A DNA stretch of 47,336 bases from Desulfatitalea alkaliphila. Lineage in GTDB: Bacteria; Desulfobacterota; Desulfobacteria; Desulfobacterales; Desulfosarcinaceae. Of the stretch, positions 1 through 47,336 are shown piece by piece. The position numbers were made by a program, and so were the translations under genes. Position 1 is the first letter of the stretch; every line of letters begins with the position of its first letter. The notes beneath the pieces are model-generated. The model was not told the DNA's origin. It saw only the letters and a list, made by a program, of their open reading frames with translations, and searched no databases. The stretch is taken from assembly GCF_022968795.1 (NCBI RefSeq), contig NZ_JALJRB010000035.1, positions 1 to 47,336 on the forward strand, given 5' to 3'.

Positions 1-8
1 CTTAAAAC

Positions 9-3000
9 TTATATCCCATTTTCGTTCTGCGTTCGCGGTTTTTCATAGCCGATGAAAAAAGCCAACAAGGCCGGGATCACCACCAAAGTGAACAGGGTGG
101 ACATGGCCAGGCCGCCGAGCAGCACCGAGCCGATGCCGCGGTACATTTCGCTGCCCGATCCGGTGGAAAGCACCATGGGCGACAGGGCCAGAATGGTGGT
201 GGTGGCGCTCATGAAAATGGGGCGGATGCGGGTGCGCACTGCCTCGTCGATGGCCTCCGGTCCGGCCATGCCCTCGAAACGCACATTGTTCAACGATTGG
301 TGCACAATGAGAATGGCATTGTTGACCACCGAACCCACCAGGATGATGAAACCGAGCATGGTGAGCACGTCCAAGGGCTGCGGGGCGATGGTGGCATTGA
401 CCAGCCACAGGCCCACGAATCCGCCCGCGGCCGCCAGCGGCACGGCGAACAGAATGATCAGCGGGTAGAAAAAGTTTTCGAAAAGGGCCGACATGAGCAG
501 GTAGATGATGAGTACGGCCAGCACGAAATTCCATTTCAGGGCGTCGAAGGTTTCAGTCAGCTTGTCGGCATTGCCGCCGGTGGCCACCGACACCCCTTGC
601 AGCATGCCCTGTTGTTGCAGATCGGCCACCAGGCCGTCGATCTGCTCCAGGGCCGCCTGCAGGGGCAGGTCCTCGGGCGGCGTCACCTCCAGGCGGACGT
701 TGCGTCGCTTCTCCAGGCGGGCGATTTGGGTCATGCCCTGGGCGTACTGGATGTCGGCCACATCGCCGATGCGGATCAACTGGCCGCGGTTGTTGGCGAT
801 CAGTGCGTTGAGGATCGCTTCGGGGGTCGGAAAGTCGTTTTCCGGGGCGCGCACCACCATGTTGACCTGGTAGCCGTCGGTGGGGCGGTATTCGCCGATG
901 ATCTTGCCGTGCCCCATTACGGCCACGTAGTCTCCCAATTCGGTTTCGGTGAGGCCCGAAGCGGCCAGTTTGCGCTTGTCCGGGATGATGTTGACTTCCG
1001 GGTAGGTCATTTCCAGGGAGGGCACCGGCCGGATCTGGGCGTTGGGCAGGGCTTGGGAGAGGGCACCGAACAGCATCCCGGCCGATTGGACGATGGTGGT
1101 TAAATCCTCTCCGGAGACATTGACATCCACGGTGCGCCCCTGGCCCAGATCGGTTTGGAAGATGCCCGGTTGAATGCTGACGCCGAACAGATCCGGCAGG
1201 GAGTTGACGATACGGTTCATCAAGGGGATCAGCTCCCGGGCGCGGGTTTCGTTCTCTTCGGTGAGCACGGTGCCCACAAGGCTGAACATGTCCGCATTCA
1301 CATAGAACGTGTGGCGGATCTGCGGGATACCATCGCGGCCGTCCTCTTCCATGTAGGGTTTGATCTGCGCGAAGATCCGGTCGCCGATTTCCCGCCGTTT
1401 GCTCTCCGAGTAACCCGGCGGCGGCACCAGGATGGTCATGATGATGTTCTGGTTGCCCTGGGGCAGGTATTCCGCCTTGGGCATCAAGGCCCAGGCGATC
1501 AACAAGGCCAGGGATGTAAAGCCGAAGACGCTGGCCAGGCGCAACGGAATGCTGCGGCGGCAGAAGGCGGATATGCCGGTGATGACACTGCTGATCCTGC
1601 CCCCCCAACGGTCGATGGCTCCGCTGGCGAGCCGCTTCTTTTTGCGTTCCTCCTGCCCGTAGGCCCGGTTCATGGCGGTGGGAATCATGGTGACCGCAAC
1701 CAGCAGGCTCAACAGGATGGCAGCCGTAATGGCGAAGGCGATGTCCTTGAAAAGCTGTCCGGCCTCTTCGCGCATGAAAATGATCGGCAGAAAAACCGCC
1801 ACGGTGGTGAGGGTGGAGGCGATGACCGCACCGTAGACCTCCTTGGTGCCTTCATAGGCCGCCCGGCCGATCCGTTTGCCCAACTGGCGGTGGCGGTCGA
1901 TGTTCTCCAGCACGACGATGGAGTTGTCCACCAACATGCCCACGGCAAAGGAGATGCCGGCCAGGCTGACCACGTTGATGTTGCGATCCAGCAACCACAA
2001 GAAAAGGAAGGTGCCCACGGCGGCCACAGGGATGGAGAGGGCGGTGATGAGGGTGGCGCGGAAACTGCGAAGGAACAGCAGCAACACCGCGATGGCCAGC
2101 ATACCGCCGATGAAGACGTTGTTCTGCACGATGCTGATGGCTTTGAGGATGTAGGGGGCCTGGTCGTGGTTCCATTTCAGGAAGAGATTGTACTCGGGTA
2201 GCACTTCGGCGTTGAGGTGGTCCACCACGTCACGGATGTTTCGCACCAGGTCCAGCACGTTGGCACCGGTCTGGCGTCGGATCATGACGACGATGCTGTC
2301 CGAGCCGCCGTCGAAAACGGCGAACATCTGGGTTTCATTGCCCATGCGGGTGGTGGCGATGTCGCGCAGGAAGACGCGCCGGTTGTCGTCTTCCAGGATG
2401 ACCACATTCAGCGGATCGTTCACCGCCTCGAACTTGGCGGCGGTGCGAATGCGGTAGCTTTTGCGGTCGATGTTCAGCACCCCCGCCGACGTGTCCTTGT
2501 TGGCCGCCGCCACCTTGGCCATCACCTGGCCGATGGTGATCCCGTGGCGGGCCATCTTGATGGGATCCACCACCACCTCCAACTGGTCGGGGGTGCCGCC
2601 GAAGGCCATCACCGAGGAGACGCCGTCCACCCGTTCCAGGTACTGCTGGATCTCGTTCTCGAAAAAGGTTTGGTAGTGGGCGACCTGCCGGGGATCTCCT
2701 TCGCGCATTTTGAGGGTCAGAATGACCGACGGGCTGGCATTGGCGCCGGAGGTGTTGATGATGGGCTTTTTGACATCGTCGGGGTAGTCCCACACTTCGT
2801 CCAGCTTGTTGGAGACCCGCTGCACGGCGGTGTTGATGTCGGTGCCCAGGCCGAAGGTCAAGGTGATCTGGGAGAAGTTGTTATAGGAGGTGCTTTCCAG
2901 CTTCTGCAGGTCCTGGATGCTTTTCAGCTTGTCCTCCTGCTTTTCCACCACCTCGTTCTCGATTTCGCTGGGCGTGGCGCCCGGCCAGATGGTGTAGACC

Positions 3001-3137
3001 TCGATTCGGGGAAGCTCGGTGTCCGGGGCCAATTGAACCGGCAGACGGATGATGCCGATGATGCCGAACAATAGAATCAGGAGGGCGGCCACGGCCACGG
3101 TGACGGGTTTGGAAATGGCGTATTTCAGAATATCCAT
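9..3137 (-). CDS. RND-family efflux transporter, inner-membrane pump subunit (AcrB/HAE1-like)
   Basis: Proton-driven RND pump of 1042 aa, the usual AcrB-family length. A cytoplasmic start (MDILKYAISKPVTVAV) leads into TM1, followed by a large periplasmic domain, a TM block around residues 335-560, a second periplasmic domain and a C-terminal TM block. Motifs seen: 'GMLVDNSIVVLENI' in TM4 and 'GSVVNNAILIVHQ' near residue 939. At the AcrB proton-relay positions D407 is kept (D404), but D408 is N405 and K940 is N939, so the relay differs from E. coli AcrB. It is the last gene of a tetR-hlyD-rnd operon, 46 bp after the adaptor. The start has a GGAAAG ribosome site. No TolC-like outer-membrane gene lies in the window. 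Substrate is unknown; drug, detergent or lipid export are all possible. Confidence 0.93.
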   Translation of the reverse strand: MDILKYAISKPVTVAVAALLILLFGIIGIIRLPVQLAPDTELPRIEVYTIWPGATPSEIENEVVEKQEDKLKSIQDLQKLESTSYNNFSQITLTFGLGTDINTAVQRVSNKLDEVWDYPDDVKKPIINTSGANASPSVILTLKMREGDPRQVAHYQTFFENEIQQYLERVDGVSSVMAFGGTPDQLEVVVDPIKMARHGITIGQVMAKVAAANKDTSAGVLNIDRKSYRIRTAAKFEAVNDPLNVVILEDDNRRVFLRDIATTRMGNETQMFAVFDGGSDSIVVMIRRQTGANVLDLVRNIRDVVDHLNAEVLPEYNLFLKWNHDQAPYILKAISIVQNNVFIGGMLAIAVLLLFLRSFRATLITALSIPVAAVGTFLFLWLLDRNINVVSLAGISFAVGMLVDNSIVVLENIDRHRQLGKRIGRAAYEGTKEVYGAVIASTLTTVAVFLPIIFMREEAGQLFKDIAFAITAAILLSLLVAVTMIPTAMNRAYGQEERKKKRLASGAIDRWGGRISSVITGISAFCRRSIPLRLASVFGFTSLALLIAWALMPKAEYLPQGNQNIIMTILVPPPGYSESKRREIGDRIFAQIKPYMEEDGRDGIPQIRHTFYVNADMFSLVGTVLTEENETRARELIPLMNRIVNSLPDLFGVSIQPGIFQTDLGQGRTVDVNVSGEDLTTIVQSAGMLFGALSQALPNAQIRPVPSLEMTYPEVNIIPDKRKLAASGLTETELGDYVAVMGHGKIIGEYRPTDGYQVNMVVRAPENDFPTPEAILNALIANNRGQLIRIGDVADIQYAQGMTQIARLEKRRNVRLEVTPPEDLPLQAALEQIDGLVADLQQQGMLQGVSVATGGNADKLTETFDALKWNFVLAVLIIYLLMSALFENFFYPLIILFAVPLAAAGGFVGLWLVNATIAPQPLDVLTMLGFIILVGSVVNNAILIVHQSLNNVRFEGMAGPEAIDEAVRTRIRPIFMSATTTILALSPMVLSTGSGSEMYRGIGSVLLGGLAMSTLFTLVVIPALLAFFIGYEKPRTQNENGI

Positions 3138-3183
3138 GGTTTTCTTTCCGTTGGACTGAAAGATTGGCGTTTTGCGGTGGAGA

Positions 3184-4257
3184 CTATCGATCGATGACCT
3201 TCACAGGCTGATCCGGACGCAGCCGCTGGGCGCCGTCCACTACCACCTGCATGCCGGCCTGTAGTGGTTCGGAGGCCACGGCGGCCTTGGTGCCCGTATA
3301 ACCCAGGATCTTGACCGGCAAGGGGGCTGCCTTGCCTTCTTTGAGCGTGTAGACAAAATCCTGTCCCTGCAGTTGAACCAAGGCGTCCCGCGGTACCAGC
3401 TTGAGCATGCGCGGCGGCGCCACCGCCACCCGCACCGTTGCCGACATGTTTTCCACCACTTGGTCGGGCGGCGGGATTTTGACCTTGAGCAGAATGTTGC
3501 GGGTCATGCGGTCCGCCACGGGCACAAAGCCCTCAAGGGTGCCCGGCAGCTCCTGGTTCAGGGCGTTGATGGTGACATCCGTTGCCTCGCCCCGCTGGGC
3601 ATAGCGCACCAGGTCTTCGGCCACCGGCACTTTGACGTAAAGTTCCTGCACGGCGCCGATGCGGAAACAGGGCGAGCCGGGGGCCGCATAGGTGCCCACA
3701 TCCACCATTTTTTCAAGGACGATGCCGTCATAGGGGGCGCGCAGCGTGCTCTTGTTCTTTTTCAGTTGAGCCGTGGCCAGGTCCAGCGTGTAGGCGTTGT
3801 GCTGCTTTTCCAGTTCCTGTCGGGCATAGAGGATGTCTTCATAAGCCTTTTCACTGGTGGCGTCTTCCCGCAACAGCACCTCGAAACGGCCAAGGTCCTT
3901 GGCGGCCTTTTCCATCTGGATCTCGGTCAGGGCGATGCGGTTGCGTGCCAGGGCAATCTCCTGATCGGTGAAGTCGGTGTTGAGGGTCAGCAGGATGTCG
4001 CCGCGTTCGACCCGGTCACCGGCCCGTGCACGCACCGATGCCACGATCCCGGCAACCTCCGGCGCCAGGGTACTGGCCTGGTCGAAATAAAGGGTGCCCA
4101 CCACCGGGGTGTTTTCCGCCACCATCTCCTCTGTCACCTTGTCCAGCACCACCAGGGCCGGAGGGGACTCCTGCGGGGGTTGACCGAAAGCGTTCGGGAC
4201 CGGGGACAAGGCCAGAAGGGCCAGCATAAAGGCGGTGAAGGGGAGCGCATGTTTCAT
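3184..4257 (-). CDS. Periplasmic adaptor subunit of RND efflux pump (HlyD/AcrA family)
   Basis: Membrane-fusion/adaptor protein of 357 aa that would bridge the RND pump to an outer-membrane channel. The chosen ATG gives a typical signal peptide (MKHALPFTAFMLALLALSP, cleavage near 'NAFG') and has an AGAGG ribosome site; the frame is open further upstream but that extension is TetR sequence read in another frame. After the signal come a biotinyl-lipoyl half-motif ('ASVRARAGDRVERGDIL'), an alpha-hairpin rich in E, K and A (about 95-165), the second lipoyl half ('LRAPYDGIVLEKMVDVGTY'), a beta-barrel domain and a membrane-proximal domain ('VPRDALVQLQGQDFVYTL'). No lipobox is visible, so it is probably not lipid-anchored. 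It is co-transcribed with the pump and the TetR gene. Confidence 0.92.
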   Translation of the reverse strand: MKHALPFTAFMLALLALSPVPNAFGQPPQESPPALVVLDKVTEEMVAENTPVVGTLYFDQASTLAPEVAGIVASVRARAGDRVERGDILLTLNTDFTDQEIALARNRIALTEIQMEKAAKDLGRFEVLLREDATSEKAYEDILYARQELEKQHNAYTLDLATAQLKKNKSTLRAPYDGIVLEKMVDVGTYAAPGSPCFRIGAVQELYVKVPVAEDLVRYAQRGEATDVTINALNQELPGTLEGFVPVADRMTRNILLKVKIPPPDQVVENMSATVRVAVAPPRMLKLVPRDALVQLQGQDFVYTLKEGKAAPLPVKILGYTGTKAAVASEPLQAGMQVVVDGAQRLRPDQPVKVIDR

Positions 4258-4330
4258 TGGAAACCTCTGATGATTGAAATAGCCTTGCATGGTTATGGTG
4301 ATGGCCGAACAAGCAGACCGCATTGTTAGG

Positions 4331-4954
4331 TTATCCCCTGAAACCCGCCGCCATGAACCGCACCATCTCCTCCTGCATGGCTTCGGAGAGATCCAGTTCG
4401 ACGGCGAAAAGGGACTGCAAATCCTTGCGCAGCCAGTGGTCCACGATATCATGAACGCCGGCCCAAAAAAATGCGTAGCGGTACAAAAGCTGCGCCCGGC
4501 CCAGGTGGGGCAGGGCGCGGTGCAACAACGCCACATAACGGCGATGGACCACTTCCAACAAATCCATTACCCGGCTGTGAAACCGGTCGATATCCCCATA
4601 GGCCTTGGACAGATTGTCAAACAAGACGATCAGGTTGGGGTGATTTCGGGAAGTGTCGAAAATCGGTGCCAGATAACATCTGAGCACATCCTCCAGCTCC
4701 GGTAGCGTTGCGCCGACGCGTTGTTCCAGGGCATCCAGGTGTGTCATTTGGGCTTCCACCACCAGGCTGATCATGCGCGAGAGGGTGGCGCTGATCAGTT
4801 CCGACTTGGATCCGAAATGGTAGTTCACGGCCGCCAGGTTGGCATCGGCAACAGCGCAGATTTGACGCAGGGTCGTTTTTTCGGCCCCTTGCTGCGCGAA
4901 AAGTTGTTCCGCGGCTTCCAGGAGCCGGGTTTTGGTGTCTTTGGGGCTTTCCAT
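4331..4954 (-). CDS. TetR-family transcriptional regulator of the efflux operon
   Basis: TetR regulator of 207 aa. The N-terminal helix-turn-helix covers about residues 5-55 ('TKTRLLEAAEQLFAQQG', 'TTLRQICAVADANLAAVNYHF'), with the typical YHFGSKSEL recognition helix end. The rest is an all-helical ligand-binding/dimerisation domain resembling the CecR-type C-terminal family. The start was placed at MESPKD because the TetR fold begins right after it; the longer open frame upstream is promoter DNA. It is first in the operon, 73 bp before the adaptor gene, so it likely represses itself and the pump. A palindromic operator overlapping the -10 box lies 53-75 bp upstream. The inducer is unknown. 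Confidence 0.92.
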   Translation of the reverse strand: MESPKDTKTRLLEAAEQLFAQQGAEKTTLRQICAVADANLAAVNYHFGSKSELISATLSRMISLVVEAQMTHLDALEQRVGATLPELEDVLRCYLAPIFDTSRNHPNLIVLFDNLSKAYGDIDRFHSRVMDLLEVVHRRYVALLHRALPHLGRAQLLYRYAFFWAGVHDIVDHWLRKDLQSLFAVELDLSEAMQEEMVRFMAAGFRG

Positions 4955-5006
4955 GGCTGCCACCCTTGCGGCCGGGCCCTTGTGTGCAGGGCGCGCCCAT
5001 GAGATT

Positions 5007-5029
5007 AAACGCTGTTTGAAACGGCGTTT
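5007..5029 (-). promoter_or_regulatory. Palindromic TetR-type operator
   Basis: A 23-bp palindrome with half-sites AAACGCTGTTT and AAACGGCGTTT around a single central base. Only one position pair mismatches. It overlaps the -10 box of the tetR promoter, so a bound dimer would block transcription of the operon. Assignment to the adjacent TetR is inference from position and size. Confidence 0.75.
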
Positions 5030-5055
5030 TAAACCCCATATGGCATGTTTGTCAA
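5028..5055 (-). promoter_or_regulatory. Sigma-70-type promoter of tetR-hlyD-rnd operon
   Basis: On the minus strand a perfect -35 box TTGACA (5050-5055) is followed after 16 bp by TTTAAA (5028-5033), four of six matches to the -10 consensus. It is about 75-100 bp upstream of the tetR start, and the operator palindrome overlaps its -10. Confidence 0.6.
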
Positions 5056-5183
5056 GCCCCGTTTGCACTTTTGCGGCATGTGCGCTGATGGAGGGTGGAG
5101 CCACCGGGTGCGGACGGGTGACTGCCGACGGGCGGAAGGCAATCCGGTCAATTTGGTGATGAGCATCGCTCTGAACAAATCCA

Positions 5184-5212
5184 TTGACATAGTGCCACGG
5201 GAATATTATTAG
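5184..5212 (+). promoter_or_regulatory. Sigma-70-type promoter of the DtxR-family gene
   Basis: TTGACA at 5184-5189, a 17-bp spacer, and TATTAG at 5207-5212 (4 of 6). It lies about 50 bp upstream of the DtxR-family start codon, in an AT-rich stretch that contrasts with the GC-rich surroundings. Confidence 0.6.
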
Positions 5213-5261
5213 AAAAATAAAACATAATTTGAAAGTTGTGCAGTAAAACAAGGAGATCGCC

Positions 5262-5903
5262 TTGGAAGCCGCCAAGAAGGATAAAACATCCCCGAAGAAA
5301 AAGCTTGCCGACAAGCCGTTGACCGCGACGATGGAGGACTACCTGGAGGCGATTTACGACCTGGACCAGGATAAGAAAGTGGTGCGCGTCAAGGACATCG
5401 CCAAGCGCTTGGATGTGAAGATGCCGACGGTGACCAGCGCCCTCAAGACCCTCAACGAGCGGGGCATGGTGCATTACGAGAAGTATGAATATGTCGAATT
5501 GACCACGGAGGGCAGCGCCGTGGGTCACGAAATGCACCGTCGCCACCGGCTGCTGCTCAAATTCCTGACCGATATTCTCAAAATCGATCACCAGGTCGCC
5601 GATGAAGAGGCGTGCAAAATGGAGCACGCTTTGAGCTTGTCCACCTTGGAGCGGCTGGCCGACTTCATGGCCTTCATTCAGGATTGCCCCCGCGCCGGTG
5701 AGAGTTGGTTGGAACACTTCGACACCTATCGTACATCCGGCAATAAGCCGCAAGCGTGCGCCAGTTGTACCGAGCAGTTCAGTTGTGAAGAGATCGGTGG
5801 GCAACGCCCTTCAGGGGTCGCGCAACCCAAGCCGGTCATCAAGCGCAAGGTGTCGGGTAAAGGTGGTGCGCCGGCCGGCAGAAAGCGATCCAAAAACCCA
5901 TAG
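5262..5903 (+). CDS. DtxR/MntR-family metal-dependent transcriptional regulator
   Basis: Metalloregulator of 213 aa with a TTG start, supported by AGGAG six bases upstream. A lysine-rich N-tail precedes the winged helix ('TATMEDYLEAIYDL', 'VRVKDIAKRLDVKMPTVTSAL') and the dimerisation/metal domain ('HRRHRLLLKFL', 'DEEACKMEHAL'). The ligand set looks mixed: Asp at the DtxR Met10 position, as in MntR, but Cys-x2-Glu-His as in iron-sensing DtxR/IdeR. A cysteine cluster ('CASCTEQFSC') and a basic, Gly/Lys/Arg-rich tail follow; no SH3-like third domain is evident. It is monocistronic, with its own promoter and terminator. Whether the metal is iron or manganese cannot be settled from sequence. Confidence 0.9.
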   Translation: MEAAKKDKTSPKKKLADKPLTATMEDYLEAIYDLDQDKKVVRVKDIAKRLDVKMPTVTSALKTLNERGMVHYEKYEYVELTTEGSAVGHEMHRRHRLLLKFLTDILKIDHQVADEEACKMEHALSLSTLERLADFMAFIQDCPRAGESWLEHFDTYRTSGNKPQACASCTEQFSCEEIGGQRPSGVAQPKPVIKRKVSGKGGAPAGRKRSKNP

Positions 5904-5922
5904 TCCAACCGTTTGTCGATGG

Positions 5923-5959
5923 CCGCCTGCCGGGCACGCATTGCCGCAGGCGGTTTTTT
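5923..5959 (+). terminator. Rho-independent terminator after the DtxR-family gene
   Basis: Stem CCGCCTGC (5923-5930) pairs with GCAGGCGG (5946-5953) and is followed directly by six T (5954-5959). Confidence 0.88.
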
Positions 5960-5992
5960 AGGAGGTCTAAGTTAGATAATTAAAATAAAGAA

Positions 5993-6009
5993 CCAAATTT
6001 CTAATTTGG
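5993..6009 (+). promoter_or_regulatory. Short perfect inverted repeat upstream of porin gene, possible operator
   Basis: CCAAATT and AATTTGG flank a TCT centre, about 100 bp before the porin start and just after an AT-rich stretch (TTAGATAATTAAAATAAAG) that could hold a promoter. Which protein binds is unknown; the neighbouring DtxR-type regulator is a guess and the site does not match the classic DtxR box. Confidence 0.35.
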
Positions 6010-6110
6010 CCGGGTGATCGGAAACCACAACCGATCGGCGCAGGCCGGGATGGTGTGCGGATCGCCCATTACTCACCTTTCATCATTGTTTTTAAAAGGA
6101 GGATTGCACT

Positions 6111-7226
6111 ATGAAGCACGGGTTCTTCGGGTTGGTCGTCGTGGCCGCCACCATTGCGGTGTTGGGGTTTGCCGGTGGTGCGGCGGCCATCGAGTTGGGC
6201 GACATGCTCTCCATCGAAGGCGATCTGGCCGCCGCTTACCAGTATCAGAGCCTGAGCCGGGCACCGGACCATGACAACAAGGGGCGGGGTGCGTTGGTAT
6301 TTCAGCCGACGCTGCGCTTGCAGCTGACCGAAAAGGATGTGATCCAAGCCGGTTTCGGCTTTGCCGCGGGCAACGCGCTCAACGACGGTCACTCCCCGTT
6401 TGCCCTGGTGCCGTGGGCCGCCGACCTGGAGGGGGATGTTAAGGGCATCGGCGGGCGCGATCGTGACTACCTGCTCACCGCCTGGTACGCTCGCCGCCTG
6501 GCACTGGGGGCCTTCGGTGATCTGGAAGTCGTCGGAGGCCTGATCAATGCGGCCGATTATCTGGACGACAACGCATTTGCCAATGACGAGTTCGGCCAGT
6601 TCATGAACGAAGCCTTGGTCAACAGTCCCACCGTCTTTCTGCCGGCCTTCGATCTGGGTGGCGCACTTCAGTATGAACTGGGTAATTGGCACGCGCGGGC
6701 GGTGGTGATGGATGTCGCCGGCGACGAGGAGGATGCCGGACACCATTTTTACGGCGCCCAGATCGGCTACCGCCTGGATTTGGGGCTCGGAGAAGGCAAT
6801 TACCGCTTGGCCGTTGCCGGCACCGGTAAAAAGTTCGACGGCCCGGACAGCGAGGCCGATCAGGCCCTGCTCGGCGGCGTGCTTTCCTTCGACCAGGAAT
6901 TGGGCGACACCTACGGTGTTTGGTTGCGGCTGGGGCACCAGGACAACGATGCCCTGATCGCCCATCGCAACCTGTATGCGGCGGGCATCGATATCAAAGG
7001 CGGTTTGTGGGGGCGCGGCGAGGACAACATCGGCTTTGGATACGCCTTGCTCGATGGCGGCAACGATGACATCGATCGATCCCAAGTGGCCGAGCTTTAC
7101 TATCGCTGGGTCTTCAACGAATACAGCGCCGTGAGTCTCAATTTTCAGTATCAGGAAGATGAAGACAACGACGGCAACAAACCGCGCGGTCTGATCAGCG
7201 GCGTGCGTTTCGTCGCTTCATTTTGA
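6111..7226 (+). CDS. Outer-membrane beta-barrel protein, OprB/porin-like
   Basis: Protein of 371 aa with a classical signal peptide (MKHGFFGLVVVAATIAVLGF, cleavage near 'GAAA') and an AAAGGAGG ribosome site. The mature part alternates polar and hydrophobic residues in short strands separated by Gly/Asp-rich turns and ends in '...GVRFVASF', a terminal aromatic residue as expected for Bam-dependent barrels. Acidic loops such as 'YQEDEDNDGNK' would face outside. It resembles carbohydrate-selective or alginate-type porins in overall layout, but no specific substrate can be read. It stands alone between two terminators. Confidence 0.72.
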   Translation: MKHGFFGLVVVAATIAVLGFAGGAAAIELGDMLSIEGDLAAAYQYQSLSRAPDHDNKGRGALVFQPTLRLQLTEKDVIQAGFGFAAGNALNDGHSPFALVPWAADLEGDVKGIGGRDRDYLLTAWYARRLALGAFGDLEVVGGLINAADYLDDNAFANDEFGQFMNEALVNSPTVFLPAFDLGGALQYELGNWHARAVVMDVAGDEEDAGHHFYGAQIGYRLDLGLGEGNYRLAVAGTGKKFDGPDSEADQALLGGVLSFDQELGDTYGVWLRLGHQDNDALIAHRNLYAAGIDIKGGLWGRGEDNIGFGYALLDGGNDDIDRSQVAELYYRWVFNEYSAVSLNFQYQEDEDNDGNKPRGLISGVRFVASF

Positions 7227-7249
7227 TTCATTCACCGACCACAAGAAAG

Positions 7250-7277
7250 GCGGCGGGCTGCTTCAGCGGCCCGCCGC
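7250..7277. terminator. GC-rich hairpin between convergent porin and plsC genes
   Basis: Perfect 9-bp arms GCGGCGGGC (7250-7258) and GCCCGCCGC (7269-7277). On the plus strand a T-rich tract ending in TTTTT follows after a gap, so termination is more plausible for the porin transcript than for the opposing one. Confidence 0.55.
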
Positions 7278-7309
7278 AATCGACTTTGAGTTTTTAGCGA
7301 CGCGCTGCG

Positions 7310-8037
7310 TCAGGGGGTATGGACATTGGCGGCGATGCGTTGGCGCACCATTTCGGCGGTCTGCACCGGGTCCAGTTGGGCGAAGGCCGCATAGGGGATT
7401 TCGTCCAACACTTGGATGTGAATAGGGTGAAAGCCGTGAAAGTTGAGGCTGGCCTTGGGCAGGGCGTCCTTGGTACCGTTGATGGCGATGGGCAGGATGG
7501 GCAGCCGCATGCGATGGGCCAGAATGAAGGCGCCGGGCTTGAAGGGCTTCAGCTCGCCGGTGCGCGAACGGGTGCCCTCGGGAAAAAAGAAGACCGAACT
7601 GCCCCGCGCCAAGGTCCGCTCACAGGCGGTCATCATCTTTTCGATGCTCTCCTTTTGGCCGCGCTGGAGTCGGATGTAGCCGTTGAGGGTCATGTTCCAG
7701 CCGATGAAAGGCACCCGGAACATCTCCACCTTGGAGACCCATTTAAAAGGAAAAAAGAGGCGGAAGGCCACCAGGATGTCCAGGCCGGACTGATGGTTGG
7801 ACACGACGACGTAGGTGGCCTTTTTACGAATTTTTTCACGGCCTGCGGCGGTCACCGACCAGGCCGGCATGGTCCACAAATAGAGACAGGCCCAGAAGGA
7901 TGTGAACATGTGCAGCCACACCAGGCGACGGTCAAAGGGGATGGTCAGCAGCCAAATCAGCAGCGCGAGGATAAAAAAAAAGCGGAGCTGATGCCGATGA
8001 AACAAAGAAAAAGGATGGCGACGATGCGGTTGATCAT
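7310..8037 (-). CDS. 1-acyl-sn-glycerol-3-phosphate acyltransferase (PlsC-like), start and body in different frames
   Basis: Lysophosphatidic acid acyltransferase of the inner membrane. Motifs seen: 'NHQSGLD' (catalytic H-x4-D), 'GYIRLQRG', 'FFPEGTRSR' and 'LPILPIAING'. The body frame has no sensible start: its only upstream Met codons lie in noncoding-looking sequence. The best start is the ATG at 8037, with GGAG five bases upstream, encoding a signal-anchor (MINRIVAILFLCFIGISSAF), but that frame hits TGA just after a run of nine T on the coding strand (nine A at 7973-7981). One extra base in the run joins the two parts into a normal-length 242-aa enzyme. Explanations are transcriptional slippage, phase variation or a sequencing error. 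An internal ATG at 7909 would give 199 aa without a ribosome site. Confidence 0.8.
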
Positions 8038-8249
8038 GGGATCTCCGGTGATGGGCCGGCCGGACCGGTGCCGACAGCGGCTTTATGCAAGCGGCTATAT
8101 TGAATTTTCCACCGGCTGTCAACTGCCCATTGATCTGCCGGCCCGGATGCATGTATGATCCCGGCAGCGGTTGGCATGCTGTGCCGCCGCTATCCATAAC
8201 CCATAGCGCCATTTCCGGCAGGACCGGTACCCAAGAGAGGAGCGAAACC

Positions 8250-8810
8250 ATGGAGAAAACGAAAGTGCGGGATCTGATGCGTCCGGTGCAAGACTTTGCG
8301 CGCCTGTCCAGCGGTGCGACATTGATCGAGGCCGTGGAGGCACTGGAAAAATCGCAGCAGGACTATTTGGCCGGCAAGGCCCCCCAGCGCATTTTGCTGG
8401 TGGAGAACGAAAAGGGCGAAATCGTGGGCAAACTCTCCCCCATGGATGTGGTGCAGGGGTTGGAACCCAACTACAGTAAGATCGACAATCTCAAAGAGAT
8501 GTCCCGTTTCGGCTTCTCGGCCGAGACGTTGAACACCATGAAAGACGAATACCGCCTGTGGGAAAAGCCCTTGTCCGAGCTTTGCCGCAAAGCCTACGGG
8601 GTCAAAATTGACAGCTTTGTCCGGCTGCCTGCACCGGATCACATGGTGGCGGCGGAGGAACGGATGGACAAGGCCTTCCACCGTTTCGTGGTGGGGCGCC
8701 ACGACTCCTTGTTCGTGCAGGAGGGCAAGCAAATCGTCGGACTGATTCGCTTCTCCGACGTTTACCAAAGCATCGCCGAAACCATGCGCGCCTGTCCCCT
8801 GGCGGAGTGA
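8250..8810 (+). CDS. Tandem CBS-domain protein
   Basis: Protein of 186 aa made of two CBS motifs, which usually sense adenine nucleotides or similar ligands. The first covers about residues 6-75 ('KVRDLMRPVQDFARLSSGAT' to 'GKLSPMDVVQGL'), the second about 118-180 ('DSFVRLPAPDHMVAAEERM' to 'IVGLIRFSDVYQSI'). A charged linker joins them. The start has GAGAGGAG upstream; the frame is open further but that part is intergenic. No effector domain is attached, so it probably acts through a partner. Its stop lies 3 bp from the convergent histidine kinase stop. Confidence 0.88.
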   Translation: MEKTKVRDLMRPVQDFARLSSGATLIEAVEALEKSQQDYLAGKAPQRILLVENEKGEIVGKLSPMDVVQGLEPNYSKIDNLKEMSRFGFSAETLNTMKDEYRLWEKPLSELCRKAYGVKIDSFVRLPAPDHMVAAEERMDKAFHRFVVGRHDSLFVQEGKQIVGLIRFSDVYQSIAETMRACPLAE

Positions 8811-8813
8811 ACT

Positions 8814-11800
8814 TCAGGCATCGGCCAAAACTTCGCGCAGCTTGGCCGCCAAAGCGGCTGTGTTGAAGGGTTTTTGCAGGAAATAGACGTTCTCTTCCAG
8901 CACGCCGTGGTGGGCGATCACATTGGCGGTGTAGCCGGACATGAACAGACACTTGAGGGTGGGACGCAGGGCGCGCATCGCTTGCCACAGATCGCGCCCG
9001 CTCATTTCGGGCATGATCACGTCGGTCATCAATAGGTCGATGTGCCGATCCGCCGCGCGCGCCAGCGCCAACGCCCGGCCGGGCGATTGGGCCGCCACCA
9101 CGGTGTAGCCCAACCGCTGCAGCATCAAGGTGGCCAATTCGAGCAGGGAGGGTTCATCCTCCACCAACAACACGGTCTCCGTGCCGCTGGGCGCCGGCGC
9201 AGGGGCCGTCGGCCGTGCGGGGGCTTGCTCGACGACCGTATCCCGCGGTAGATAGATCCTGAAGGTGGATCCGGTTCCGGGTTCGCTGTAGACGTTCACG
9301 AAACCCCGATTCTGGGTCACAATGCCGTATACCGTGGACAACCCGAGCCCCGTGCCTTCCCCCTGGGGTTTGGTGGTGAAAAACGGTTCGAACAGTTGCG
9401 CCACCACCTGCTTTTCCATCCCCTGACCGTTGTCGCTGACCGCCAGCATGACATATTGGCCGGGTAGGCATTCGGCATGTTCACGGCTGTAGGCTTCGTC
9501 GAAGGTGGCATTGGCGGTTTCGATGATCACCCGGCCCGTGCCGGCGATGGCATCCCGGGCATTGACCGCCAGGTTGGTCAACACCTGGTCCAACTGGGCC
9601 GGGTCCATCCGGATACGCCATAGATCGGGGGCCGGTCGCCACTCGATGGCGATGTGCTCGCCGATCATTCGCTCCAGCATTTTGATCATCCCGCCCACGG
9701 TGGTGTTCAGGTCCAAGCTGACAGGGGCGATGGTCTGCTTGCGGGCGAAAGCCAGCAAATGGCGCACAAGCAGGGCCGAGCGCTGTGCCGCCGAGGCGAT
9801 TTCCGCCACATCCTGGCGGGACGGATCGTCGGGTGCCAGTTTGTCCAGCAGCAATTCACTGTAACCGCTGATCACGCTCAACATGTTGTTGAAATCATGG
9901 GCCACGCCGCCGGCCAGCCGGCCCACCGACTCCATCTTCTGGGATTGAAACAGTTGCGCCTGCAATCGGCGTTGCTCGGTGATGTCTCGCACAAATTCCA
10001 CCACTCCGGTCACCTCGCCGGTGTCGGGCGCCTTGATGGGATAGCTGTAGAGCTCGATCCACTCCACCGGGGTGTCCGGCCGCCCGGGGACGATCTCCCG
10101 CTCCATGCGGCCCGAGCGGATGCAGCGCAAGGTGGGGCACGCGGCGCAGGGGGTGTCGCTGTTGTGGTAGACGCGGTGACACTTCTGGCCGACCAGGGCG
10201 CCATCGACGGGGTACCACTTTGCCATCATCTTGTTGGCGTGGATGATGTTCAACTCCGTGTCCAGCACGCTGATGCCGTCTTGCACACTTTCCAGCACGC
10301 TGTCCAGAAAACGCTCGTTGCGGGCGCTGGTTTCGCGGGCGGCCTGCAATTCGGCCGTGCGGTTTCGCACCTCTCGTTCCAGATCGCTGCGGCGGCGGAC
10401 CAGCAAAAGGGTTAACAAGGTGGTCAGGGTGGTCAATAGGCCCCCGGCCAACACAGTGATCAGCGCTGCCCGGGCTGGATGGGCCTCCAGGAACACCGGG
10501 GTCGGATTCACCACCAGGGCGTAGGATCGGCCGAAAGCAAAAAGCGGGAAGAGGGAGGACAGTGTGGTGCCGCCGATATCCATCGGTGCCGGCAGTGCCG
10601 CATCGCTGTTGTGGGGGGCGCCTGCCGTAGATAGGGGAGCGAACCCATTGTCACGGCTGTAGTGACACAAGGTGAGGGCGATGGGATTGCGGTCAAAGGC
10701 GCTCAATGCCAGAACGTTTTCCAGAAAAGGGAGCGGCCGCAGCACGGCAAGCACGAAGCCGTTGTGCAGCGGCGCCGGAAGATCGGTTGCCATGGCACGC
10801 ACCGGCAGCACAATGGCGATCCCCTCCTCTTTTTCGTCAAAGGCAATCAGGTTGATGGGCGCGGTGGCGGTGGGCAAGCCGCTGATGGCGGCGGTTTCCA
10901 AAGCAGCGCGGCGCAAGGGTTCACTGCCGAAGTCAAAGCCCAACGCCTTTTGATTGTCGCGCCAAGGTTCCACATACCAAACCGGATGGTAGGTCTGCCG
11001 GCCGGCGGCAAGTTGGCGCCGTCCGTTGTCAGCCAGTTGCCAGATGGCAAAGGGATCGACTTCCTTGCCCCGGGCGTAGTCGCCCAGCTCCGACACCTGG
11101 TCGGCGGGAACCGTCAGCAGCCAAGCCATGGCGTGGATGTCAGCCCGGCGCACCATGGGGTCAGTGAAAACCCGGAATTCGTCGCGGTCCACAAACCGGG
11201 AACTTTGATACAGTCGCGCCACCGCTTCCAAATGGTGGGTGCGCAGGTCGTGCACCGCCTCCTGCACCAGATGGAAATGGGTTTGCGCCAATTGGCGCAA
11301 ACCGTTTTGTCGCAGCCGGCTTTCGCTGTCATGAAACAGCCAGGCGGCCAGCAGGGTGGCCGCCACGCCGAAGAGAATGACCGCCATGGTTTCGGTGTGT
11401 CGCAGCCGTTCCCGCCACACCGGCGACCAATGGGAGCGGCCGTGCAGCAGGCCGATGGCCGCCAGTGCCAGGATACCCAAGCCGGCTGTCGCAAGCAACG
11501 TCAGGCGGCGGGTATTTGCAAGTTTGGACGTCCATGCGGCGGCATCCATGTCCATGCCGACGACCATCAACACCTCATTGTTGCGCGGGTGACGAATGGG
11601 GGCGACGGCTGAAAGAAATGTGCCGAATTCGTCGGTGTAGGGGCCGATCACCACACTGCGGCCATGCCGGAAGATGTCGAAGACGGCCTGGGGCGCTTGT
11701 TGGTAAGGTGCGCCGGGAAACGACGCCATGGGATCGCCGGGGGCATAGGATTCCGGACCGAACAGCAGCCGGTCCCCCCGACGGGCCGAGGTCCAGATGC

Positions 11801-12092
11801 CGCGGCAGCCGGCAATGGCGCAGTAGGCGGCCAGTTGCTGCTGCAAGCGCTGAAAGGCGGGGTTGTCGAGATCTGCCGCGGCAAAATCGAAGGACAGGAC
11901 GCGTTCCGGGTTGATGGTCATTCCCAGTGCCCAAGCTTGATGCTGCAAGTGGGCGCGCACCGCTTGATCGGTTACCGCGGTGCGCCATTGGCAGGCCCAA
12001 TACCCCCCGACGGTAAACAAGACGACGACGGCCATCCAGTGCAGCCACAGATGACGGTGGTACAGCAGGCGCTGCGGGGCTCGATGCGTCAT
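8814..12092 (-). CDS. Membrane hybrid histidine kinase, CHASE-PAS-HisKA-HATPase-REC
   Basis: Sensor kinase of 1092 aa. TM1 (about 13-33) precedes a first extracytoplasmic segment; two TMs follow near 190-252, then a CHASE-like domain (about 260-480, with 'LRTHHLEAVARLYQSS'), and a last TM near 543-567. Inside the cell come a PAS domain (about 597-715), HisKA with 'VAHDFNNMLSVISGYSELLL' (phospho-His near 732), HATPase boxes 'NLAVNARDA', 'DNGQGM' and 'GEGTGLGLS', and a receiver with 'LLMTDVIMPEMSG' (Asp near 1022). The PAS carries a C-x10-C-x2-C-x4-C cluster near 637-657 that could hold metal or respond to redox. The start has GGAAAGGG upstream. No partner regulator is adjacent, so output is unknown. 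Confidence 0.92.
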   Translation of the reverse strand: MTHRAPQRLLYHRHLWLHWMAVVVLFTVGGYWACQWRTAVTDQAVRAHLQHQAWALGMTINPERVLSFDFAAADLDNPAFQRLQQQLAAYCAIAGCRGIWTSARRGDRLLFGPESYAPGDPMASFPGAPYQQAPQAVFDIFRHGRSVVIGPYTDEFGTFLSAVAPIRHPRNNEVLMVVGMDMDAAAWTSKLANTRRLTLLATAGLGILALAAIGLLHGRSHWSPVWRERLRHTETMAVILFGVAATLLAAWLFHDSESRLRQNGLRQLAQTHFHLVQEAVHDLRTHHLEAVARLYQSSRFVDRDEFRVFTDPMVRRADIHAMAWLLTVPADQVSELGDYARGKEVDPFAIWQLADNGRRQLAAGRQTYHPVWYVEPWRDNQKALGFDFGSEPLRRAALETAAISGLPTATAPINLIAFDEKEEGIAIVLPVRAMATDLPAPLHNGFVLAVLRPLPFLENVLALSAFDRNPIALTLCHYSRDNGFAPLSTAGAPHNSDAALPAPMDIGGTTLSSLFPLFAFGRSYALVVNPTPVFLEAHPARAALITVLAGGLLTTLTTLLTLLLVRRRSDLEREVRNRTAELQAARETSARNERFLDSVLESVQDGISVLDTELNIIHANKMMAKWYPVDGALVGQKCHRVYHNSDTPCAACPTLRCIRSGRMEREIVPGRPDTPVEWIELYSYPIKAPDTGEVTGVVEFVRDITEQRRLQAQLFQSQKMESVGRLAGGVAHDFNNMLSVISGYSELLLDKLAPDDPSRQDVAEIASAAQRSALLVRHLLAFARKQTIAPVSLDLNTTVGGMIKMLERMIGEHIAIEWRPAPDLWRIRMDPAQLDQVLTNLAVNARDAIAGTGRVIIETANATFDEAYSREHAECLPGQYVMLAVSDNGQGMEKQVVAQLFEPFFTTKPQGEGTGLGLSTVYGIVTQNRGFVNVYSEPGTGSTFRIYLPRDTVVEQAPARPTAPAPAPSGTETVLLVEDEPSLLELATLMLQRLGYTVVAAQSPGRALALARAADRHIDLLMTDVIMPEMSGRDLWQAMRALRPTLKCLFMSGYTANVIAHHGVLEENVYFLQKPFNTAALAAKLREVLADA

Positions 12093-12231
12093 GCGCGCCC
12101 TTTCCGTGTTGCGCCGTCAGGGTAGCCCCGAGGTGGATAAAGGGCGGTCAAGCAACGGAAGGTGCCCGCCATTCGGTTCTCCTTGGTTTTTTTCACTGAT
12201 TTTTACATGGTAGCCGCAAGCGGAGGGGTCG

Positions 12232-12930
12232 TCAATAGCGGGATGAGCGGTTGTTGCGCCGGTGGGCGCTGCGCACCCGGTAGAGCCGCTCGGTGAATCC
12301 GCCTTCTTGTAGAAAATCGGCCGCCAGTCGCGCCACCTGGCGGTCGAGCAGGGCGCATGCCACGGCCAAAAGCACCAGGGCGGCGTTGGCGGACAGTTCG
12401 GGATACGAAGCGTGGGTGGACGTTGTGGACGGAGTGGACATCGTGGACACTTTGGGCGCAGGTGTGGTGCTTGACCGTTGTTCTGCACAATCGCCTTGTT
12501 TGCTGATGCGCATCACCCAGGCCGCAACGTCATCGGCGGTTTGGCAGCGTTGATCGATCAAATTGCGGCGCAGGGGATTGTCTCTTTGCCACACCGATAG
12601 ACCCCGCTGCCGCAGGAAATCTTCATAGTCCAGTTTCAACTCTTCCAGGCTGGCGCGGGCCACCTGGGTGAGCTTGAGCTCCATCTTCTTGGAAGTGGCC
12701 GAAGCCTGGGAGCCTTCGGCGATGTTCTGTACGCCGCTGCGAGCCGCCTGCACCATCTGGTCGTGGGTTCGGCTGCGCCGTTCGATATAGCGATGGCAGA
12801 AGCGTACCGTGACATCGTAAACCAGCTGCGCCACCTGGAAGCTTTTCAATCTCCGGTAGCCGCCGTGCTTCGGCAACAAAGGGTTTTTCTCCGACCTGTC
12901 CACTTCGTCCACCCTGTCCATTATGTCCAT
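12232..12930 (-). CDS. Four-helix-bundle protein with suffix domain (23S rRNA IVP-related)
   Basis: Protein of 232 aa. Residues about 28-140 match the four-helix-bundle family first known from proteins encoded in 23S rRNA intervening sequences ('LKSFQVAQLVYDVTVRF', 'DQMVQAARSGVQNIAEGSQ', 'LTQVARASLEELKLDYEDF'). Residues about 175-232 look like the separate suffix region seen in some members ('ANAALVLLAVACALLDRQVA'). The two parts are joined by a Ser/Thr-rich linker (about 161-173) encoded by one array of a 9-bp repeat; the other, inverted array encodes the N-terminus (MDIMDRVDEVDR) and its last unit provides the ATG. It lies 22 bp after mscS, with only a weak ribosome site. Function is unknown. 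Confidence 0.8.
   Translation of the reverse strand: MDIMDRVDEVDRSEKNPLLPKHGGYRRLKSFQVAQLVYDVTVRFCHRYIERRSRTHDQMVQAARSGVQNIAEGSQASATSKKMELKLTQVARASLEELKLDYEDFLRQRGLSVWQRDNPLRRNLIDQRCQTADDVAAWVMRISKQGDCAEQRSSTTPAPKVSTMSTPSTTSTHASYPELSANAALVLLAVACALLDRQVARLAADFLQEGGFTERLYRVRSAHRRNNRSSRY
12416..12448 (+). repeat. Array of four GTGGAC units at 9-bp spacing (left arm)
   Basis: GTGGAC occurs at 12416, 12425, 12434 and 12443, exactly 9 bp apart, inside the four-helix-bundle gene. On the plus strand it is inverted relative to the right array. The spacer triplets vary, so the repeat unit is GTGGACNNN. Confidence 0.9.
12898..12930 (-). repeat. Array of four inverted GTGGAC/ATGGAC units at 9-bp spacing (right arm)
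   Basis: The plus strand shows GTCCAC at 12898 and 12907 and GTCCAT at 12916 and 12925, i.e. GTGGAC and ATGGAC on the minus strand. The outermost unit supplies the ATG start of the four-helix-bundle gene. With the left array it frames about 449 bp. Confidence 0.9.
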
Positions 12931-12952
12931 ACTATCGTCTCAGCAGATGCAA

Positions 12953-14080
12953 TCACGCCACCTGCTTGCCCCCCGCCGCCGGCACCTCCTTCACCCAGAT
13001 GTCCCGCTGCGGAAACGGGATCGCCACGCCGGCACGATTGAACGCCTTGTCGATGGCCATGAACAGATCGTGCTTGATGCGGCCGCGGTCGGCCGGGTCG
13101 CGGATCCAGCCCAGCAGCTCGAAGTCGATGCTGGAGTCGCCGAACCCGCGGTTGCGCACCCGGGGCGCCGGGTTTTTGGTCACTTCGGGATGGTCGGCGG
13201 CCACCTGCATGAGCAGGGTGCACACCTGATCCAGGTCGCTGCCGTAGGCCACCCCCACTTCCACACGGATGCGGTAGCGGTAGCGGATGCCGCCCGATTC
13301 GTTGATGATCTTGGAGTTGGCCATTTCGGAGTTGGGCACGATGATCTCCACGTCGTCCCGTGTGCGGATCCGGGTGGAGCGAATGCCCACGTTGACCACA
13401 TAGCCCCGTTCGCCGCTGCCCAGGATGATGTAGTCGCCAATGGTGTAGGGCGCATCGGCGATAATGAAGAAGCCGGCGAAGAGGTTGGCCAGGGTGTCCC
13501 GGGCGGCAAAACCCACGGCGATGCCGACCACACCGGCCGAGGCCAGCCAGGCGGTGGGGTCGATGTTCCAGACCTGCAGCAAGGCGTAGGCGCCGATGGC
13601 CACGATGATCACGGTCAGCATCAGGTCGAACAGAGGGATGGTGCGCTCTTCGATGATGGCGAAACGGTGGCGCACCCGGCCCAGAATGGCCAACCCCACA
13701 TTGCTCGCCTGCATGGCGGCCCGGATCAGTTGCAGGATCAACATGCTCATCATCAGCCGGATGGTGATCATTTCGGCGGTTGCGCCCAATGCCAGCACCT
13801 GCAGCGCGGCCACCAGGGCGATGTAGCCCACCACCAGGGCCGCCACCCGGGCGACGATGCGCAGCAGTTTTTCATCCAGATCGGTGGTGGTGCGGGCCGT
13901 CAGTTTGGATCCCCAGAAGAGAATGAACTTGCGCACGACGGCGGCCAGCAGCAAGCCGGTCAAAACGACGATCAGGGAGAGGAAAATGGGATAATCGGAC
14001 AGAAAAACCCACGTGACGTGGAGTATTTCGGGCAGCCATTCCGGCGGGGCGGCAACGCTGTTTTCAACGGGGGTGGACAT
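12953..14080 (-). CDS. Small-conductance mechanosensitive channel family protein (MscS)
   Basis: Channel protein of 375 aa. Several TM helices (about 27-50, 72-97, 105-125, 150-170) lead to the pore helix and MscS signature 'GVVGIAVGFAARDTLANLF' followed by 'GFFIIADAPYTIGDYI', then the beta domain ('TRIRTRDDVEIIVPNSEM') and the alpha/beta vestibule ending near 'VAIPFPQRDIWVKEV'. It releases solutes on hypo-osmotic shock. The start has AGGAG upstream and lies 19 bp after the SNF2 gene, suggesting co-transcription; the four-helix-bundle gene follows at 22 bp. Confidence 0.93.
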   Translation of the reverse strand: MSTPVENSVAAPPEWLPEILHVTWVFLSDYPIFLSLIVVLTGLLLAAVVRKFILFWGSKLTARTTTDLDEKLLRIVARVAALVVGYIALVAALQVLALGATAEMITIRLMMSMLILQLIRAAMQASNVGLAILGRVRHRFAIIEERTIPLFDLMLTVIIVAIGAYALLQVWNIDPTAWLASAGVVGIAVGFAARDTLANLFAGFFIIADAPYTIGDYIILGSGERGYVVNVGIRSTRIRTRDDVEIIVPNSEMANSKIINESGGIRYRYRIRVEVGVAYGSDLDQVCTLLMQVAADHPEVTKNPAPRVRNRGFGDSSIDFELLGWIRDPADRGRIKHDLFMAIDKAFNRAGVAIPFPQRDIWVKEVPAAGGKQVA

Positions 14081-14099
14081 GATCGGTCATCTCCTCATG

Positions 14100-16754
14100 T
14101 TAGCGGACGTTTTCCATGCCGACCATCCGGGCCAGGGAAAGGGCCATGGTGTCCAGAAAGGAGGGGTCGGGCAGGGTGACGGTCATTTTGAGTTGTCCGT
14201 CATCGGTGGTTTCCATGCATTCACTCAACTTGGCTTTGAAGGCCCCGGTCATTTGCGCCATGCGTTCATCCGGTTCGGGATCGCCCAGTACCTCGCCGAT
14301 GAAGGCGAAGGCCGCGGTCACCAGTTGGCCCCCGGCCGCGGCGATCTTCTCCCGGCGGGCGAAAGTGGCGGCCTCGCGCGCCGCTTGGGCTTTTTGACTT
14401 TCGTCTTGCGGTGCGTCGGGTTTGTTGCCCAGCAGTACTTCCATGCGCCGTTTGAGCTCTTCGATGCCGGTATTCAAGTCCACTTCGGTGGCTTCGGCGT
14501 CGGGGTCCAGCACCGCCAGGGAGAGTTCGTTTTTGGCCGACAGGGTGCCCAGCAAGTTTTCTTCCAAGGTGTCGGTGGTCACCAGCAAAAAGACCTGCAC
14601 CGGCTGGGTCTGGCCCATGCGGTGGGCGCGGGCGATGCGCTGCTCCAGGATGGCCGGGTTCCAGGGCAGGTCGACGTTGATCACCGTGTTGGCGGCTTGG
14701 AGGTTCAAGCCGGTGGCGCCGGCGTTGGTGGTGATGAACAATTTGCAGGCAGGGTCTTTCCGGAATTGTTGGATCAGCGCCTTGCGTTCGGCCTGGGGCA
14801 CCGAGCCGTCCAGGCGCACGTAGCCCATGCCCAGCTTGGCAAGCAGCGGTTCGATGAGGCCGAGCATGGTGGTCCATTCGGAAAAGAGCACGATCTTGCG
14901 CTCCTCTTCGGCGGCCAGCTGGGTCAACAGATTTTCCAGCTCCTCCAGTTTGCTGGAGTAGCCCGGGGCCTGCTTGTCCACCAGATAGGTGCTGTCCGCG
15001 CTCATGCGGCACATCAGCAGCGCCTTTTGCAGGCGCAGCAGATCCATTTCCGACAGGTAGCGCTTGTTGATGATGGTCTGGATGATCATGCGATGGGCGT
15101 TGTGCATGCCCAACTGCTCGTCGGTGGGGGTGATGCGGAGGATTTCGGTGGTGCGCGGCGGCAACTCCTTGAGCACCATGGCGCGGGTGCGGCGCAGCAG
15201 GATGGGCGCCAGGTTGCTGCGCAGTTCGTCCAGGTGGCGGTAGCCCAGGGGCTTGCCCTTCTCGTCCACCACCCGGTGGCGGTTGAAGAAGCGGAAGGCC
15301 GGCCCCAGGCGGCGGTCGTCCACGAACTCCACCACCGAGTACAGGTCGTCCAGACGGTTTTCCAGAGGGGTGCCGCTGAGCACAAGGGCAAAGGGCGATG
15401 CAAGGGCTTTGACCACCCGGCTGGTTTTGGCTTCCCAGTTTTTGATGCGCTGGCCTTCGTCCAGAATGATCAAGTCCCAGGACACCGTCTCCACGGCCAG
15501 GACGTCGCGCAACACCTGCTCGTAGTTGCAGACGGTGAAAAAGGCATCGTCCGCATACTGGGCCGGCCGGTCGGCGGCGCTGCCGAGCACCACCCGGCAA
15601 GTGCGTTCGCTGAAACGCCGGATTTCGGTGCGCCACTGGGATTTCAACGATGCCGGGCAGATGACAAGGACTTTTGAGATCGATGCATGGCGGGCCAGCA
15701 GTTCCGCCGTGCCGATGGCCTGGATGGTCTTGCCCAAGCCCATGTCATCGGCCAGGATGGCGCGGCCGGCGCCGGCGGCAAAGGCGATGCCGTCCAACTG
15801 GTAAGGCAGCAGCTCGGTCTTGAGCAGGGTGCGCCGCAACGGGTGCCCCGCCGGGTCGCGCCGGATCTCGTCTGCCAAACCGGCCATGCGCTGTTGAAAG
15901 AGGCAGTGCTGGATATATTGCTCGGCGTCGGGATAGACGGTGACCGCCGTTCCCGACCTTTCCACCCCGTTGATGCGCCGCAGCAGGTCCCGCACATCGT
16001 CGATGGCCCGGCCCCGCAGCGGCGCCAGCAGGGATGCGATTTCCGGCGCCGGATTTTCCGGCAGCAACAGGCGCAGCTCCAGTTGCGCGCCATAGCGCAA
16101 ATAAACGGCGATATCTTCGACGGGCGGCGGTGTTTCGCGCACTTTCTTGGGGAATTTGGTTTTGAGCCGGGATTGGGCGTACAGAATGTGTTTGCAGGTG
16201 CCCAGCGTGTTTTTGCGGAAATCGGGGCAGGTGCAGTAGGATTCACCGGGCGCGAAACCCCGCAGGGCGACGCGGTAGCTTTTGCCCGACACCTTGCTGG
16301 TCACGATGTAGTCGGTCCACAACCGTTCCGGTGCCATGGACTGGAGCACCATCTTTTCGTTGCGCGCCCGCTCCCGGCGGTCGGCCAGGGCCTGGGCCAC
16401 CAGGGTTTCCTCGTCCAAGGTCTCGATGGGCACCCGTTCCGGCGGCGGCGCGGCCAGGCCCAGGGCCAGTTTCTCTTCGAGGATCAACGCCAGGGCGGCG
16501 CCCTGGTGCGCGCAGGCGACGGTGCAGCGGTTGCAGCTCAAGTTGAGCTGCTTGGGCCGATGGGGATCGAGGGTGATGCGGACCTCGGCGTCGGGCAGGG
16601 TCAACACAAAGCGCTTTTCGTCGAGCTGCACCTGGTCCGCCGGGTCGATTTCGTATTTGCCGCCCTGCAAAATCAACGCCTTGCCGTTTTCTCCCAGCAG
16701 CTTGGCGGCTTGCAGGAACGACAAGTGGGACAGGATGTCGGTGAGGGTTTGCAT
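14100..16754 (-). CDS. SNF2-family DEAD/H helicase with SWIM zinc finger
   Basis: DNA-dependent ATPase of 884 aa. The N-terminal region has a Cys/His cluster ('CNRCTVACAHQGAA', about 68-82) and a SWIM finger ('CTCPDFRKNTLGTCKH', about 172-187). The SNF2 core follows: 'ILADDMGLGKTIQAIG' (Walker A near 336), 'LDEGQRIKN' (DEGQ in place of DEAH, near 434), 'LSGTPLENRLDDLYS', and the C-terminal lobe with 'LFSEWTTMLGLIEPLL', 'TTNAGATGLNLQAANTV' and 'RIARAHRMGQTQPVQVF'. The tail is charged. The start at MQTLTD has GAAGGAG upstream; the extension MYAQQPEGAGH is less likely. It is probably a chromatin/nucleoprotein remodeller or repair factor, first gene of an snf2-mscS-fourhelix run. Confidence 0.93.
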   Translation of the reverse strand: MQTLTDILSHLSFLQAAKLLGENGKALILQGGKYEIDPADQVQLDEKRFVLTLPDAEVRITLDPHRPKQLNLSCNRCTVACAHQGAALALILEEKLALGLAAPPPERVPIETLDEETLVAQALADRRERARNEKMVLQSMAPERLWTDYIVTSKVSGKSYRVALRGFAPGESYCTCPDFRKNTLGTCKHILYAQSRLKTKFPKKVRETPPPVEDIAVYLRYGAQLELRLLLPENPAPEIASLLAPLRGRAIDDVRDLLRRINGVERSGTAVTVYPDAEQYIQHCLFQQRMAGLADEIRRDPAGHPLRRTLLKTELLPYQLDGIAFAAGAGRAILADDMGLGKTIQAIGTAELLARHASISKVLVICPASLKSQWRTEIRRFSERTCRVVLGSAADRPAQYADDAFFTVCNYEQVLRDVLAVETVSWDLIILDEGQRIKNWEAKTSRVVKALASPFALVLSGTPLENRLDDLYSVVEFVDDRRLGPAFRFFNRHRVVDEKGKPLGYRHLDELRSNLAPILLRRTRAMVLKELPPRTTEILRITPTDEQLGMHNAHRMIIQTIINKRYLSEMDLLRLQKALLMCRMSADSTYLVDKQAPGYSSKLEELENLLTQLAAEEERKIVLFSEWTTMLGLIEPLLAKLGMGYVRLDGSVPQAERKALIQQFRKDPACKLFITTNAGATGLNLQAANTVINVDLPWNPAILEQRIARAHRMGQTQPVQVFLLVTTDTLEENLLGTLSAKNELSLAVLDPDAEATEVDLNTGIEELKRRMEVLLGNKPDAPQDESQKAQAAREAATFARREKIAAAGGQLVTAAFAFIGEVLGDPEPDERMAQMTGAFKAKLSECMETTDDGQLKMTVTLPDPSFLDTMALSLARMVGMENVR

Positions 16755-16799
16755 ATGTCCGGCTCCTTCGGGTTGCTGTGCATACACGGTGTGGTTCGG

Positions 16800-17131
16800 C
16801 TGCGGATGAACACCCGGTGTTTATAGGTGGGCGGGGTGGGATGTCAACTTGAAAGCGGGCCGGCGGTTGGTGGTGATCCAGCAACGGAAACCTGTCCAAG
16901 GGTATGGATGGCGGATGGCGTGACTCCGTTGCCCCTCAGTGGTGCGGTGTGGAGCGGACGGGGATCGCTGGATAGCCGTATTGAAGGGAGGTCGTGAGAG
17001 CTCAGGAGGATCTGTGGGAAATCGTCAATGCCAAAATTTCCCGTCTCCGTGTGACGCAGGTGCCGCCGCGATGAAATGTGCTCGAGCGCGTGGCCGCATC
17101 AGGTGGGGCCGACGCGCTGGAGGGGTATGTA
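16800..17131. other. Intergenic stretch, no gene seen
   Basis: About 330 bp between the SNF2 helicase start and the small basic protein gene. Open frames here lack ribosome sites and have no recognisable protein character. It should contain the SNF2 promoter, but no good consensus was found. Confidence 0.5.
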
Positions 17132-17350
17132 TTAAAAACGCTTGAGCCATCTGGCCAGTTTGAGGTTGTCCAGATAGACGCTGGACCATTTGGTCAGGCG
17201 CACCCAGCCGGAACGCCGTTCGGGTGTGGTGCGGCGGTCTTGGGGTGATCGCGGTGGACTGCCCTTGTTGATGAGTTGCTTGAGTCTTGCCAGGTGACGC
17301 CGGTCTTTGCCGCTGCGCCGGTCTTGTGCGGATCGTCTCCGGGTATCCAT
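17132..17350 (-). CDS. Small basic hypothetical protein (72 aa)
   Basis: A 72-aa protein very rich in Arg, Lys, Ser and Asp, with two repeats of a DRR motif ('SAQDRRSGKDRR', 'SPQDRRTTPERRSGW') and a more ordered C-terminus ('VYLDNLKLARWLKRF'). The start is well supported by AAAGGAGG seven to eight bases upstream, and a sigma-70-like promoter lies about 40 bp further up. The function is not recognised; the charge pattern would suit binding of nucleic acid or a membrane surface. Confidence 0.62.
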   Translation of the reverse strand: MDTRRRSAQDRRSGKDRRHLARLKQLINKGSPPRSPQDRRTTPERRSGWVRLTKWSSVYLDNLKLARWLKRF

Positions 17351-17385
17351 CGGGCGCCCTCCTTTCGATTTATTCCACTGCTTTG

Positions 17386-17414
17386 ATAATAACCATTGAG
17401 CGACGGTCCGGCAA
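17386..17414 (-). promoter_or_regulatory. Sigma-70-type promoter of the 72-aa protein gene
   Basis: On the minus strand TTGCCG (17409-17414), a 17-bp spacer and TATTAT (17386-17391, five of six matches). It ends about 36 bp before the start codon at 17350. Confidence 0.55.
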
Positions 17415-17609
17415 TCACATGACGTGGTTCCGGTGGATGAAGGCGTCCGGATTTCGACGCTGCCGGTTGACAGGGCGCATCTTGCCTCTGCTGAAATGCC
17501 CGCGGGGCGTGGCTTTGGCGCGGATCGAAAGCGGTTGCGGGCATGGTATGAGGATTGCAAGATTCGCGTTGGCGGTTAGCCGTTTCAATCTCCGCGCAAG
17601 GAAGGTGTT

Positions 17610-19025
17610 ATGTCTCGAATCAGAATGGGCCTGCCGGTCACCCTGTTTATCCTGTTGCTCCTTGTCGGCGCCGAACGGGTGCGGGCCGACGACGGCCGGT
17701 TCGCGATGCCTGGTGTGATCGCGCCCAATGTGCATTTTTGGATAAATGTGTTTGCCGGTTACGGCACAAACCAAGGCATCCTTCATGACAGCGAGGATCT
17801 GGGGCGCATCTACGGTGTGATCGACTTGATTGCCTATGATCAACCGGATCCGGCAAGAGAAAATCGCGAACGGATCCGGGCGGCCTTGGCCCATTATCGG
17901 GCGGTGCTGGAGCGGTTGGCGCGGCATCCCGATTGTGCACGCGCGGAGAGCCGGCGCTTGGCGGCGCTGTTCGCGCCCGAGGTCGATCCGCGTCAATACG
18001 CGGCAGCGGCGGCCCGACTGCGCTGTCAGATCGGTCAACGGGATCGTTTCGAGGCGGGTTTGATTCGATCCGGAGCATACATGGCGCAAATCCGGGAGAT
18101 TCTGCGCAGCCACGGCGTGCCCGAGGATCTGGCCTATTTGCCCCACGTGGAATCGGCCTTCGACCCGGAGGCGCGCAGCCATGTGGGGGCGCTCGGCATG
18201 TGGCAGTTCATGCCGGCCACCGGGCGGCGTTTCATGACCGTCGGATATGCCGTGGACGAGCGGCGCGATCCCATTACCGCCACCTACGCCGCCGCCGCTT
18301 TGCTCAGGGAGAATTACGCGCAGTTGGGCAGTTGGCCGCTGGCGATCACCGCTTACAACCACGGTACCAACGGTATGTTGCGCGCCAAGGCACAACATGG
18401 GGACGATTTCGAAGCCATTTACCGCAACTATCGTGCGCCGTCTTTCGGTTTCGCTTCCCGCAACTTTTACGCCGAGTTCCTTGCCGCCCGCCAGGTGGCG
18501 GCCAATTATCGGCTTCATTTTGGTGATCTGGATTTCGACCGTCCGGAGGCCGTTCGCACCTTGATTCTTGAAGGATATGCCGACTTCGATGACTTGAGCC
18601 GTTTTTTCGGAGTGGCGCCGGAGACGCTGCGGCGGATGAACCGCTCCTTGGGGCCGCCGATCCTGAGCGGTCGGCAACGGATTCCCAAGGGGTTCACCTT
18701 GCGACTGCCACTGCAAGCGCAGGACGCCATCACGGCCGCCGTTCCCGAACCGCTGCTGCACGCCGCCCAGGTGCCCAGCCGATATTATACGGTGCGGCCG
18801 GGCGACACCGCCTATCGCATCGCCCGCCGGCACGATGTTCCGGTCGCCGACTTGATCGCCATCAACGGGCTGGACCGCAATGCCACCATACGTCCGCGGC
18901 AGGTGTTGCGGATTCCGGGCCGAGGTGAACAGGTTCAGGCGGCGATGGTGCCGGCGGTTCTGGGTGTTGCGGAAGAGGGGGCGGCCGACACCGTCTGCGA
19001 CGGCACCCACCCCGAACCCATTTGA
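17610..19025 (+). CDS. Membrane-bound lytic murein transglycosylase D-like, SLT plus LysM
   Basis: Periplasmic peptidoglycan lytic transglycosylase of 471 aa. A signal peptide (MSRIRMGLPVTLFILLLLVG) precedes a helical N-terminal region, then the SLT fold: 'LAYLPHVESAFDPEARS' with catalytic Glu near 181, 'GALGMWQFMPATGRRFM' and 'AITAYNHGTNGM'. One C-terminal LysM domain (about 390-440, 'YYTVRPGDTAYRIARRH' to 'RPRQVLRIPG') would bind glycan chains. MltD homologs usually carry two or more LysM repeats, so this is a short version. No lipobox is seen. GGAAGG precedes the start. Its stop is 6 bp from the convergent glpD stop. Confidence 0.92.
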   Translation: MSRIRMGLPVTLFILLLLVGAERVRADDGRFAMPGVIAPNVHFWINVFAGYGTNQGILHDSEDLGRIYGVIDLIAYDQPDPARENRERIRAALAHYRAVLERLARHPDCARAESRRLAALFAPEVDPRQYAAAAARLRCQIGQRDRFEAGLIRSGAYMAQIREILRSHGVPEDLAYLPHVESAFDPEARSHVGALGMWQFMPATGRRFMTVGYAVDERRDPITATYAAAALLRENYAQLGSWPLAITAYNHGTNGMLRAKAQHGDDFEAIYRNYRAPSFGFASRNFYAEFLAARQVAANYRLHFGDLDFDRPEAVRTLILEGYADFDDLSRFFGVAPETLRRMNRSLGPPILSGRQRIPKGFTLRLPLQAQDAITAAVPEPLLHAAQVPSRYYTVRPGDTAYRIARRHDVPVADLIAINGLDRNATIRPRQVLRIPGRGEQVQAAMVPAVLGVAEEGAADTVCDGTHPEPI

Positions 19026-19031
19026 ACCGAT

Positions 19032-20603
19032 TCAGTCCGATCCTTCGGGCAGGTAGGTGGCGGCAAGTTGCTGGAACGCGGCCACTTGACGATCCCGCCA
19101 GGCGGCATCTCTCCCCAATTCTTTGGCCATCACGGCGGCCACCCCGGGGGCCATTTCCCATGCGGCGCGGGCATCCAGCAAGAGGCTGCGGGTGCGCCGC
19201 GCCAGAAAATCGTCCACGGTGCGCGCCGCCTCGAAGCGGACCGCCCAGAGCACTTCGCCGGCCAGGGTCGGCATGCGCGGATGGAGGCGCTCGCGCCGTG
19301 CGGGATCGGCATCCAGCAGGTCGTTGAGGGCCGGGGCGTCGGCACCGTAGAGGGCCAGCGGACCGAATTTTTCGGGCGTTTTATGGTAGCCGTGGATATT
19401 GAGGGATTTGGTGGCGCAGGAGCGCAAGGGCAGATCGGTCAAGGCCAGGGCGTGGTCGATGCACTCTTCGGCCATCTGGCGGTAGGTGGTCCATTTGCCG
19501 CCGGCGATGGTGATCATGCCCGAGCGGGAAATGTGGATGGTGTGGTCCCGTGAAAGGGTGGCCGTGGGGGCGTCCTCGGCCGCCTTGACCAGGGGGCGGA
19601 TGCCGGCGAACATGCTGCGGATGTCCTTCCGCGTGGGCACCTTCTCCAGGTAGGTGCCGGCGGTTTCCAGGATGAAGTCGATCTCCGGTGCCATCGGTCG
19701 CGGTTCAAGGTCGCATTGGGTGATGGGCGTATCGGTGGTGCCCACCAGGGTGGCGCCGAGGTAAGGAATGGCGAACATTACCCGGCCGTCCTTGGTGTGG
19801 GGGACCATGATGGCCGATTTGCCCGGCAGAAAGGATCCGTCGAAAACCAGGTGGATGCCTTGGCTGGGGGCGATCATGGCTTGGGCCTGCGCATCGTCCA
19901 TGTGGCGCACATCGTCGGCGAAGGGGCCGGTGGCGTTGATTACCACCTTGGCGCGGACATGGTGCACCTCGCCGGTCTCGGCATCCGTGAAGGTCGCCCC
20001 TTCGACATATCCCTGGTCGTCCTTGATCAGCCGGGTGACCGGCGCGTAGTTGATCACGGTGGCACCCTGGTGTGCGGCAGTGCGGGCCAGGTTGATCAGT
20101 AGGCGCGCATCGTCGAACTGGCCGTCATGATAGATGATACCGCCGCGCAAGCCTTCCTGGCGAATGTTGGGAATGCGCTCCAGGGTCTCTTGCTTGGAGA
20201 GCCGTTTGGAGGGTCCGAACCCGTAGCGACCGGCCAGCAGATCGTACACTTTGAGGCCGATACCGTAAAAAGGGGCTTCCCACCAGTCGTAATTGGGGAC
20301 CACGAAGGCCATGTCGTGGACCAGGTGGGGCGCGTTGGCCCGCAGGCAGCCCCGTTCTTTAAGGGCGTCCATCACCAGGGCGACATTGCCCTGCTGCAGG
20401 TAGCGCACGCCGCCGTGGATCAGCTTGGTGCTGCGGGAGGAGGTGCCCTTGCCGAAATCGTTCTGTTCGAGCAGCAGAATATCGTAGCCTCTCGCGGCGG
20501 CATCCACCGCAATGCCCACGCCCGTGGCACCGCCGCCGATCACCAGCATGTCCCATGGCGAAGTGCGGGCGGCCACCCGGCTCATCATTTCAGATCGATT
20601 CAT
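19032..20603 (-). CDS. glpD: FAD-dependent glycerol-3-phosphate dehydrogenase
   Basis: Membrane-associated flavoenzyme of 523 aa that oxidises sn-glycerol 3-phosphate to dihydroxyacetone phosphate and passes electrons to quinone. The FAD-binding Rossmann motif 'DMLVIGGGATGVGIAVDAA' is near residue 18; the family signatures 'FGKGTSSRSTKLIHGGVRYL', 'DGQFDDARLLINLA' and 'GGKWTTYRQMAEE' follow, and a C-terminal helical GlpD domain covers about 390-520. AAGAGGAA lies ahead of the ATG. The length is normal. No glpK or glpF is adjacent, so glycerol or phospholipid head-group turnover cannot be told apart from context. Confidence 0.94.
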   Translation of the reverse strand: MNRSEMMSRVAARTSPWDMLVIGGGATGVGIAVDAAARGYDILLLEQNDFGKGTSSRSTKLIHGGVRYLQQGNVALVMDALKERGCLRANAPHLVHDMAFVVPNYDWWEAPFYGIGLKVYDLLAGRYGFGPSKRLSKQETLERIPNIRQEGLRGGIIYHDGQFDDARLLINLARTAAHQGATVINYAPVTRLIKDDQGYVEGATFTDAETGEVHHVRAKVVINATGPFADDVRHMDDAQAQAMIAPSQGIHLVFDGSFLPGKSAIMVPHTKDGRVMFAIPYLGATLVGTTDTPITQCDLEPRPMAPEIDFILETAGTYLEKVPTRKDIRSMFAGIRPLVKAAEDAPTATLSRDHTIHISRSGMITIAGGKWTTYRQMAEECIDHALALTDLPLRSCATKSLNIHGYHKTPEKFGPLALYGADAPALNDLLDADPARRERLHPRMPTLAGEVLWAVRFEAARTVDDFLARRTRSLLLDARAAWEMAPGVAAVMAKELGRDAAWRDRQVAAFQQLAATYLPEGSD

Positions 20604-20945
20604 AGCCTGTTCCTCTTTTCATCCCTTGTGGCGGGGTTCGGCGCTTGGGGCCGGACCATCATCGGCTTTGTACGAATGGTAACTTGGAACCGTCGAGGTG
20701 CGCAAGGGGAAGGAAGGAAAGAAAAATGGACAAGGGAGATGCGGCGACATTGCCGGTCGACCCATCGGGTGGTTGCCGGAGTGGCATGAGGTTTGCGTAT
20801 TGTAGATGTCACATGGAACGGAAGAGGGTTTCATGAAGACCATGAATATCGTTAAGTGATTGTTGTTGCTATGTTTATGGCAACTGTGCGGATACGGGAA
20901 ACACTCTCAAAATGAGTAGCCGACGACACAAAGGTGTGAAACGAA
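20604..20945. other. Intergenic region between divergent glpD and PilZ genes
   Basis: About 340 bp with no credible gene. It must hold the glpD promoter (minus) and the PilZ promoter (plus). A TACAAT hexamer on the minus strand near 20800 is a possible -10, but no matching -35 is convincing. Confidence 0.45.
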
Positions 20946-21344
20946 ATGCTGGATCTGCGTAGAAAACATATGCGAACGGGAATGGAACTGCGGGCCTATC
21001 CGCGCATTGAGTTGCGTGCGCCCGTCACCCTTATCGGTAACGATTCACCGGCGCAGTTGATCGAGTTCAGTCTCGGTGGATTCTTCATCGAGATCGATAC
21101 GGTCGCCCTGCCCAAGGTCGGGCAGCGGTTGAGCGTCGTGCTGCAACTGCCCGGCGAGCGCAACGGCCTGAGTGCCAGGGTCGAGGTGGTCTATAGCGAC
21201 GTTGACGGTTTCGGTTGTCGCTTGCTTCAGCCCACGCCGGAGTTGCGGCGGGCGCTGCACAATTGCTTTCACATTTTCTCCGAAACCCTGCCCGTGGCGG
21301 ACAGTGTTGCGAATCGGTTGCCATATCTCTCCGTGGCGGCTTAG
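20946..21344 (+). CDS. PilZ-domain protein
   Basis: Single-domain protein of 132 aa. The c-di-GMP-binding features are 'RAYPRIELRAPV' (the RxxxR motif) and 'EFSLGGFF', which fits the [D/N]-x-S-x-x-G motif except that Glu replaces Asp/Asn. The beta-barrel continues to 'DGFGCRLLQPTPELR'. The start is uncertain: the first ATG has no clear ribosome site, and internal Met codons at residues 9 and 13 would still leave the RxxxR motif intact. It may report c-di-GMP to motility or surface systems, perhaps supplied by the GGDEF protein in this window. Confidence 0.8.
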   Translation: MLDLRRKHMRTGMELRAYPRIELRAPVTLIGNDSPAQLIEFSLGGFFIEIDTVALPKVGQRLSVVLQLPGERNGLSARVEVVYSDVDGFGCRLLQPTPELRRALHNCFHIFSETLPVADSVANRLPYLSVAA

Positions 21345-21364
21345 GGCGAGCCCTTAGCCCAACC

Positions 21365-23569
21365 TCAATTGTCCCATTGTCGCTCCGACGTTGACTGCCC
21401 GGCGGCCGTTTTCTGGAAAGCGTGATAGGCCGCCGTTTTGGCCAGGGCTGACAGGGCGCGATCCAACCCCTCATACACCGGCACCCCCGCCTCCTTGAGC
21501 GTGGCTTCCAAGCGCTCGCGGGAGGCCTGGATGGCCGGGTTGGGCTGGTACTGGCGCCAGGCCACCACCAGGGGTTTGCCGTTGAGATATTGTCGGGCTT
21601 GATGGGCGACAAAGGCGGCGATCTTGTCGATGTGAGCGCCCGCTTCCATGTTTTGCAACCAGTCCAGGTGCAAGGAGAGAACGAACATGTCCAAGTCGTC
21701 CGCCTGCGCCAGCAACTGTAATGTCGGTCCCAGCAACTCCAGTTGAAGCAGCACAATGTGGGCGTCGATGGGATTGCGGATCATGTTGCCGGCCGGCGGG
21801 ATGAAGCGGCGCAGCTGCTGCATCATTTCGTCCGTCAGGGCCGGTAGGGCCAACCCCACCCGGCTGCAACTGTCCGCGGCCGCCACACCGATGCCGCCGC
21901 CGGTACCCAATATGGCGACATTCCGGCCATGGCACGGGGGAAGGTAGTGCAAGGCCGCCGCCACTTCGGCCATCTCATCCAGGGTCGCCACCGGGACGGC
22001 ACCGGTTTGCCGGAAAAAGGCGCGCCAGATCTTCTCGCCGCCGGCCATGGAACCGGTGTGGGAGGCCACGGTGCGGGCCCCCGATGCGGTCATCCCCCCT
22101 TTGAGGATCACGATGGGTTTGGTGCGGTTGATGGCTGTCACCTGTTCGCGCAGCAGGCGGCCGTCCTTGACGCCTTCCAGGTACATGGCGATGATGCGGG
22201 TTTCGTCGTCCTGGGCCAGGTAGGCCAGAAAGTCGGTACTGTCCAGGGTCAGGGCGTTGCCGTAGCTGAACACTTTGCTGAAGTGGAGCCCGAATTTGCG
22301 GACGGCGATGTTGCAGAAATCCTGGGCATGGCCGCCGGACTGACTGACAAAGGCCAGTGGGCCGCTTATGTCCGAGGCATTCACCCAAGTGAGCAGCCGC
22401 GACGCGGGCACATGGATGCCCATGCAGTTGGGCCCCACCACATGCAGCGCGCCTTCCGCGGCGATGGCCGCCAGCTCTTCCTGCAACCGGATGCCTTCCG
22501 GCTCGCCGGTCTCTTTAAAACCCGAGGAGAAAATGTGTACCCTTTGGTTGCCCGATGCGACGCAGTCCCGCAAGGCGGCGGGCACCCGTGGGCCCGGTAC
22601 GGAGATGACCACCAGGTCCACCGGTTCGGGCAGGCTGACCAGATCGGGATAGGTTTGCACACCGTCGATTTCCGGCGTGTTGGGGTTGATGGGATAGAGA
22701 TTGCCGGGAAAGCCGAAATTGCGGATGCAGCCGTACATGCCGGGAAATCCGTCCGGCTTGGGTCGCGAAGCCCCCACCACGGCAATGGAGCGGGGCCGGC
22801 ACATGCGGTCCAAGGCGGCAATGATCGCTTGGGCGTCCTGACGTCGGGCTTCCGGAGCGGGGGATGCTGGATCGGGCGTGCTTTGCGCGGCGGTCAACAC
22901 CACCAGGGCGTCCACGGCGGTCAAGCGGCCGTCCGCCCCGACAATCAGTGGATTGATATCCACCTCCGCGATCTGCGGGTGGTCCATGGCAAGGCGCGAG
23001 AGCCCGGTGAGGGTAGTGGCCAGTTGGTCCCGATCCACCGCCGCCTCGCCGCGAAAGGCCTCGAGAATGGCGGCCGCGGTCAACTCCTCGGCCATCTGCA
23101 GCGCTTGCCGTTCATCGATGGGGGCGATGCGAAACACCACATCGCCGATGGCCTCGGTGAAGATGCCGCCCAGGCCGAACATCACCACCGGACCGAATTG
23201 GGCATCGCGAAACAGGCCGGCTACCAATTCCCGCCGCCCGACCACCATGGGTTGGAGCAAGCACCCCTGCCAATCGTCGCCGCCGGCGGTGCGGATCGCC
23301 GCGAAGGCTTCCCGGACGGCATCCGCGCTGTCGAGCCCGATGTGCACCAGGTTGCGTTCGGTCTTGTGCGTCAGTCGGTCGCCGACCCCCTTGAGCACCA
23401 CGGGGAAGCCCAAGGCCGCGGCATGGCGGCAGGCTTCGTCGGCGTTGTGCAGCACCGTTTCGCGAACCACCGGGATACCATAGTCTGCCAGCAACTGTTT
23501 CGACACCGCCTCGTTCAGCGTGTGTCGACCCGCTTGTCGAAATTCTGCTATTTGATGTGCCGTGTTCAC
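21365..23569 (-). CDS. Acyl-CoA synthetase (ADP-forming), beta-alpha fusion
   Basis: Fused NDP-forming acyl/acetyl-CoA synthetase of 734 aa that interconverts acyl-CoA + ADP + phosphate with acid + CoA + ATP. The ATP-grasp (beta) half comes first ('FPVVLKGVGDRLTHKTE', 'GVGDRL', 'AEVDINPLIVG', about 15-235). The CoA-binding Rossmann half follows from about 258 ('SIAVVGASRPKPDGFPGM'), then the succinyl-CoA ligase-like part with 'VVGPNCMGIHVP', 'FVSQSGGHAQDF' and the phospho-His motif 'ASHTGSMAGGE' near 504. A GTG start is preferred: it has AAGGGG six bases ahead and matches where homologs begin; ATG codons at 23606 and 23638 are alternatives. It could make ATP from acetate or aromatic/branched acyl-CoA; the substrate is not readable. 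Confidence 0.9.
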   Translation of the reverse strand: MNTAHQIAEFRQAGRHTLNEAVSKQLLADYGIPVVRETVLHNADEACRHAAALGFPVVLKGVGDRLTHKTERNLVHIGLDSADAVREAFAAIRTAGGDDWQGCLLQPMVVGRRELVAGLFRDAQFGPVVMFGLGGIFTEAIGDVVFRIAPIDERQALQMAEELTAAAILEAFRGEAAVDRDQLATTLTGLSRLAMDHPQIAEVDINPLIVGADGRLTAVDALVVLTAAQSTPDPASPAPEARRQDAQAIIAALDRMCRPRSIAVVGASRPKPDGFPGMYGCIRNFGFPGNLYPINPNTPEIDGVQTYPDLVSLPEPVDLVVISVPGPRVPAALRDCVASGNQRVHIFSSGFKETGEPEGIRLQEELAAIAAEGALHVVGPNCMGIHVPASRLLTWVNASDISGPLAFVSQSGGHAQDFCNIAVRKFGLHFSKVFSYGNALTLDSTDFLAYLAQDDETRIIAMYLEGVKDGRLLREQVTAINRTKPIVILKGGMTASGARTVASHTGSMAGGEKIWRAFFRQTGAVPVATLDEMAEVAAALHYLPPCHGRNVAILGTGGGIGVAAADSCSRVGLALPALTDEMMQQLRRFIPPAGNMIRNPIDAHIVLLQLELLGPTLQLLAQADDLDMFVLSLHLDWLQNMEAGAHIDKIAAFVAHQARQYLNGKPLVVAWRQYQPNPAIQASRERLEATLKEAGVPVYEGLDRALSALAKTAAYHAFQKTAAGQSTSERQWDN

Positions 23570-23920
23570 TGAGCGCCCCTTCGATTGTGCAATATGGTCG
23601 AACATTGTGCGATGATACGACAGCATTTGAGCCGCCATTGCTTTTTGCAGGCTAATTTAAAGCGGGGGGGTTGTCAATTGGATATGCCAATGGATTGAAG
23701 CGTTAAGCGCCCATGGGAAACCCAGAGCCGGGGTAAGCATGGCAGATCACGAAAAGGGGGGCGGAAGGGCGGCGCGCGCAAAACGGCACAAGAATCGGCC
23801 TTGCCGGTGAGGGGCGTGCCGTAGTATAGGCCGCCATTGTGACAGGGCCCTTGGCCCCGAATGGATCAAAGGTGATCGCCGGCGGACCGGGCCGGTCGAC
23901 CTTCTACTCCGGGAGATGGC

Positions 23921-24202
23921 ATGACCCGACGTTCGAGATACCAAAAACCATCCCGCAGCGGTGGCAAACGACCGCTGACCTTTCGCTATCTCTTTTTCTA
24001 CGCACTTTTCTGGCCGGACACCTACCGCATGCTCATCGGCTTGGCCGTCGGTTTCGTGTCGGCCCCCTTGCTGTACACGGACGACACCGGCCTTGGGACG
24101 AAACTACTGCTTTTTCTCATGATCGCCACCATCGGCTATGCCGTTTCGGGGATACCCGCACGCGCCATCGCCGCTTTCTTTCGGCGGCGCATCTTGCGTT
24201 AG
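23921..24202 (+). CDS. Small membrane protein, hypothetical (93 aa)
   Basis: A 93-aa protein with a basic N-terminus ('MTRRSRYQKPSRSGGKRPL') and two predicted TM segments (about 37-52 'MLIGLAVGFVSAPLLY' and 61-78 'KLLLFLMIATIGYAVSGI'), ending in a basic tail ('FFRRRILR'). GGGAGA stands five bases before the ATG. Both ends are predicted cytoplasmic by the positive-inside rule. No family recognised; it stands alone. Confidence 0.6.
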   Translation: MTRRSRYQKPSRSGGKRPLTFRYLFFYALFWPDTYRMLIGLAVGFVSAPLLYTDDTGLGTKLLLFLMIATIGYAVSGIPARAIAAFFRRRILR

Positions 24203-24393
24203 GTGTGTGCGCGAAGACAGATGGCCCGTTGATCCATCTCCGTTTGCCCCCCTGCCCGTCCGAGGACGCTGTACGCAGCAACACCCACCTTGACAACTTT
24301 CCGGAAGCCATTAGCCTATCCATATGAGCGGAGTAAACCACTATTGAACGAGCCGCTCTGTACAAAGCGCAAGTACTGAAGGAGGATAATCCC

Positions 24394-24588
24394 ATGAAAC
24401 ATATGCCATCCAGAGATACCACCGGAAAATGCAGAGGCGAGTGCCGCGATCGTGTTTTCGAGGGCGAGCGGGAGCGTCAGGCTCGGATCGATGCCAGCCG
24501 CTTCGGATACAGTGGTCCCGCTCCCAGCAGCCCTTCCTGGACTTCCAGCCGCAACGATCCACCGGGCGCCTTGGGCGGTCGCGTCTAA
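24394..24588 (+). CDS. Small hydrophilic hypothetical protein (64 aa)
   Basis: A 64-aa protein with a strong AAGGAGG ribosome site eight bases before the ATG and a terminator 30 bp after its stop, so it looks like a complete monocistronic gene. It has one Cys pair ('CRGEC'), a charged middle ('RVFEGERERQARIDASRFG') and a Ser/Pro-rich tail. No TM or signal. It is not recognised. Confidence 0.55.
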   Translation: MKHMPSRDTTGKCRGECRDRVFEGERERQARIDASRFGYSGPAPSSPSWTSSRNDPPGALGGRV

Positions 24589-24618
24589 GCGGACACCTGC
24601 TATACCCATCGACTGCAC

Positions 24619-24660
24619 ACCGGCCGGGGCGGTTATTGCCGTCCCGGCCGGTTTATATTT
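24619..24660 (+). terminator. Rho-independent terminator after the 64-aa protein gene
   Basis: Stem ACCGGCCGGG (24619-24628) pairs with CCCGGCCGGT (24643-24652); the inner GCGG/CCGT can extend it. A T-rich tail (TTATATTTT) follows. Confidence 0.8.
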
Positions 24661-24709
24661 TCATAACACCCGCCACCCCCCAACCATCTCTAACCGATAG
24701 AATTCCTTC

Positions 24710-24741
24710 AACTTAAAACTTAAAACTTTAAACTTGAAACT
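24710..24741. repeat. AT-rich direct repeat of AAACTT units
   Basis: Four imperfect copies of TTAAAACT/TTGAAACT in a row in otherwise GC-rich noncoding DNA between the terminator and the NUDIX gene. Confidence 0.6.
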
Positions 24742-24929
24742 GCCCGCCAGGGGAAGGCGCCGCAGGACAATGGCTACTGATCAAAATCCTTTCCACTTGA
24801 TTTATACATGCGATTGCCTTGCGGGACGGATGTATCGAGGTTGCCAAACGGACCGAAAATATGGCATCCATGCTTTTCGGCATCGACCACCTATTTATCG
24901 CAAGAATGCCGGGAAGGAGTCGCCAAGCG

Positions 24930-25469
24930 ATGAATTTTTGTTCAAATTGCGGCGGCCGGGTTCACCTGCAAGTGCCCACCGGCGATGACCGGCCGCGCCA
25001 TGTGTGTCAGGCGTGCGGGATGGTTCACTATCGCAATCCGCTAATGGTGGTGGGTTGCATTCCCCAGTGGGAAGACCGGATTCTGCTTTGCCGCCGCAAC
25101 ATCGAGCCCCGTAAAGGCAAATGGACCCTGCCGGCGGGCTACCTGGAAAACGGCGAGACGGTGATAGAGGGCGCCCGGCGGGAGACCTGGGAGGAGGCCG
25201 GCAGCCGGGTGGCGGATTTGGCGCCCTATCTGCTGTTCGACATTGTCTACGTCAACCAGGTTTACTTGATGTTCCGGGCGCAGATGGAGACGCCGGACTA
25301 TTGCACCACCGACGAGAGTTCGGAAGTGGCCCTGTTTCACGAAACGGAGATACCTTGGCACGACATCGCCTTCCGGGTCATGGAAAAGACGCTGGCCCGC
25401 TATTTCGAGGATCGTTCGGTAGGCCGGTATCCGTTTCGGATTCGCCAGGTCACGCGGGCCCGGCAATGA
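24930..25469 (+). CDS. NUDIX hydrolase with N-terminal zinc ribbon
   Basis: Pyrophosphohydrolase of 179 aa. An N-terminal zinc ribbon has two CxxC pairs ('CSNCGG', 'CQACGM'), followed by a NUDIX fold with the full box 'GYLENGETVIEGARRETWEE', fitting G-x5-E-x7-R-E-U-x-E-E-x-G-U. Members of this ribbon-NUDIX group act on nucleotide diphosphate derivatives such as ADP-ribose; the exact substrate is unknown. The start MNFCSNC was chosen because it has AAGGAG ten bases upstream and puts the ribbon at the N-terminus; the longer frame is noncoding-like. The ASKHA gene begins 33 bp later, so they may share a transcript. Confidence 0.9.
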   Translation: MNFCSNCGGRVHLQVPTGDDRPRHVCQACGMVHYRNPLMVVGCIPQWEDRILLCRRNIEPRKGKWTLPAGYLENGETVIEGARRETWEEAGSRVADLAPYLLFDIVYVNQVYLMFRAQMETPDYCTTDESSEVALFHETEIPWHDIAFRVMEKTLARYFEDRSVGRYPFRIRQVTRARQ

Positions 25470-25502
25470 GTGCCGTCTGCCGATGGAAAGGATGAGGAGC
25501 GC

Positions 25503-27074
25503 ATGAAAGCGGCTGTTGGCCTGGATCACGCGCAGGGACCCGGCTGGGTGGCACGGTTTCAATTGACCCCGCCCTCGTTGCAGGACAATTCCGCCGATGC
25601 TGATCGCCTCTGCCGGGCGGTGCGACGGGAGCTGGGCGTGGATCACTGTCAGGTGGATCTGGCGTTGCTCAAACAGCTGCCGGGCATATTGCGCGAAGGG
25701 GGCTATGCGGTGCGGTGTGTCCTGTTTCGGGATGCCGGCGGCGGCCTGCTGGTACATGCGGCACCGGATGGCACCGATGCACTTGCAGCCGGTTTGGCGG
25801 TGGATTTGGGAACCACCCGGGTGGTCATGCGCCTGGTGGATCTGGAGCAGCGGCAGGTGTTGGCCGAGACGTCCTTCGACAACCCCCAGGCAACCGTCGG
25901 CCCCGACATCCTGGCCCGCATTCATTACGCCGAGCAGCCCGGCGGGCTCGCTCACCTGCAACAACTGATCGTGGACGGCATCAATCAACATCTCGACGGA
26001 TTGTGCCGCTCTTGCCGCCTGCCCACCGACGCCGTCCACCTGCTGACCGTGGCCGGCAACACCGCCATGAGCCACCTGCTGGCGGGCCTGCCGGTGCGCT
26101 GTATCATTCGCGAACCTTACATTCCCGCCGCCAACCGTTTTCCGTTGATGACGGCGGCGCAGTTGGGCATTGGCGCCAATCCCGGCGCACGGGTCATGCT
26201 CTTTCCCGGCGTGGGCAGCTATTTCGGCGGGGATCTGATTGCCGGCATCCTGCAGACCGGTTTGCACCGTCGCGCGGAAACCGCCTTGCTGGTGGACGTG
26301 GGCACCAATGCGGAGGTGGTACTGGGCAATCGCGAGTGGTTGATGGCCTGTGCAGGCGCGGCCGGACCGGCACTGGAAGGCGGTGTCAGCCGCATGGGCA
26401 CCACCGCCGCACCGGGGGTGATCGACCGGGTGCGCATCGATCCCGAGACCCGAACATTCGATTTGCACACCATCGAGGACCTGCCGCCCAGAGGGATTTG
26501 CGGGTCAGGGGTGATCGACCTGGCGGCCCAGCTTTATCTGGCCGGAATGATCGACATCCGTGGCAAACTGCGCCCCGAAACATGCGGTGACCGATTGCAG
26601 ACGATAGAGGGGGCGGCCCATTTGACCATCGTGCCGGCCGAGGTCGCTGCCGGCGGCGAACCATTGCGCATCAGCCAGGCCGATTTGGACAGCCTCATGC
26701 GCTCCAAGGCGGCCATGTACGCCATACTGGAGACCATCACCACCGGCATGGGCCTCACGCCGGAAACCTTGCCCGCTTTTTTCGTGGCCGGCACCTTCGG
26801 TTCCTTCATTGACCCTCAATCGGCCATTGCCATCGGCATGCTGCCGGATTTGCCCCTGGAGCGGTTCCACCCCATGGGCAACACCTCCCTGGGGGGCGCC
26901 ACCCTGGCCTTGGTTTCGCGAGAGGCGGCAACCGCCGTGGATGCCATCCGCGACGGGATCACTTACATGGAGCTGAACGTCAATCAGACCTTCATGAACC
27001 GCTTCTCGGCGGCCAAATTCATACCCCACACCGACACCAGCCGGTTTCCCTCGGTACCGCCACCACGTCGGTAG
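25503..27074 (+). CDS. RACo/RamA-like ASKHA-domain protein lacking the iron-sulfur domain
   Basis: Protein of 523 aa matching the C-terminal ASKHA part of reductive activators of corrinoid proteins. A linker-like region (about 1-85) leads to 'GLAVDLGTTRVVMRLVD' (phosphate-1), 'TVAGNTAMSHLLAGL', 'ALLVDVGTNAEVVLGN' (phosphate-2), 'ACAGAAGPALEGGVS' and 'FVAGTFGSFIDPQSA'. Characterised RACo has an N-terminal [2Fe-2S] ferredoxin domain and RamA a C-terminal [4Fe-4S] domain. Neither is present: no Cys cluster of that type is seen at either end. It could still use ATP to work on a corrinoid protein with a separate electron donor. GAGGAG precedes the ATG. No methyltransferase or corrinoid protein is nearby. 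Confidence 0.85.
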   Translation: MKAAVGLDHAQGPGWVARFQLTPPSLQDNSADADRLCRAVRRELGVDHCQVDLALLKQLPGILREGGYAVRCVLFRDAGGGLLVHAAPDGTDALAAGLAVDLGTTRVVMRLVDLEQRQVLAETSFDNPQATVGPDILARIHYAEQPGGLAHLQQLIVDGINQHLDGLCRSCRLPTDAVHLLTVAGNTAMSHLLAGLPVRCIIREPYIPAANRFPLMTAAQLGIGANPGARVMLFPGVGSYFGGDLIAGILQTGLHRRAETALLVDVGTNAEVVLGNREWLMACAGAAGPALEGGVSRMGTTAAPGVIDRVRIDPETRTFDLHTIEDLPPRGICGSGVIDLAAQLYLAGMIDIRGKLRPETCGDRLQTIEGAAHLTIVPAEVAAGGEPLRISQADLDSLMRSKAAMYAILETITTGMGLTPETLPAFFVAGTFGSFIDPQSAIAIGMLPDLPLERFHPMGNTSLGGATLALVSREAATAVDAIRDGITYMELNVNQTFMNRFSAAKFIPHTDTSRFPSVPPPRR

Positions 27075-27116
27075 ACAGCGGGTGGGCCGTGGCGTTTCAA
27101 GGCCGTCGGATGGACA

Positions 27117-27971
27117 CTATCTCAGTTTGGATCGGCGCAGTTGGATATAGGCATCGCGCATGGCCTGGTAGGGGTCCAGGGCTGCGCTCTTGATGGCTTC
27201 GTAGTCGCCGATATGGAATGATACGGTGTTGATGCTGCGCAGGGCGAAAACCGCCAGGGACGCTTCGATGGGATCGATGTAGATGGTCGGGTTGAGCCAG
27301 CGGTCGCCGAAATAGCCGGCCGAATCGCGCAAGGTGGAGGGGCCCAGGACGGGCCAGACCAGATAGAAACCGTTGCCGATGCCATAGTGGCCCAGGGTGA
27401 GCCCCAGGTCGGTGGGCTCCGGATTGAGGCCCTCCACATCGGCGGCCGGATTGCCGAACCCCAGCACCCCCACCGTGCTGTTGAAAAGAAAACGGGCCAC
27501 CTCTGCTTCGGCGGTCTGGAAACGGCCCTGCAGAATATTGTTGGCGATGCGGATGGGGGCCCCCAGATTGTTGAAGAAATTGCGCACGCCACTGCGGGCC
27601 GGGCGGGGAACCGCGAATCGGTAGCCTTGGGCTACCGGTTTGAGGACCCAGAAGTAGAGTTTGTCGTTGAAGACAAACATCGTGCGGTTGAAGGGTTCCA
27701 GGGGGTCGGCAACGGTGTAGAAAACACCCGCGCCTTCGTCATTCCAATCCAGATCGTCTTCCCACAACGACATGTCGTCGGACCCCGCGGGGGGCGTTGT
27801 TTCATCGGCAGTCGACAGGGCAACGCCCGTCGGGGTCGGAGCGGGGGCCGCGGTCGGATCGGACGGGCCCTTGGTGCGGTGTCCCGCACAACCGCTGAGA
27901 AGCGCCACCAGGCAGATGGCGATCAACACGGCCTTCAGAGAGATCGGTTTGGTCATGGGGCGTTGTCCCAT
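27117..27971 (-). CDS. mlaA: MlaA (VacJ) outer-membrane lipid asymmetry lipoprotein
   Basis: Lipoprotein of 284 aa. A signal with lipobox 'LLSGCAG' precedes a long low-complexity linker (Pro/Thr/Ala-rich, about 30-75), then the MlaA domain: 'DPLEPFNRTMFVFND', 'VRNFFNNLGAPIRIANNILQ', 'GFGNPAADVEGL', 'LGHYGIGNGFYLVWPVLGPS' and 'RDSAGYFGDRW'. In the Mla pathway it removes phospholipid from the outer leaflet and hands it to MlaC. The start at 27971 has GGAAAC upstream; an ATG at 27956 is also possible and keeps the lipobox. It follows mlaC by 27 bp, a two-gene operon without the ABC transporter genes. Confidence 0.93.
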   Translation of the reverse strand: MGQRPMTKPISLKAVLIAICLVALLSGCAGHRTKGPSDPTAAPAPTPTGVALSTADETTPPAGSDDMSLWEDDLDWNDEGAGVFYTVADPLEPFNRTMFVFNDKLYFWVLKPVAQGYRFAVPRPARSGVRNFFNNLGAPIRIANNILQGRFQTAEAEVARFLFNSTVGVLGFGNPAADVEGLNPEPTDLGLTLGHYGIGNGFYLVWPVLGPSTLRDSAGYFGDRWLNPTIYIDPIEASLAVFALRSINTVSFHIGDYEAIKSAALDPYQAMRDAYIQLRRSKLR

Positions 27972-27998
27972 ACTTTGTTTCCGGGGGGTCGGGACCGG

Positions 27999-28613
27999 TT
28001 AACGCCCCTGCTCTTCAAGCCTTTGTTCCAGCCGTTGAATCAATGCCGCGGGGCTCTCTTTTTGCAGTATGGATTGGAATTGAACCCGGTAGTTTTGGAC
28101 GATGCTGACGCCGTTTTCCACCAGGATGTCGTAGATCTTCCACTGGCCGTCGGTTTGCCGCATGCGGTAGTCAATGGGCATTTCGACCGCTTCGCGGACC
28201 AGTTTGGTGCGCACCAGGGCCAGCGGTTCGCGAACCAACTCTTGTACATATTCGATCTTTTCGTTCTGGTATTCGCCTTGTACCCGATCCAGATAGGTGT
28301 TGCCGAGAAAGCGGGTGAACACATCGGTGAAGCGCGCTTTCTCATCATCGGAAAATTCCTGCCACTTGGGTCCCACGGTGCGTCGGCTGATCTCCACGAA
28401 ATCGAACATGGGGCTGGCGATTTCCCAGAGCCGGTCGCGTTGGGCCGCGCGATGGGCCGAATCGGCCCCGGCCGGATCGTTCAATACGGCGATCACTTGA
28501 TCGATGCGTTCCCGGACGGTCTCCATGGGCGAAGGGGAGGCCACCGCCGCGGCGGCGGCGCCCACCCACAAGCTGAGTACGATCAAGGTTATAACCATCG
28601 GTTTGATCCCCAT
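27999..28613 (-). CDS. mlaC: MlaC-family periplasmic phospholipid-binding protein
   Basis: Protein of 204 aa in the Ttg2D/MlaC family, carrying phospholipid between the outer membrane and the inner-membrane MlaFEDB transporter. A signal peptide (MGIKPMVITLIVLSLWVGAA) is followed by the domain: 'MFDFVEISRRTVGPKWQEFS', 'FTDVFTRFLGNTYLDRV', 'VEMPIDYRMRQTDGQWKIYD' and 'GVSIVQNYRVQFQSIL'. GGAAGGAGG before the ATG fixes the start; upstream codons are noncoding. It is first in the mlaC-mlaA pair. Confidence 0.93.
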   Translation of the reverse strand: MGIKPMVITLIVLSLWVGAAAAAVASPSPMETVRERIDQVIAVLNDPAGADSAHRAAQRDRLWEIASPMFDFVEISRRTVGPKWQEFSDDEKARFTDVFTRFLGNTYLDRVQGEYQNEKIEYVQELVREPLALVRTKLVREAVEMPIDYRMRQTDGQWKIYDILVENGVSIVQNYRVQFQSILQKESPAALIQRLEQRLEEQGR

Positions 28614-29136
28614 CGGTGCCTCCTTCCGGCTTCGCTTCCCGTTTGTGCGGCGGTTGCACGGGACGGGTGTACTATCCCAAACCATCCCGGCAAGTTAAAA
28701 CCACTTTATAGGAAAGGAAAAGGATGGTGTCAACCGGGATCTGGTCGGCGTCCCGGGCGTGCCCCGGATGGTGCGGCCGCAAGCGCCTGCGTTGTAAGGA
28801 AGGGACGAGATGCGAAGGCGGAAAGTTTACAGTGCCGTATCGGCTTGCGCTCTCAAGAGGGTACCGGAAAGTGGAAAATCATTTCCCATTTTGGATGGAA
28901 ATCGTTGCACATGCATGATGTGTTCGGCCATTGTAAACGTGGCGTATATCGATATTTGCAATGATTACAGATAGCAATGATGCCAAAGGCGTTCTGGTTG
29001 CATGTGGCACGGTTGTTGATAGACACTCTGTGGACGGAACGACATACCAGAACAGCCAAACTCCGGGTGACCGGAGGACGGAAAGTTACGGATCCATGGA
29101 AATGGATGGCCGAACTACCTGGTGATCACGATGTAC
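28614..29136. other. Intergenic region between divergent mlaC and GGDEF genes
   Basis: About 520 bp without a convincing gene. Two plus-strand frames of 60-70 codons (28724-28918 and 28977-29189) lack protein character, though the first has a purine-rich stretch before its ATG. At 29005-29020 TGGCAC-N5-TTGAT resembles a sigma-54 box but lacks the invariant GC at -12. Confidence 0.45.
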
Positions 29137-29170
29137 AAACCGGATTGCTTGGCGGCGATCCGGTTTTTTT
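29137..29170 (+). terminator. Terminator-like hairpin ahead of the GGDEF gene
   Basis: AAACCGGAT (29137-29145) pairs perfectly with ATCCGGTTT (29158-29166), with a T run to 29170. It sits 35 bp before the start of the diguanylate cyclase on the same strand, so it may end an upstream transcript or act as a leader attenuator. Confidence 0.65.
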
Positions 29171-29204
29171 CGTGAATGGCGACCCGTAAGGCGGGGTCCA
29201 CGGG

Positions 29205-31388
29205 ATGGAATTGCGGAACGGTTTTGCAATGGTGCAGGGCGGGCGGTTGCCGGTAAACGAAACGGTGTCGGATGCAATGCCTCTGGAAGATTGGCAGCGG
29301 CTGCAAGACCTGACGGCCGTCATCGGTGGTGTGCAGATGGTGATGACCGATCTGCGGGGCGACCGACTGACGCTGCCGAGCAATGAATTGGCCGCCTGCC
29401 GGTGGCTGCGCCGTTTGGAAGCGGGTATCGTCGATTGCCATTGTCCGGATCGAACGCCGACCGGCCGCGATTCCTCTTCTCTTGCAACGCCCGCGCCCAA
29501 GAGGGATATCTGTATCGCTCTGGGCATCCAATGCGCAAAGGTGCCCATCAAGGTGCGGGGCGTTCACTGTGCCGACTGGTGGATAGCCTCCCATGGCGAC
29601 GTATTGCCGGCCCGGGACCGCGTGACGACCTTGGCGCAACGGATGGGGGCCGATGAAAGGGCATTGTGGGAGGCGCTGCAGGTGAATCAGCGTCTGTCCA
29701 CAAACGCCTTCGAAGCCTTTCTGACTTGGGTGACCACCTTTACCCAACTGCTGCTTCGCGCCGGAGAAGATGACGGGGCATGCTCCCCGACCGCAGCGTC
29801 GTTGCCCGGGCCTGCAAACCGCTTTGTCGATGCCCCTGTCCACGACCCCGGGGCGGAGGGCACCGACGCTCTGCTGCGGGCCAACAAGCGGTTGCAACTG
29901 GAGGTGCTGGAACGCGATCTGCTTGAAGAGCAGAATGCCCGCAAGGCGGCTTTGCTGGATGCCATGAACCGCGTATTACAGCAGACCCTCAACGGGCACT
30001 CCGAGCGGCGCCTGGCCACCATTTTTCTAGAGGCTGCCCAGCTGCTGACCCGCAGTCCCCTGGGGTTTTTGGTGCAGCGGCAGGACGAGCAGTGGCGGAT
30101 CATGGCCGCCGGGCACTGGGCGGAAGACAAGCGCTACTTGTTGCTGCCCTACGAAAACCAAACCTTTCCTGTCGGCGGGGTGTGGCAGGAATTGATCAGA
30201 ACCGGTACTGTTTTCACCATGCAGGGCAGGGTGGACCAGACCCAGTGGTACGCCTTGCCGGACGATTTTCCTGCGCTGGATCCGCTGATGGCAGTGGCCT
30301 TGCCCGCCCGGACAGGACTGGAGGGGTTCGTCGCGCTGGCCAACAATCGACAAGGATACGAAAGGGTGGACCAGGCCGATGTGCAAACCCTTTCCAGGGT
30401 CTATGCCGAAGCCCTTTTGCGCAAACGTTCGGAGAAGGCGCGGCGGGAAAGCGAGCAGCGGTTGCATCTGGCGCTGGAATCGGCCGACGAGGGGCTGTGG
30501 GACTATTTCCCGCAGACCGCCCGGATATACTACAGCCCCCGCTGGTTCAGCCTGTTGGGGTATGCCGCCGCCGATTTGCCCAATGAATTCATCACATGGC
30601 GCACCTTGACCCATCCGGAGGACTTGCCCCTTTTGGAAGGCACCTTCGAGCGGGTGGTCCAAGACGCCGAGGATGCCTTCCGCATCGAAATCCGCATGCT
30701 TTCACAAAGCGGTCAGTGGCGCTGGGTTCAGGTGCGCGGGCGCACGGCCGAGCGGGATGCCGAAGGGGGTGTGCGGCGGGTCGCCGGCACCTTGATCGAT
30801 GTGAGTCAATACAAACAGATGGAACTGGCCCTGCAAAAGGCCAACCAGGAGCTGCAGCGGTTGGCGGCCCTGGACGATCTGACCCAAATCGCCAATCGCC
30901 GGCGTTTCGAAGAGCGTCTGGCCGAAGAGTGGCGCCGGGCGCGCCGCACCGATGCTTCCTTGGCGCTGATTCTTTGCGACATCGACTTCTTCAAATTTTA
31001 CAACGACACCTTCGGTCACATTCGGGGAGACGAAACCCTGCATGCCGTGGCCCAGGCCATCAGCGGCGTGCTCAAGCGCCCCATGGATTTGGTGGCGCGC
31101 TATGGCGGTGAAGAGTTTGCCATTGTGCTGCCCGATACCGATTTGCAGGGGGCCTTGCGGGTGGCCGGGGAGGTGCGCGACACCATCAGAAGCCTGGGCA
31201 TCGTCCACGGGGAGCCGGCGGCGTGCCCCACCCTCAGCCTGAGCTATGGTGTGGCCGCGTTGAAGCCACGGGAAGGGCTCAAGGCCAGAGCGTTGCTGGA
31301 GCGGGCGGATCGTGCCCTTTATCAGGCCAAGACCGATGGGCGGGACCGCATCGTATCGATGGATGCGGTGCCCGCCGGAACGACCTGA
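29205..31388 (+). CDS. Diguanylate cyclase with PocR, GAF and PAS sensor domains
   Basis: Cytoplasmic c-di-GMP synthase of 727 aa. The N-terminal PocR-type ligand domain (about 28-180) has conserved Cys ('CRWLRRL', 'VDCHC', 'GIQCAK', 'GVHCADWW'); a helical linker leads to a GAF domain (about 260-405), a PAS (about 415-540, 'LALESADEGLWDYF' and 'VAGTLIDVSQYK') and a GGDEF domain (about 550-715, 'LDDLTQIANRRRFEERL', 'CDIDFFKFYNDTFGH'). The active site is GGEEF at 634-638 and the inhibitory RxxD site is present (RPMD at 625-628), so an active, product-inhibited enzyme is expected. No TM is seen. Its stop lies 14 bp from the convergent nrfA. Confidence 0.92.
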   Translation: MELRNGFAMVQGGRLPVNETVSDAMPLEDWQRLQDLTAVIGGVQMVMTDLRGDRLTLPSNELAACRWLRRLEAGIVDCHCPDRTPTGRDSSSLATPAPKRDICIALGIQCAKVPIKVRGVHCADWWIASHGDVLPARDRVTTLAQRMGADERALWEALQVNQRLSTNAFEAFLTWVTTFTQLLLRAGEDDGACSPTAASLPGPANRFVDAPVHDPGAEGTDALLRANKRLQLEVLERDLLEEQNARKAALLDAMNRVLQQTLNGHSERRLATIFLEAAQLLTRSPLGFLVQRQDEQWRIMAAGHWAEDKRYLLLPYENQTFPVGGVWQELIRTGTVFTMQGRVDQTQWYALPDDFPALDPLMAVALPARTGLEGFVALANNRQGYERVDQADVQTLSRVYAEALLRKRSEKARRESEQRLHLALESADEGLWDYFPQTARIYYSPRWFSLLGYAAADLPNEFITWRTLTHPEDLPLLEGTFERVVQDAEDAFRIEIRMLSQSGQWRWVQVRGRTAERDAEGGVRRVAGTLIDVSQYKQMELALQKANQELQRLAALDDLTQIANRRRFEERLAEEWRRARRTDASLALILCDIDFFKFYNDTFGHIRGDETLHAVAQAISGVLKRPMDLVARYGGEEFAIVLPDTDLQGALRVAGEVRDTIRSLGIVHGEPAACPTLSLSYGVAALKPREGLKARALLERADRALYQAKTDGRDRIVSMDAVPAGTT

Positions 31389-31402
31389 ATCCGTTGACTG
31401 TT

Positions 31403-32881
31403 TTACAGCCCTTTGGCTGCGTCGGACAGAAAGTGCGGTTGGTTGTCGAAGGGGTCGTGGAACTCCTGGTCCGGCACGAAATCGAGCCCGGCCTCACCTC
31501 TGCCGTTCAAGTATTTTCCCAGCTCCAAGGCCACTTCCAGTCCGGGGTCGAGCCCCGCCCCGGCCAGCAGTTGGCGCAGCAGCCCCTCGGACCTGCCGGC
31601 GAAGGCGATGGCATCGCCCAACACCCGCCCCGCTTCTGCGGGGTTGTGAAAGCCGGTGGAGTTCTCCGCATTGATGAACACCACTCTCAGAAAGGCTTGC
31701 ATGTAGTTGTCCTTGGCCGCCTCGTACAGTTCGGGGGCCACGGCGGCCCCGTCCTGCTGCGCCGCGTGCAGCGTTTCGAAGAGCTTGGCACAGGTGGCCG
31801 TGGCGTATCCGGCCCTGAGGATCAGGGAGGCCGTCCGGTCCTGGGTGTGGTGGATGCGCTCGGTGAGCCACTCCTTGGATTGGGTGTGGCACTGGGCGCA
31901 GGCCCGCAGATCGGCCTTGAGGGGACTGGTCACGTCGTGGTCGGAAATTTTATAGCTGCCTTTGCGGGTGTAGGGCATGTGGCAATCGGCGCAGGCCACG
32001 CCGGCGTTGAAGTGCACGCTGCCCTTGCTGAACAGCTCGAATTCCGGATGGCGGATGAAGGGCATTTTGAAACCGGTGACTTTTTGGGTCCATTCCAGCC
32101 GCGAATAATCCGACAACAGGTCCTCGATGATCCCTTCGATGCTGATGTCGCCCCACTTGCCGTTGCGCCATGGCAAGGTGATGTCGCCGGCCACCTTCAT
32201 CTGTTGGTCCCGGGGGACGGTGTAGGTCACATGGCACTGGGCGCAGGCCAGCATGCGCAGCTCCTGGCGTGACGGGTCTTGCTTGGCGATGGCCAGCAAG
32301 CCGTTTTCCAGGTGGGCCTTCTTGGTGGTCAGCTCCCAGGGATCGGGATTGTGGCAATCGATGCAGGCGGGACCCAACTCCTGCAGCTTTTCGGGCAGCA
32401 TGGCCACTGCTTCGCGGAACGGCTTTTTAAGGTAGCCGTCCAGTCCGTGGGTCTCGGACATTTGTCGGTGGAAGGGGGTTTTGCACCCCAGGCAGACGCC
32501 GCCGGGCGAAACCCGGGAGGGATCGATCTCCAGTTGGTCCGTCACCGCGTAATAATGGCCCCGGGGCTCGTTGTATTCGATGCCGAAGCCCCATCCGTTG
32601 TACAACAGACCCAGGAAGGGAAACTCGCTCAACTTGTCGTAGACGATCAGGTCGTCGTCCCAACCCCGTTTGTATTTGCTCGTGCCGGCCGGTTTGGGTT
32701 CCTTGGTCGCCAACCATGATTCATAGTGCAGCGGGTAGACCTTGCCCCACACTTCGGGATCGTATTCATCGGCTGCGATTTCGCCGGTCGGGAACTGTTG
32801 CGGTTGCGGCGGGGCGCAGCCATACCATAGAAAGAAGACGATCAAGAGACAAGCGGATAGAAACAAAGCTTTCTTCTTCAT
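31403..32881 (-). CDS. nrfA: Cytochrome c nitrite reductase, pentaheme catalytic subunit
   Basis: Periplasmic enzyme of 492 aa reducing nitrite to ammonium with six electrons. Heme sites: the catalytic CxxCK type 'CLGCK' (130-134), and CxxCH at 173-177, 213-217, 287-291 and 318-322. The active-site surroundings 'EPRGHYYAV' and 'MPYTRKGSYKISDHDVTSP' supply the expected Arg, Tyr and His. The N-terminus (MKKKALFLSACLLIVFFLWY, then Gly-Cys at 22) could be a lipoprotein signal, so it may be anchored. AAGGAG precedes the ATG. It follows nrfH by 55 bp. In sulfate reducers this complex serves nitrite detoxification or ammonification. Confidence 0.96.
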   Translation of the reverse strand: MKKKALFLSACLLIVFFLWYGCAPPQPQQFPTGEIAADEYDPEVWGKVYPLHYESWLATKEPKPAGTSKYKRGWDDDLIVYDKLSEFPFLGLLYNGWGFGIEYNEPRGHYYAVTDQLEIDPSRVSPGGVCLGCKTPFHRQMSETHGLDGYLKKPFREAVAMLPEKLQELGPACIDCHNPDPWELTTKKAHLENGLLAIAKQDPSRQELRMLACAQCHVTYTVPRDQQMKVAGDITLPWRNGKWGDISIEGIIEDLLSDYSRLEWTQKVTGFKMPFIRHPEFELFSKGSVHFNAGVACADCHMPYTRKGSYKISDHDVTSPLKADLRACAQCHTQSKEWLTERIHHTQDRTASLILRAGYATATCAKLFETLHAAQQDGAAVAPELYEAAKDNYMQAFLRVVFINAENSTGFHNPAEAGRVLGDAIAFAGRSEGLLRQLLAGAGLDPGLEVALELGKYLNGRGEAGLDFVPDQEFHDPFDNQPHFLSDAAKGL

Positions 32882-32936
32882 GCGTCACGACTCCTTGCGC
32901 TGAAAATGAGACGTTATGTCGGCGACAGGCGCGAGC

Positions 32937-33374
32937 TTAATTGAATATCGCCGCTTTGTGGTTGATACGACGGTGACAGGACCAGCACTCCTGTGCTTCG
33001 GTGTCGATGCGTGACACCACGCCTTCGTGACAGCGGATGCAATTGGCTTTGAGCACCCGCTTGCCGCGATCGGAGAGTTGAATGGGTTCCTCGTAGATGC
33101 CCGAATGGAAGTAGACCAAATCTTTGGTCCCGTCGATGCCCTTCCAAACCAGGTGATTCACGATATTGTCGTGGGGCAGGTGACAGTCGATGCACTTGAT
33201 GGTGCGGTGCACCCCGGTCATGAACCACGCTTCGTGTTGCTCGTTCATGACATGGCAACTGTTGCAGAAATCGGGCGTGGAGGTCAGTTCGATCAGCTTG
33301 GGGGACGCCGCCACGGCCGCGATTCCGAAAACCGCCACCACAACCGCTACGATGACCAATAACTTTTTGCGCAT
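32937..33374 (-). CDS. nrfH: Cytochrome c nitrite reductase, membrane quinol-oxidising subunit
   Basis: NapC/NirT-family tetraheme protein of 145 aa that anchors NrfA and feeds it electrons from menaquinol. One N-terminal TM (MRKKLLVIVAVVVAVFGIAA) precedes four CxxCH sites at 37-41, 61-65, 112-116 and 130-134. The first reads 'CNSCHVM', with the Met that ligates heme 1 in known NrfH. The ATG at 33374 is preferred over the TTG two codons earlier, as GGAACC is better spaced from it. A sigma-70 promoter lies about 75 bp upstream. Confidence 0.95.
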   Translation of the reverse strand: MRKKLLVIVAVVVAVFGIAAVAASPKLIELTSTPDFCNSCHVMNEQHEAWFMTGVHRTIKCIDCHLPHDNIVNHLVWKGIDGTKDLVYFHSGIYEEPIQLSDRGKRVLKANCIRCHEGVVSRIDTEAQECWSCHRRINHKAAIFN

Positions 33375-33446
33375 TGTCAAAAGGTTCCTTGGTAAATCTC
33401 TATTGTGGTTTGGGAGAATATTGCCGTCCGCTGGTGCGTGTTTTCA

Positions 33447-33476
33447 AGTAAAACCCATGACGGCCCAGGTTGTCAA
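33447..33476 (-). promoter_or_regulatory. Sigma-70-type promoter of nrfHA
   Basis: On the minus strand a perfect TTGACA (33471-33476), an 18-bp spacer and TTTACT (33447-33452, four of six). It starts 9 bp after the stop of the truncated activator gene and 73 bp before nrfH. Confidence 0.6.
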
Positions 33477-33484
33477 GTTTTGGA

Positions 33485-34336
33485 TCAATCCTGGCGTACC
33501 TTGATCAGCTGCTCCACCTGTTTGTTTTCCAAAACCCGAAGCAGCTTGGTCTGGGTGGTCAAGGGCATCTCCCCGATCTCGTCGAGGAAGACGGCCCCGC
33601 CGTGGGCGGCTTCAAAGCGCCCCATGCGGTGGCGGTAGGCGCCGGTGAACGCACCTTTGACGTGGCCGAACAGCTCGCTTTCCAGCAGCGCCTCATTGAG
33701 GGCCGCGCAATTGAGCTCTATGAACGGCGCGTCACGCCGCCGGCTGAGTCGGTGCACCGCATGGGCGGCCAACTCCTTGCCGGTGCCGCTTTCACCGTAA
33801 ATAATAACAGGCTCCATGGAGCGTGCCGCCTTTTCGATCAGGGTGTAGACCTGCCGCATGGCCGGCGTCCGGCCGACCATGCCGCAAAAGCGCTCCTCGG
33901 TGGGCAGTCGGCGGGACAGCTCTTCGATTTTACGGTCCCGTTTTTCGATTTCGGACAGATCGATCAATGTTTCCACCGCGCCGATGGTCCGTCCCCCGGC
34001 ATCTTTGAGCAACACCGCGTTCTTCAAGACCGGTACAATGCCGCCATCCTTGCGGATGATCTCGCAACGGATGTGCTCCTTTTTACCACCGGGCGTATCG
34101 AACAGGCGGCACCAGCCATTGCCGTCCTTTTGGCGGATACCCTCGCACGCATCGCACTGCAGGATCGTGCAGCGCCGGCCTATCAATTCCTCGCGGCCAT
34201 ATCCGGTCAAGTCGGCCATCGCCTGATTGACCATCACAATGCGTCCGCGTGGATCGATGATGACCAAGCCGTCGTGCATGGTCTCGACGATTTCCGGCAG
34301 ATATTGATGGTAAGGGCTGATTTTTGATTTTGACAT
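33485..34336 (-). pseudogene. Truncated PAS/sigma-54 activator (enhancer-binding protein) gene
   Basis: A 283-codon gene encoding a PAS domain (about 10-125) with a Cys cluster (C56, C61, C64, C76) and the first half of a sigma-54 AAA+ domain: 'GESGTGKEL' (181-189), 'GAFTGA' (228-233) and 'GAVFLDEIGEMP' (247-258). It stops after 'LLRVLENKQVEQLIKVRQD', where homologs continue for about 200 residues with sensor I, the arginine finger, sensor II and a Fis-type HTH. The 110 bp to nrfH shows no continuation in any frame, so the 3' part appears deleted. The ATG at 34336 has no clear ribosome site. It faces away from the sigma-54 promoter of the cytochrome-rhodanese operon and was probably its regulator. 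It may now be inactive, or make an N-terminal fragment. Confidence 0.8.
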
Positions 34337-34359
34337 GGTGTTTAATCGGGTTGTATGAT

Positions 34360-34396
34360 TTGACACGTCCTTAAACGTTCCGCAAACGGGTGTCAA
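34360..34396. promoter_or_regulatory. Inverted repeat upstream of sigma-54 promoter, possible enhancer site
   Basis: TTGACAC (34360-34366) and GTGTCAA (34390-34396) are perfect inverse copies 30 bp apart centre to centre, about three helical turns, and 71-107 bp upstream of the -24/-12 box. The position suits an activator-binding site; no activator has been matched to it. Confidence 0.4.
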
Positions 34397-34429
34397 GCGC
34401 CTGTGGTTCGTTGTGAGGCCTGCCCGGTG

Positions 34430-34466
34430 CGCCATCGACCGTCTCCCGGCAACATCGTCGATGGCG
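34430..34466. promoter_or_regulatory. 10-bp-arm inverted repeat abutting the sigma-54 promoter
   Basis: CGCCATCGAC (34430-34439) and GTCGATGGCG (34457-34466) are perfect inverse copies with a 17-bp spacer, ending one base before the -24 box. It could be a repressor/IHF-like site or a second activator site; the role is inferred. Confidence 0.45.
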
Positions 34467-34482
34467 TGGCACTTAAATTGCT
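34467..34482 (+). promoter_or_regulatory. Sigma-54 (-24/-12) promoter of the cytochrome-rhodanese operon
   Basis: TGGCAC (34467-34472), five bases, then TTGCT (34478-34482): a full match to the consensus TGGCAC-N5-TTGC[A/T] with the GG and GC correctly spaced. It lies 90 bp upstream of the multiheme cytochrome start, in the divergent region shared with a sigma-54 activator gene. Confidence 0.82.
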
Positions 34483-34571
34483 AATTGAATCCCTTCGCAC
34501 CGCCCTGTACATTTCTAGTCGGTGCGGTGGATCACGTACCCACAAACCCGAGTTCGAAGCGAGGATTGCCC

Positions 34572-35912
34572 ATGAGACGTCACATTGCCGTGAAGGTGTC
34601 CGTACTCATCTGTTTAGTGCTGCTGACGGTGCACCTGGGATGCGTGGAAACCAAACGCCTGACGGAACAGGCCGCCCTGGATTCTTGCGTGGCGTGCCAC
34701 ACCGACTACCATGCCCTTGAAGCCCTGGCCGATCCGGACACCGATCCGCCCGCGGAAGGGTGTGGCGGGGCCGCGCCCCACATCGCCCCCTATGACCGGG
34801 TGTATCTTGGCGGACCGGGCTACGAGGCGTTCAAGAATTCCGAACATGGGCAACTGGCCTGCACCGATTGCCACGGCGGCGTGGACGGCACCGCCGACAA
34901 GCGCAAAGCCCATTCGGAGGATTTCGTCAAGAGTCCCTCGTCGCAGGCCCACGCCGCTTGCGGCGATTGCCATGACGACATCGTGCGCAATGCCGCCGGC
35001 AGTTTGCACGAACAGGGCTGGGGGCAGAAAAACGCCGTGGCGCTGCGCATGGGCGTCGCCGGTTTCGACGCCTTGCCCAACACCATCCAAGCGGCCTACG
35101 GGCAAAGTTGCGCCACCTGTCACGGCGGCTGTGGCGATTGTCACGTCAACCGCCCCAAGGCTTCCGGCGGCGGCCTCTATCGAGGTCACCAGTTCTCCCG
35201 CACACCCGACATGCGCGACAACTGTGTCGCCTGTCACAGCAGCCGCGGCGGGCATGCCTATTTCGGCCTGGGCATCGGCGCAGAACCCGACGTCCACCTG
35301 GTGCAGGCGGGCTTCACCTGTCTCGATTGTCACACCCAGCAGCAAATCCATGGGGACGGAGAGGTTTACGCCCACCGTTTCAAATCGAAGCTGGCACCCG
35401 ATTGCCTGGACTGCCATGCCGGCCTGGAGGGCAGCAACGAATATCACGAAGCCCACCTGGAAGATTTCGCCTGCCATCTGTGTCACTCCCAGGACTACAA
35501 CAACTGCGGCAGCTGTCACGTGGGGGGTGAAGGCGCCCGGATACCGTCCCACTTGAGCTACAAAATCGGGATGAACCCCATTTCCGAGGACCGGCCGTAC
35601 AAGTTCGCCCTGCTGCGCCGGACCCTGGCGGCACCGGACAGCTTCGAGAAGTACGGCGTGCCCCGGATGCCCAACTTTGATGCCAAGACCACCTACAACT
35701 ACACCACCCCCCACAACATTCTGCTGTGGACCGCCCGTACCCGGGTCGAGACAGGCGGCTCCTGCTTCGACAGTTGCCATATCGTGGCCGATGGGGGGGA
35801 TGTCCGCAATCGTGAGCTTTACTTGTTCGCAACGGATTTGAAGGAAAGTTGGGAAAAGAGCGCCAACAAAAACATTGTCGTAGACGGCAAATTGCCCGCC
35901 GGCTGGGAGTAG
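34572..35912 (+). CDS. Multiheme c-type cytochrome lipoprotein (10 canonical hemes plus one CX3CH)
   Basis: Protein of 446 aa with a lipoprotein signal ('LLTVHLGC', lipid Cys 24), exported and then anchored. CxxCH sites start at residues 39, 97, 130, 180, 187, 218, 250, 278, 301 and 312; an eleventh motif, 'CFDSCH' at 398-403, has three residues between the Cys. The C-terminal 130 residues are heme-poor ('SHLSYKIGMNPI', 'MPNFDAKTTYNYTTPHN') and look like a distinct fold. It lacks a CxxCK site, so it is not an NrfA-type reductase. GAGGA precedes the ATG. It is first gene of a sigma-54-driven operon with a tandem rhodanese lipoprotein. It may be related to cytochromes of selenite/tellurite (ext-type) gene sets, from memory and unverified. 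Confidence 0.9.
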   Translation: MRRHIAVKVSVLICLVLLTVHLGCVETKRLTEQAALDSCVACHTDYHALEALADPDTDPPAEGCGGAAPHIAPYDRVYLGGPGYEAFKNSEHGQLACTDCHGGVDGTADKRKAHSEDFVKSPSSQAHAACGDCHDDIVRNAAGSLHEQGWGQKNAVALRMGVAGFDALPNTIQAAYGQSCATCHGGCGDCHVNRPKASGGGLYRGHQFSRTPDMRDNCVACHSSRGGHAYFGLGIGAEPDVHLVQAGFTCLDCHTQQQIHGDGEVYAHRFKSKLAPDCLDCHAGLEGSNEYHEAHLEDFACHLCHSQDYNNCGSCHVGGEGARIPSHLSYKIGMNPISEDRPYKFALLRRTLAAPDSFEKYGVPRMPNFDAKTTYNYTTPHNILLWTARTRVETGGSCFDSCHIVADGGDVRNRELYLFATDLKESWEKSANKNIVVDGKLPAGWE

Positions 35913-35966
35913 GATTTCGGCGGCGCCAACCATACCGGACCCATCACTTCAGTAAAGGAGAACGCC

Positions 35967-36998
35967 ATGTTCCCGACAAAACGACACCGATTCACACTTT
36001 TCGCTATACTGGCCGCCTTGGGGATCTTGTTTTTCACCGGCTGCGCCCACATGGGCCCCAAGACCGAAGCGGTCAACGAAACCGAGCTGTTGGTCGCGTT
36101 CTTCGAAAGCGAACGGGACTACATCCATGAGGGGCCTTCGTTCGTCATGACCGCCCAGGCATTGCGGACCAACCTGCTGACCAAACCGCGGGCGCAGTAC
36201 TTGATCGACATCCGCTCGCCGGAAGCTTTCGCCCGGGGCCACATCCGGGGCTCGGTGCATGTGCCCTTCGATCAACTGTACACCCATATCAAAGGCATCG
36301 ATGCCAAGTCCTACGAAAATATCGTGCTGATCTGCTTTGCCGGCCAGGCGAGCGCCTATGGCGTTTCCCTGCTGCGGGCCGTGGGTTATGAGAACACGGT
36401 CTCCTTGAAGTGGGGTATCAGCTCCTGGGCAGCGGTGTTCGCCCAGGAGTCCTGGCTGCGGAACATCAGCAATGCCCGCGCCGGCGAGTTTATCTCGGAT
36501 CCGTCTCCTCCCAAGAATCCACCCGGCGAGCTGCCACGAATCCATACCGGCAAAACCACCCCCCAGGAAATCATCGAGGCCCGGGTGGCGCGCCTTTTCG
36601 AGGAAGGCTTCGGCCCCGTGATGCTGGGGCAATGCTGCCTGTTCAACGATTTTTACAGCAACGGGGGGTTTTACGTGGTTAACTACTGGCCGCCCGAACT
36701 GTATCAAAATCCGGGCCACACCCAGTGCGCCATCAATTATCCGCCCGGGGAAAAACCCTTTCGCAGCGACACCTACCTCAAGACCTTGTCCACCCGTGTG
36801 CCCAACCTGATTTACTGCTTCACGGGCCAGACCAGCGCTTATATTGCCGGTTACTTGAAGATATTGGGATACGATGCGCGCTCACTGCTTTTCGGTGCCA
36901 ACAGCATGATCTATGACAAGATGAAGGAAGCCGGCGTGGCCAACACTTTTCTTCCTGAAAAGGAGATCATGAACTACGACTACGTGCGGGGCAATTAA
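35967..36998 (+). CDS. Tandem rhodanese-domain lipoprotein
   Basis: Protein of 343 aa with a lipobox ('LFFTGC', Cys 26). The first rhodanese domain (about 58-155) has 'LIDIRSPEAFARGHIRG' and active-site loop 'CFAGQASA' (Cys 123). A second, more divergent one ends with 'CFTGQTSAYIAG' (Cys 284) and 'LLFGANSM'. The two loops share C-F-x-G-Q-x-S-A, so duplication is likely, and both catalytic Cys are kept. Rhodaneses transfer sulfane sulfur or handle selenium/tellurium analogues; here the reaction would be outside the cytoplasmic membrane. AAAGGAG precedes the ATG. It lies 54 bp after the multiheme cytochrome and ends at a strong terminator, so the two form a complete operon. The rhodanese lipoprotein ExtH of Geobacter electron conduits is a possible relative. 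Confidence 0.88.
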   Translation: MFPTKRHRFTLFAILAALGILFFTGCAHMGPKTEAVNETELLVAFFESERDYIHEGPSFVMTAQALRTNLLTKPRAQYLIDIRSPEAFARGHIRGSVHVPFDQLYTHIKGIDAKSYENIVLICFAGQASAYGVSLLRAVGYENTVSLKWGISSWAAVFAQESWLRNISNARAGEFISDPSPPKNPPGELPRIHTGKTTPQEIIEARVARLFEEGFGPVMLGQCCLFNDFYSNGGFYVVNYWPPELYQNPGHTQCAINYPPGEKPFRSDTYLKTLSTRVPNLIYCFTGQTSAYIAGYLKILGYDARSLLFGANSMIYDKMKEAGVANTFLPEKEIMNYDYVRGN

Positions 36999-37026
36999 TT
37001 CACCTGCGCGTCAGGGCACAAAAAAA

Positions 37027-37051
37027 GGGCTATGGAAGAATTCCATAGCCC
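37027..37051. terminator. Bidirectional terminator between rhodanese gene and tRNA-Pro
   Basis: GGGCTATGGAA (37027-37037) pairs perfectly with TTCCATAGCCC (37041-37051) over a 3-nt loop. TTTT follows on the plus strand and six A precede it, giving a T tract on the minus strand, so it can end both the operon and the tRNA transcript. Confidence 0.92.
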
Positions 37052-37064
37052 TTTTGTCATCCAT

Positions 37065-37143
<79 letters not shown>

Positions 37144-37502
37144 ACACAAGCCACCTCAACTACCACCGGGGCCGATTCATGTCAACCAGGAATTGCATCG
37201 TTCATCAATTTTGATGCCTCCTTGGTTTTCTGCGTTATAATAGGCGTTGCGCGGCATGGGTATATGGATGGTGCGGCGGTCGACCGGGACGAACGGTATT
37301 CATAAATTATTCGGCATCCAATTCTATCGTTGCCTTACGCTACGAAAGGCATTATGTTTTTTAAAGGGGTCGCGCAGCGCCGAGAACGCGTTGCGGCCCT
37401 TGAATACTGGTTGTGAGAGGCGAAGGCACGATGCCCCGATGCCGGGCTTGAAAGGGGGACGGCCGTATCGCCGCCAATGGTTTTGACAAAAGAGGATCGG
37501 CA
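37144..37502. other. Intergenic region upstream of kor operon
   Basis: About 360 bp between the tRNA 5' end and korD. No gene is supported. TTGATG (37211-37216) and a perfect TATAAT (37236-37241) with a 19-bp spacer form a possible plus-strand promoter for korDABC, with a long leader. Confidence 0.4.
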
Positions 37503-37712
37503 ATGGCTAAACGGAAACTCAAAGAACACCATATCCAGCGGGAGTGGTGCAAGGGGTGCGGCATTTGTGTGGCCTTTTGCCCTAAGAATGTGCTGGAAAT
37601 GGACAGCAGCGACAAGGCCGTGGCGGTACGGTTGGAGGATTGCATTGCATGCGAAATGTGCGCCTTGCGTTGTCCGGACCTGGCCATCCGGGTGGTCGTC
37701 GAGAAGTGTTGA
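37503..37712 (+). CDS. korD: 2-oxoglutarate:ferredoxin oxidoreductase, ferredoxin-type delta subunit
   Basis: A 69-aa bacterial-type ferredoxin with two [4Fe-4S] motifs, 'CKGCGICVAFCP' and 'CIACEMCALRCP'. As the delta subunit it relays electrons from the thiamine-diphosphate/iron-sulfur catalytic subunits to free ferredoxin. AGAGGA precedes the ATG. It is first of korD-A-B-C, all on the same strand with 39-92 bp gaps. Confidence 0.93.
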   Translation: MAKRKLKEHHIQREWCKGCGICVAFCPKNVLEMDSSDKAVAVRLEDCIACEMCALRCPDLAIRVVVEKC

Positions 37713-37804
37713 CCCCATAGTCATTGGGGTGGTCTCGGCGCCGACGGCCACCGGACCCGCAGCCGGCGCCCAAGGTTCACCCCGCAATTGAAGCGAGAGC
37801 GTCT

Positions 37805-38953
37805 ATGAATGCCCATCTTCGATTCGTTCAGGGAAACGAGGCGTGTGTGGAAGGGGCCTTGTATGCCGGGCTTGAGTTTTTCGCCGGCTACCCCATCACG
37901 CCCTCCACAGAGATTGCCGAACACCTGTCCCGCCGTTTGCCCGAGCGGGGCGGCAAGTTCATCCAGATGGAGGATGAAATCGCCTCCATGTGCGCCATCA
38001 TCGGCGCCTCCCTCACCGGGCACAAGGTGTTGACCGCCACCAGCGGCCCCGGCTTCTCTTTGAAGCAGGAGGCCTTGGGATACGCCATCATGGCCGAGAT
38101 CCCCTGTGTCATCGTCAACGTGCAGCGGGGCGGCCCCTCCACCGGTATTCCCACCCATATCGCCCAGGGGGATGTGAACCAGGCGCGCTGGGGCACCCAC
38201 GGGGATCACGCTATCATCGCCCTGACCGCCTCCAATCACCAGGACGTCTTCGCCATGACGGTGGAAGCCTTCAACATGGCGGAGACCTTTCGCACACCGG
38301 TGATCCTGCTGTTCGACGAGGTGGTGGGCCACATGCGCGAGCGGCTGTTGCTGCCCGAGCCGGGACAGATTCCCCTGGTGGATCGGTTGAAAACATCCGT
38401 GCGCGAAGGGGTGGACTACCATCCCTACCTGCCCAGGGAGGACGGCCGCCTGCCCATGGCCGACTTCGGCGGTGTACACCGCTACAATGTGACCGGCCTT
38501 TACCACGACATGTGGGGTTTTCCGTCGGACAACCCCAAGGTGGTCCACGGGCTGATACGCCACCTGGTGGACAAAATCGAAAACCATGTAGAACAGATTA
38601 CGCGCTACAAAAGCTTTTATCTGGACGACGCCCGTACGGTGCTCGTCTCTTACGGCGCCGCCGCCCGCACGGCACTGCATGTGGTCGAGGGGCAGCGCAA
38701 GCGGGGCCAAAAATACGGCCTGCTGGAACTGCAAACCCTGTGGCCCTTTCCCGCCGAGGTGGTTGCCGATACCTGCGCCGGCGCCGAGCGGGTGGTCGTG
38801 GTGGAGATGAACATGGGACAGGTGTGCCGTGAAGTCCAAAGAGTGGTCAACGACCCCGGCAAGGTGTTTCTGGCCAATCGCATCGACGGCGTGCTCGTCA
38901 CCCCCACCGACATTCGCCAGACCCTGCGCCTTATTGCGGGGCAAGGCGTTTAA
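37805..38953 (+). CDS. korA: 2-oxoglutarate:ferredoxin oxidoreductase subunit alpha
   Basis: Alpha subunit of 382 aa. The pyrimidine-binding PFOR domain I begins with 'GNEACVEGALYAGLEFFAGY' and 'PITPSTEIAEHLSRRLP', then 'MEDEIASMCAIIGASLTGHK', 'TSGPGFSLKQEALGYA' and 'QRGGPSTGIPT', all typical of KorA. A domain II-like C-terminus follows ('LLELQTLWPFPAEVV', 'VVEMNMGQVCREV'). With the other subunits it interconverts 2-oxoglutarate + CoA and succinyl-CoA + CO2 using ferredoxin, in the TCA cycle or its reverse. The ATG at 37805 puts the family start near the N-terminus. Other 2-oxoacids are possible, since family members look alike. Confidence 0.92.
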   Translation: MNAHLRFVQGNEACVEGALYAGLEFFAGYPITPSTEIAEHLSRRLPERGGKFIQMEDEIASMCAIIGASLTGHKVLTATSGPGFSLKQEALGYAIMAEIPCVIVNVQRGGPSTGIPTHIAQGDVNQARWGTHGDHAIIALTASNHQDVFAMTVEAFNMAETFRTPVILLFDEVVGHMRERLLLPEPGQIPLVDRLKTSVREGVDYHPYLPREDGRLPMADFGGVHRYNVTGLYHDMWGFPSDNPKVVHGLIRHLVDKIENHVEQITRYKSFYLDDARTVLVSYGAAARTALHVVEGQRKRGQKYGLLELQTLWPFPAEVVADTCAGAERVVVVEMNMGQVCREVQRVVNDPGKVFLANRIDGVLVTPTDIRQTLRLIAGQGV

Positions 38954-38991
38954 GAACCGTCCATTCAAACGGCCAAACAAGAGGCAAGCCA

Positions 38992-39801
38992 ATGGCAGTT
39001 AAAGATTATCTTCGCGAACGGTTTTTCCCTCACATGTGGTGCCCCGGCTGTGGTCACGGCACCGTGCTCAACGGCTTGATCCGCGCCGTCGAAAAGCTGG
39101 GCATGAGCAAGAACGAGATCGTCATGGTTTCGGGGATCGGATGTTCTTCCCGCATATCCGGGTACGTGGATTTTCACACCCTGCACACCCTGCACGGCCG
39201 GGCCCTGGCCTTTGCCACGGGCATCAAGCTGAGCAAGCCGGAGCTTAACGTGATCGTGCCCATGGGCGACGGCGATGCCCTGGCCATCGGCGGTAACCAC
39301 TTCATCCACGCCGCCCGCCGCAACATCGCCATGACCGCCCTGGTGATGAACAACCGTATCTACGGCATGACCGGCGGGCAGTATTCCCCTTTGTCCGGGT
39401 ATGGCACCGTGGCCACCACCGCTCCGTTCAGCAACATCGACCAGGGCTTCGACGTGGTCAAGCTGGCCAGTGCCGCCGGCGCCACCTTCGTGGCGCGCAC
39501 CACGGTTTACCATGTGCACGAGGTGAGCGACCTGATTCAGCAGGCCGTTTTGCACGACGGCTTCTCGGTGGTGGAGGTCCTCAGCCAGTGCCCGACCTAT
39601 TTTGGCCGTCACAATCGCCTCGGTGGCCCGGTGGAGATGTTGCAATGGTTCAAGGATCAGACCACGCGCATCGGCTCCAAAGCCGCCGCGGAAAATCCGG
39701 AGTTGATCCAGCGGGGCATCTTCGTTCAGGAAGATCGGCCGGAATACTGCACCGAATACGATAAGGTGATCGACAAGGCGATGGCGGCGGTCAAGGGGTA
39801 G
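38992..39801 (+). CDS. korB: 2-oxoglutarate:ferredoxin oxidoreductase subunit beta
   Basis: Thiamine-diphosphate-binding beta subunit of 269 aa. Motifs: 'HMWCPGCGHGTVLNGLIRA', 'GIGCSSRISGYVDFHTLHT', 'GRALAFATGIKLSKPEL', and the TPP/Mg site 'MGDGDALAIGGNHFIHAARR' followed by 'MNNRIYGMTGGQYSP'. AGAGG precedes the start. It works with KorA as the catalytic core. Confidence 0.94.
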   Translation: MAVKDYLRERFFPHMWCPGCGHGTVLNGLIRAVEKLGMSKNEIVMVSGIGCSSRISGYVDFHTLHTLHGRALAFATGIKLSKPELNVIVPMGDGDALAIGGNHFIHAARRNIAMTALVMNNRIYGMTGGQYSPLSGYGTVATTAPFSNIDQGFDVVKLASAAGATFVARTTVYHVHEVSDLIQQAVLHDGFSVVEVLSQCPTYFGRHNRLGGPVEMLQWFKDQTTRIGSKAAAENPELIQRGIFVQEDRPEYCTEYDKVIDKAMAAVKG

Positions 39802-39843
39802 GCGACCGTTCCGTTAAAGACATAAACGAAAGAGGAGAGACCA

Positions 39844-40380
39844 ATGGGTAGAACGCGGCTTGTTTTCTCGGGATCCGGTGGGCAGGGGGTGATCACCGCA
39901 GCCATTGTTCTGGCGGAGGCCGCCGTGCTCCACGAGGGTCTGATCGCCGTGCAGACCCAGGCCTACGGTGCCGCGGCGCGTGGTTCGGCCACCCGGGCCG
40001 ATGTGATCATATCCGATAGTCCGATCAACTATCCCATGGTGGTTCAGCCCAATATCGTGGTCTGCCTGACCCAGGAGAGTTACAACCTGTATGCCCCGAT
40101 CATCAGGCCCGGCGGCTTGCTGCTGACCGACCCGCGTTATGTACATACCGAGCGCAAGGTCGATGCCGTGCAGCGCGAAGTGGCCATGCATGCCGCGGTG
40201 ATGGAGAAAATCGGTGCCACCGTCGTTTACAACATTTGCATGTTGGGCACTTTGTTGGGCCTCAATCCCCTGGTGCGCGTCGAATCCATCCTGTCCGTCC
40301 TGGAAGCCCGCATGCCCAAGCGGTTTCTCGAAATGAACCGGGAAGCGCTCCTGTTGGGACAGTCGTTGGTTGCATCCTGA
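39844..40380 (+). CDS. korC: 2-oxoglutarate:ferredoxin oxidoreductase subunit gamma
   Basis: Gamma subunit of 178 aa with the family's Gly-rich start 'VFSGSGGQGVITAAIVLAEA', then 'VQTQAYGAAARGSATRADVI' and 'YNICMLGTLLGLNPLV'. GAGGAG precedes the ATG. It is the last gene of the operon, followed 30 bp later by a strong terminator. Confidence 0.93.
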   Translation: MGRTRLVFSGSGGQGVITAAIVLAEAAVLHEGLIAVQTQAYGAAARGSATRADVIISDSPINYPMVVQPNIVVCLTQESYNLYAPIIRPGGLLLTDPRYVHTERKVDAVQREVAMHAAVMEKIGATVVYNICMLGTLLGLNPLVRVESILSVLEARMPKRFLEMNREALLLGQSLVAS

Positions 40381-40409
40381 CCGGAGCAACACCTCTAAAA
40401 AACAGGGAA

Positions 40410-40442
40410 GGGCGCGCCGGACCCGTTTGGCGCGCCCTTTTT
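40410..40442 (+). terminator. Rho-independent terminator of korDABC
   Basis: GGGCGCGCC (40410-40418) pairs perfectly with GGCGCGCCC (40429-40437), followed by five T. Confidence 0.9.
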
Positions 40443-40554
40443 GTCTGTCTTTCGCTGCCTTGACCCCGGTCGGGTCGTCTGCTATTTTTTCCGCCGTCTC
40501 AGCACAGCCATGCCACCTGCTCCTTCCCTTCAAGAAAAGAAAGGATCGTTACCC

Positions 40555-41838
40555 ATGCAGCATGATATTTCCAAACGGCTTTTTCAGGAGGCCTTGCAAC
40601 TGATTCCGGGCGGGGTCAACAGCCCTGTGCGGGCCTGTCGCGCGGTGGGCACCGAGCCGCTGTTCATCGAGCGCGCCGAAGGGTGTCACATCTATGATGC
40701 CGACGGCAATGGCTATATCGACTATGTGGGCTCCTGGGGCCCCATGATCCTGGGCCATCGCCACCCGGCGGTGATCGATGCCCTCACCCGCACATTGGCG
40801 CAGGGGACCAGTTACGGCGCCCCCACGGCCCTGGAGGTGGAGCTGGCCCGCCTGGTAACGGCGGCCGTGCCTTCGGTGGAGATGGTGCGCATGGTCAACT
40901 CGGGCACCGAGGCCACCATGAGCGCCATTCGGCTGGCCCGCGGAGCGACCGGCCGCGACACCATTATCAAATTCGACGGCTGTTACCACGGCCACGCCGA
41001 CAGCCTGCTGGTGGACGCAGGGTCGGGCGTGGCCACCCTGGCCATCGCCGGCAGCCCCGGCGTGCCGGCCGATTTCGTTAAGCACACGCTCTCGGTTCCC
41101 TACAATGACCTGGCCGCCGTCGAAGCCGTGATGTCCGAACGCGGCGACGGGGTGGCGGCCATCATCGTGGAACCGGTGGCCGGCAATATGGGGTTGGTTC
41201 CACCGCTGGAAGAGTTCTTGCCGGCCTTGCGCCGCCTTTGCGATCAGCACGGCACCCTTTTGATTTTCGACGAGGTGATGACCGGCTTTCGGGTGGCCCA
41301 CAGCGGTGCCCAATCCGTCTACGGCGTCACACCGGATTTGACCTGCTTCGGCAAAATCATCGGCGGCGGTTTGCCCGTGGGTGCCTACGGCGGGCGGCGG
41401 GCGCTGATGGAGCAGGTGGCGCCCCGAGGCAATGTGTACCAGGCGGGTACCCTGTCGGGCAATCCTTTGGCGATGGCGGCCGGGGTGGCGACCCTCAAAC
41501 AGATCGCTCAGCCGGGCTTTTACGAAACCCTCGATCGCCAGGGAGCGAAATTGATCGCCGGTTTGCGGGATGCCGCGGCCGCGGCGGGCGTGCCGGTGGC
41601 CACGGCCAGGGTGGGTGGGATGCTGGGACTCTTTTTCAGCGACGGACCGGTGCACAACTTCGCCGACGCCAAGCGTTCCGACCTCGAGCGGTTCAGTGCC
41701 TACTATCGCGGAATGCTGGCGTCGGGCATCTATCTGGCGCCGTCGCAGTTCGAGGCTTTTTTCATTTCGACGGCCCACGACGATGCGGCCATCGACAAGA
41801 CCTTGCAGGCGGCCGAAACGGTGTTCAGGGGTTTGTGA
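40555..41838 (+). CDS. hemL: Glutamate-1-semialdehyde 2,1-aminomutase
   Basis: PLP-dependent enzyme of 427 aa that converts glutamate-1-semialdehyde to 5-aminolevulinate in the C5 pathway to heme and corrinoids. The start is '[13 protein letters not shown]'; then '[18 protein letters not shown]', '[18 protein letters not shown]', '[15 protein letters not shown]', '[11 protein letters not shown]', and the PLP lysine in '[17 protein letters not shown]' (Lys 267), with '[14 protein letters not shown]' further on. The ATG at 40555, preceded by AAAGGA, matches the family start. The heme demand of the many cytochromes here fits, though no other hem gene is adjacent. Confidence 0.96.
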
Positions 41839-41845
41839 CCGTTGA

Positions 41846-42772
41846 TCAATCCAGCATGTATTTGCGCGGGTCCACCGGTACGCCGTTGAGGCGTACTTCA
41901 TAGTGCACATGGGGGCCCGTGCTGCGGCCGGTGTTGCCCATGAGGGCGATTTTCTGGCCCCGTTTGACCCGCTCGCCCTTTTTCACCAGGAATTTGTCTA
42001 TGTGGCCGTAGCGGGTCACCATGCCATAACCATGGTCGATGGTGACCATGTTCCCGATCAACCACTGTTTTTCGGCGTGGGTCACGACACCGTCCGCCGG
42101 GGCGATGATGGGGGTGCCCACATGGTTGGCGATGTCCATGCCGCGGTGCAGCTCCCGGCGTCCGGTGAAAGGCGAAACCCGGTAGCCGAACTCCGAGGAA
42201 ACCCACCCCTTAGCCGGCCGCAGGGAGGGGGTCGCCGCCAGCAGGCTGCGCTTGTCCTTCAGGCCTTCCAAAAGATCCGCGAAACTTTGCTGGCGCACCT
42301 TGGCGGCCTGTTCGACCTGGTTGAGCTGACTGTGCATGGCGCGCATCAAGCGGCCGTGGTCCTCTTGCAGGTCGATTTCGGGATCCAGGTTTTCCGGCAC
42401 GGAGCCGCCGACGGAGATCAGGGAGGCCTGGTCATCCTTGTGTTCCAGGTTGGCCAGGATGCGCACCTTCTGTTCGAAATCACCCAGTGCCAGCAGGTCG
42501 GCTTTGAGCCCGTTGATGTTTTCGGCAAAGGCTTGAATCTGACGCCGCTGGTTTTCCAATTCGGTTTGTTTTTGCGTGACCTGGGTGTGGAGCCTGTTCA
42601 GCTCGGCCACCGAATGGTGCAAATGGGTATAATGCCAGATGCCCGCCGCGAGACCGATAACGGCAGCGAATGCCAGCATCAGGGTGAGCCGGACATAGCG
42701 CTTGGCGAAAAAGAGTTCCCGAACCGGGCTTCCCTTGTCATCGATGACCAGAACTGTGTAGTGTTTGCGCAT
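41846..42772 (-). CDS. Membrane-anchored M23 (LytM/NlpD-type) metallopeptidase
   Basis: Peptidoglycan endopeptidase or activator of 308 aa. A short cytoplasmic tail ('MRKHYTVLVIDDKGSPVREL') precedes one TM (about 31-49) and a coiled coil (about 50-105, 'RLHTQVTQKQTELENQRRQ'). The M23 domain near 200-305 keeps the zinc and active-site residues: 'HRGMDIANHVGTPIIAPADG' (HxxxD), 'TIDHGYGMVTRYGHID' and 'GPHVHYEVRLNG' (HxH), so it should be enzymatically active. Two ATG codons adjoin; the second is better spaced from GGAG. Its stop is 7 bp from the convergent hemL stop. Confidence 0.92.
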   Translation of the reverse strand: MRKHYTVLVIDDKGSPVRELFFAKRYVRLTLMLAFAAVIGLAAGIWHYTHLHHSVAELNRLHTQVTQKQTELENQRRQIQAFAENINGLKADLLALGDFEQKVRILANLEHKDDQASLISVGGSVPENLDPEIDLQEDHGRLMRAMHSQLNQVEQAAKVRQQSFADLLEGLKDKRSLLAATPSLRPAKGWVSSEFGYRVSPFTGRRELHRGMDIANHVGTPIIAPADGVVTHAEKQWLIGNMVTIDHGYGMVTRYGHIDKFLVKKGERVKRGQKIALMGNTGRSTGPHVHYEVRLNGVPVDPRKYMLD

Positions 42773-43156
42773 CATGCTCCATGAAACCGGCACAGCCAAG
42801 TGCGCCGTGCATTGTCGTGTTTTGCCGGATGGGCGCTTCGACCGCCATGATCCGAAAAACGATATCCGGCAAGGCATCACACCTTTCGCGTCGGCAATAT
42901 TTTTGCAATTATAATGCCATGTTGTGGGCGGCGCATCCACTCAGCGCGGTTGCCGGAGGCCGCTGCCGCTGCCGATGCACCTTGTGCGGGGACAATGGCG
43001 CCGAAATACAGCCAATACCGTTCGTTCCACCTTTTCAGCTGCGCGAAGCCGACTGTGCTGAATTGCTCGTCGAACCCTCCGTTGACATCCGCTAACTGGA
43101 CAATTTTTGACACATCCATAGTGGATGGTGTCAAAAATTGTACACCTCGGGCCGCA
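42773..43156. other. Intergenic region with long palindrome, between M23 and GAF/sigma-54 genes
   Basis: About 380 bp. A TATAAT (minus strand, 42908-42913) may be the -10 of the M23 gene with a long leader, but no good -35 is found. A long inverted repeat lies at its right end. An 85-codon minus frame (42877-43134) starts inside that repeat and has no ribosome site. Confidence 0.45.
43100..43141. repeat. 42-bp near-perfect palindrome after the GAF/sigma-54 activator gene
   Basis: Left arm ACAATTTTTGACACATCCA (43100-43118) and right arm (43122-43141) are inverse copies apart from one extra base, around a TAG centre. It starts 16 bp after the stop of the activator gene. No T tract follows on either strand, so it is not a standard terminator; a MITE, IS-end remnant or operator are alternatives. 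Confidence 0.75.
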
Positions 43157-44662
<1,506 letters not shown>

Positions 44663-44761
44663 CGCGTTGTCTGCCAAAGGTTGTTGGGTTAGGGTGTCCG
44701 TCAGGATGACGGCGGGACCGAATCGAGAGCGTTGAAACCGTTTCCAGGCAGAATTGTCAGT

Positions 44762-44790
44762 ATGATAACCAAGATAGGGTGGGGTGTCAA
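44762..44790 (-). promoter_or_regulatory. Sigma-70-type promoter of the GAF/sigma-54 activator gene
   Basis: TTGACA (44785-44790, perfect), a 17-bp spacer and TATCAT (44762-44767, five of six) on the minus strand, about 100 bp before the start codon. Confidence 0.75.
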
Positions 44791-44868
44791 ATTCTTATGC
44801 GTTCCGCTATTGGAACATCGGGTGAAGTGTAGTAACAAACTTCTTTGATTTGACAAGGGAGAAGCCGG

Positions 44869-46293
44869 ATGGTTGCGGACGAAGTGCCTGTGATACCTGG
44901 ATCGGTGAAGAGCGTGCATTTGATTGCGGTGTGCGGCACGGCCATGGGGGCCTTGGCTTGCATGCTCAAGGCGATGGGCTACGCGGTGACCGGTTCGGAC
45001 CAGCATGTTTACCCGCCCATGAGCGACTTTCTGCGGCTCCGGGGCATCGTGGTGCAAGAAGGGTTCAAGTCCGAGCACCTGGCCCATCGGCCCGACTTGG
45101 TGGTGGTGGGCAACGCGGTGCGCCGGGACAACCCCGAGGCCGTGGCCCTGTCGGCCATGGGGCTACCCTTCTGCTCCATGCCCATGGCGATCAATCGCTT
45201 CGCAGCCGCCGGCAAACGGCAGATCGTGATCACCGGCACCCACGGCAAGACCACCACTTCGGCGTTCATCGCCTGGCTGCTGCACTGCGCCAGCTTGGAT
45301 CCCTCCTTTCTTATCGGAGGGATCGTCACGGACTTCGACAGCAATTTCCGGGTCGGTCAAGGCACCTGGATGGTGCTGGAAGGGGACGAGTACGACACCG
45401 CCTTTTTCGACAAGGGGCCGAAATTTTTACACTATACCCCGCACACCGCCGTGTTGACCAGCATCGAGTTCGACCATGCCGACATTTTCACCGACCTGGA
45501 CCATATCAAACGGGCCTTTCGCACCTTCGTGTCCCGCCTCTCCTCCGAGGCGGCCCTGGTCGCCTTTGATCAGGATGTCAATGTGGACGAAATGTGCGCC
45601 GTCGCCCCTTGCCAGGTGATATCTTACGGATTCCGGCCCGACGCCGCCTGGTCTCTGGGGGAGATCACGGTGGCGCCGCCTTTCACCCGGTTCGATGTGC
45701 ATCACCAGGGCGCGCACTACGCCCGGTTCAAGACCCGCATGATCGGGCGGCACAACCTGGCCAATCTGCTTGCGGGCGTGGCGGTGGCGCACCGGTTGGG
45801 GATCGCCCCTGAGGTGACCGCCCGGGCCTTGGAAAGTTTCGGCGGCGTGCGCCGGCGGCAGCAGTTGCGGGGCGTCAGAAACGACATCGTGGTGCTGGAC
45901 GATTTCGCCCACCACCCCACCGCCGTACGCGAAACGGTGCAGGCGGTTAAAACGTTCTACGGTGAGCGGCGCCTGATTGCCGTTTTCGAGCCGCGCACCA
46001 ACTCCAGCCGGCGCAACATCTTTCAGTCGGTCTACCCCACCAGCTTCGACGCTGCCGATGAAATCTGCATTCGGCAAGCGCCCATGCTGGAGCAGATTCC
46101 CCCCGAGCAGCGTTTTTCCTCCGCCCGACTGGTCGCCGATTTACAGGCCCGCGGCAAACAGGCCCAATGCTTCGCCGATACCGATCTTTTGCTCGAATGG
46201 CTGGTCGCGCAGGCGCGGCCCGGTGATGTGGTATTGATCATGTCCAATGGCGGCTTCGACAACATTCATGCCCGCCTGCTGGAACGGCTATGA
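44869..46293 (+). CDS. mpl: UDP-N-acetylmuramate:L-Ala-gamma-D-Glu-meso-DAP ligase
   Basis: Murein-peptide recycling ligase of 474 aa in the Mur ligase family, joining recovered tripeptide to UDP-MurNAc. It has 'VHLIAVCGTAMGALACML' at the N-terminus (the UDP-binding Rossmann motif in the Mpl form), the ATP site 'ITGTHGKTTTSAFIAW' near 122-137, 'EGDEYDTAFFDKGPKFLHY' and the Mpl-type 'VVLDDFAHHPTAVRETVQ' and 'FEPRTNSSRRNIF'. AAGGGAG precedes the ATG. The stop overlaps the next start by 4 bp. It indicates meso-DAP peptidoglycan and cell-wall recycling. Confidence 0.95.
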   Translation: MVADEVPVIPGSVKSVHLIAVCGTAMGALACMLKAMGYAVTGSDQHVYPPMSDFLRLRGIVVQEGFKSEHLAHRPDLVVVGNAVRRDNPEAVALSAMGLPFCSMPMAINRFAAAGKRQIVITGTHGKTTTSAFIAWLLHCASLDPSFLIGGIVTDFDSNFRVGQGTWMVLEGDEYDTAFFDKGPKFLHYTPHTAVLTSIEFDHADIFTDLDHIKRAFRTFVSRLSSEAALVAFDQDVNVDEMCAVAPCQVISYGFRPDAAWSLGEITVAPPFTRFDVHHQGAHYARFKTRMIGRHNLANLLAGVAVAHRLGIAPEVTARALESFGGVRRRQQLRGVRNDIVVLDDFAHHPTAVRETVQAVKTFYGERRLIAVFEPRTNSSRRNIFQSVYPTSFDAADEICIRQAPMLEQIPPEQRFSSARLVADLQARGKQAQCFADTDLLLEWLVAQARPGDVVLIMSNGGFDNIHARLLERL

Positions 46294-46958
46294 CACCTGT
46301 GCGAGGTCATGACGTGGAAACCGACTGCCTCCCACCCGAACCGCCGACATTGATGCAAGTGCTGCGCGCCAACAGCCGCTGGTTCGCCTTGGCGGCCGCG
46401 CTTTTTTTCGTCAGCGCCGTGGTAATGCACCTCACACCCCGCACCGGCCATCGCCTGTCCGATGCGATCCTCGATACCCAAATGGAGGGCCTGGAACGGC
46501 TGATCGACATCATCATGGGGTTGCCCCCGGTGGCCGCCGCCTTGCTGGTTTTCGTCAACAACCTGATCTCCATGGTGCAGATGATGCTCCTGGGCTTCAT
46601 CGCCGCTCTCTCTCCCATCCTGACCCTGTGCCTCAACGGCATGCTGGTGGGGGTGGTCACGGCCATGCCGGGACTGCAAGGCGCGGACCTGCTGCGCATG
46701 GTGGCGGTCACCCTGCTGCCCCACGGAATTTTCGAACTGGCCGCCTTCTTCCTCAGCGGCGGCATCGGCCTCAAATTCGGCTTCCACGTAACCCTGGCGC
46801 CCCTGCCGGGATGCACCCGCAAACAGAGTTTTAAAATCATCTGGCGCGAAATCTGGATCGTCATGCCCTTGTTGACCCTGCTGGTCCTCATCGCCGCCTT
46901 CGTAGAGATCTTCGTCACCGGTCAACTGGCCAACCGATTTATCTCCCCGTCCCCCTGA
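46290..46958 (+). CDS. SpoIIM-like (DUF95) integral membrane protein
   Basis: Membrane protein of 222 aa with about five TM segments (near 33-49, 80-97, 101-128, 140-157 and 195-213). The family cues are 'FVNNLISMVQMMLLGFIAAL', 'NGMLVGVVTAM' and 'LPHGIFELAAFFLSGGIGL', the last close to the 'PHG-x-E' signature of SpoIIM proteins. Non-sporulating bacteria carry homologs of unknown role. Its ATG overlaps the mpl stop (ATGA), so translation is probably coupled. Confidence 0.85.
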   Translation: MTPVRGHDVETDCLPPEPPTLMQVLRANSRWFALAAALFFVSAVVMHLTPRTGHRLSDAILDTQMEGLERLIDIIMGLPPVAAALLVFVNNLISMVQMMLLGFIAALSPILTLCLNGMLVGVVTAMPGLQGADLLRMVAVTLLPHGIFELAAFFLSGGIGLKFGFHVTLAPLPGCTRKQSFKIIWREIWIVMPLLTLLVLIAAFVEIFVTGQLANRFISPSP

Positions 46959-47105
46959 ATCCCGCCGACCGCCGAAACCACTGTGCCGGCCGGACTCGAA
47001 TTTTCAAAAATAGGTTCGGTTTGTTAGTTGTCCGGCTACGTAGGCAAGTGCGCGAGCAATTATTGATACTGCTTCCATGGGTGCCCAGGGAGCAATGATG
47101 GGCTT
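46959..47105. other. Intergenic region at the end of the window, left part
   Basis: Noncoding-looking sequence after the SpoIIM-like gene; with the repeat that follows, no gene is seen from 46959 to 47336. No clear terminator was found for mpl-spoIIM. Confidence 0.45.
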
Positions 47106-47224
47106 TGATGCGCTTCCTTCGTCAGCACATCCTATAATCCTCGCCAATAAGAATCAAAGGTGATAGGGAAAATGCCATAAACCGACCCTATGCCATAGGA
47201 TGCGCTGACGAAGGAAGCGCATCA
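47106..47224. repeat. 30-bp inverted repeat pair (MITE/REP-like unit)
   Basis: Arms 47106-47135 and 47195-47224 are inverse copies with a single mismatch (A/G), starting TGATGCGCTTCC and running through TTCGTCAGC to CATCCTAT. A 59-bp AT-richer centre separates them. The core motif resembles a palindromic repeat I recall from many proteobacterial intergenic regions; copy number in this genome is unknown. Confidence 0.8.
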
Positions 47225-47336
47225 TTTCATTTCAAATGACACCGCCGATTATAGATGATTGGGGGCGGACGAATGGTTGTTTTTTTTGAAGCTGTATTGT
47301 CTGTTCTCGCAAAAAGGCGGGTGGGCCGGGGAGAGT

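Follow-up and report, generated by a model that had tools for sequence, protein, structure and literature searches.

A cysteine-form member of a predicted selenocysteine cytochrome family, encoded with a tandem rhodanese lipoprotein in Desulfatitalea alkaliphila

The window analysed here (the whole 47,336-nt contig NZ_JALJRB010000035.1 of Desulfatitalea alkaliphila) contains a two-gene operon for a multiheme lipoprotein cytochrome and a tandem rhodanese lipoprotein (Table 1). By sequence comparison, the cytochrome belongs to a predicted selenocysteine (Sec) cytochrome family, of which it is the cysteine (Cys) form; the assignment follows from in-frame UGA or Cys codons at one alignment column, a SECIS-like stem, and the distribution of SelB. 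The cytochrome-rhodanese pair is kept by relatives in several bacterial phyla, and the alignments and gene order give good support for treating the two proteins as one conserved module. There is, in our estimate, about an even chance that the operon specifies a respiratory oxidoreductase, anchored to the membrane outside the cytoplasm, that relays chalcogen, a function for which we infer both substrate and direction.

Promoter and operon structure

The first-pass annotation described a closed two-gene unit between a consensus -24/-12 promoter and a strong terminator, and this observation of the operon as a whole is confirmed. The promoter (TGGCAC-N5-TTGCT) matches the sigma-54 consensus without a mismatch, the two genes are separated by 54 nt, and the pair is kept in relatives. 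The strict promoter pattern occurs three times in the window, both strands counted, versus 0.175 times on average in 40 dinucleotide shuffles. It is present in 8 of 135 homologous upstream regions and in none of the 135 antisense or 135 in-gene controls; at 7 of the 8 promoter-bearing loci, a sigma-54-activator-type ORF lies within the fetched stretch. A sister genome (L033) retains the -24/-12 promoter as TGGCACCTAAATTGCT and also carries an intact copy of the divergent activator, relative to which the window copy lacks its C-terminal part and some of the AAA domain. As for the terminator, a 15-bp hairpin is indeed present, and the 55 nt that include it fold at -22.9 kcal/mol, but the hairpin is absent from the list produced by a consensus terminator scan.

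Table 1 Features of the operon and its divergent regulator (window positions)
Feature	Position	Strand	Remarks
Divergent PAS sigma-54 activator, truncated	33485..34435	-	compared with the intact 468-aa copy in L033
Sigma-54 (-24/-12) promoter	34467..34482	+	TGGCACTTAAATTGCT, exact consensus
Undecaheme lipoprotein c-type cytochrome	34572..35912	+	446 aa; 10 CxxCH and 1 CX3CH
Cys64 codon (TGT)	34761..34763	+	EGCGG motif; column of in-frame UGA in homologues
Tandem rhodanese lipoprotein	35967..36998	+	343 aa; domain 1 by Pfam PF00581, domain 2 by alignment
Active-site Cys123, rhodanese domain 1	36333..36335	+	loop CFAGQAS
Active-site Cys284, rhodanese domain 2	36816..36818	+	loop CFTGQTS
15-bp hairpin, probable terminator	37023..37055	+	3' of the operon; fold of 37016-37070

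The cytochrome

The motif positions agree with the earlier count of ten CxxCH sites and one CX3CH site in a lipobox-bearing protein: the lipobox is HLG-C24, the CxxCH motifs start at residues 39, 97, 130, 180, 187, 218, 250, 278, 301, and 312, and the CX3CH motif starts at 398. Other branches have an ordinary CxxCH at the position of the CX3CH, so this site likely binds an 11th heme. Beyond the heme motifs there are nine conserved His for 11 hemes; Tyr309, which is near-invariant (65 of 66), could be a missing heme ligand, a point against the relay proposed below. A first AlphaFold2 model built from 32 rows (pLDDT 71) gave no fold match, and a deeper model from 66 rows reached a pLDDT of 87.6. 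Searching the PDB with the single sequence returned weak matches, and a profile was needed.

The selenocysteine/cysteine position

Cys64 is the sole Cys of the predicted mature window cytochrome that is bound to neither lipid nor heme. Among 128 homologues, this column holds an in-frame UGA in 59, Cys in 67, and Tyr in one, and is deleted in one; Sec or Cys is thus found in 126 of the 128. (The tree likewise comprises 128 of the 135 records; L064, L099, L104, L105, L171, L179, and L180, which are truncated there or non-family, were omitted.) In the Sec-form homologues the reading frame is kept on both sides of the UGA, and automatic annotation would likely split each such gene in two. The cytochrome-rhodanese fusion L073 has Tyr at the Sec position, which is counted against a relay; in favour of one, L169 has lost the Cys64 segment and likewise has no rhodanese.

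A SECIS-like stem lies directly 3' of the UGA. Across 29 UGA genes of clade A, 92.5% of its cells are paired, double changes are seen at 5 of the 6 pairs, and covariation is 0.464 versus 0.110 in shuffles; on average 5.55 of the 6 pairs form in these genes, versus 2.08 of 6 in 63 Cys genes. The slid controls lean towards the stem, since it was picked after viewing the same sequences. Folding energy alone is a weak signal, and covariation is decisive: 3' of the UGA the mean z is -1.58 for 47 UGA genes of the window-phylum loci (set 1), and among the GTDB loci (set 2) it is -1.10 for 10 UGA genes versus -0.99 for 63 Cys genes. A SelB match above cut-off is present in all 9 UGA genomes tested; of 33 genomes in the main Cys clade, 1 has such a match. 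The tRNA-Sec, above cut-off in 355 of 395 genomes of the phylum, has no discriminating power.

In the tree, the clade of the window cytochrome consists mostly of Bacteroidota and Ignavibacteria metagenome-assembled genomes; the window's Cys form was probably acquired from the Bacteroidota side.

The rhodanese and its pairing with the cytochrome

The second protein also bears a lipobox (FTG-C26) and two rhodanese domains with Cys123 and Cys284, just as initially read. Pfam detects domain 1 alone (E 1.1e-18), and the second domain is recognized through alignment with two-domain relatives. All 79 aligned tandem rhodaneses (the window's branch plus L055/L056) retain both active-site Cys. Beyond the window's branch some rhodanese domains are devoid of the active-site Cys, and the second rhodanese of L083 seems, from its sequence, to lack both.

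Homologues scattered without each other were looked for; instead, 124 of 127 testable loci have a rhodanese next to the cytochrome (121) or fused to it (3), a pooled count over the window-phylum loci and the best 80 of 490 candidate GTDB relatives, two sets that may overlap. By set, the figures are 50 of 51 testable window-phylum loci, with the window and its sister counted, and 74 of 76 testable loci among the GTDB best 80. Of 58 non-window places, 53 were taken and 5 were omitted as partial matches; L104 and L105, partial too, were dropped before counting. L094, counted among the 46 "downstream" cases of set 1, was scored by its second rhodanese owing to an incorrectly placed ORF start. The three fusions each come from a different family. 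Since L053 (Sec) and L189 (Cys) encode the cytochrome without an adjacent rhodanese, a rhodanese in cis is dispensable in some loci.

Gene neighborhoods and the proposed mechanism

The operon had been taken for a minimal version without a barrel protein. The window operon does consist of two genes, but a possible barrel protein lies nearby in 14 of the best 80 (of 490) GTDB loci, and the gene neighborhood is wider than was thought. At L189, for example, the cytochrome is followed by a possible barrel protein and by ORFs in which 12, 6, and 9 heme motifs are found. Together with the lipoboxes on both proteins, such loci speak for an outer-membrane or extracellular electron-transfer module, in which the cytochrome would act at the surface as a lipoprotein that reduces metals or partners, and the rhodanese would be an accessory lipoprotein for sulfur handling or docking. 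However, this explanation, which we consider unlikely, leaves the conserved Sec/Cys64 and the rhodanese Cys of all 79 aligned proteins unaccounted for, and a Pfam scan of one possible barrel member gave no match. A related branch has further multiheme proteins in the same gene run, along with a subunit of b561 type, the b561-type domain being that of operon L100. No recognized sulfur-compound enzyme was found among the scanned conserved neighbor proteins, which speaks against a sulfur-based relay.

In the chalcogen relay that we propose instead, a persulfide on the rhodanese would hold sulfane sulfur derived from polysulfide, thiosulfate, or a similar compound, or else a Se analogue. Sec/Cys64, which would sit beside or on a heme without a conserved His distal ligand, would then attack or receive the sulfane sulfur, giving a selenosulfide or disulfide adduct. 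Electrons from the heme "wire" would release the adduct as sulfide, selenide, or thiol, or would flow in reverse. The original idea of a persulfide-like adduct fits the conserved rhodanese Cys and Sec/Cys64, a residue that the first-pass annotation had overlooked; substrate and direction are the conjectural part. In one branch the pair is coupled to a subunit of b type that is probably linked to quinone, which tips the balance slightly towards reduction.

The chemistry proposed for Sec/Cys64 resembles that of TsdA and SoxXA, in which sulfane sulfur is carried on a Cys at a c-type heme; TsdA is reported to form a covalent adduct between its heme-ligating Cys and sulfane sulfur, and to run in both directions (PMC5146829). 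TsdA is a diheme protein, however, and the likeness to the window cytochrome is a functional analogy only. By that analogy, an identical anatomy could serve to oxidize sulfide, thiosulfate, or persulfide, passing electrons from Sec/Cys64 into the hemes and sulfur to the rhodanese. The b561-type subunit of the related branch argues mildly for reduction, and we hold the oxidative direction to be improbable.

If the reductive relay is correct, the family may, somewhat tentatively, be put forward as a new class of respiratory selenoenzyme: an undecaheme cytochrome forming a Sec64 selenosulfide with rhodanese-delivered sulfur, for molybdenum-free respiration of polysulfide, elemental sulfur, or thiosulfate, with a Cys version that SelB-less Bacteroidota retain and that the window's sulfate-reducer-type lineage received. 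The family offers a defined two-protein system that brings selenium and sulfur together with a heme wire and has natural Sec and Cys versions to compare; as a candidate for such sulfur-compound respiration it is open to testing. The Sec cytochrome family was not found in the part examined of a 2026 list of 119 selenoprotein families, in which we found only three entries of a comparable kind, each a multiheme cytochrome or an outer-membrane barrel containing CXXCH (PMC13188914). Nor did the literature within reach, mainly open-access, yield an earlier description of an 11-heme Sec cytochrome with a rhodanese.

Comparison with known systems

The first-pass annotation suggested kinship with the Geobacter ext clusters. 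The predicted Sec cytochrome ExtKL is reported to share a cluster (extHIJKLMNOPQS) with the rhodanese-like lipoprotein ExtH, and selenite and tellurite reduction to be impaired in an extI mutant (PMC5877670, PMC6148476). The arrangement is alike, but ExtKL has 5 hemes and its Sec lies in a C-terminal GH-x-IPDGUPTPNR motif. Neither the window cytochrome nor any of three relatives matched the ExtKL model NF040886 at E<=10, and genomes G000 and G004 gave nothing above its cut-off; in a profile comparison, the alignment with ExtKL covered 23 columns at a single heme motif (probability 35). The window rhodanese is absent from the matches of the ExtH model NF040901, on which a clade-B relative scores 66 bits versus a cut-off of 200. 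Membership in ExtKL/ExtH is rejected on these models and the profile comparison, and the resemblance looks convergent. From the original interpretation the paired unit stands and the Ext kinship is unsupported. A selenite or tellurite reductase analogous to Ext, with the rhodanese holding Se or Te adducts, could be argued from the ext cluster and the extI phenotype. However, the protein families differ, and SelB is below cut-off in 32 of 33 main Cys-clade genomes, so that a role in Sec supply is unlikely in those genomes; we give this analogy little credence.

In the window and its sister genome, nrfHA lies past the divergent regulator. This proximity and the cytochrome's weak NrfA-type matches (Pfam C552 is marginal, 24.8 versus 24.1 bits, over one stretch) could point to a nitrogen-oxide enzyme tied to nrfHA. 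Such an enzyme is most improbable: NrfA (tblastn, E<=1e-20) occurs in the fetched flanks of 2 of 135 loci, many of these flanks being short, and these two are the window and its sister, so that an NrfA link as a general feature is rejected. The window cytochrome also contains no CxxCK motif; some NrfA use CxxCH in its place.

Dethiobacter alkaliphilus is reported to be a sulfur reducer without canonical sulfur reductases in which SirA/Otr-like octaheme genes are clustered with rhodanese proteins (PMC10376724); by that description, the octaheme nature of its cytochromes sets these clusters apart from the window pair.

A characterized enzyme with a clearly matching heme arrangement was looked for, and none was found. 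The closest solved structure, a distant one, is octaheme tetrathionate reductase 1sp3 (profile E 6e-11, best stretch 176-309); Foldseek gave a probability of 0.90 and TM 0.30, at an E of 0.023 that is above the usual threshold. The corresponding model, TIGR04315, matched none of the four cytochrome family members tried, and a genuine TIGR04315 member is present elsewhere in genome G000. No rhodanese was found in the ~4.35-kb loci of eight octaheme tetrathionate reductase members. Three of the eight members read carry a UGA between hemes 1 and 2, a likeness to the window family; unlike it, they have 8 hemes and place the Sec in another segment (NNF-U or NSF-U).

Conservation of the cytochrome-rhodanese pair

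The genes for the multiheme lipoprotein cytochrome and the tandem rhodanese lipoprotein are separated by 54 nt, and reading the ORFs of the window finds them where the first-pass annotation had placed them. Both lipoboxes, the positions of the heme motifs, the two rhodanese cysteines and the -24/-12 promoter all reappeared on recomputation, and the strict promoter pattern has three matches across the window, where 40 shuffles average 0.175. The proposed terminator stands as a 15-bp hairpin 3' of the rhodanese gene, but it is absent from the output of a consensus terminator scan. Domain 1 is the sole rhodanese domain detected by Pfam in the window protein; domain 2 is assigned by alignment with relatives.

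Features of the operon and its relatives (window positions unless a fetched homologous locus, L, is named; L033 is the sister genome's)
Feature	Position	Strand	Remarks
nrfA + nrfH	31403-33380	-	adjoin truncated activator
Sigma-54 activator	33485-34435		truncated
Sigma-54 activator, sister	L033:2527-3930		intact, 468 aa
-24/-12 promoter	34467		exact match
Cytochrome ORF	34572 (best start, ATG)		446 aa
Rhodanese ORF	35967 (start)		343 aa
tRNA-Pro (ggg)	37067-37143	-	immediately beyond operon hairpin
Rhodanese paralogue	L032:4774-5802 (G000 C13)		60%
Possible barrel protein	L127:756-2024		about 420 aa

When 395 genomes of the window's phylum (by inference Desulfobacterota) were searched with the cytochrome, 53 gave matches at E<=1e-12. 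Outside the window, 53 of 58 places were fetched, the five omitted being short partial matches; with the window and its sister this made 55 records, from which L104 and L105, matching only part of the heme region, were dropped to leave 53 (set 1). Of these, 46 have a same-strand rhodanese ORF no more than 1.5 kb downstream, one (L092) has it upstream, and three (L073, L099, L103) encode cytochrome-rhodanese fusions, in both domain orders. Two loci are cut by a contig edge and L053 alone has no rhodanese; thus, the partner is adjacent or fused in 50 of 51 testable loci. A GTDB contig scan yielded 490 candidate relatives, and in the best 80 of the 490 (set 2), which are biased to the window's side of the family, a rhodanese lies downstream in 74, a contig edge intervenes in four, and L169 and L189 have none (74 of 76 testable). 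L169 also lacks the segment containing Cys64 (see below).

Some loci of the phylum have a rhodanese of one domain; in the window's branch it is a tandem protein. Both active-site cysteines are kept in 79/79 aligned tandem rhodaneses. In other branches, as read from six sequences, the active-site Cys is often present in the second domain only, and by reading the second rhodanese of L083 apparently has neither. A rhodanese paralogue in L032 has no cytochrome partner within 16 kb; its domain-1 active-site Cys is shifted by one residue, and by eye it is preceded by a radA-like ORF. The cytochrome of L053, a selenocysteine (Sec) form, lies immediately 3' of an ORF that by eye resembles cysteine desulfurase.

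A Sec/Cys site in the cytochrome family

Most homologues from the phylum contain one in-frame TGA, at the column of window C64 in EGCGG, where the aligned U falls within GEGUGG or GUAG-type motifs. In set 1 this column is U in 48/53 and C in the window and its sister; L073 has Y, and L064 and L099, both contig-truncated rows, have a gap. Both sets together (n=128) give U 59, C 67, Y 1 and gap 1. Once the signal peptide is cleaved off at the lipobox, the window cytochrome has a single Cys, Cys64, bound neither to lipid nor to heme.

A SECIS-like ungapped stem (columns 15-20 with 24-29) lies directly 3' of the UGA, with 92.5% of cells paired in 29 clade-A genes, drawn from the 59 UGA genes and also the sequences from which the stem was picked. 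Double changes occur in 5/6 pairs, and covariation is 0.464 vs 0.110 when shuffled and at most 0.207 in slid versions. These columns pair at 5.55/6 in clade-A UGA genes vs 2.08/6 in 63 Cys genes, and in 21 clade-B genes a different stem forms, with five or six of its six pairs present. Two Cys forms outside the main Cys clade, L189 and L191, retain 4 and 6 of 6 pairs. Folding energy by itself discriminates UGA genes weakly, which counts against the stem.

SelB scores above cut-off in 9/9 UGA genomes tested and in 1/33 main-Cys-clade genomes (L167); it does so in the genome of L189 and not in that of L191. Lower-scoring matches (E<=1e-40) occur in 41/44 genomes, for which the completeness of the MAGs is not stated. 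The window genome and that of its sister both encode SelB despite the Cys form of their cytochromes.

A FastTree phylogeny of 128 sequences, with the root placed by choice on clade B, nests the main Cys clade (support 1.0) among UGA branches; of its 66 tips, 64 are scored C and two, L128 and L169, are unscored. A second, two-member Cys group consists of L189 and L191. The window and sister group with L114, named Desulfobacteraceae (support 1.0), next to L119 and L121, MAGs of Ignavibacteriales and Bacteroidetes (support 0.987); the window lineage has SelB and dsrA. This nesting and placement fit one old Sec-to-Cys change and a later transfer into the window lineage. The direction of such a transfer would depend on the chosen root, and errors in MAG binning may contribute.

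Hemes and structural relatives

Of 66 aligned cytochromes, 65 or all 66 retain each of the 11 heme motifs and each of nine further His (92, 114, 146, 206, 242, 260, 292, 295, 381). Two hemes would thus lack a conserved His as distal ligand. Position 64 is C/U in 65/66, and Tyr309 is likewise kept in 65/66; no non-start methionine reaches at least 85% conservation among the 66.

For the cytochrome, Pfam reports nothing beyond general heme domains, and the NCBIfam matches, to ExtM, NrfA and DmsE-type cytochromes, are weak and far under cut-off. A PDB search with the single cytochrome sequence gave no strong match; the rhodanese partner retrieved ordinary rhodaneses. With a second AlphaFold2 model of the cytochrome (pLDDT 87.6, pTM 0.81), the top Foldseek match is 1sp3 (probability 0.90, E 0.023, TM 0.30), and a profile search likewise leads to 1sp3 (E 6e-11, best stretch 176-309). 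This entry, titled octaheme cytochrome c from Shewanella oneidensis in the database, is octaheme tetrathionate reductase.

Comparison with known and predicted selenocytochromes

The pair had been proposed to be Ext-like. Geobacter ExtKL is a pentaheme cytochrome with a predicted Sec, clustered with the rhodanese lipoprotein ExtH (PMC5877670, PMC6148476). However, ExtKL was rejected as a member of the same family, differing in heme number, Sec site and profile, and the proposed kinship was not borne out. That two unrelated Sec cytochromes each lie beside rhodaneses is suggestive. Three of eight TIGR04315 octahemes read are UGA forms (L196, L199, L200), but their Sec lies between hemes 1 and 2 (NNF-U or NSF-U; Cys in L194), in another segment than Sec/Cys64. 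Of the 119 prokaryotic selenoprotein families inventoried in 2026 (PMC13188914), the accessible part includes ExtKL, a GSU2204-type barrel and a TIGR04315 octaheme and, by name, none resembling the window cytochrome; NCBIfam models of unnamed families in that part (e.g. NF049953) were unmatched by the four family proteins tried. A literature text search, mostly outside subscription journals, found no earlier description of the pair or family.

Proposed function

The most likely function, to which we give about an even chance, is a chalcogen relay. The rhodanese would pass sulfane sulfur (or Se) to Sec/Cys64, which may adjoin a heme that has a vacant or labile site, while the heme chain would supply electrons. 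Sequence comparison shows the partnership, the Sec/Cys identity, the SECIS-like stem and the conserved active sites; the adduct, the heme contact, the substrate and the direction of the relay are all putative. TsdA offers a precedent for such a sulfane-sulfur adduct (PMC5146829).

Regulation and neighboring genes

Transcribed divergently from the operon is a gene for a PAS sigma-54 activator. About 685 bp are gone from the window copy between two blocks homologous to the sister copy, so that the C-terminal part and some of the AAA domain are missing. The activator is thus truncated, yet the promoter is exact; an assembly error is possible. Of 135 fetched loci, 35 contain activator-type ORFs, some of which are other response regulators, and among the fetched flanks of the 135 NrfA is found in the window and sister only.

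In one related branch, a multiheme protein of 600-760 aa lies 3' of the rhodanese (six loci, of which L079's was scanned), together with a second rhodanese; eight loci also carry an ORF about 610-645 aa long. The only such ORF scanned, in L100, has heme motifs and a b561-type domain, an operon context that suggests coupling of this branch to quinones. Downstream of the L189 cytochrome lie ORFs bearing 12, 6 and 9 heme motifs, as well as a candidate barrel protein. Near the pair in 14 of the 80 GTDB loci (best 80 of 490), L127 among them, is a conserved, possibly barrel-forming protein, whose one scanned member has no Pfam match.
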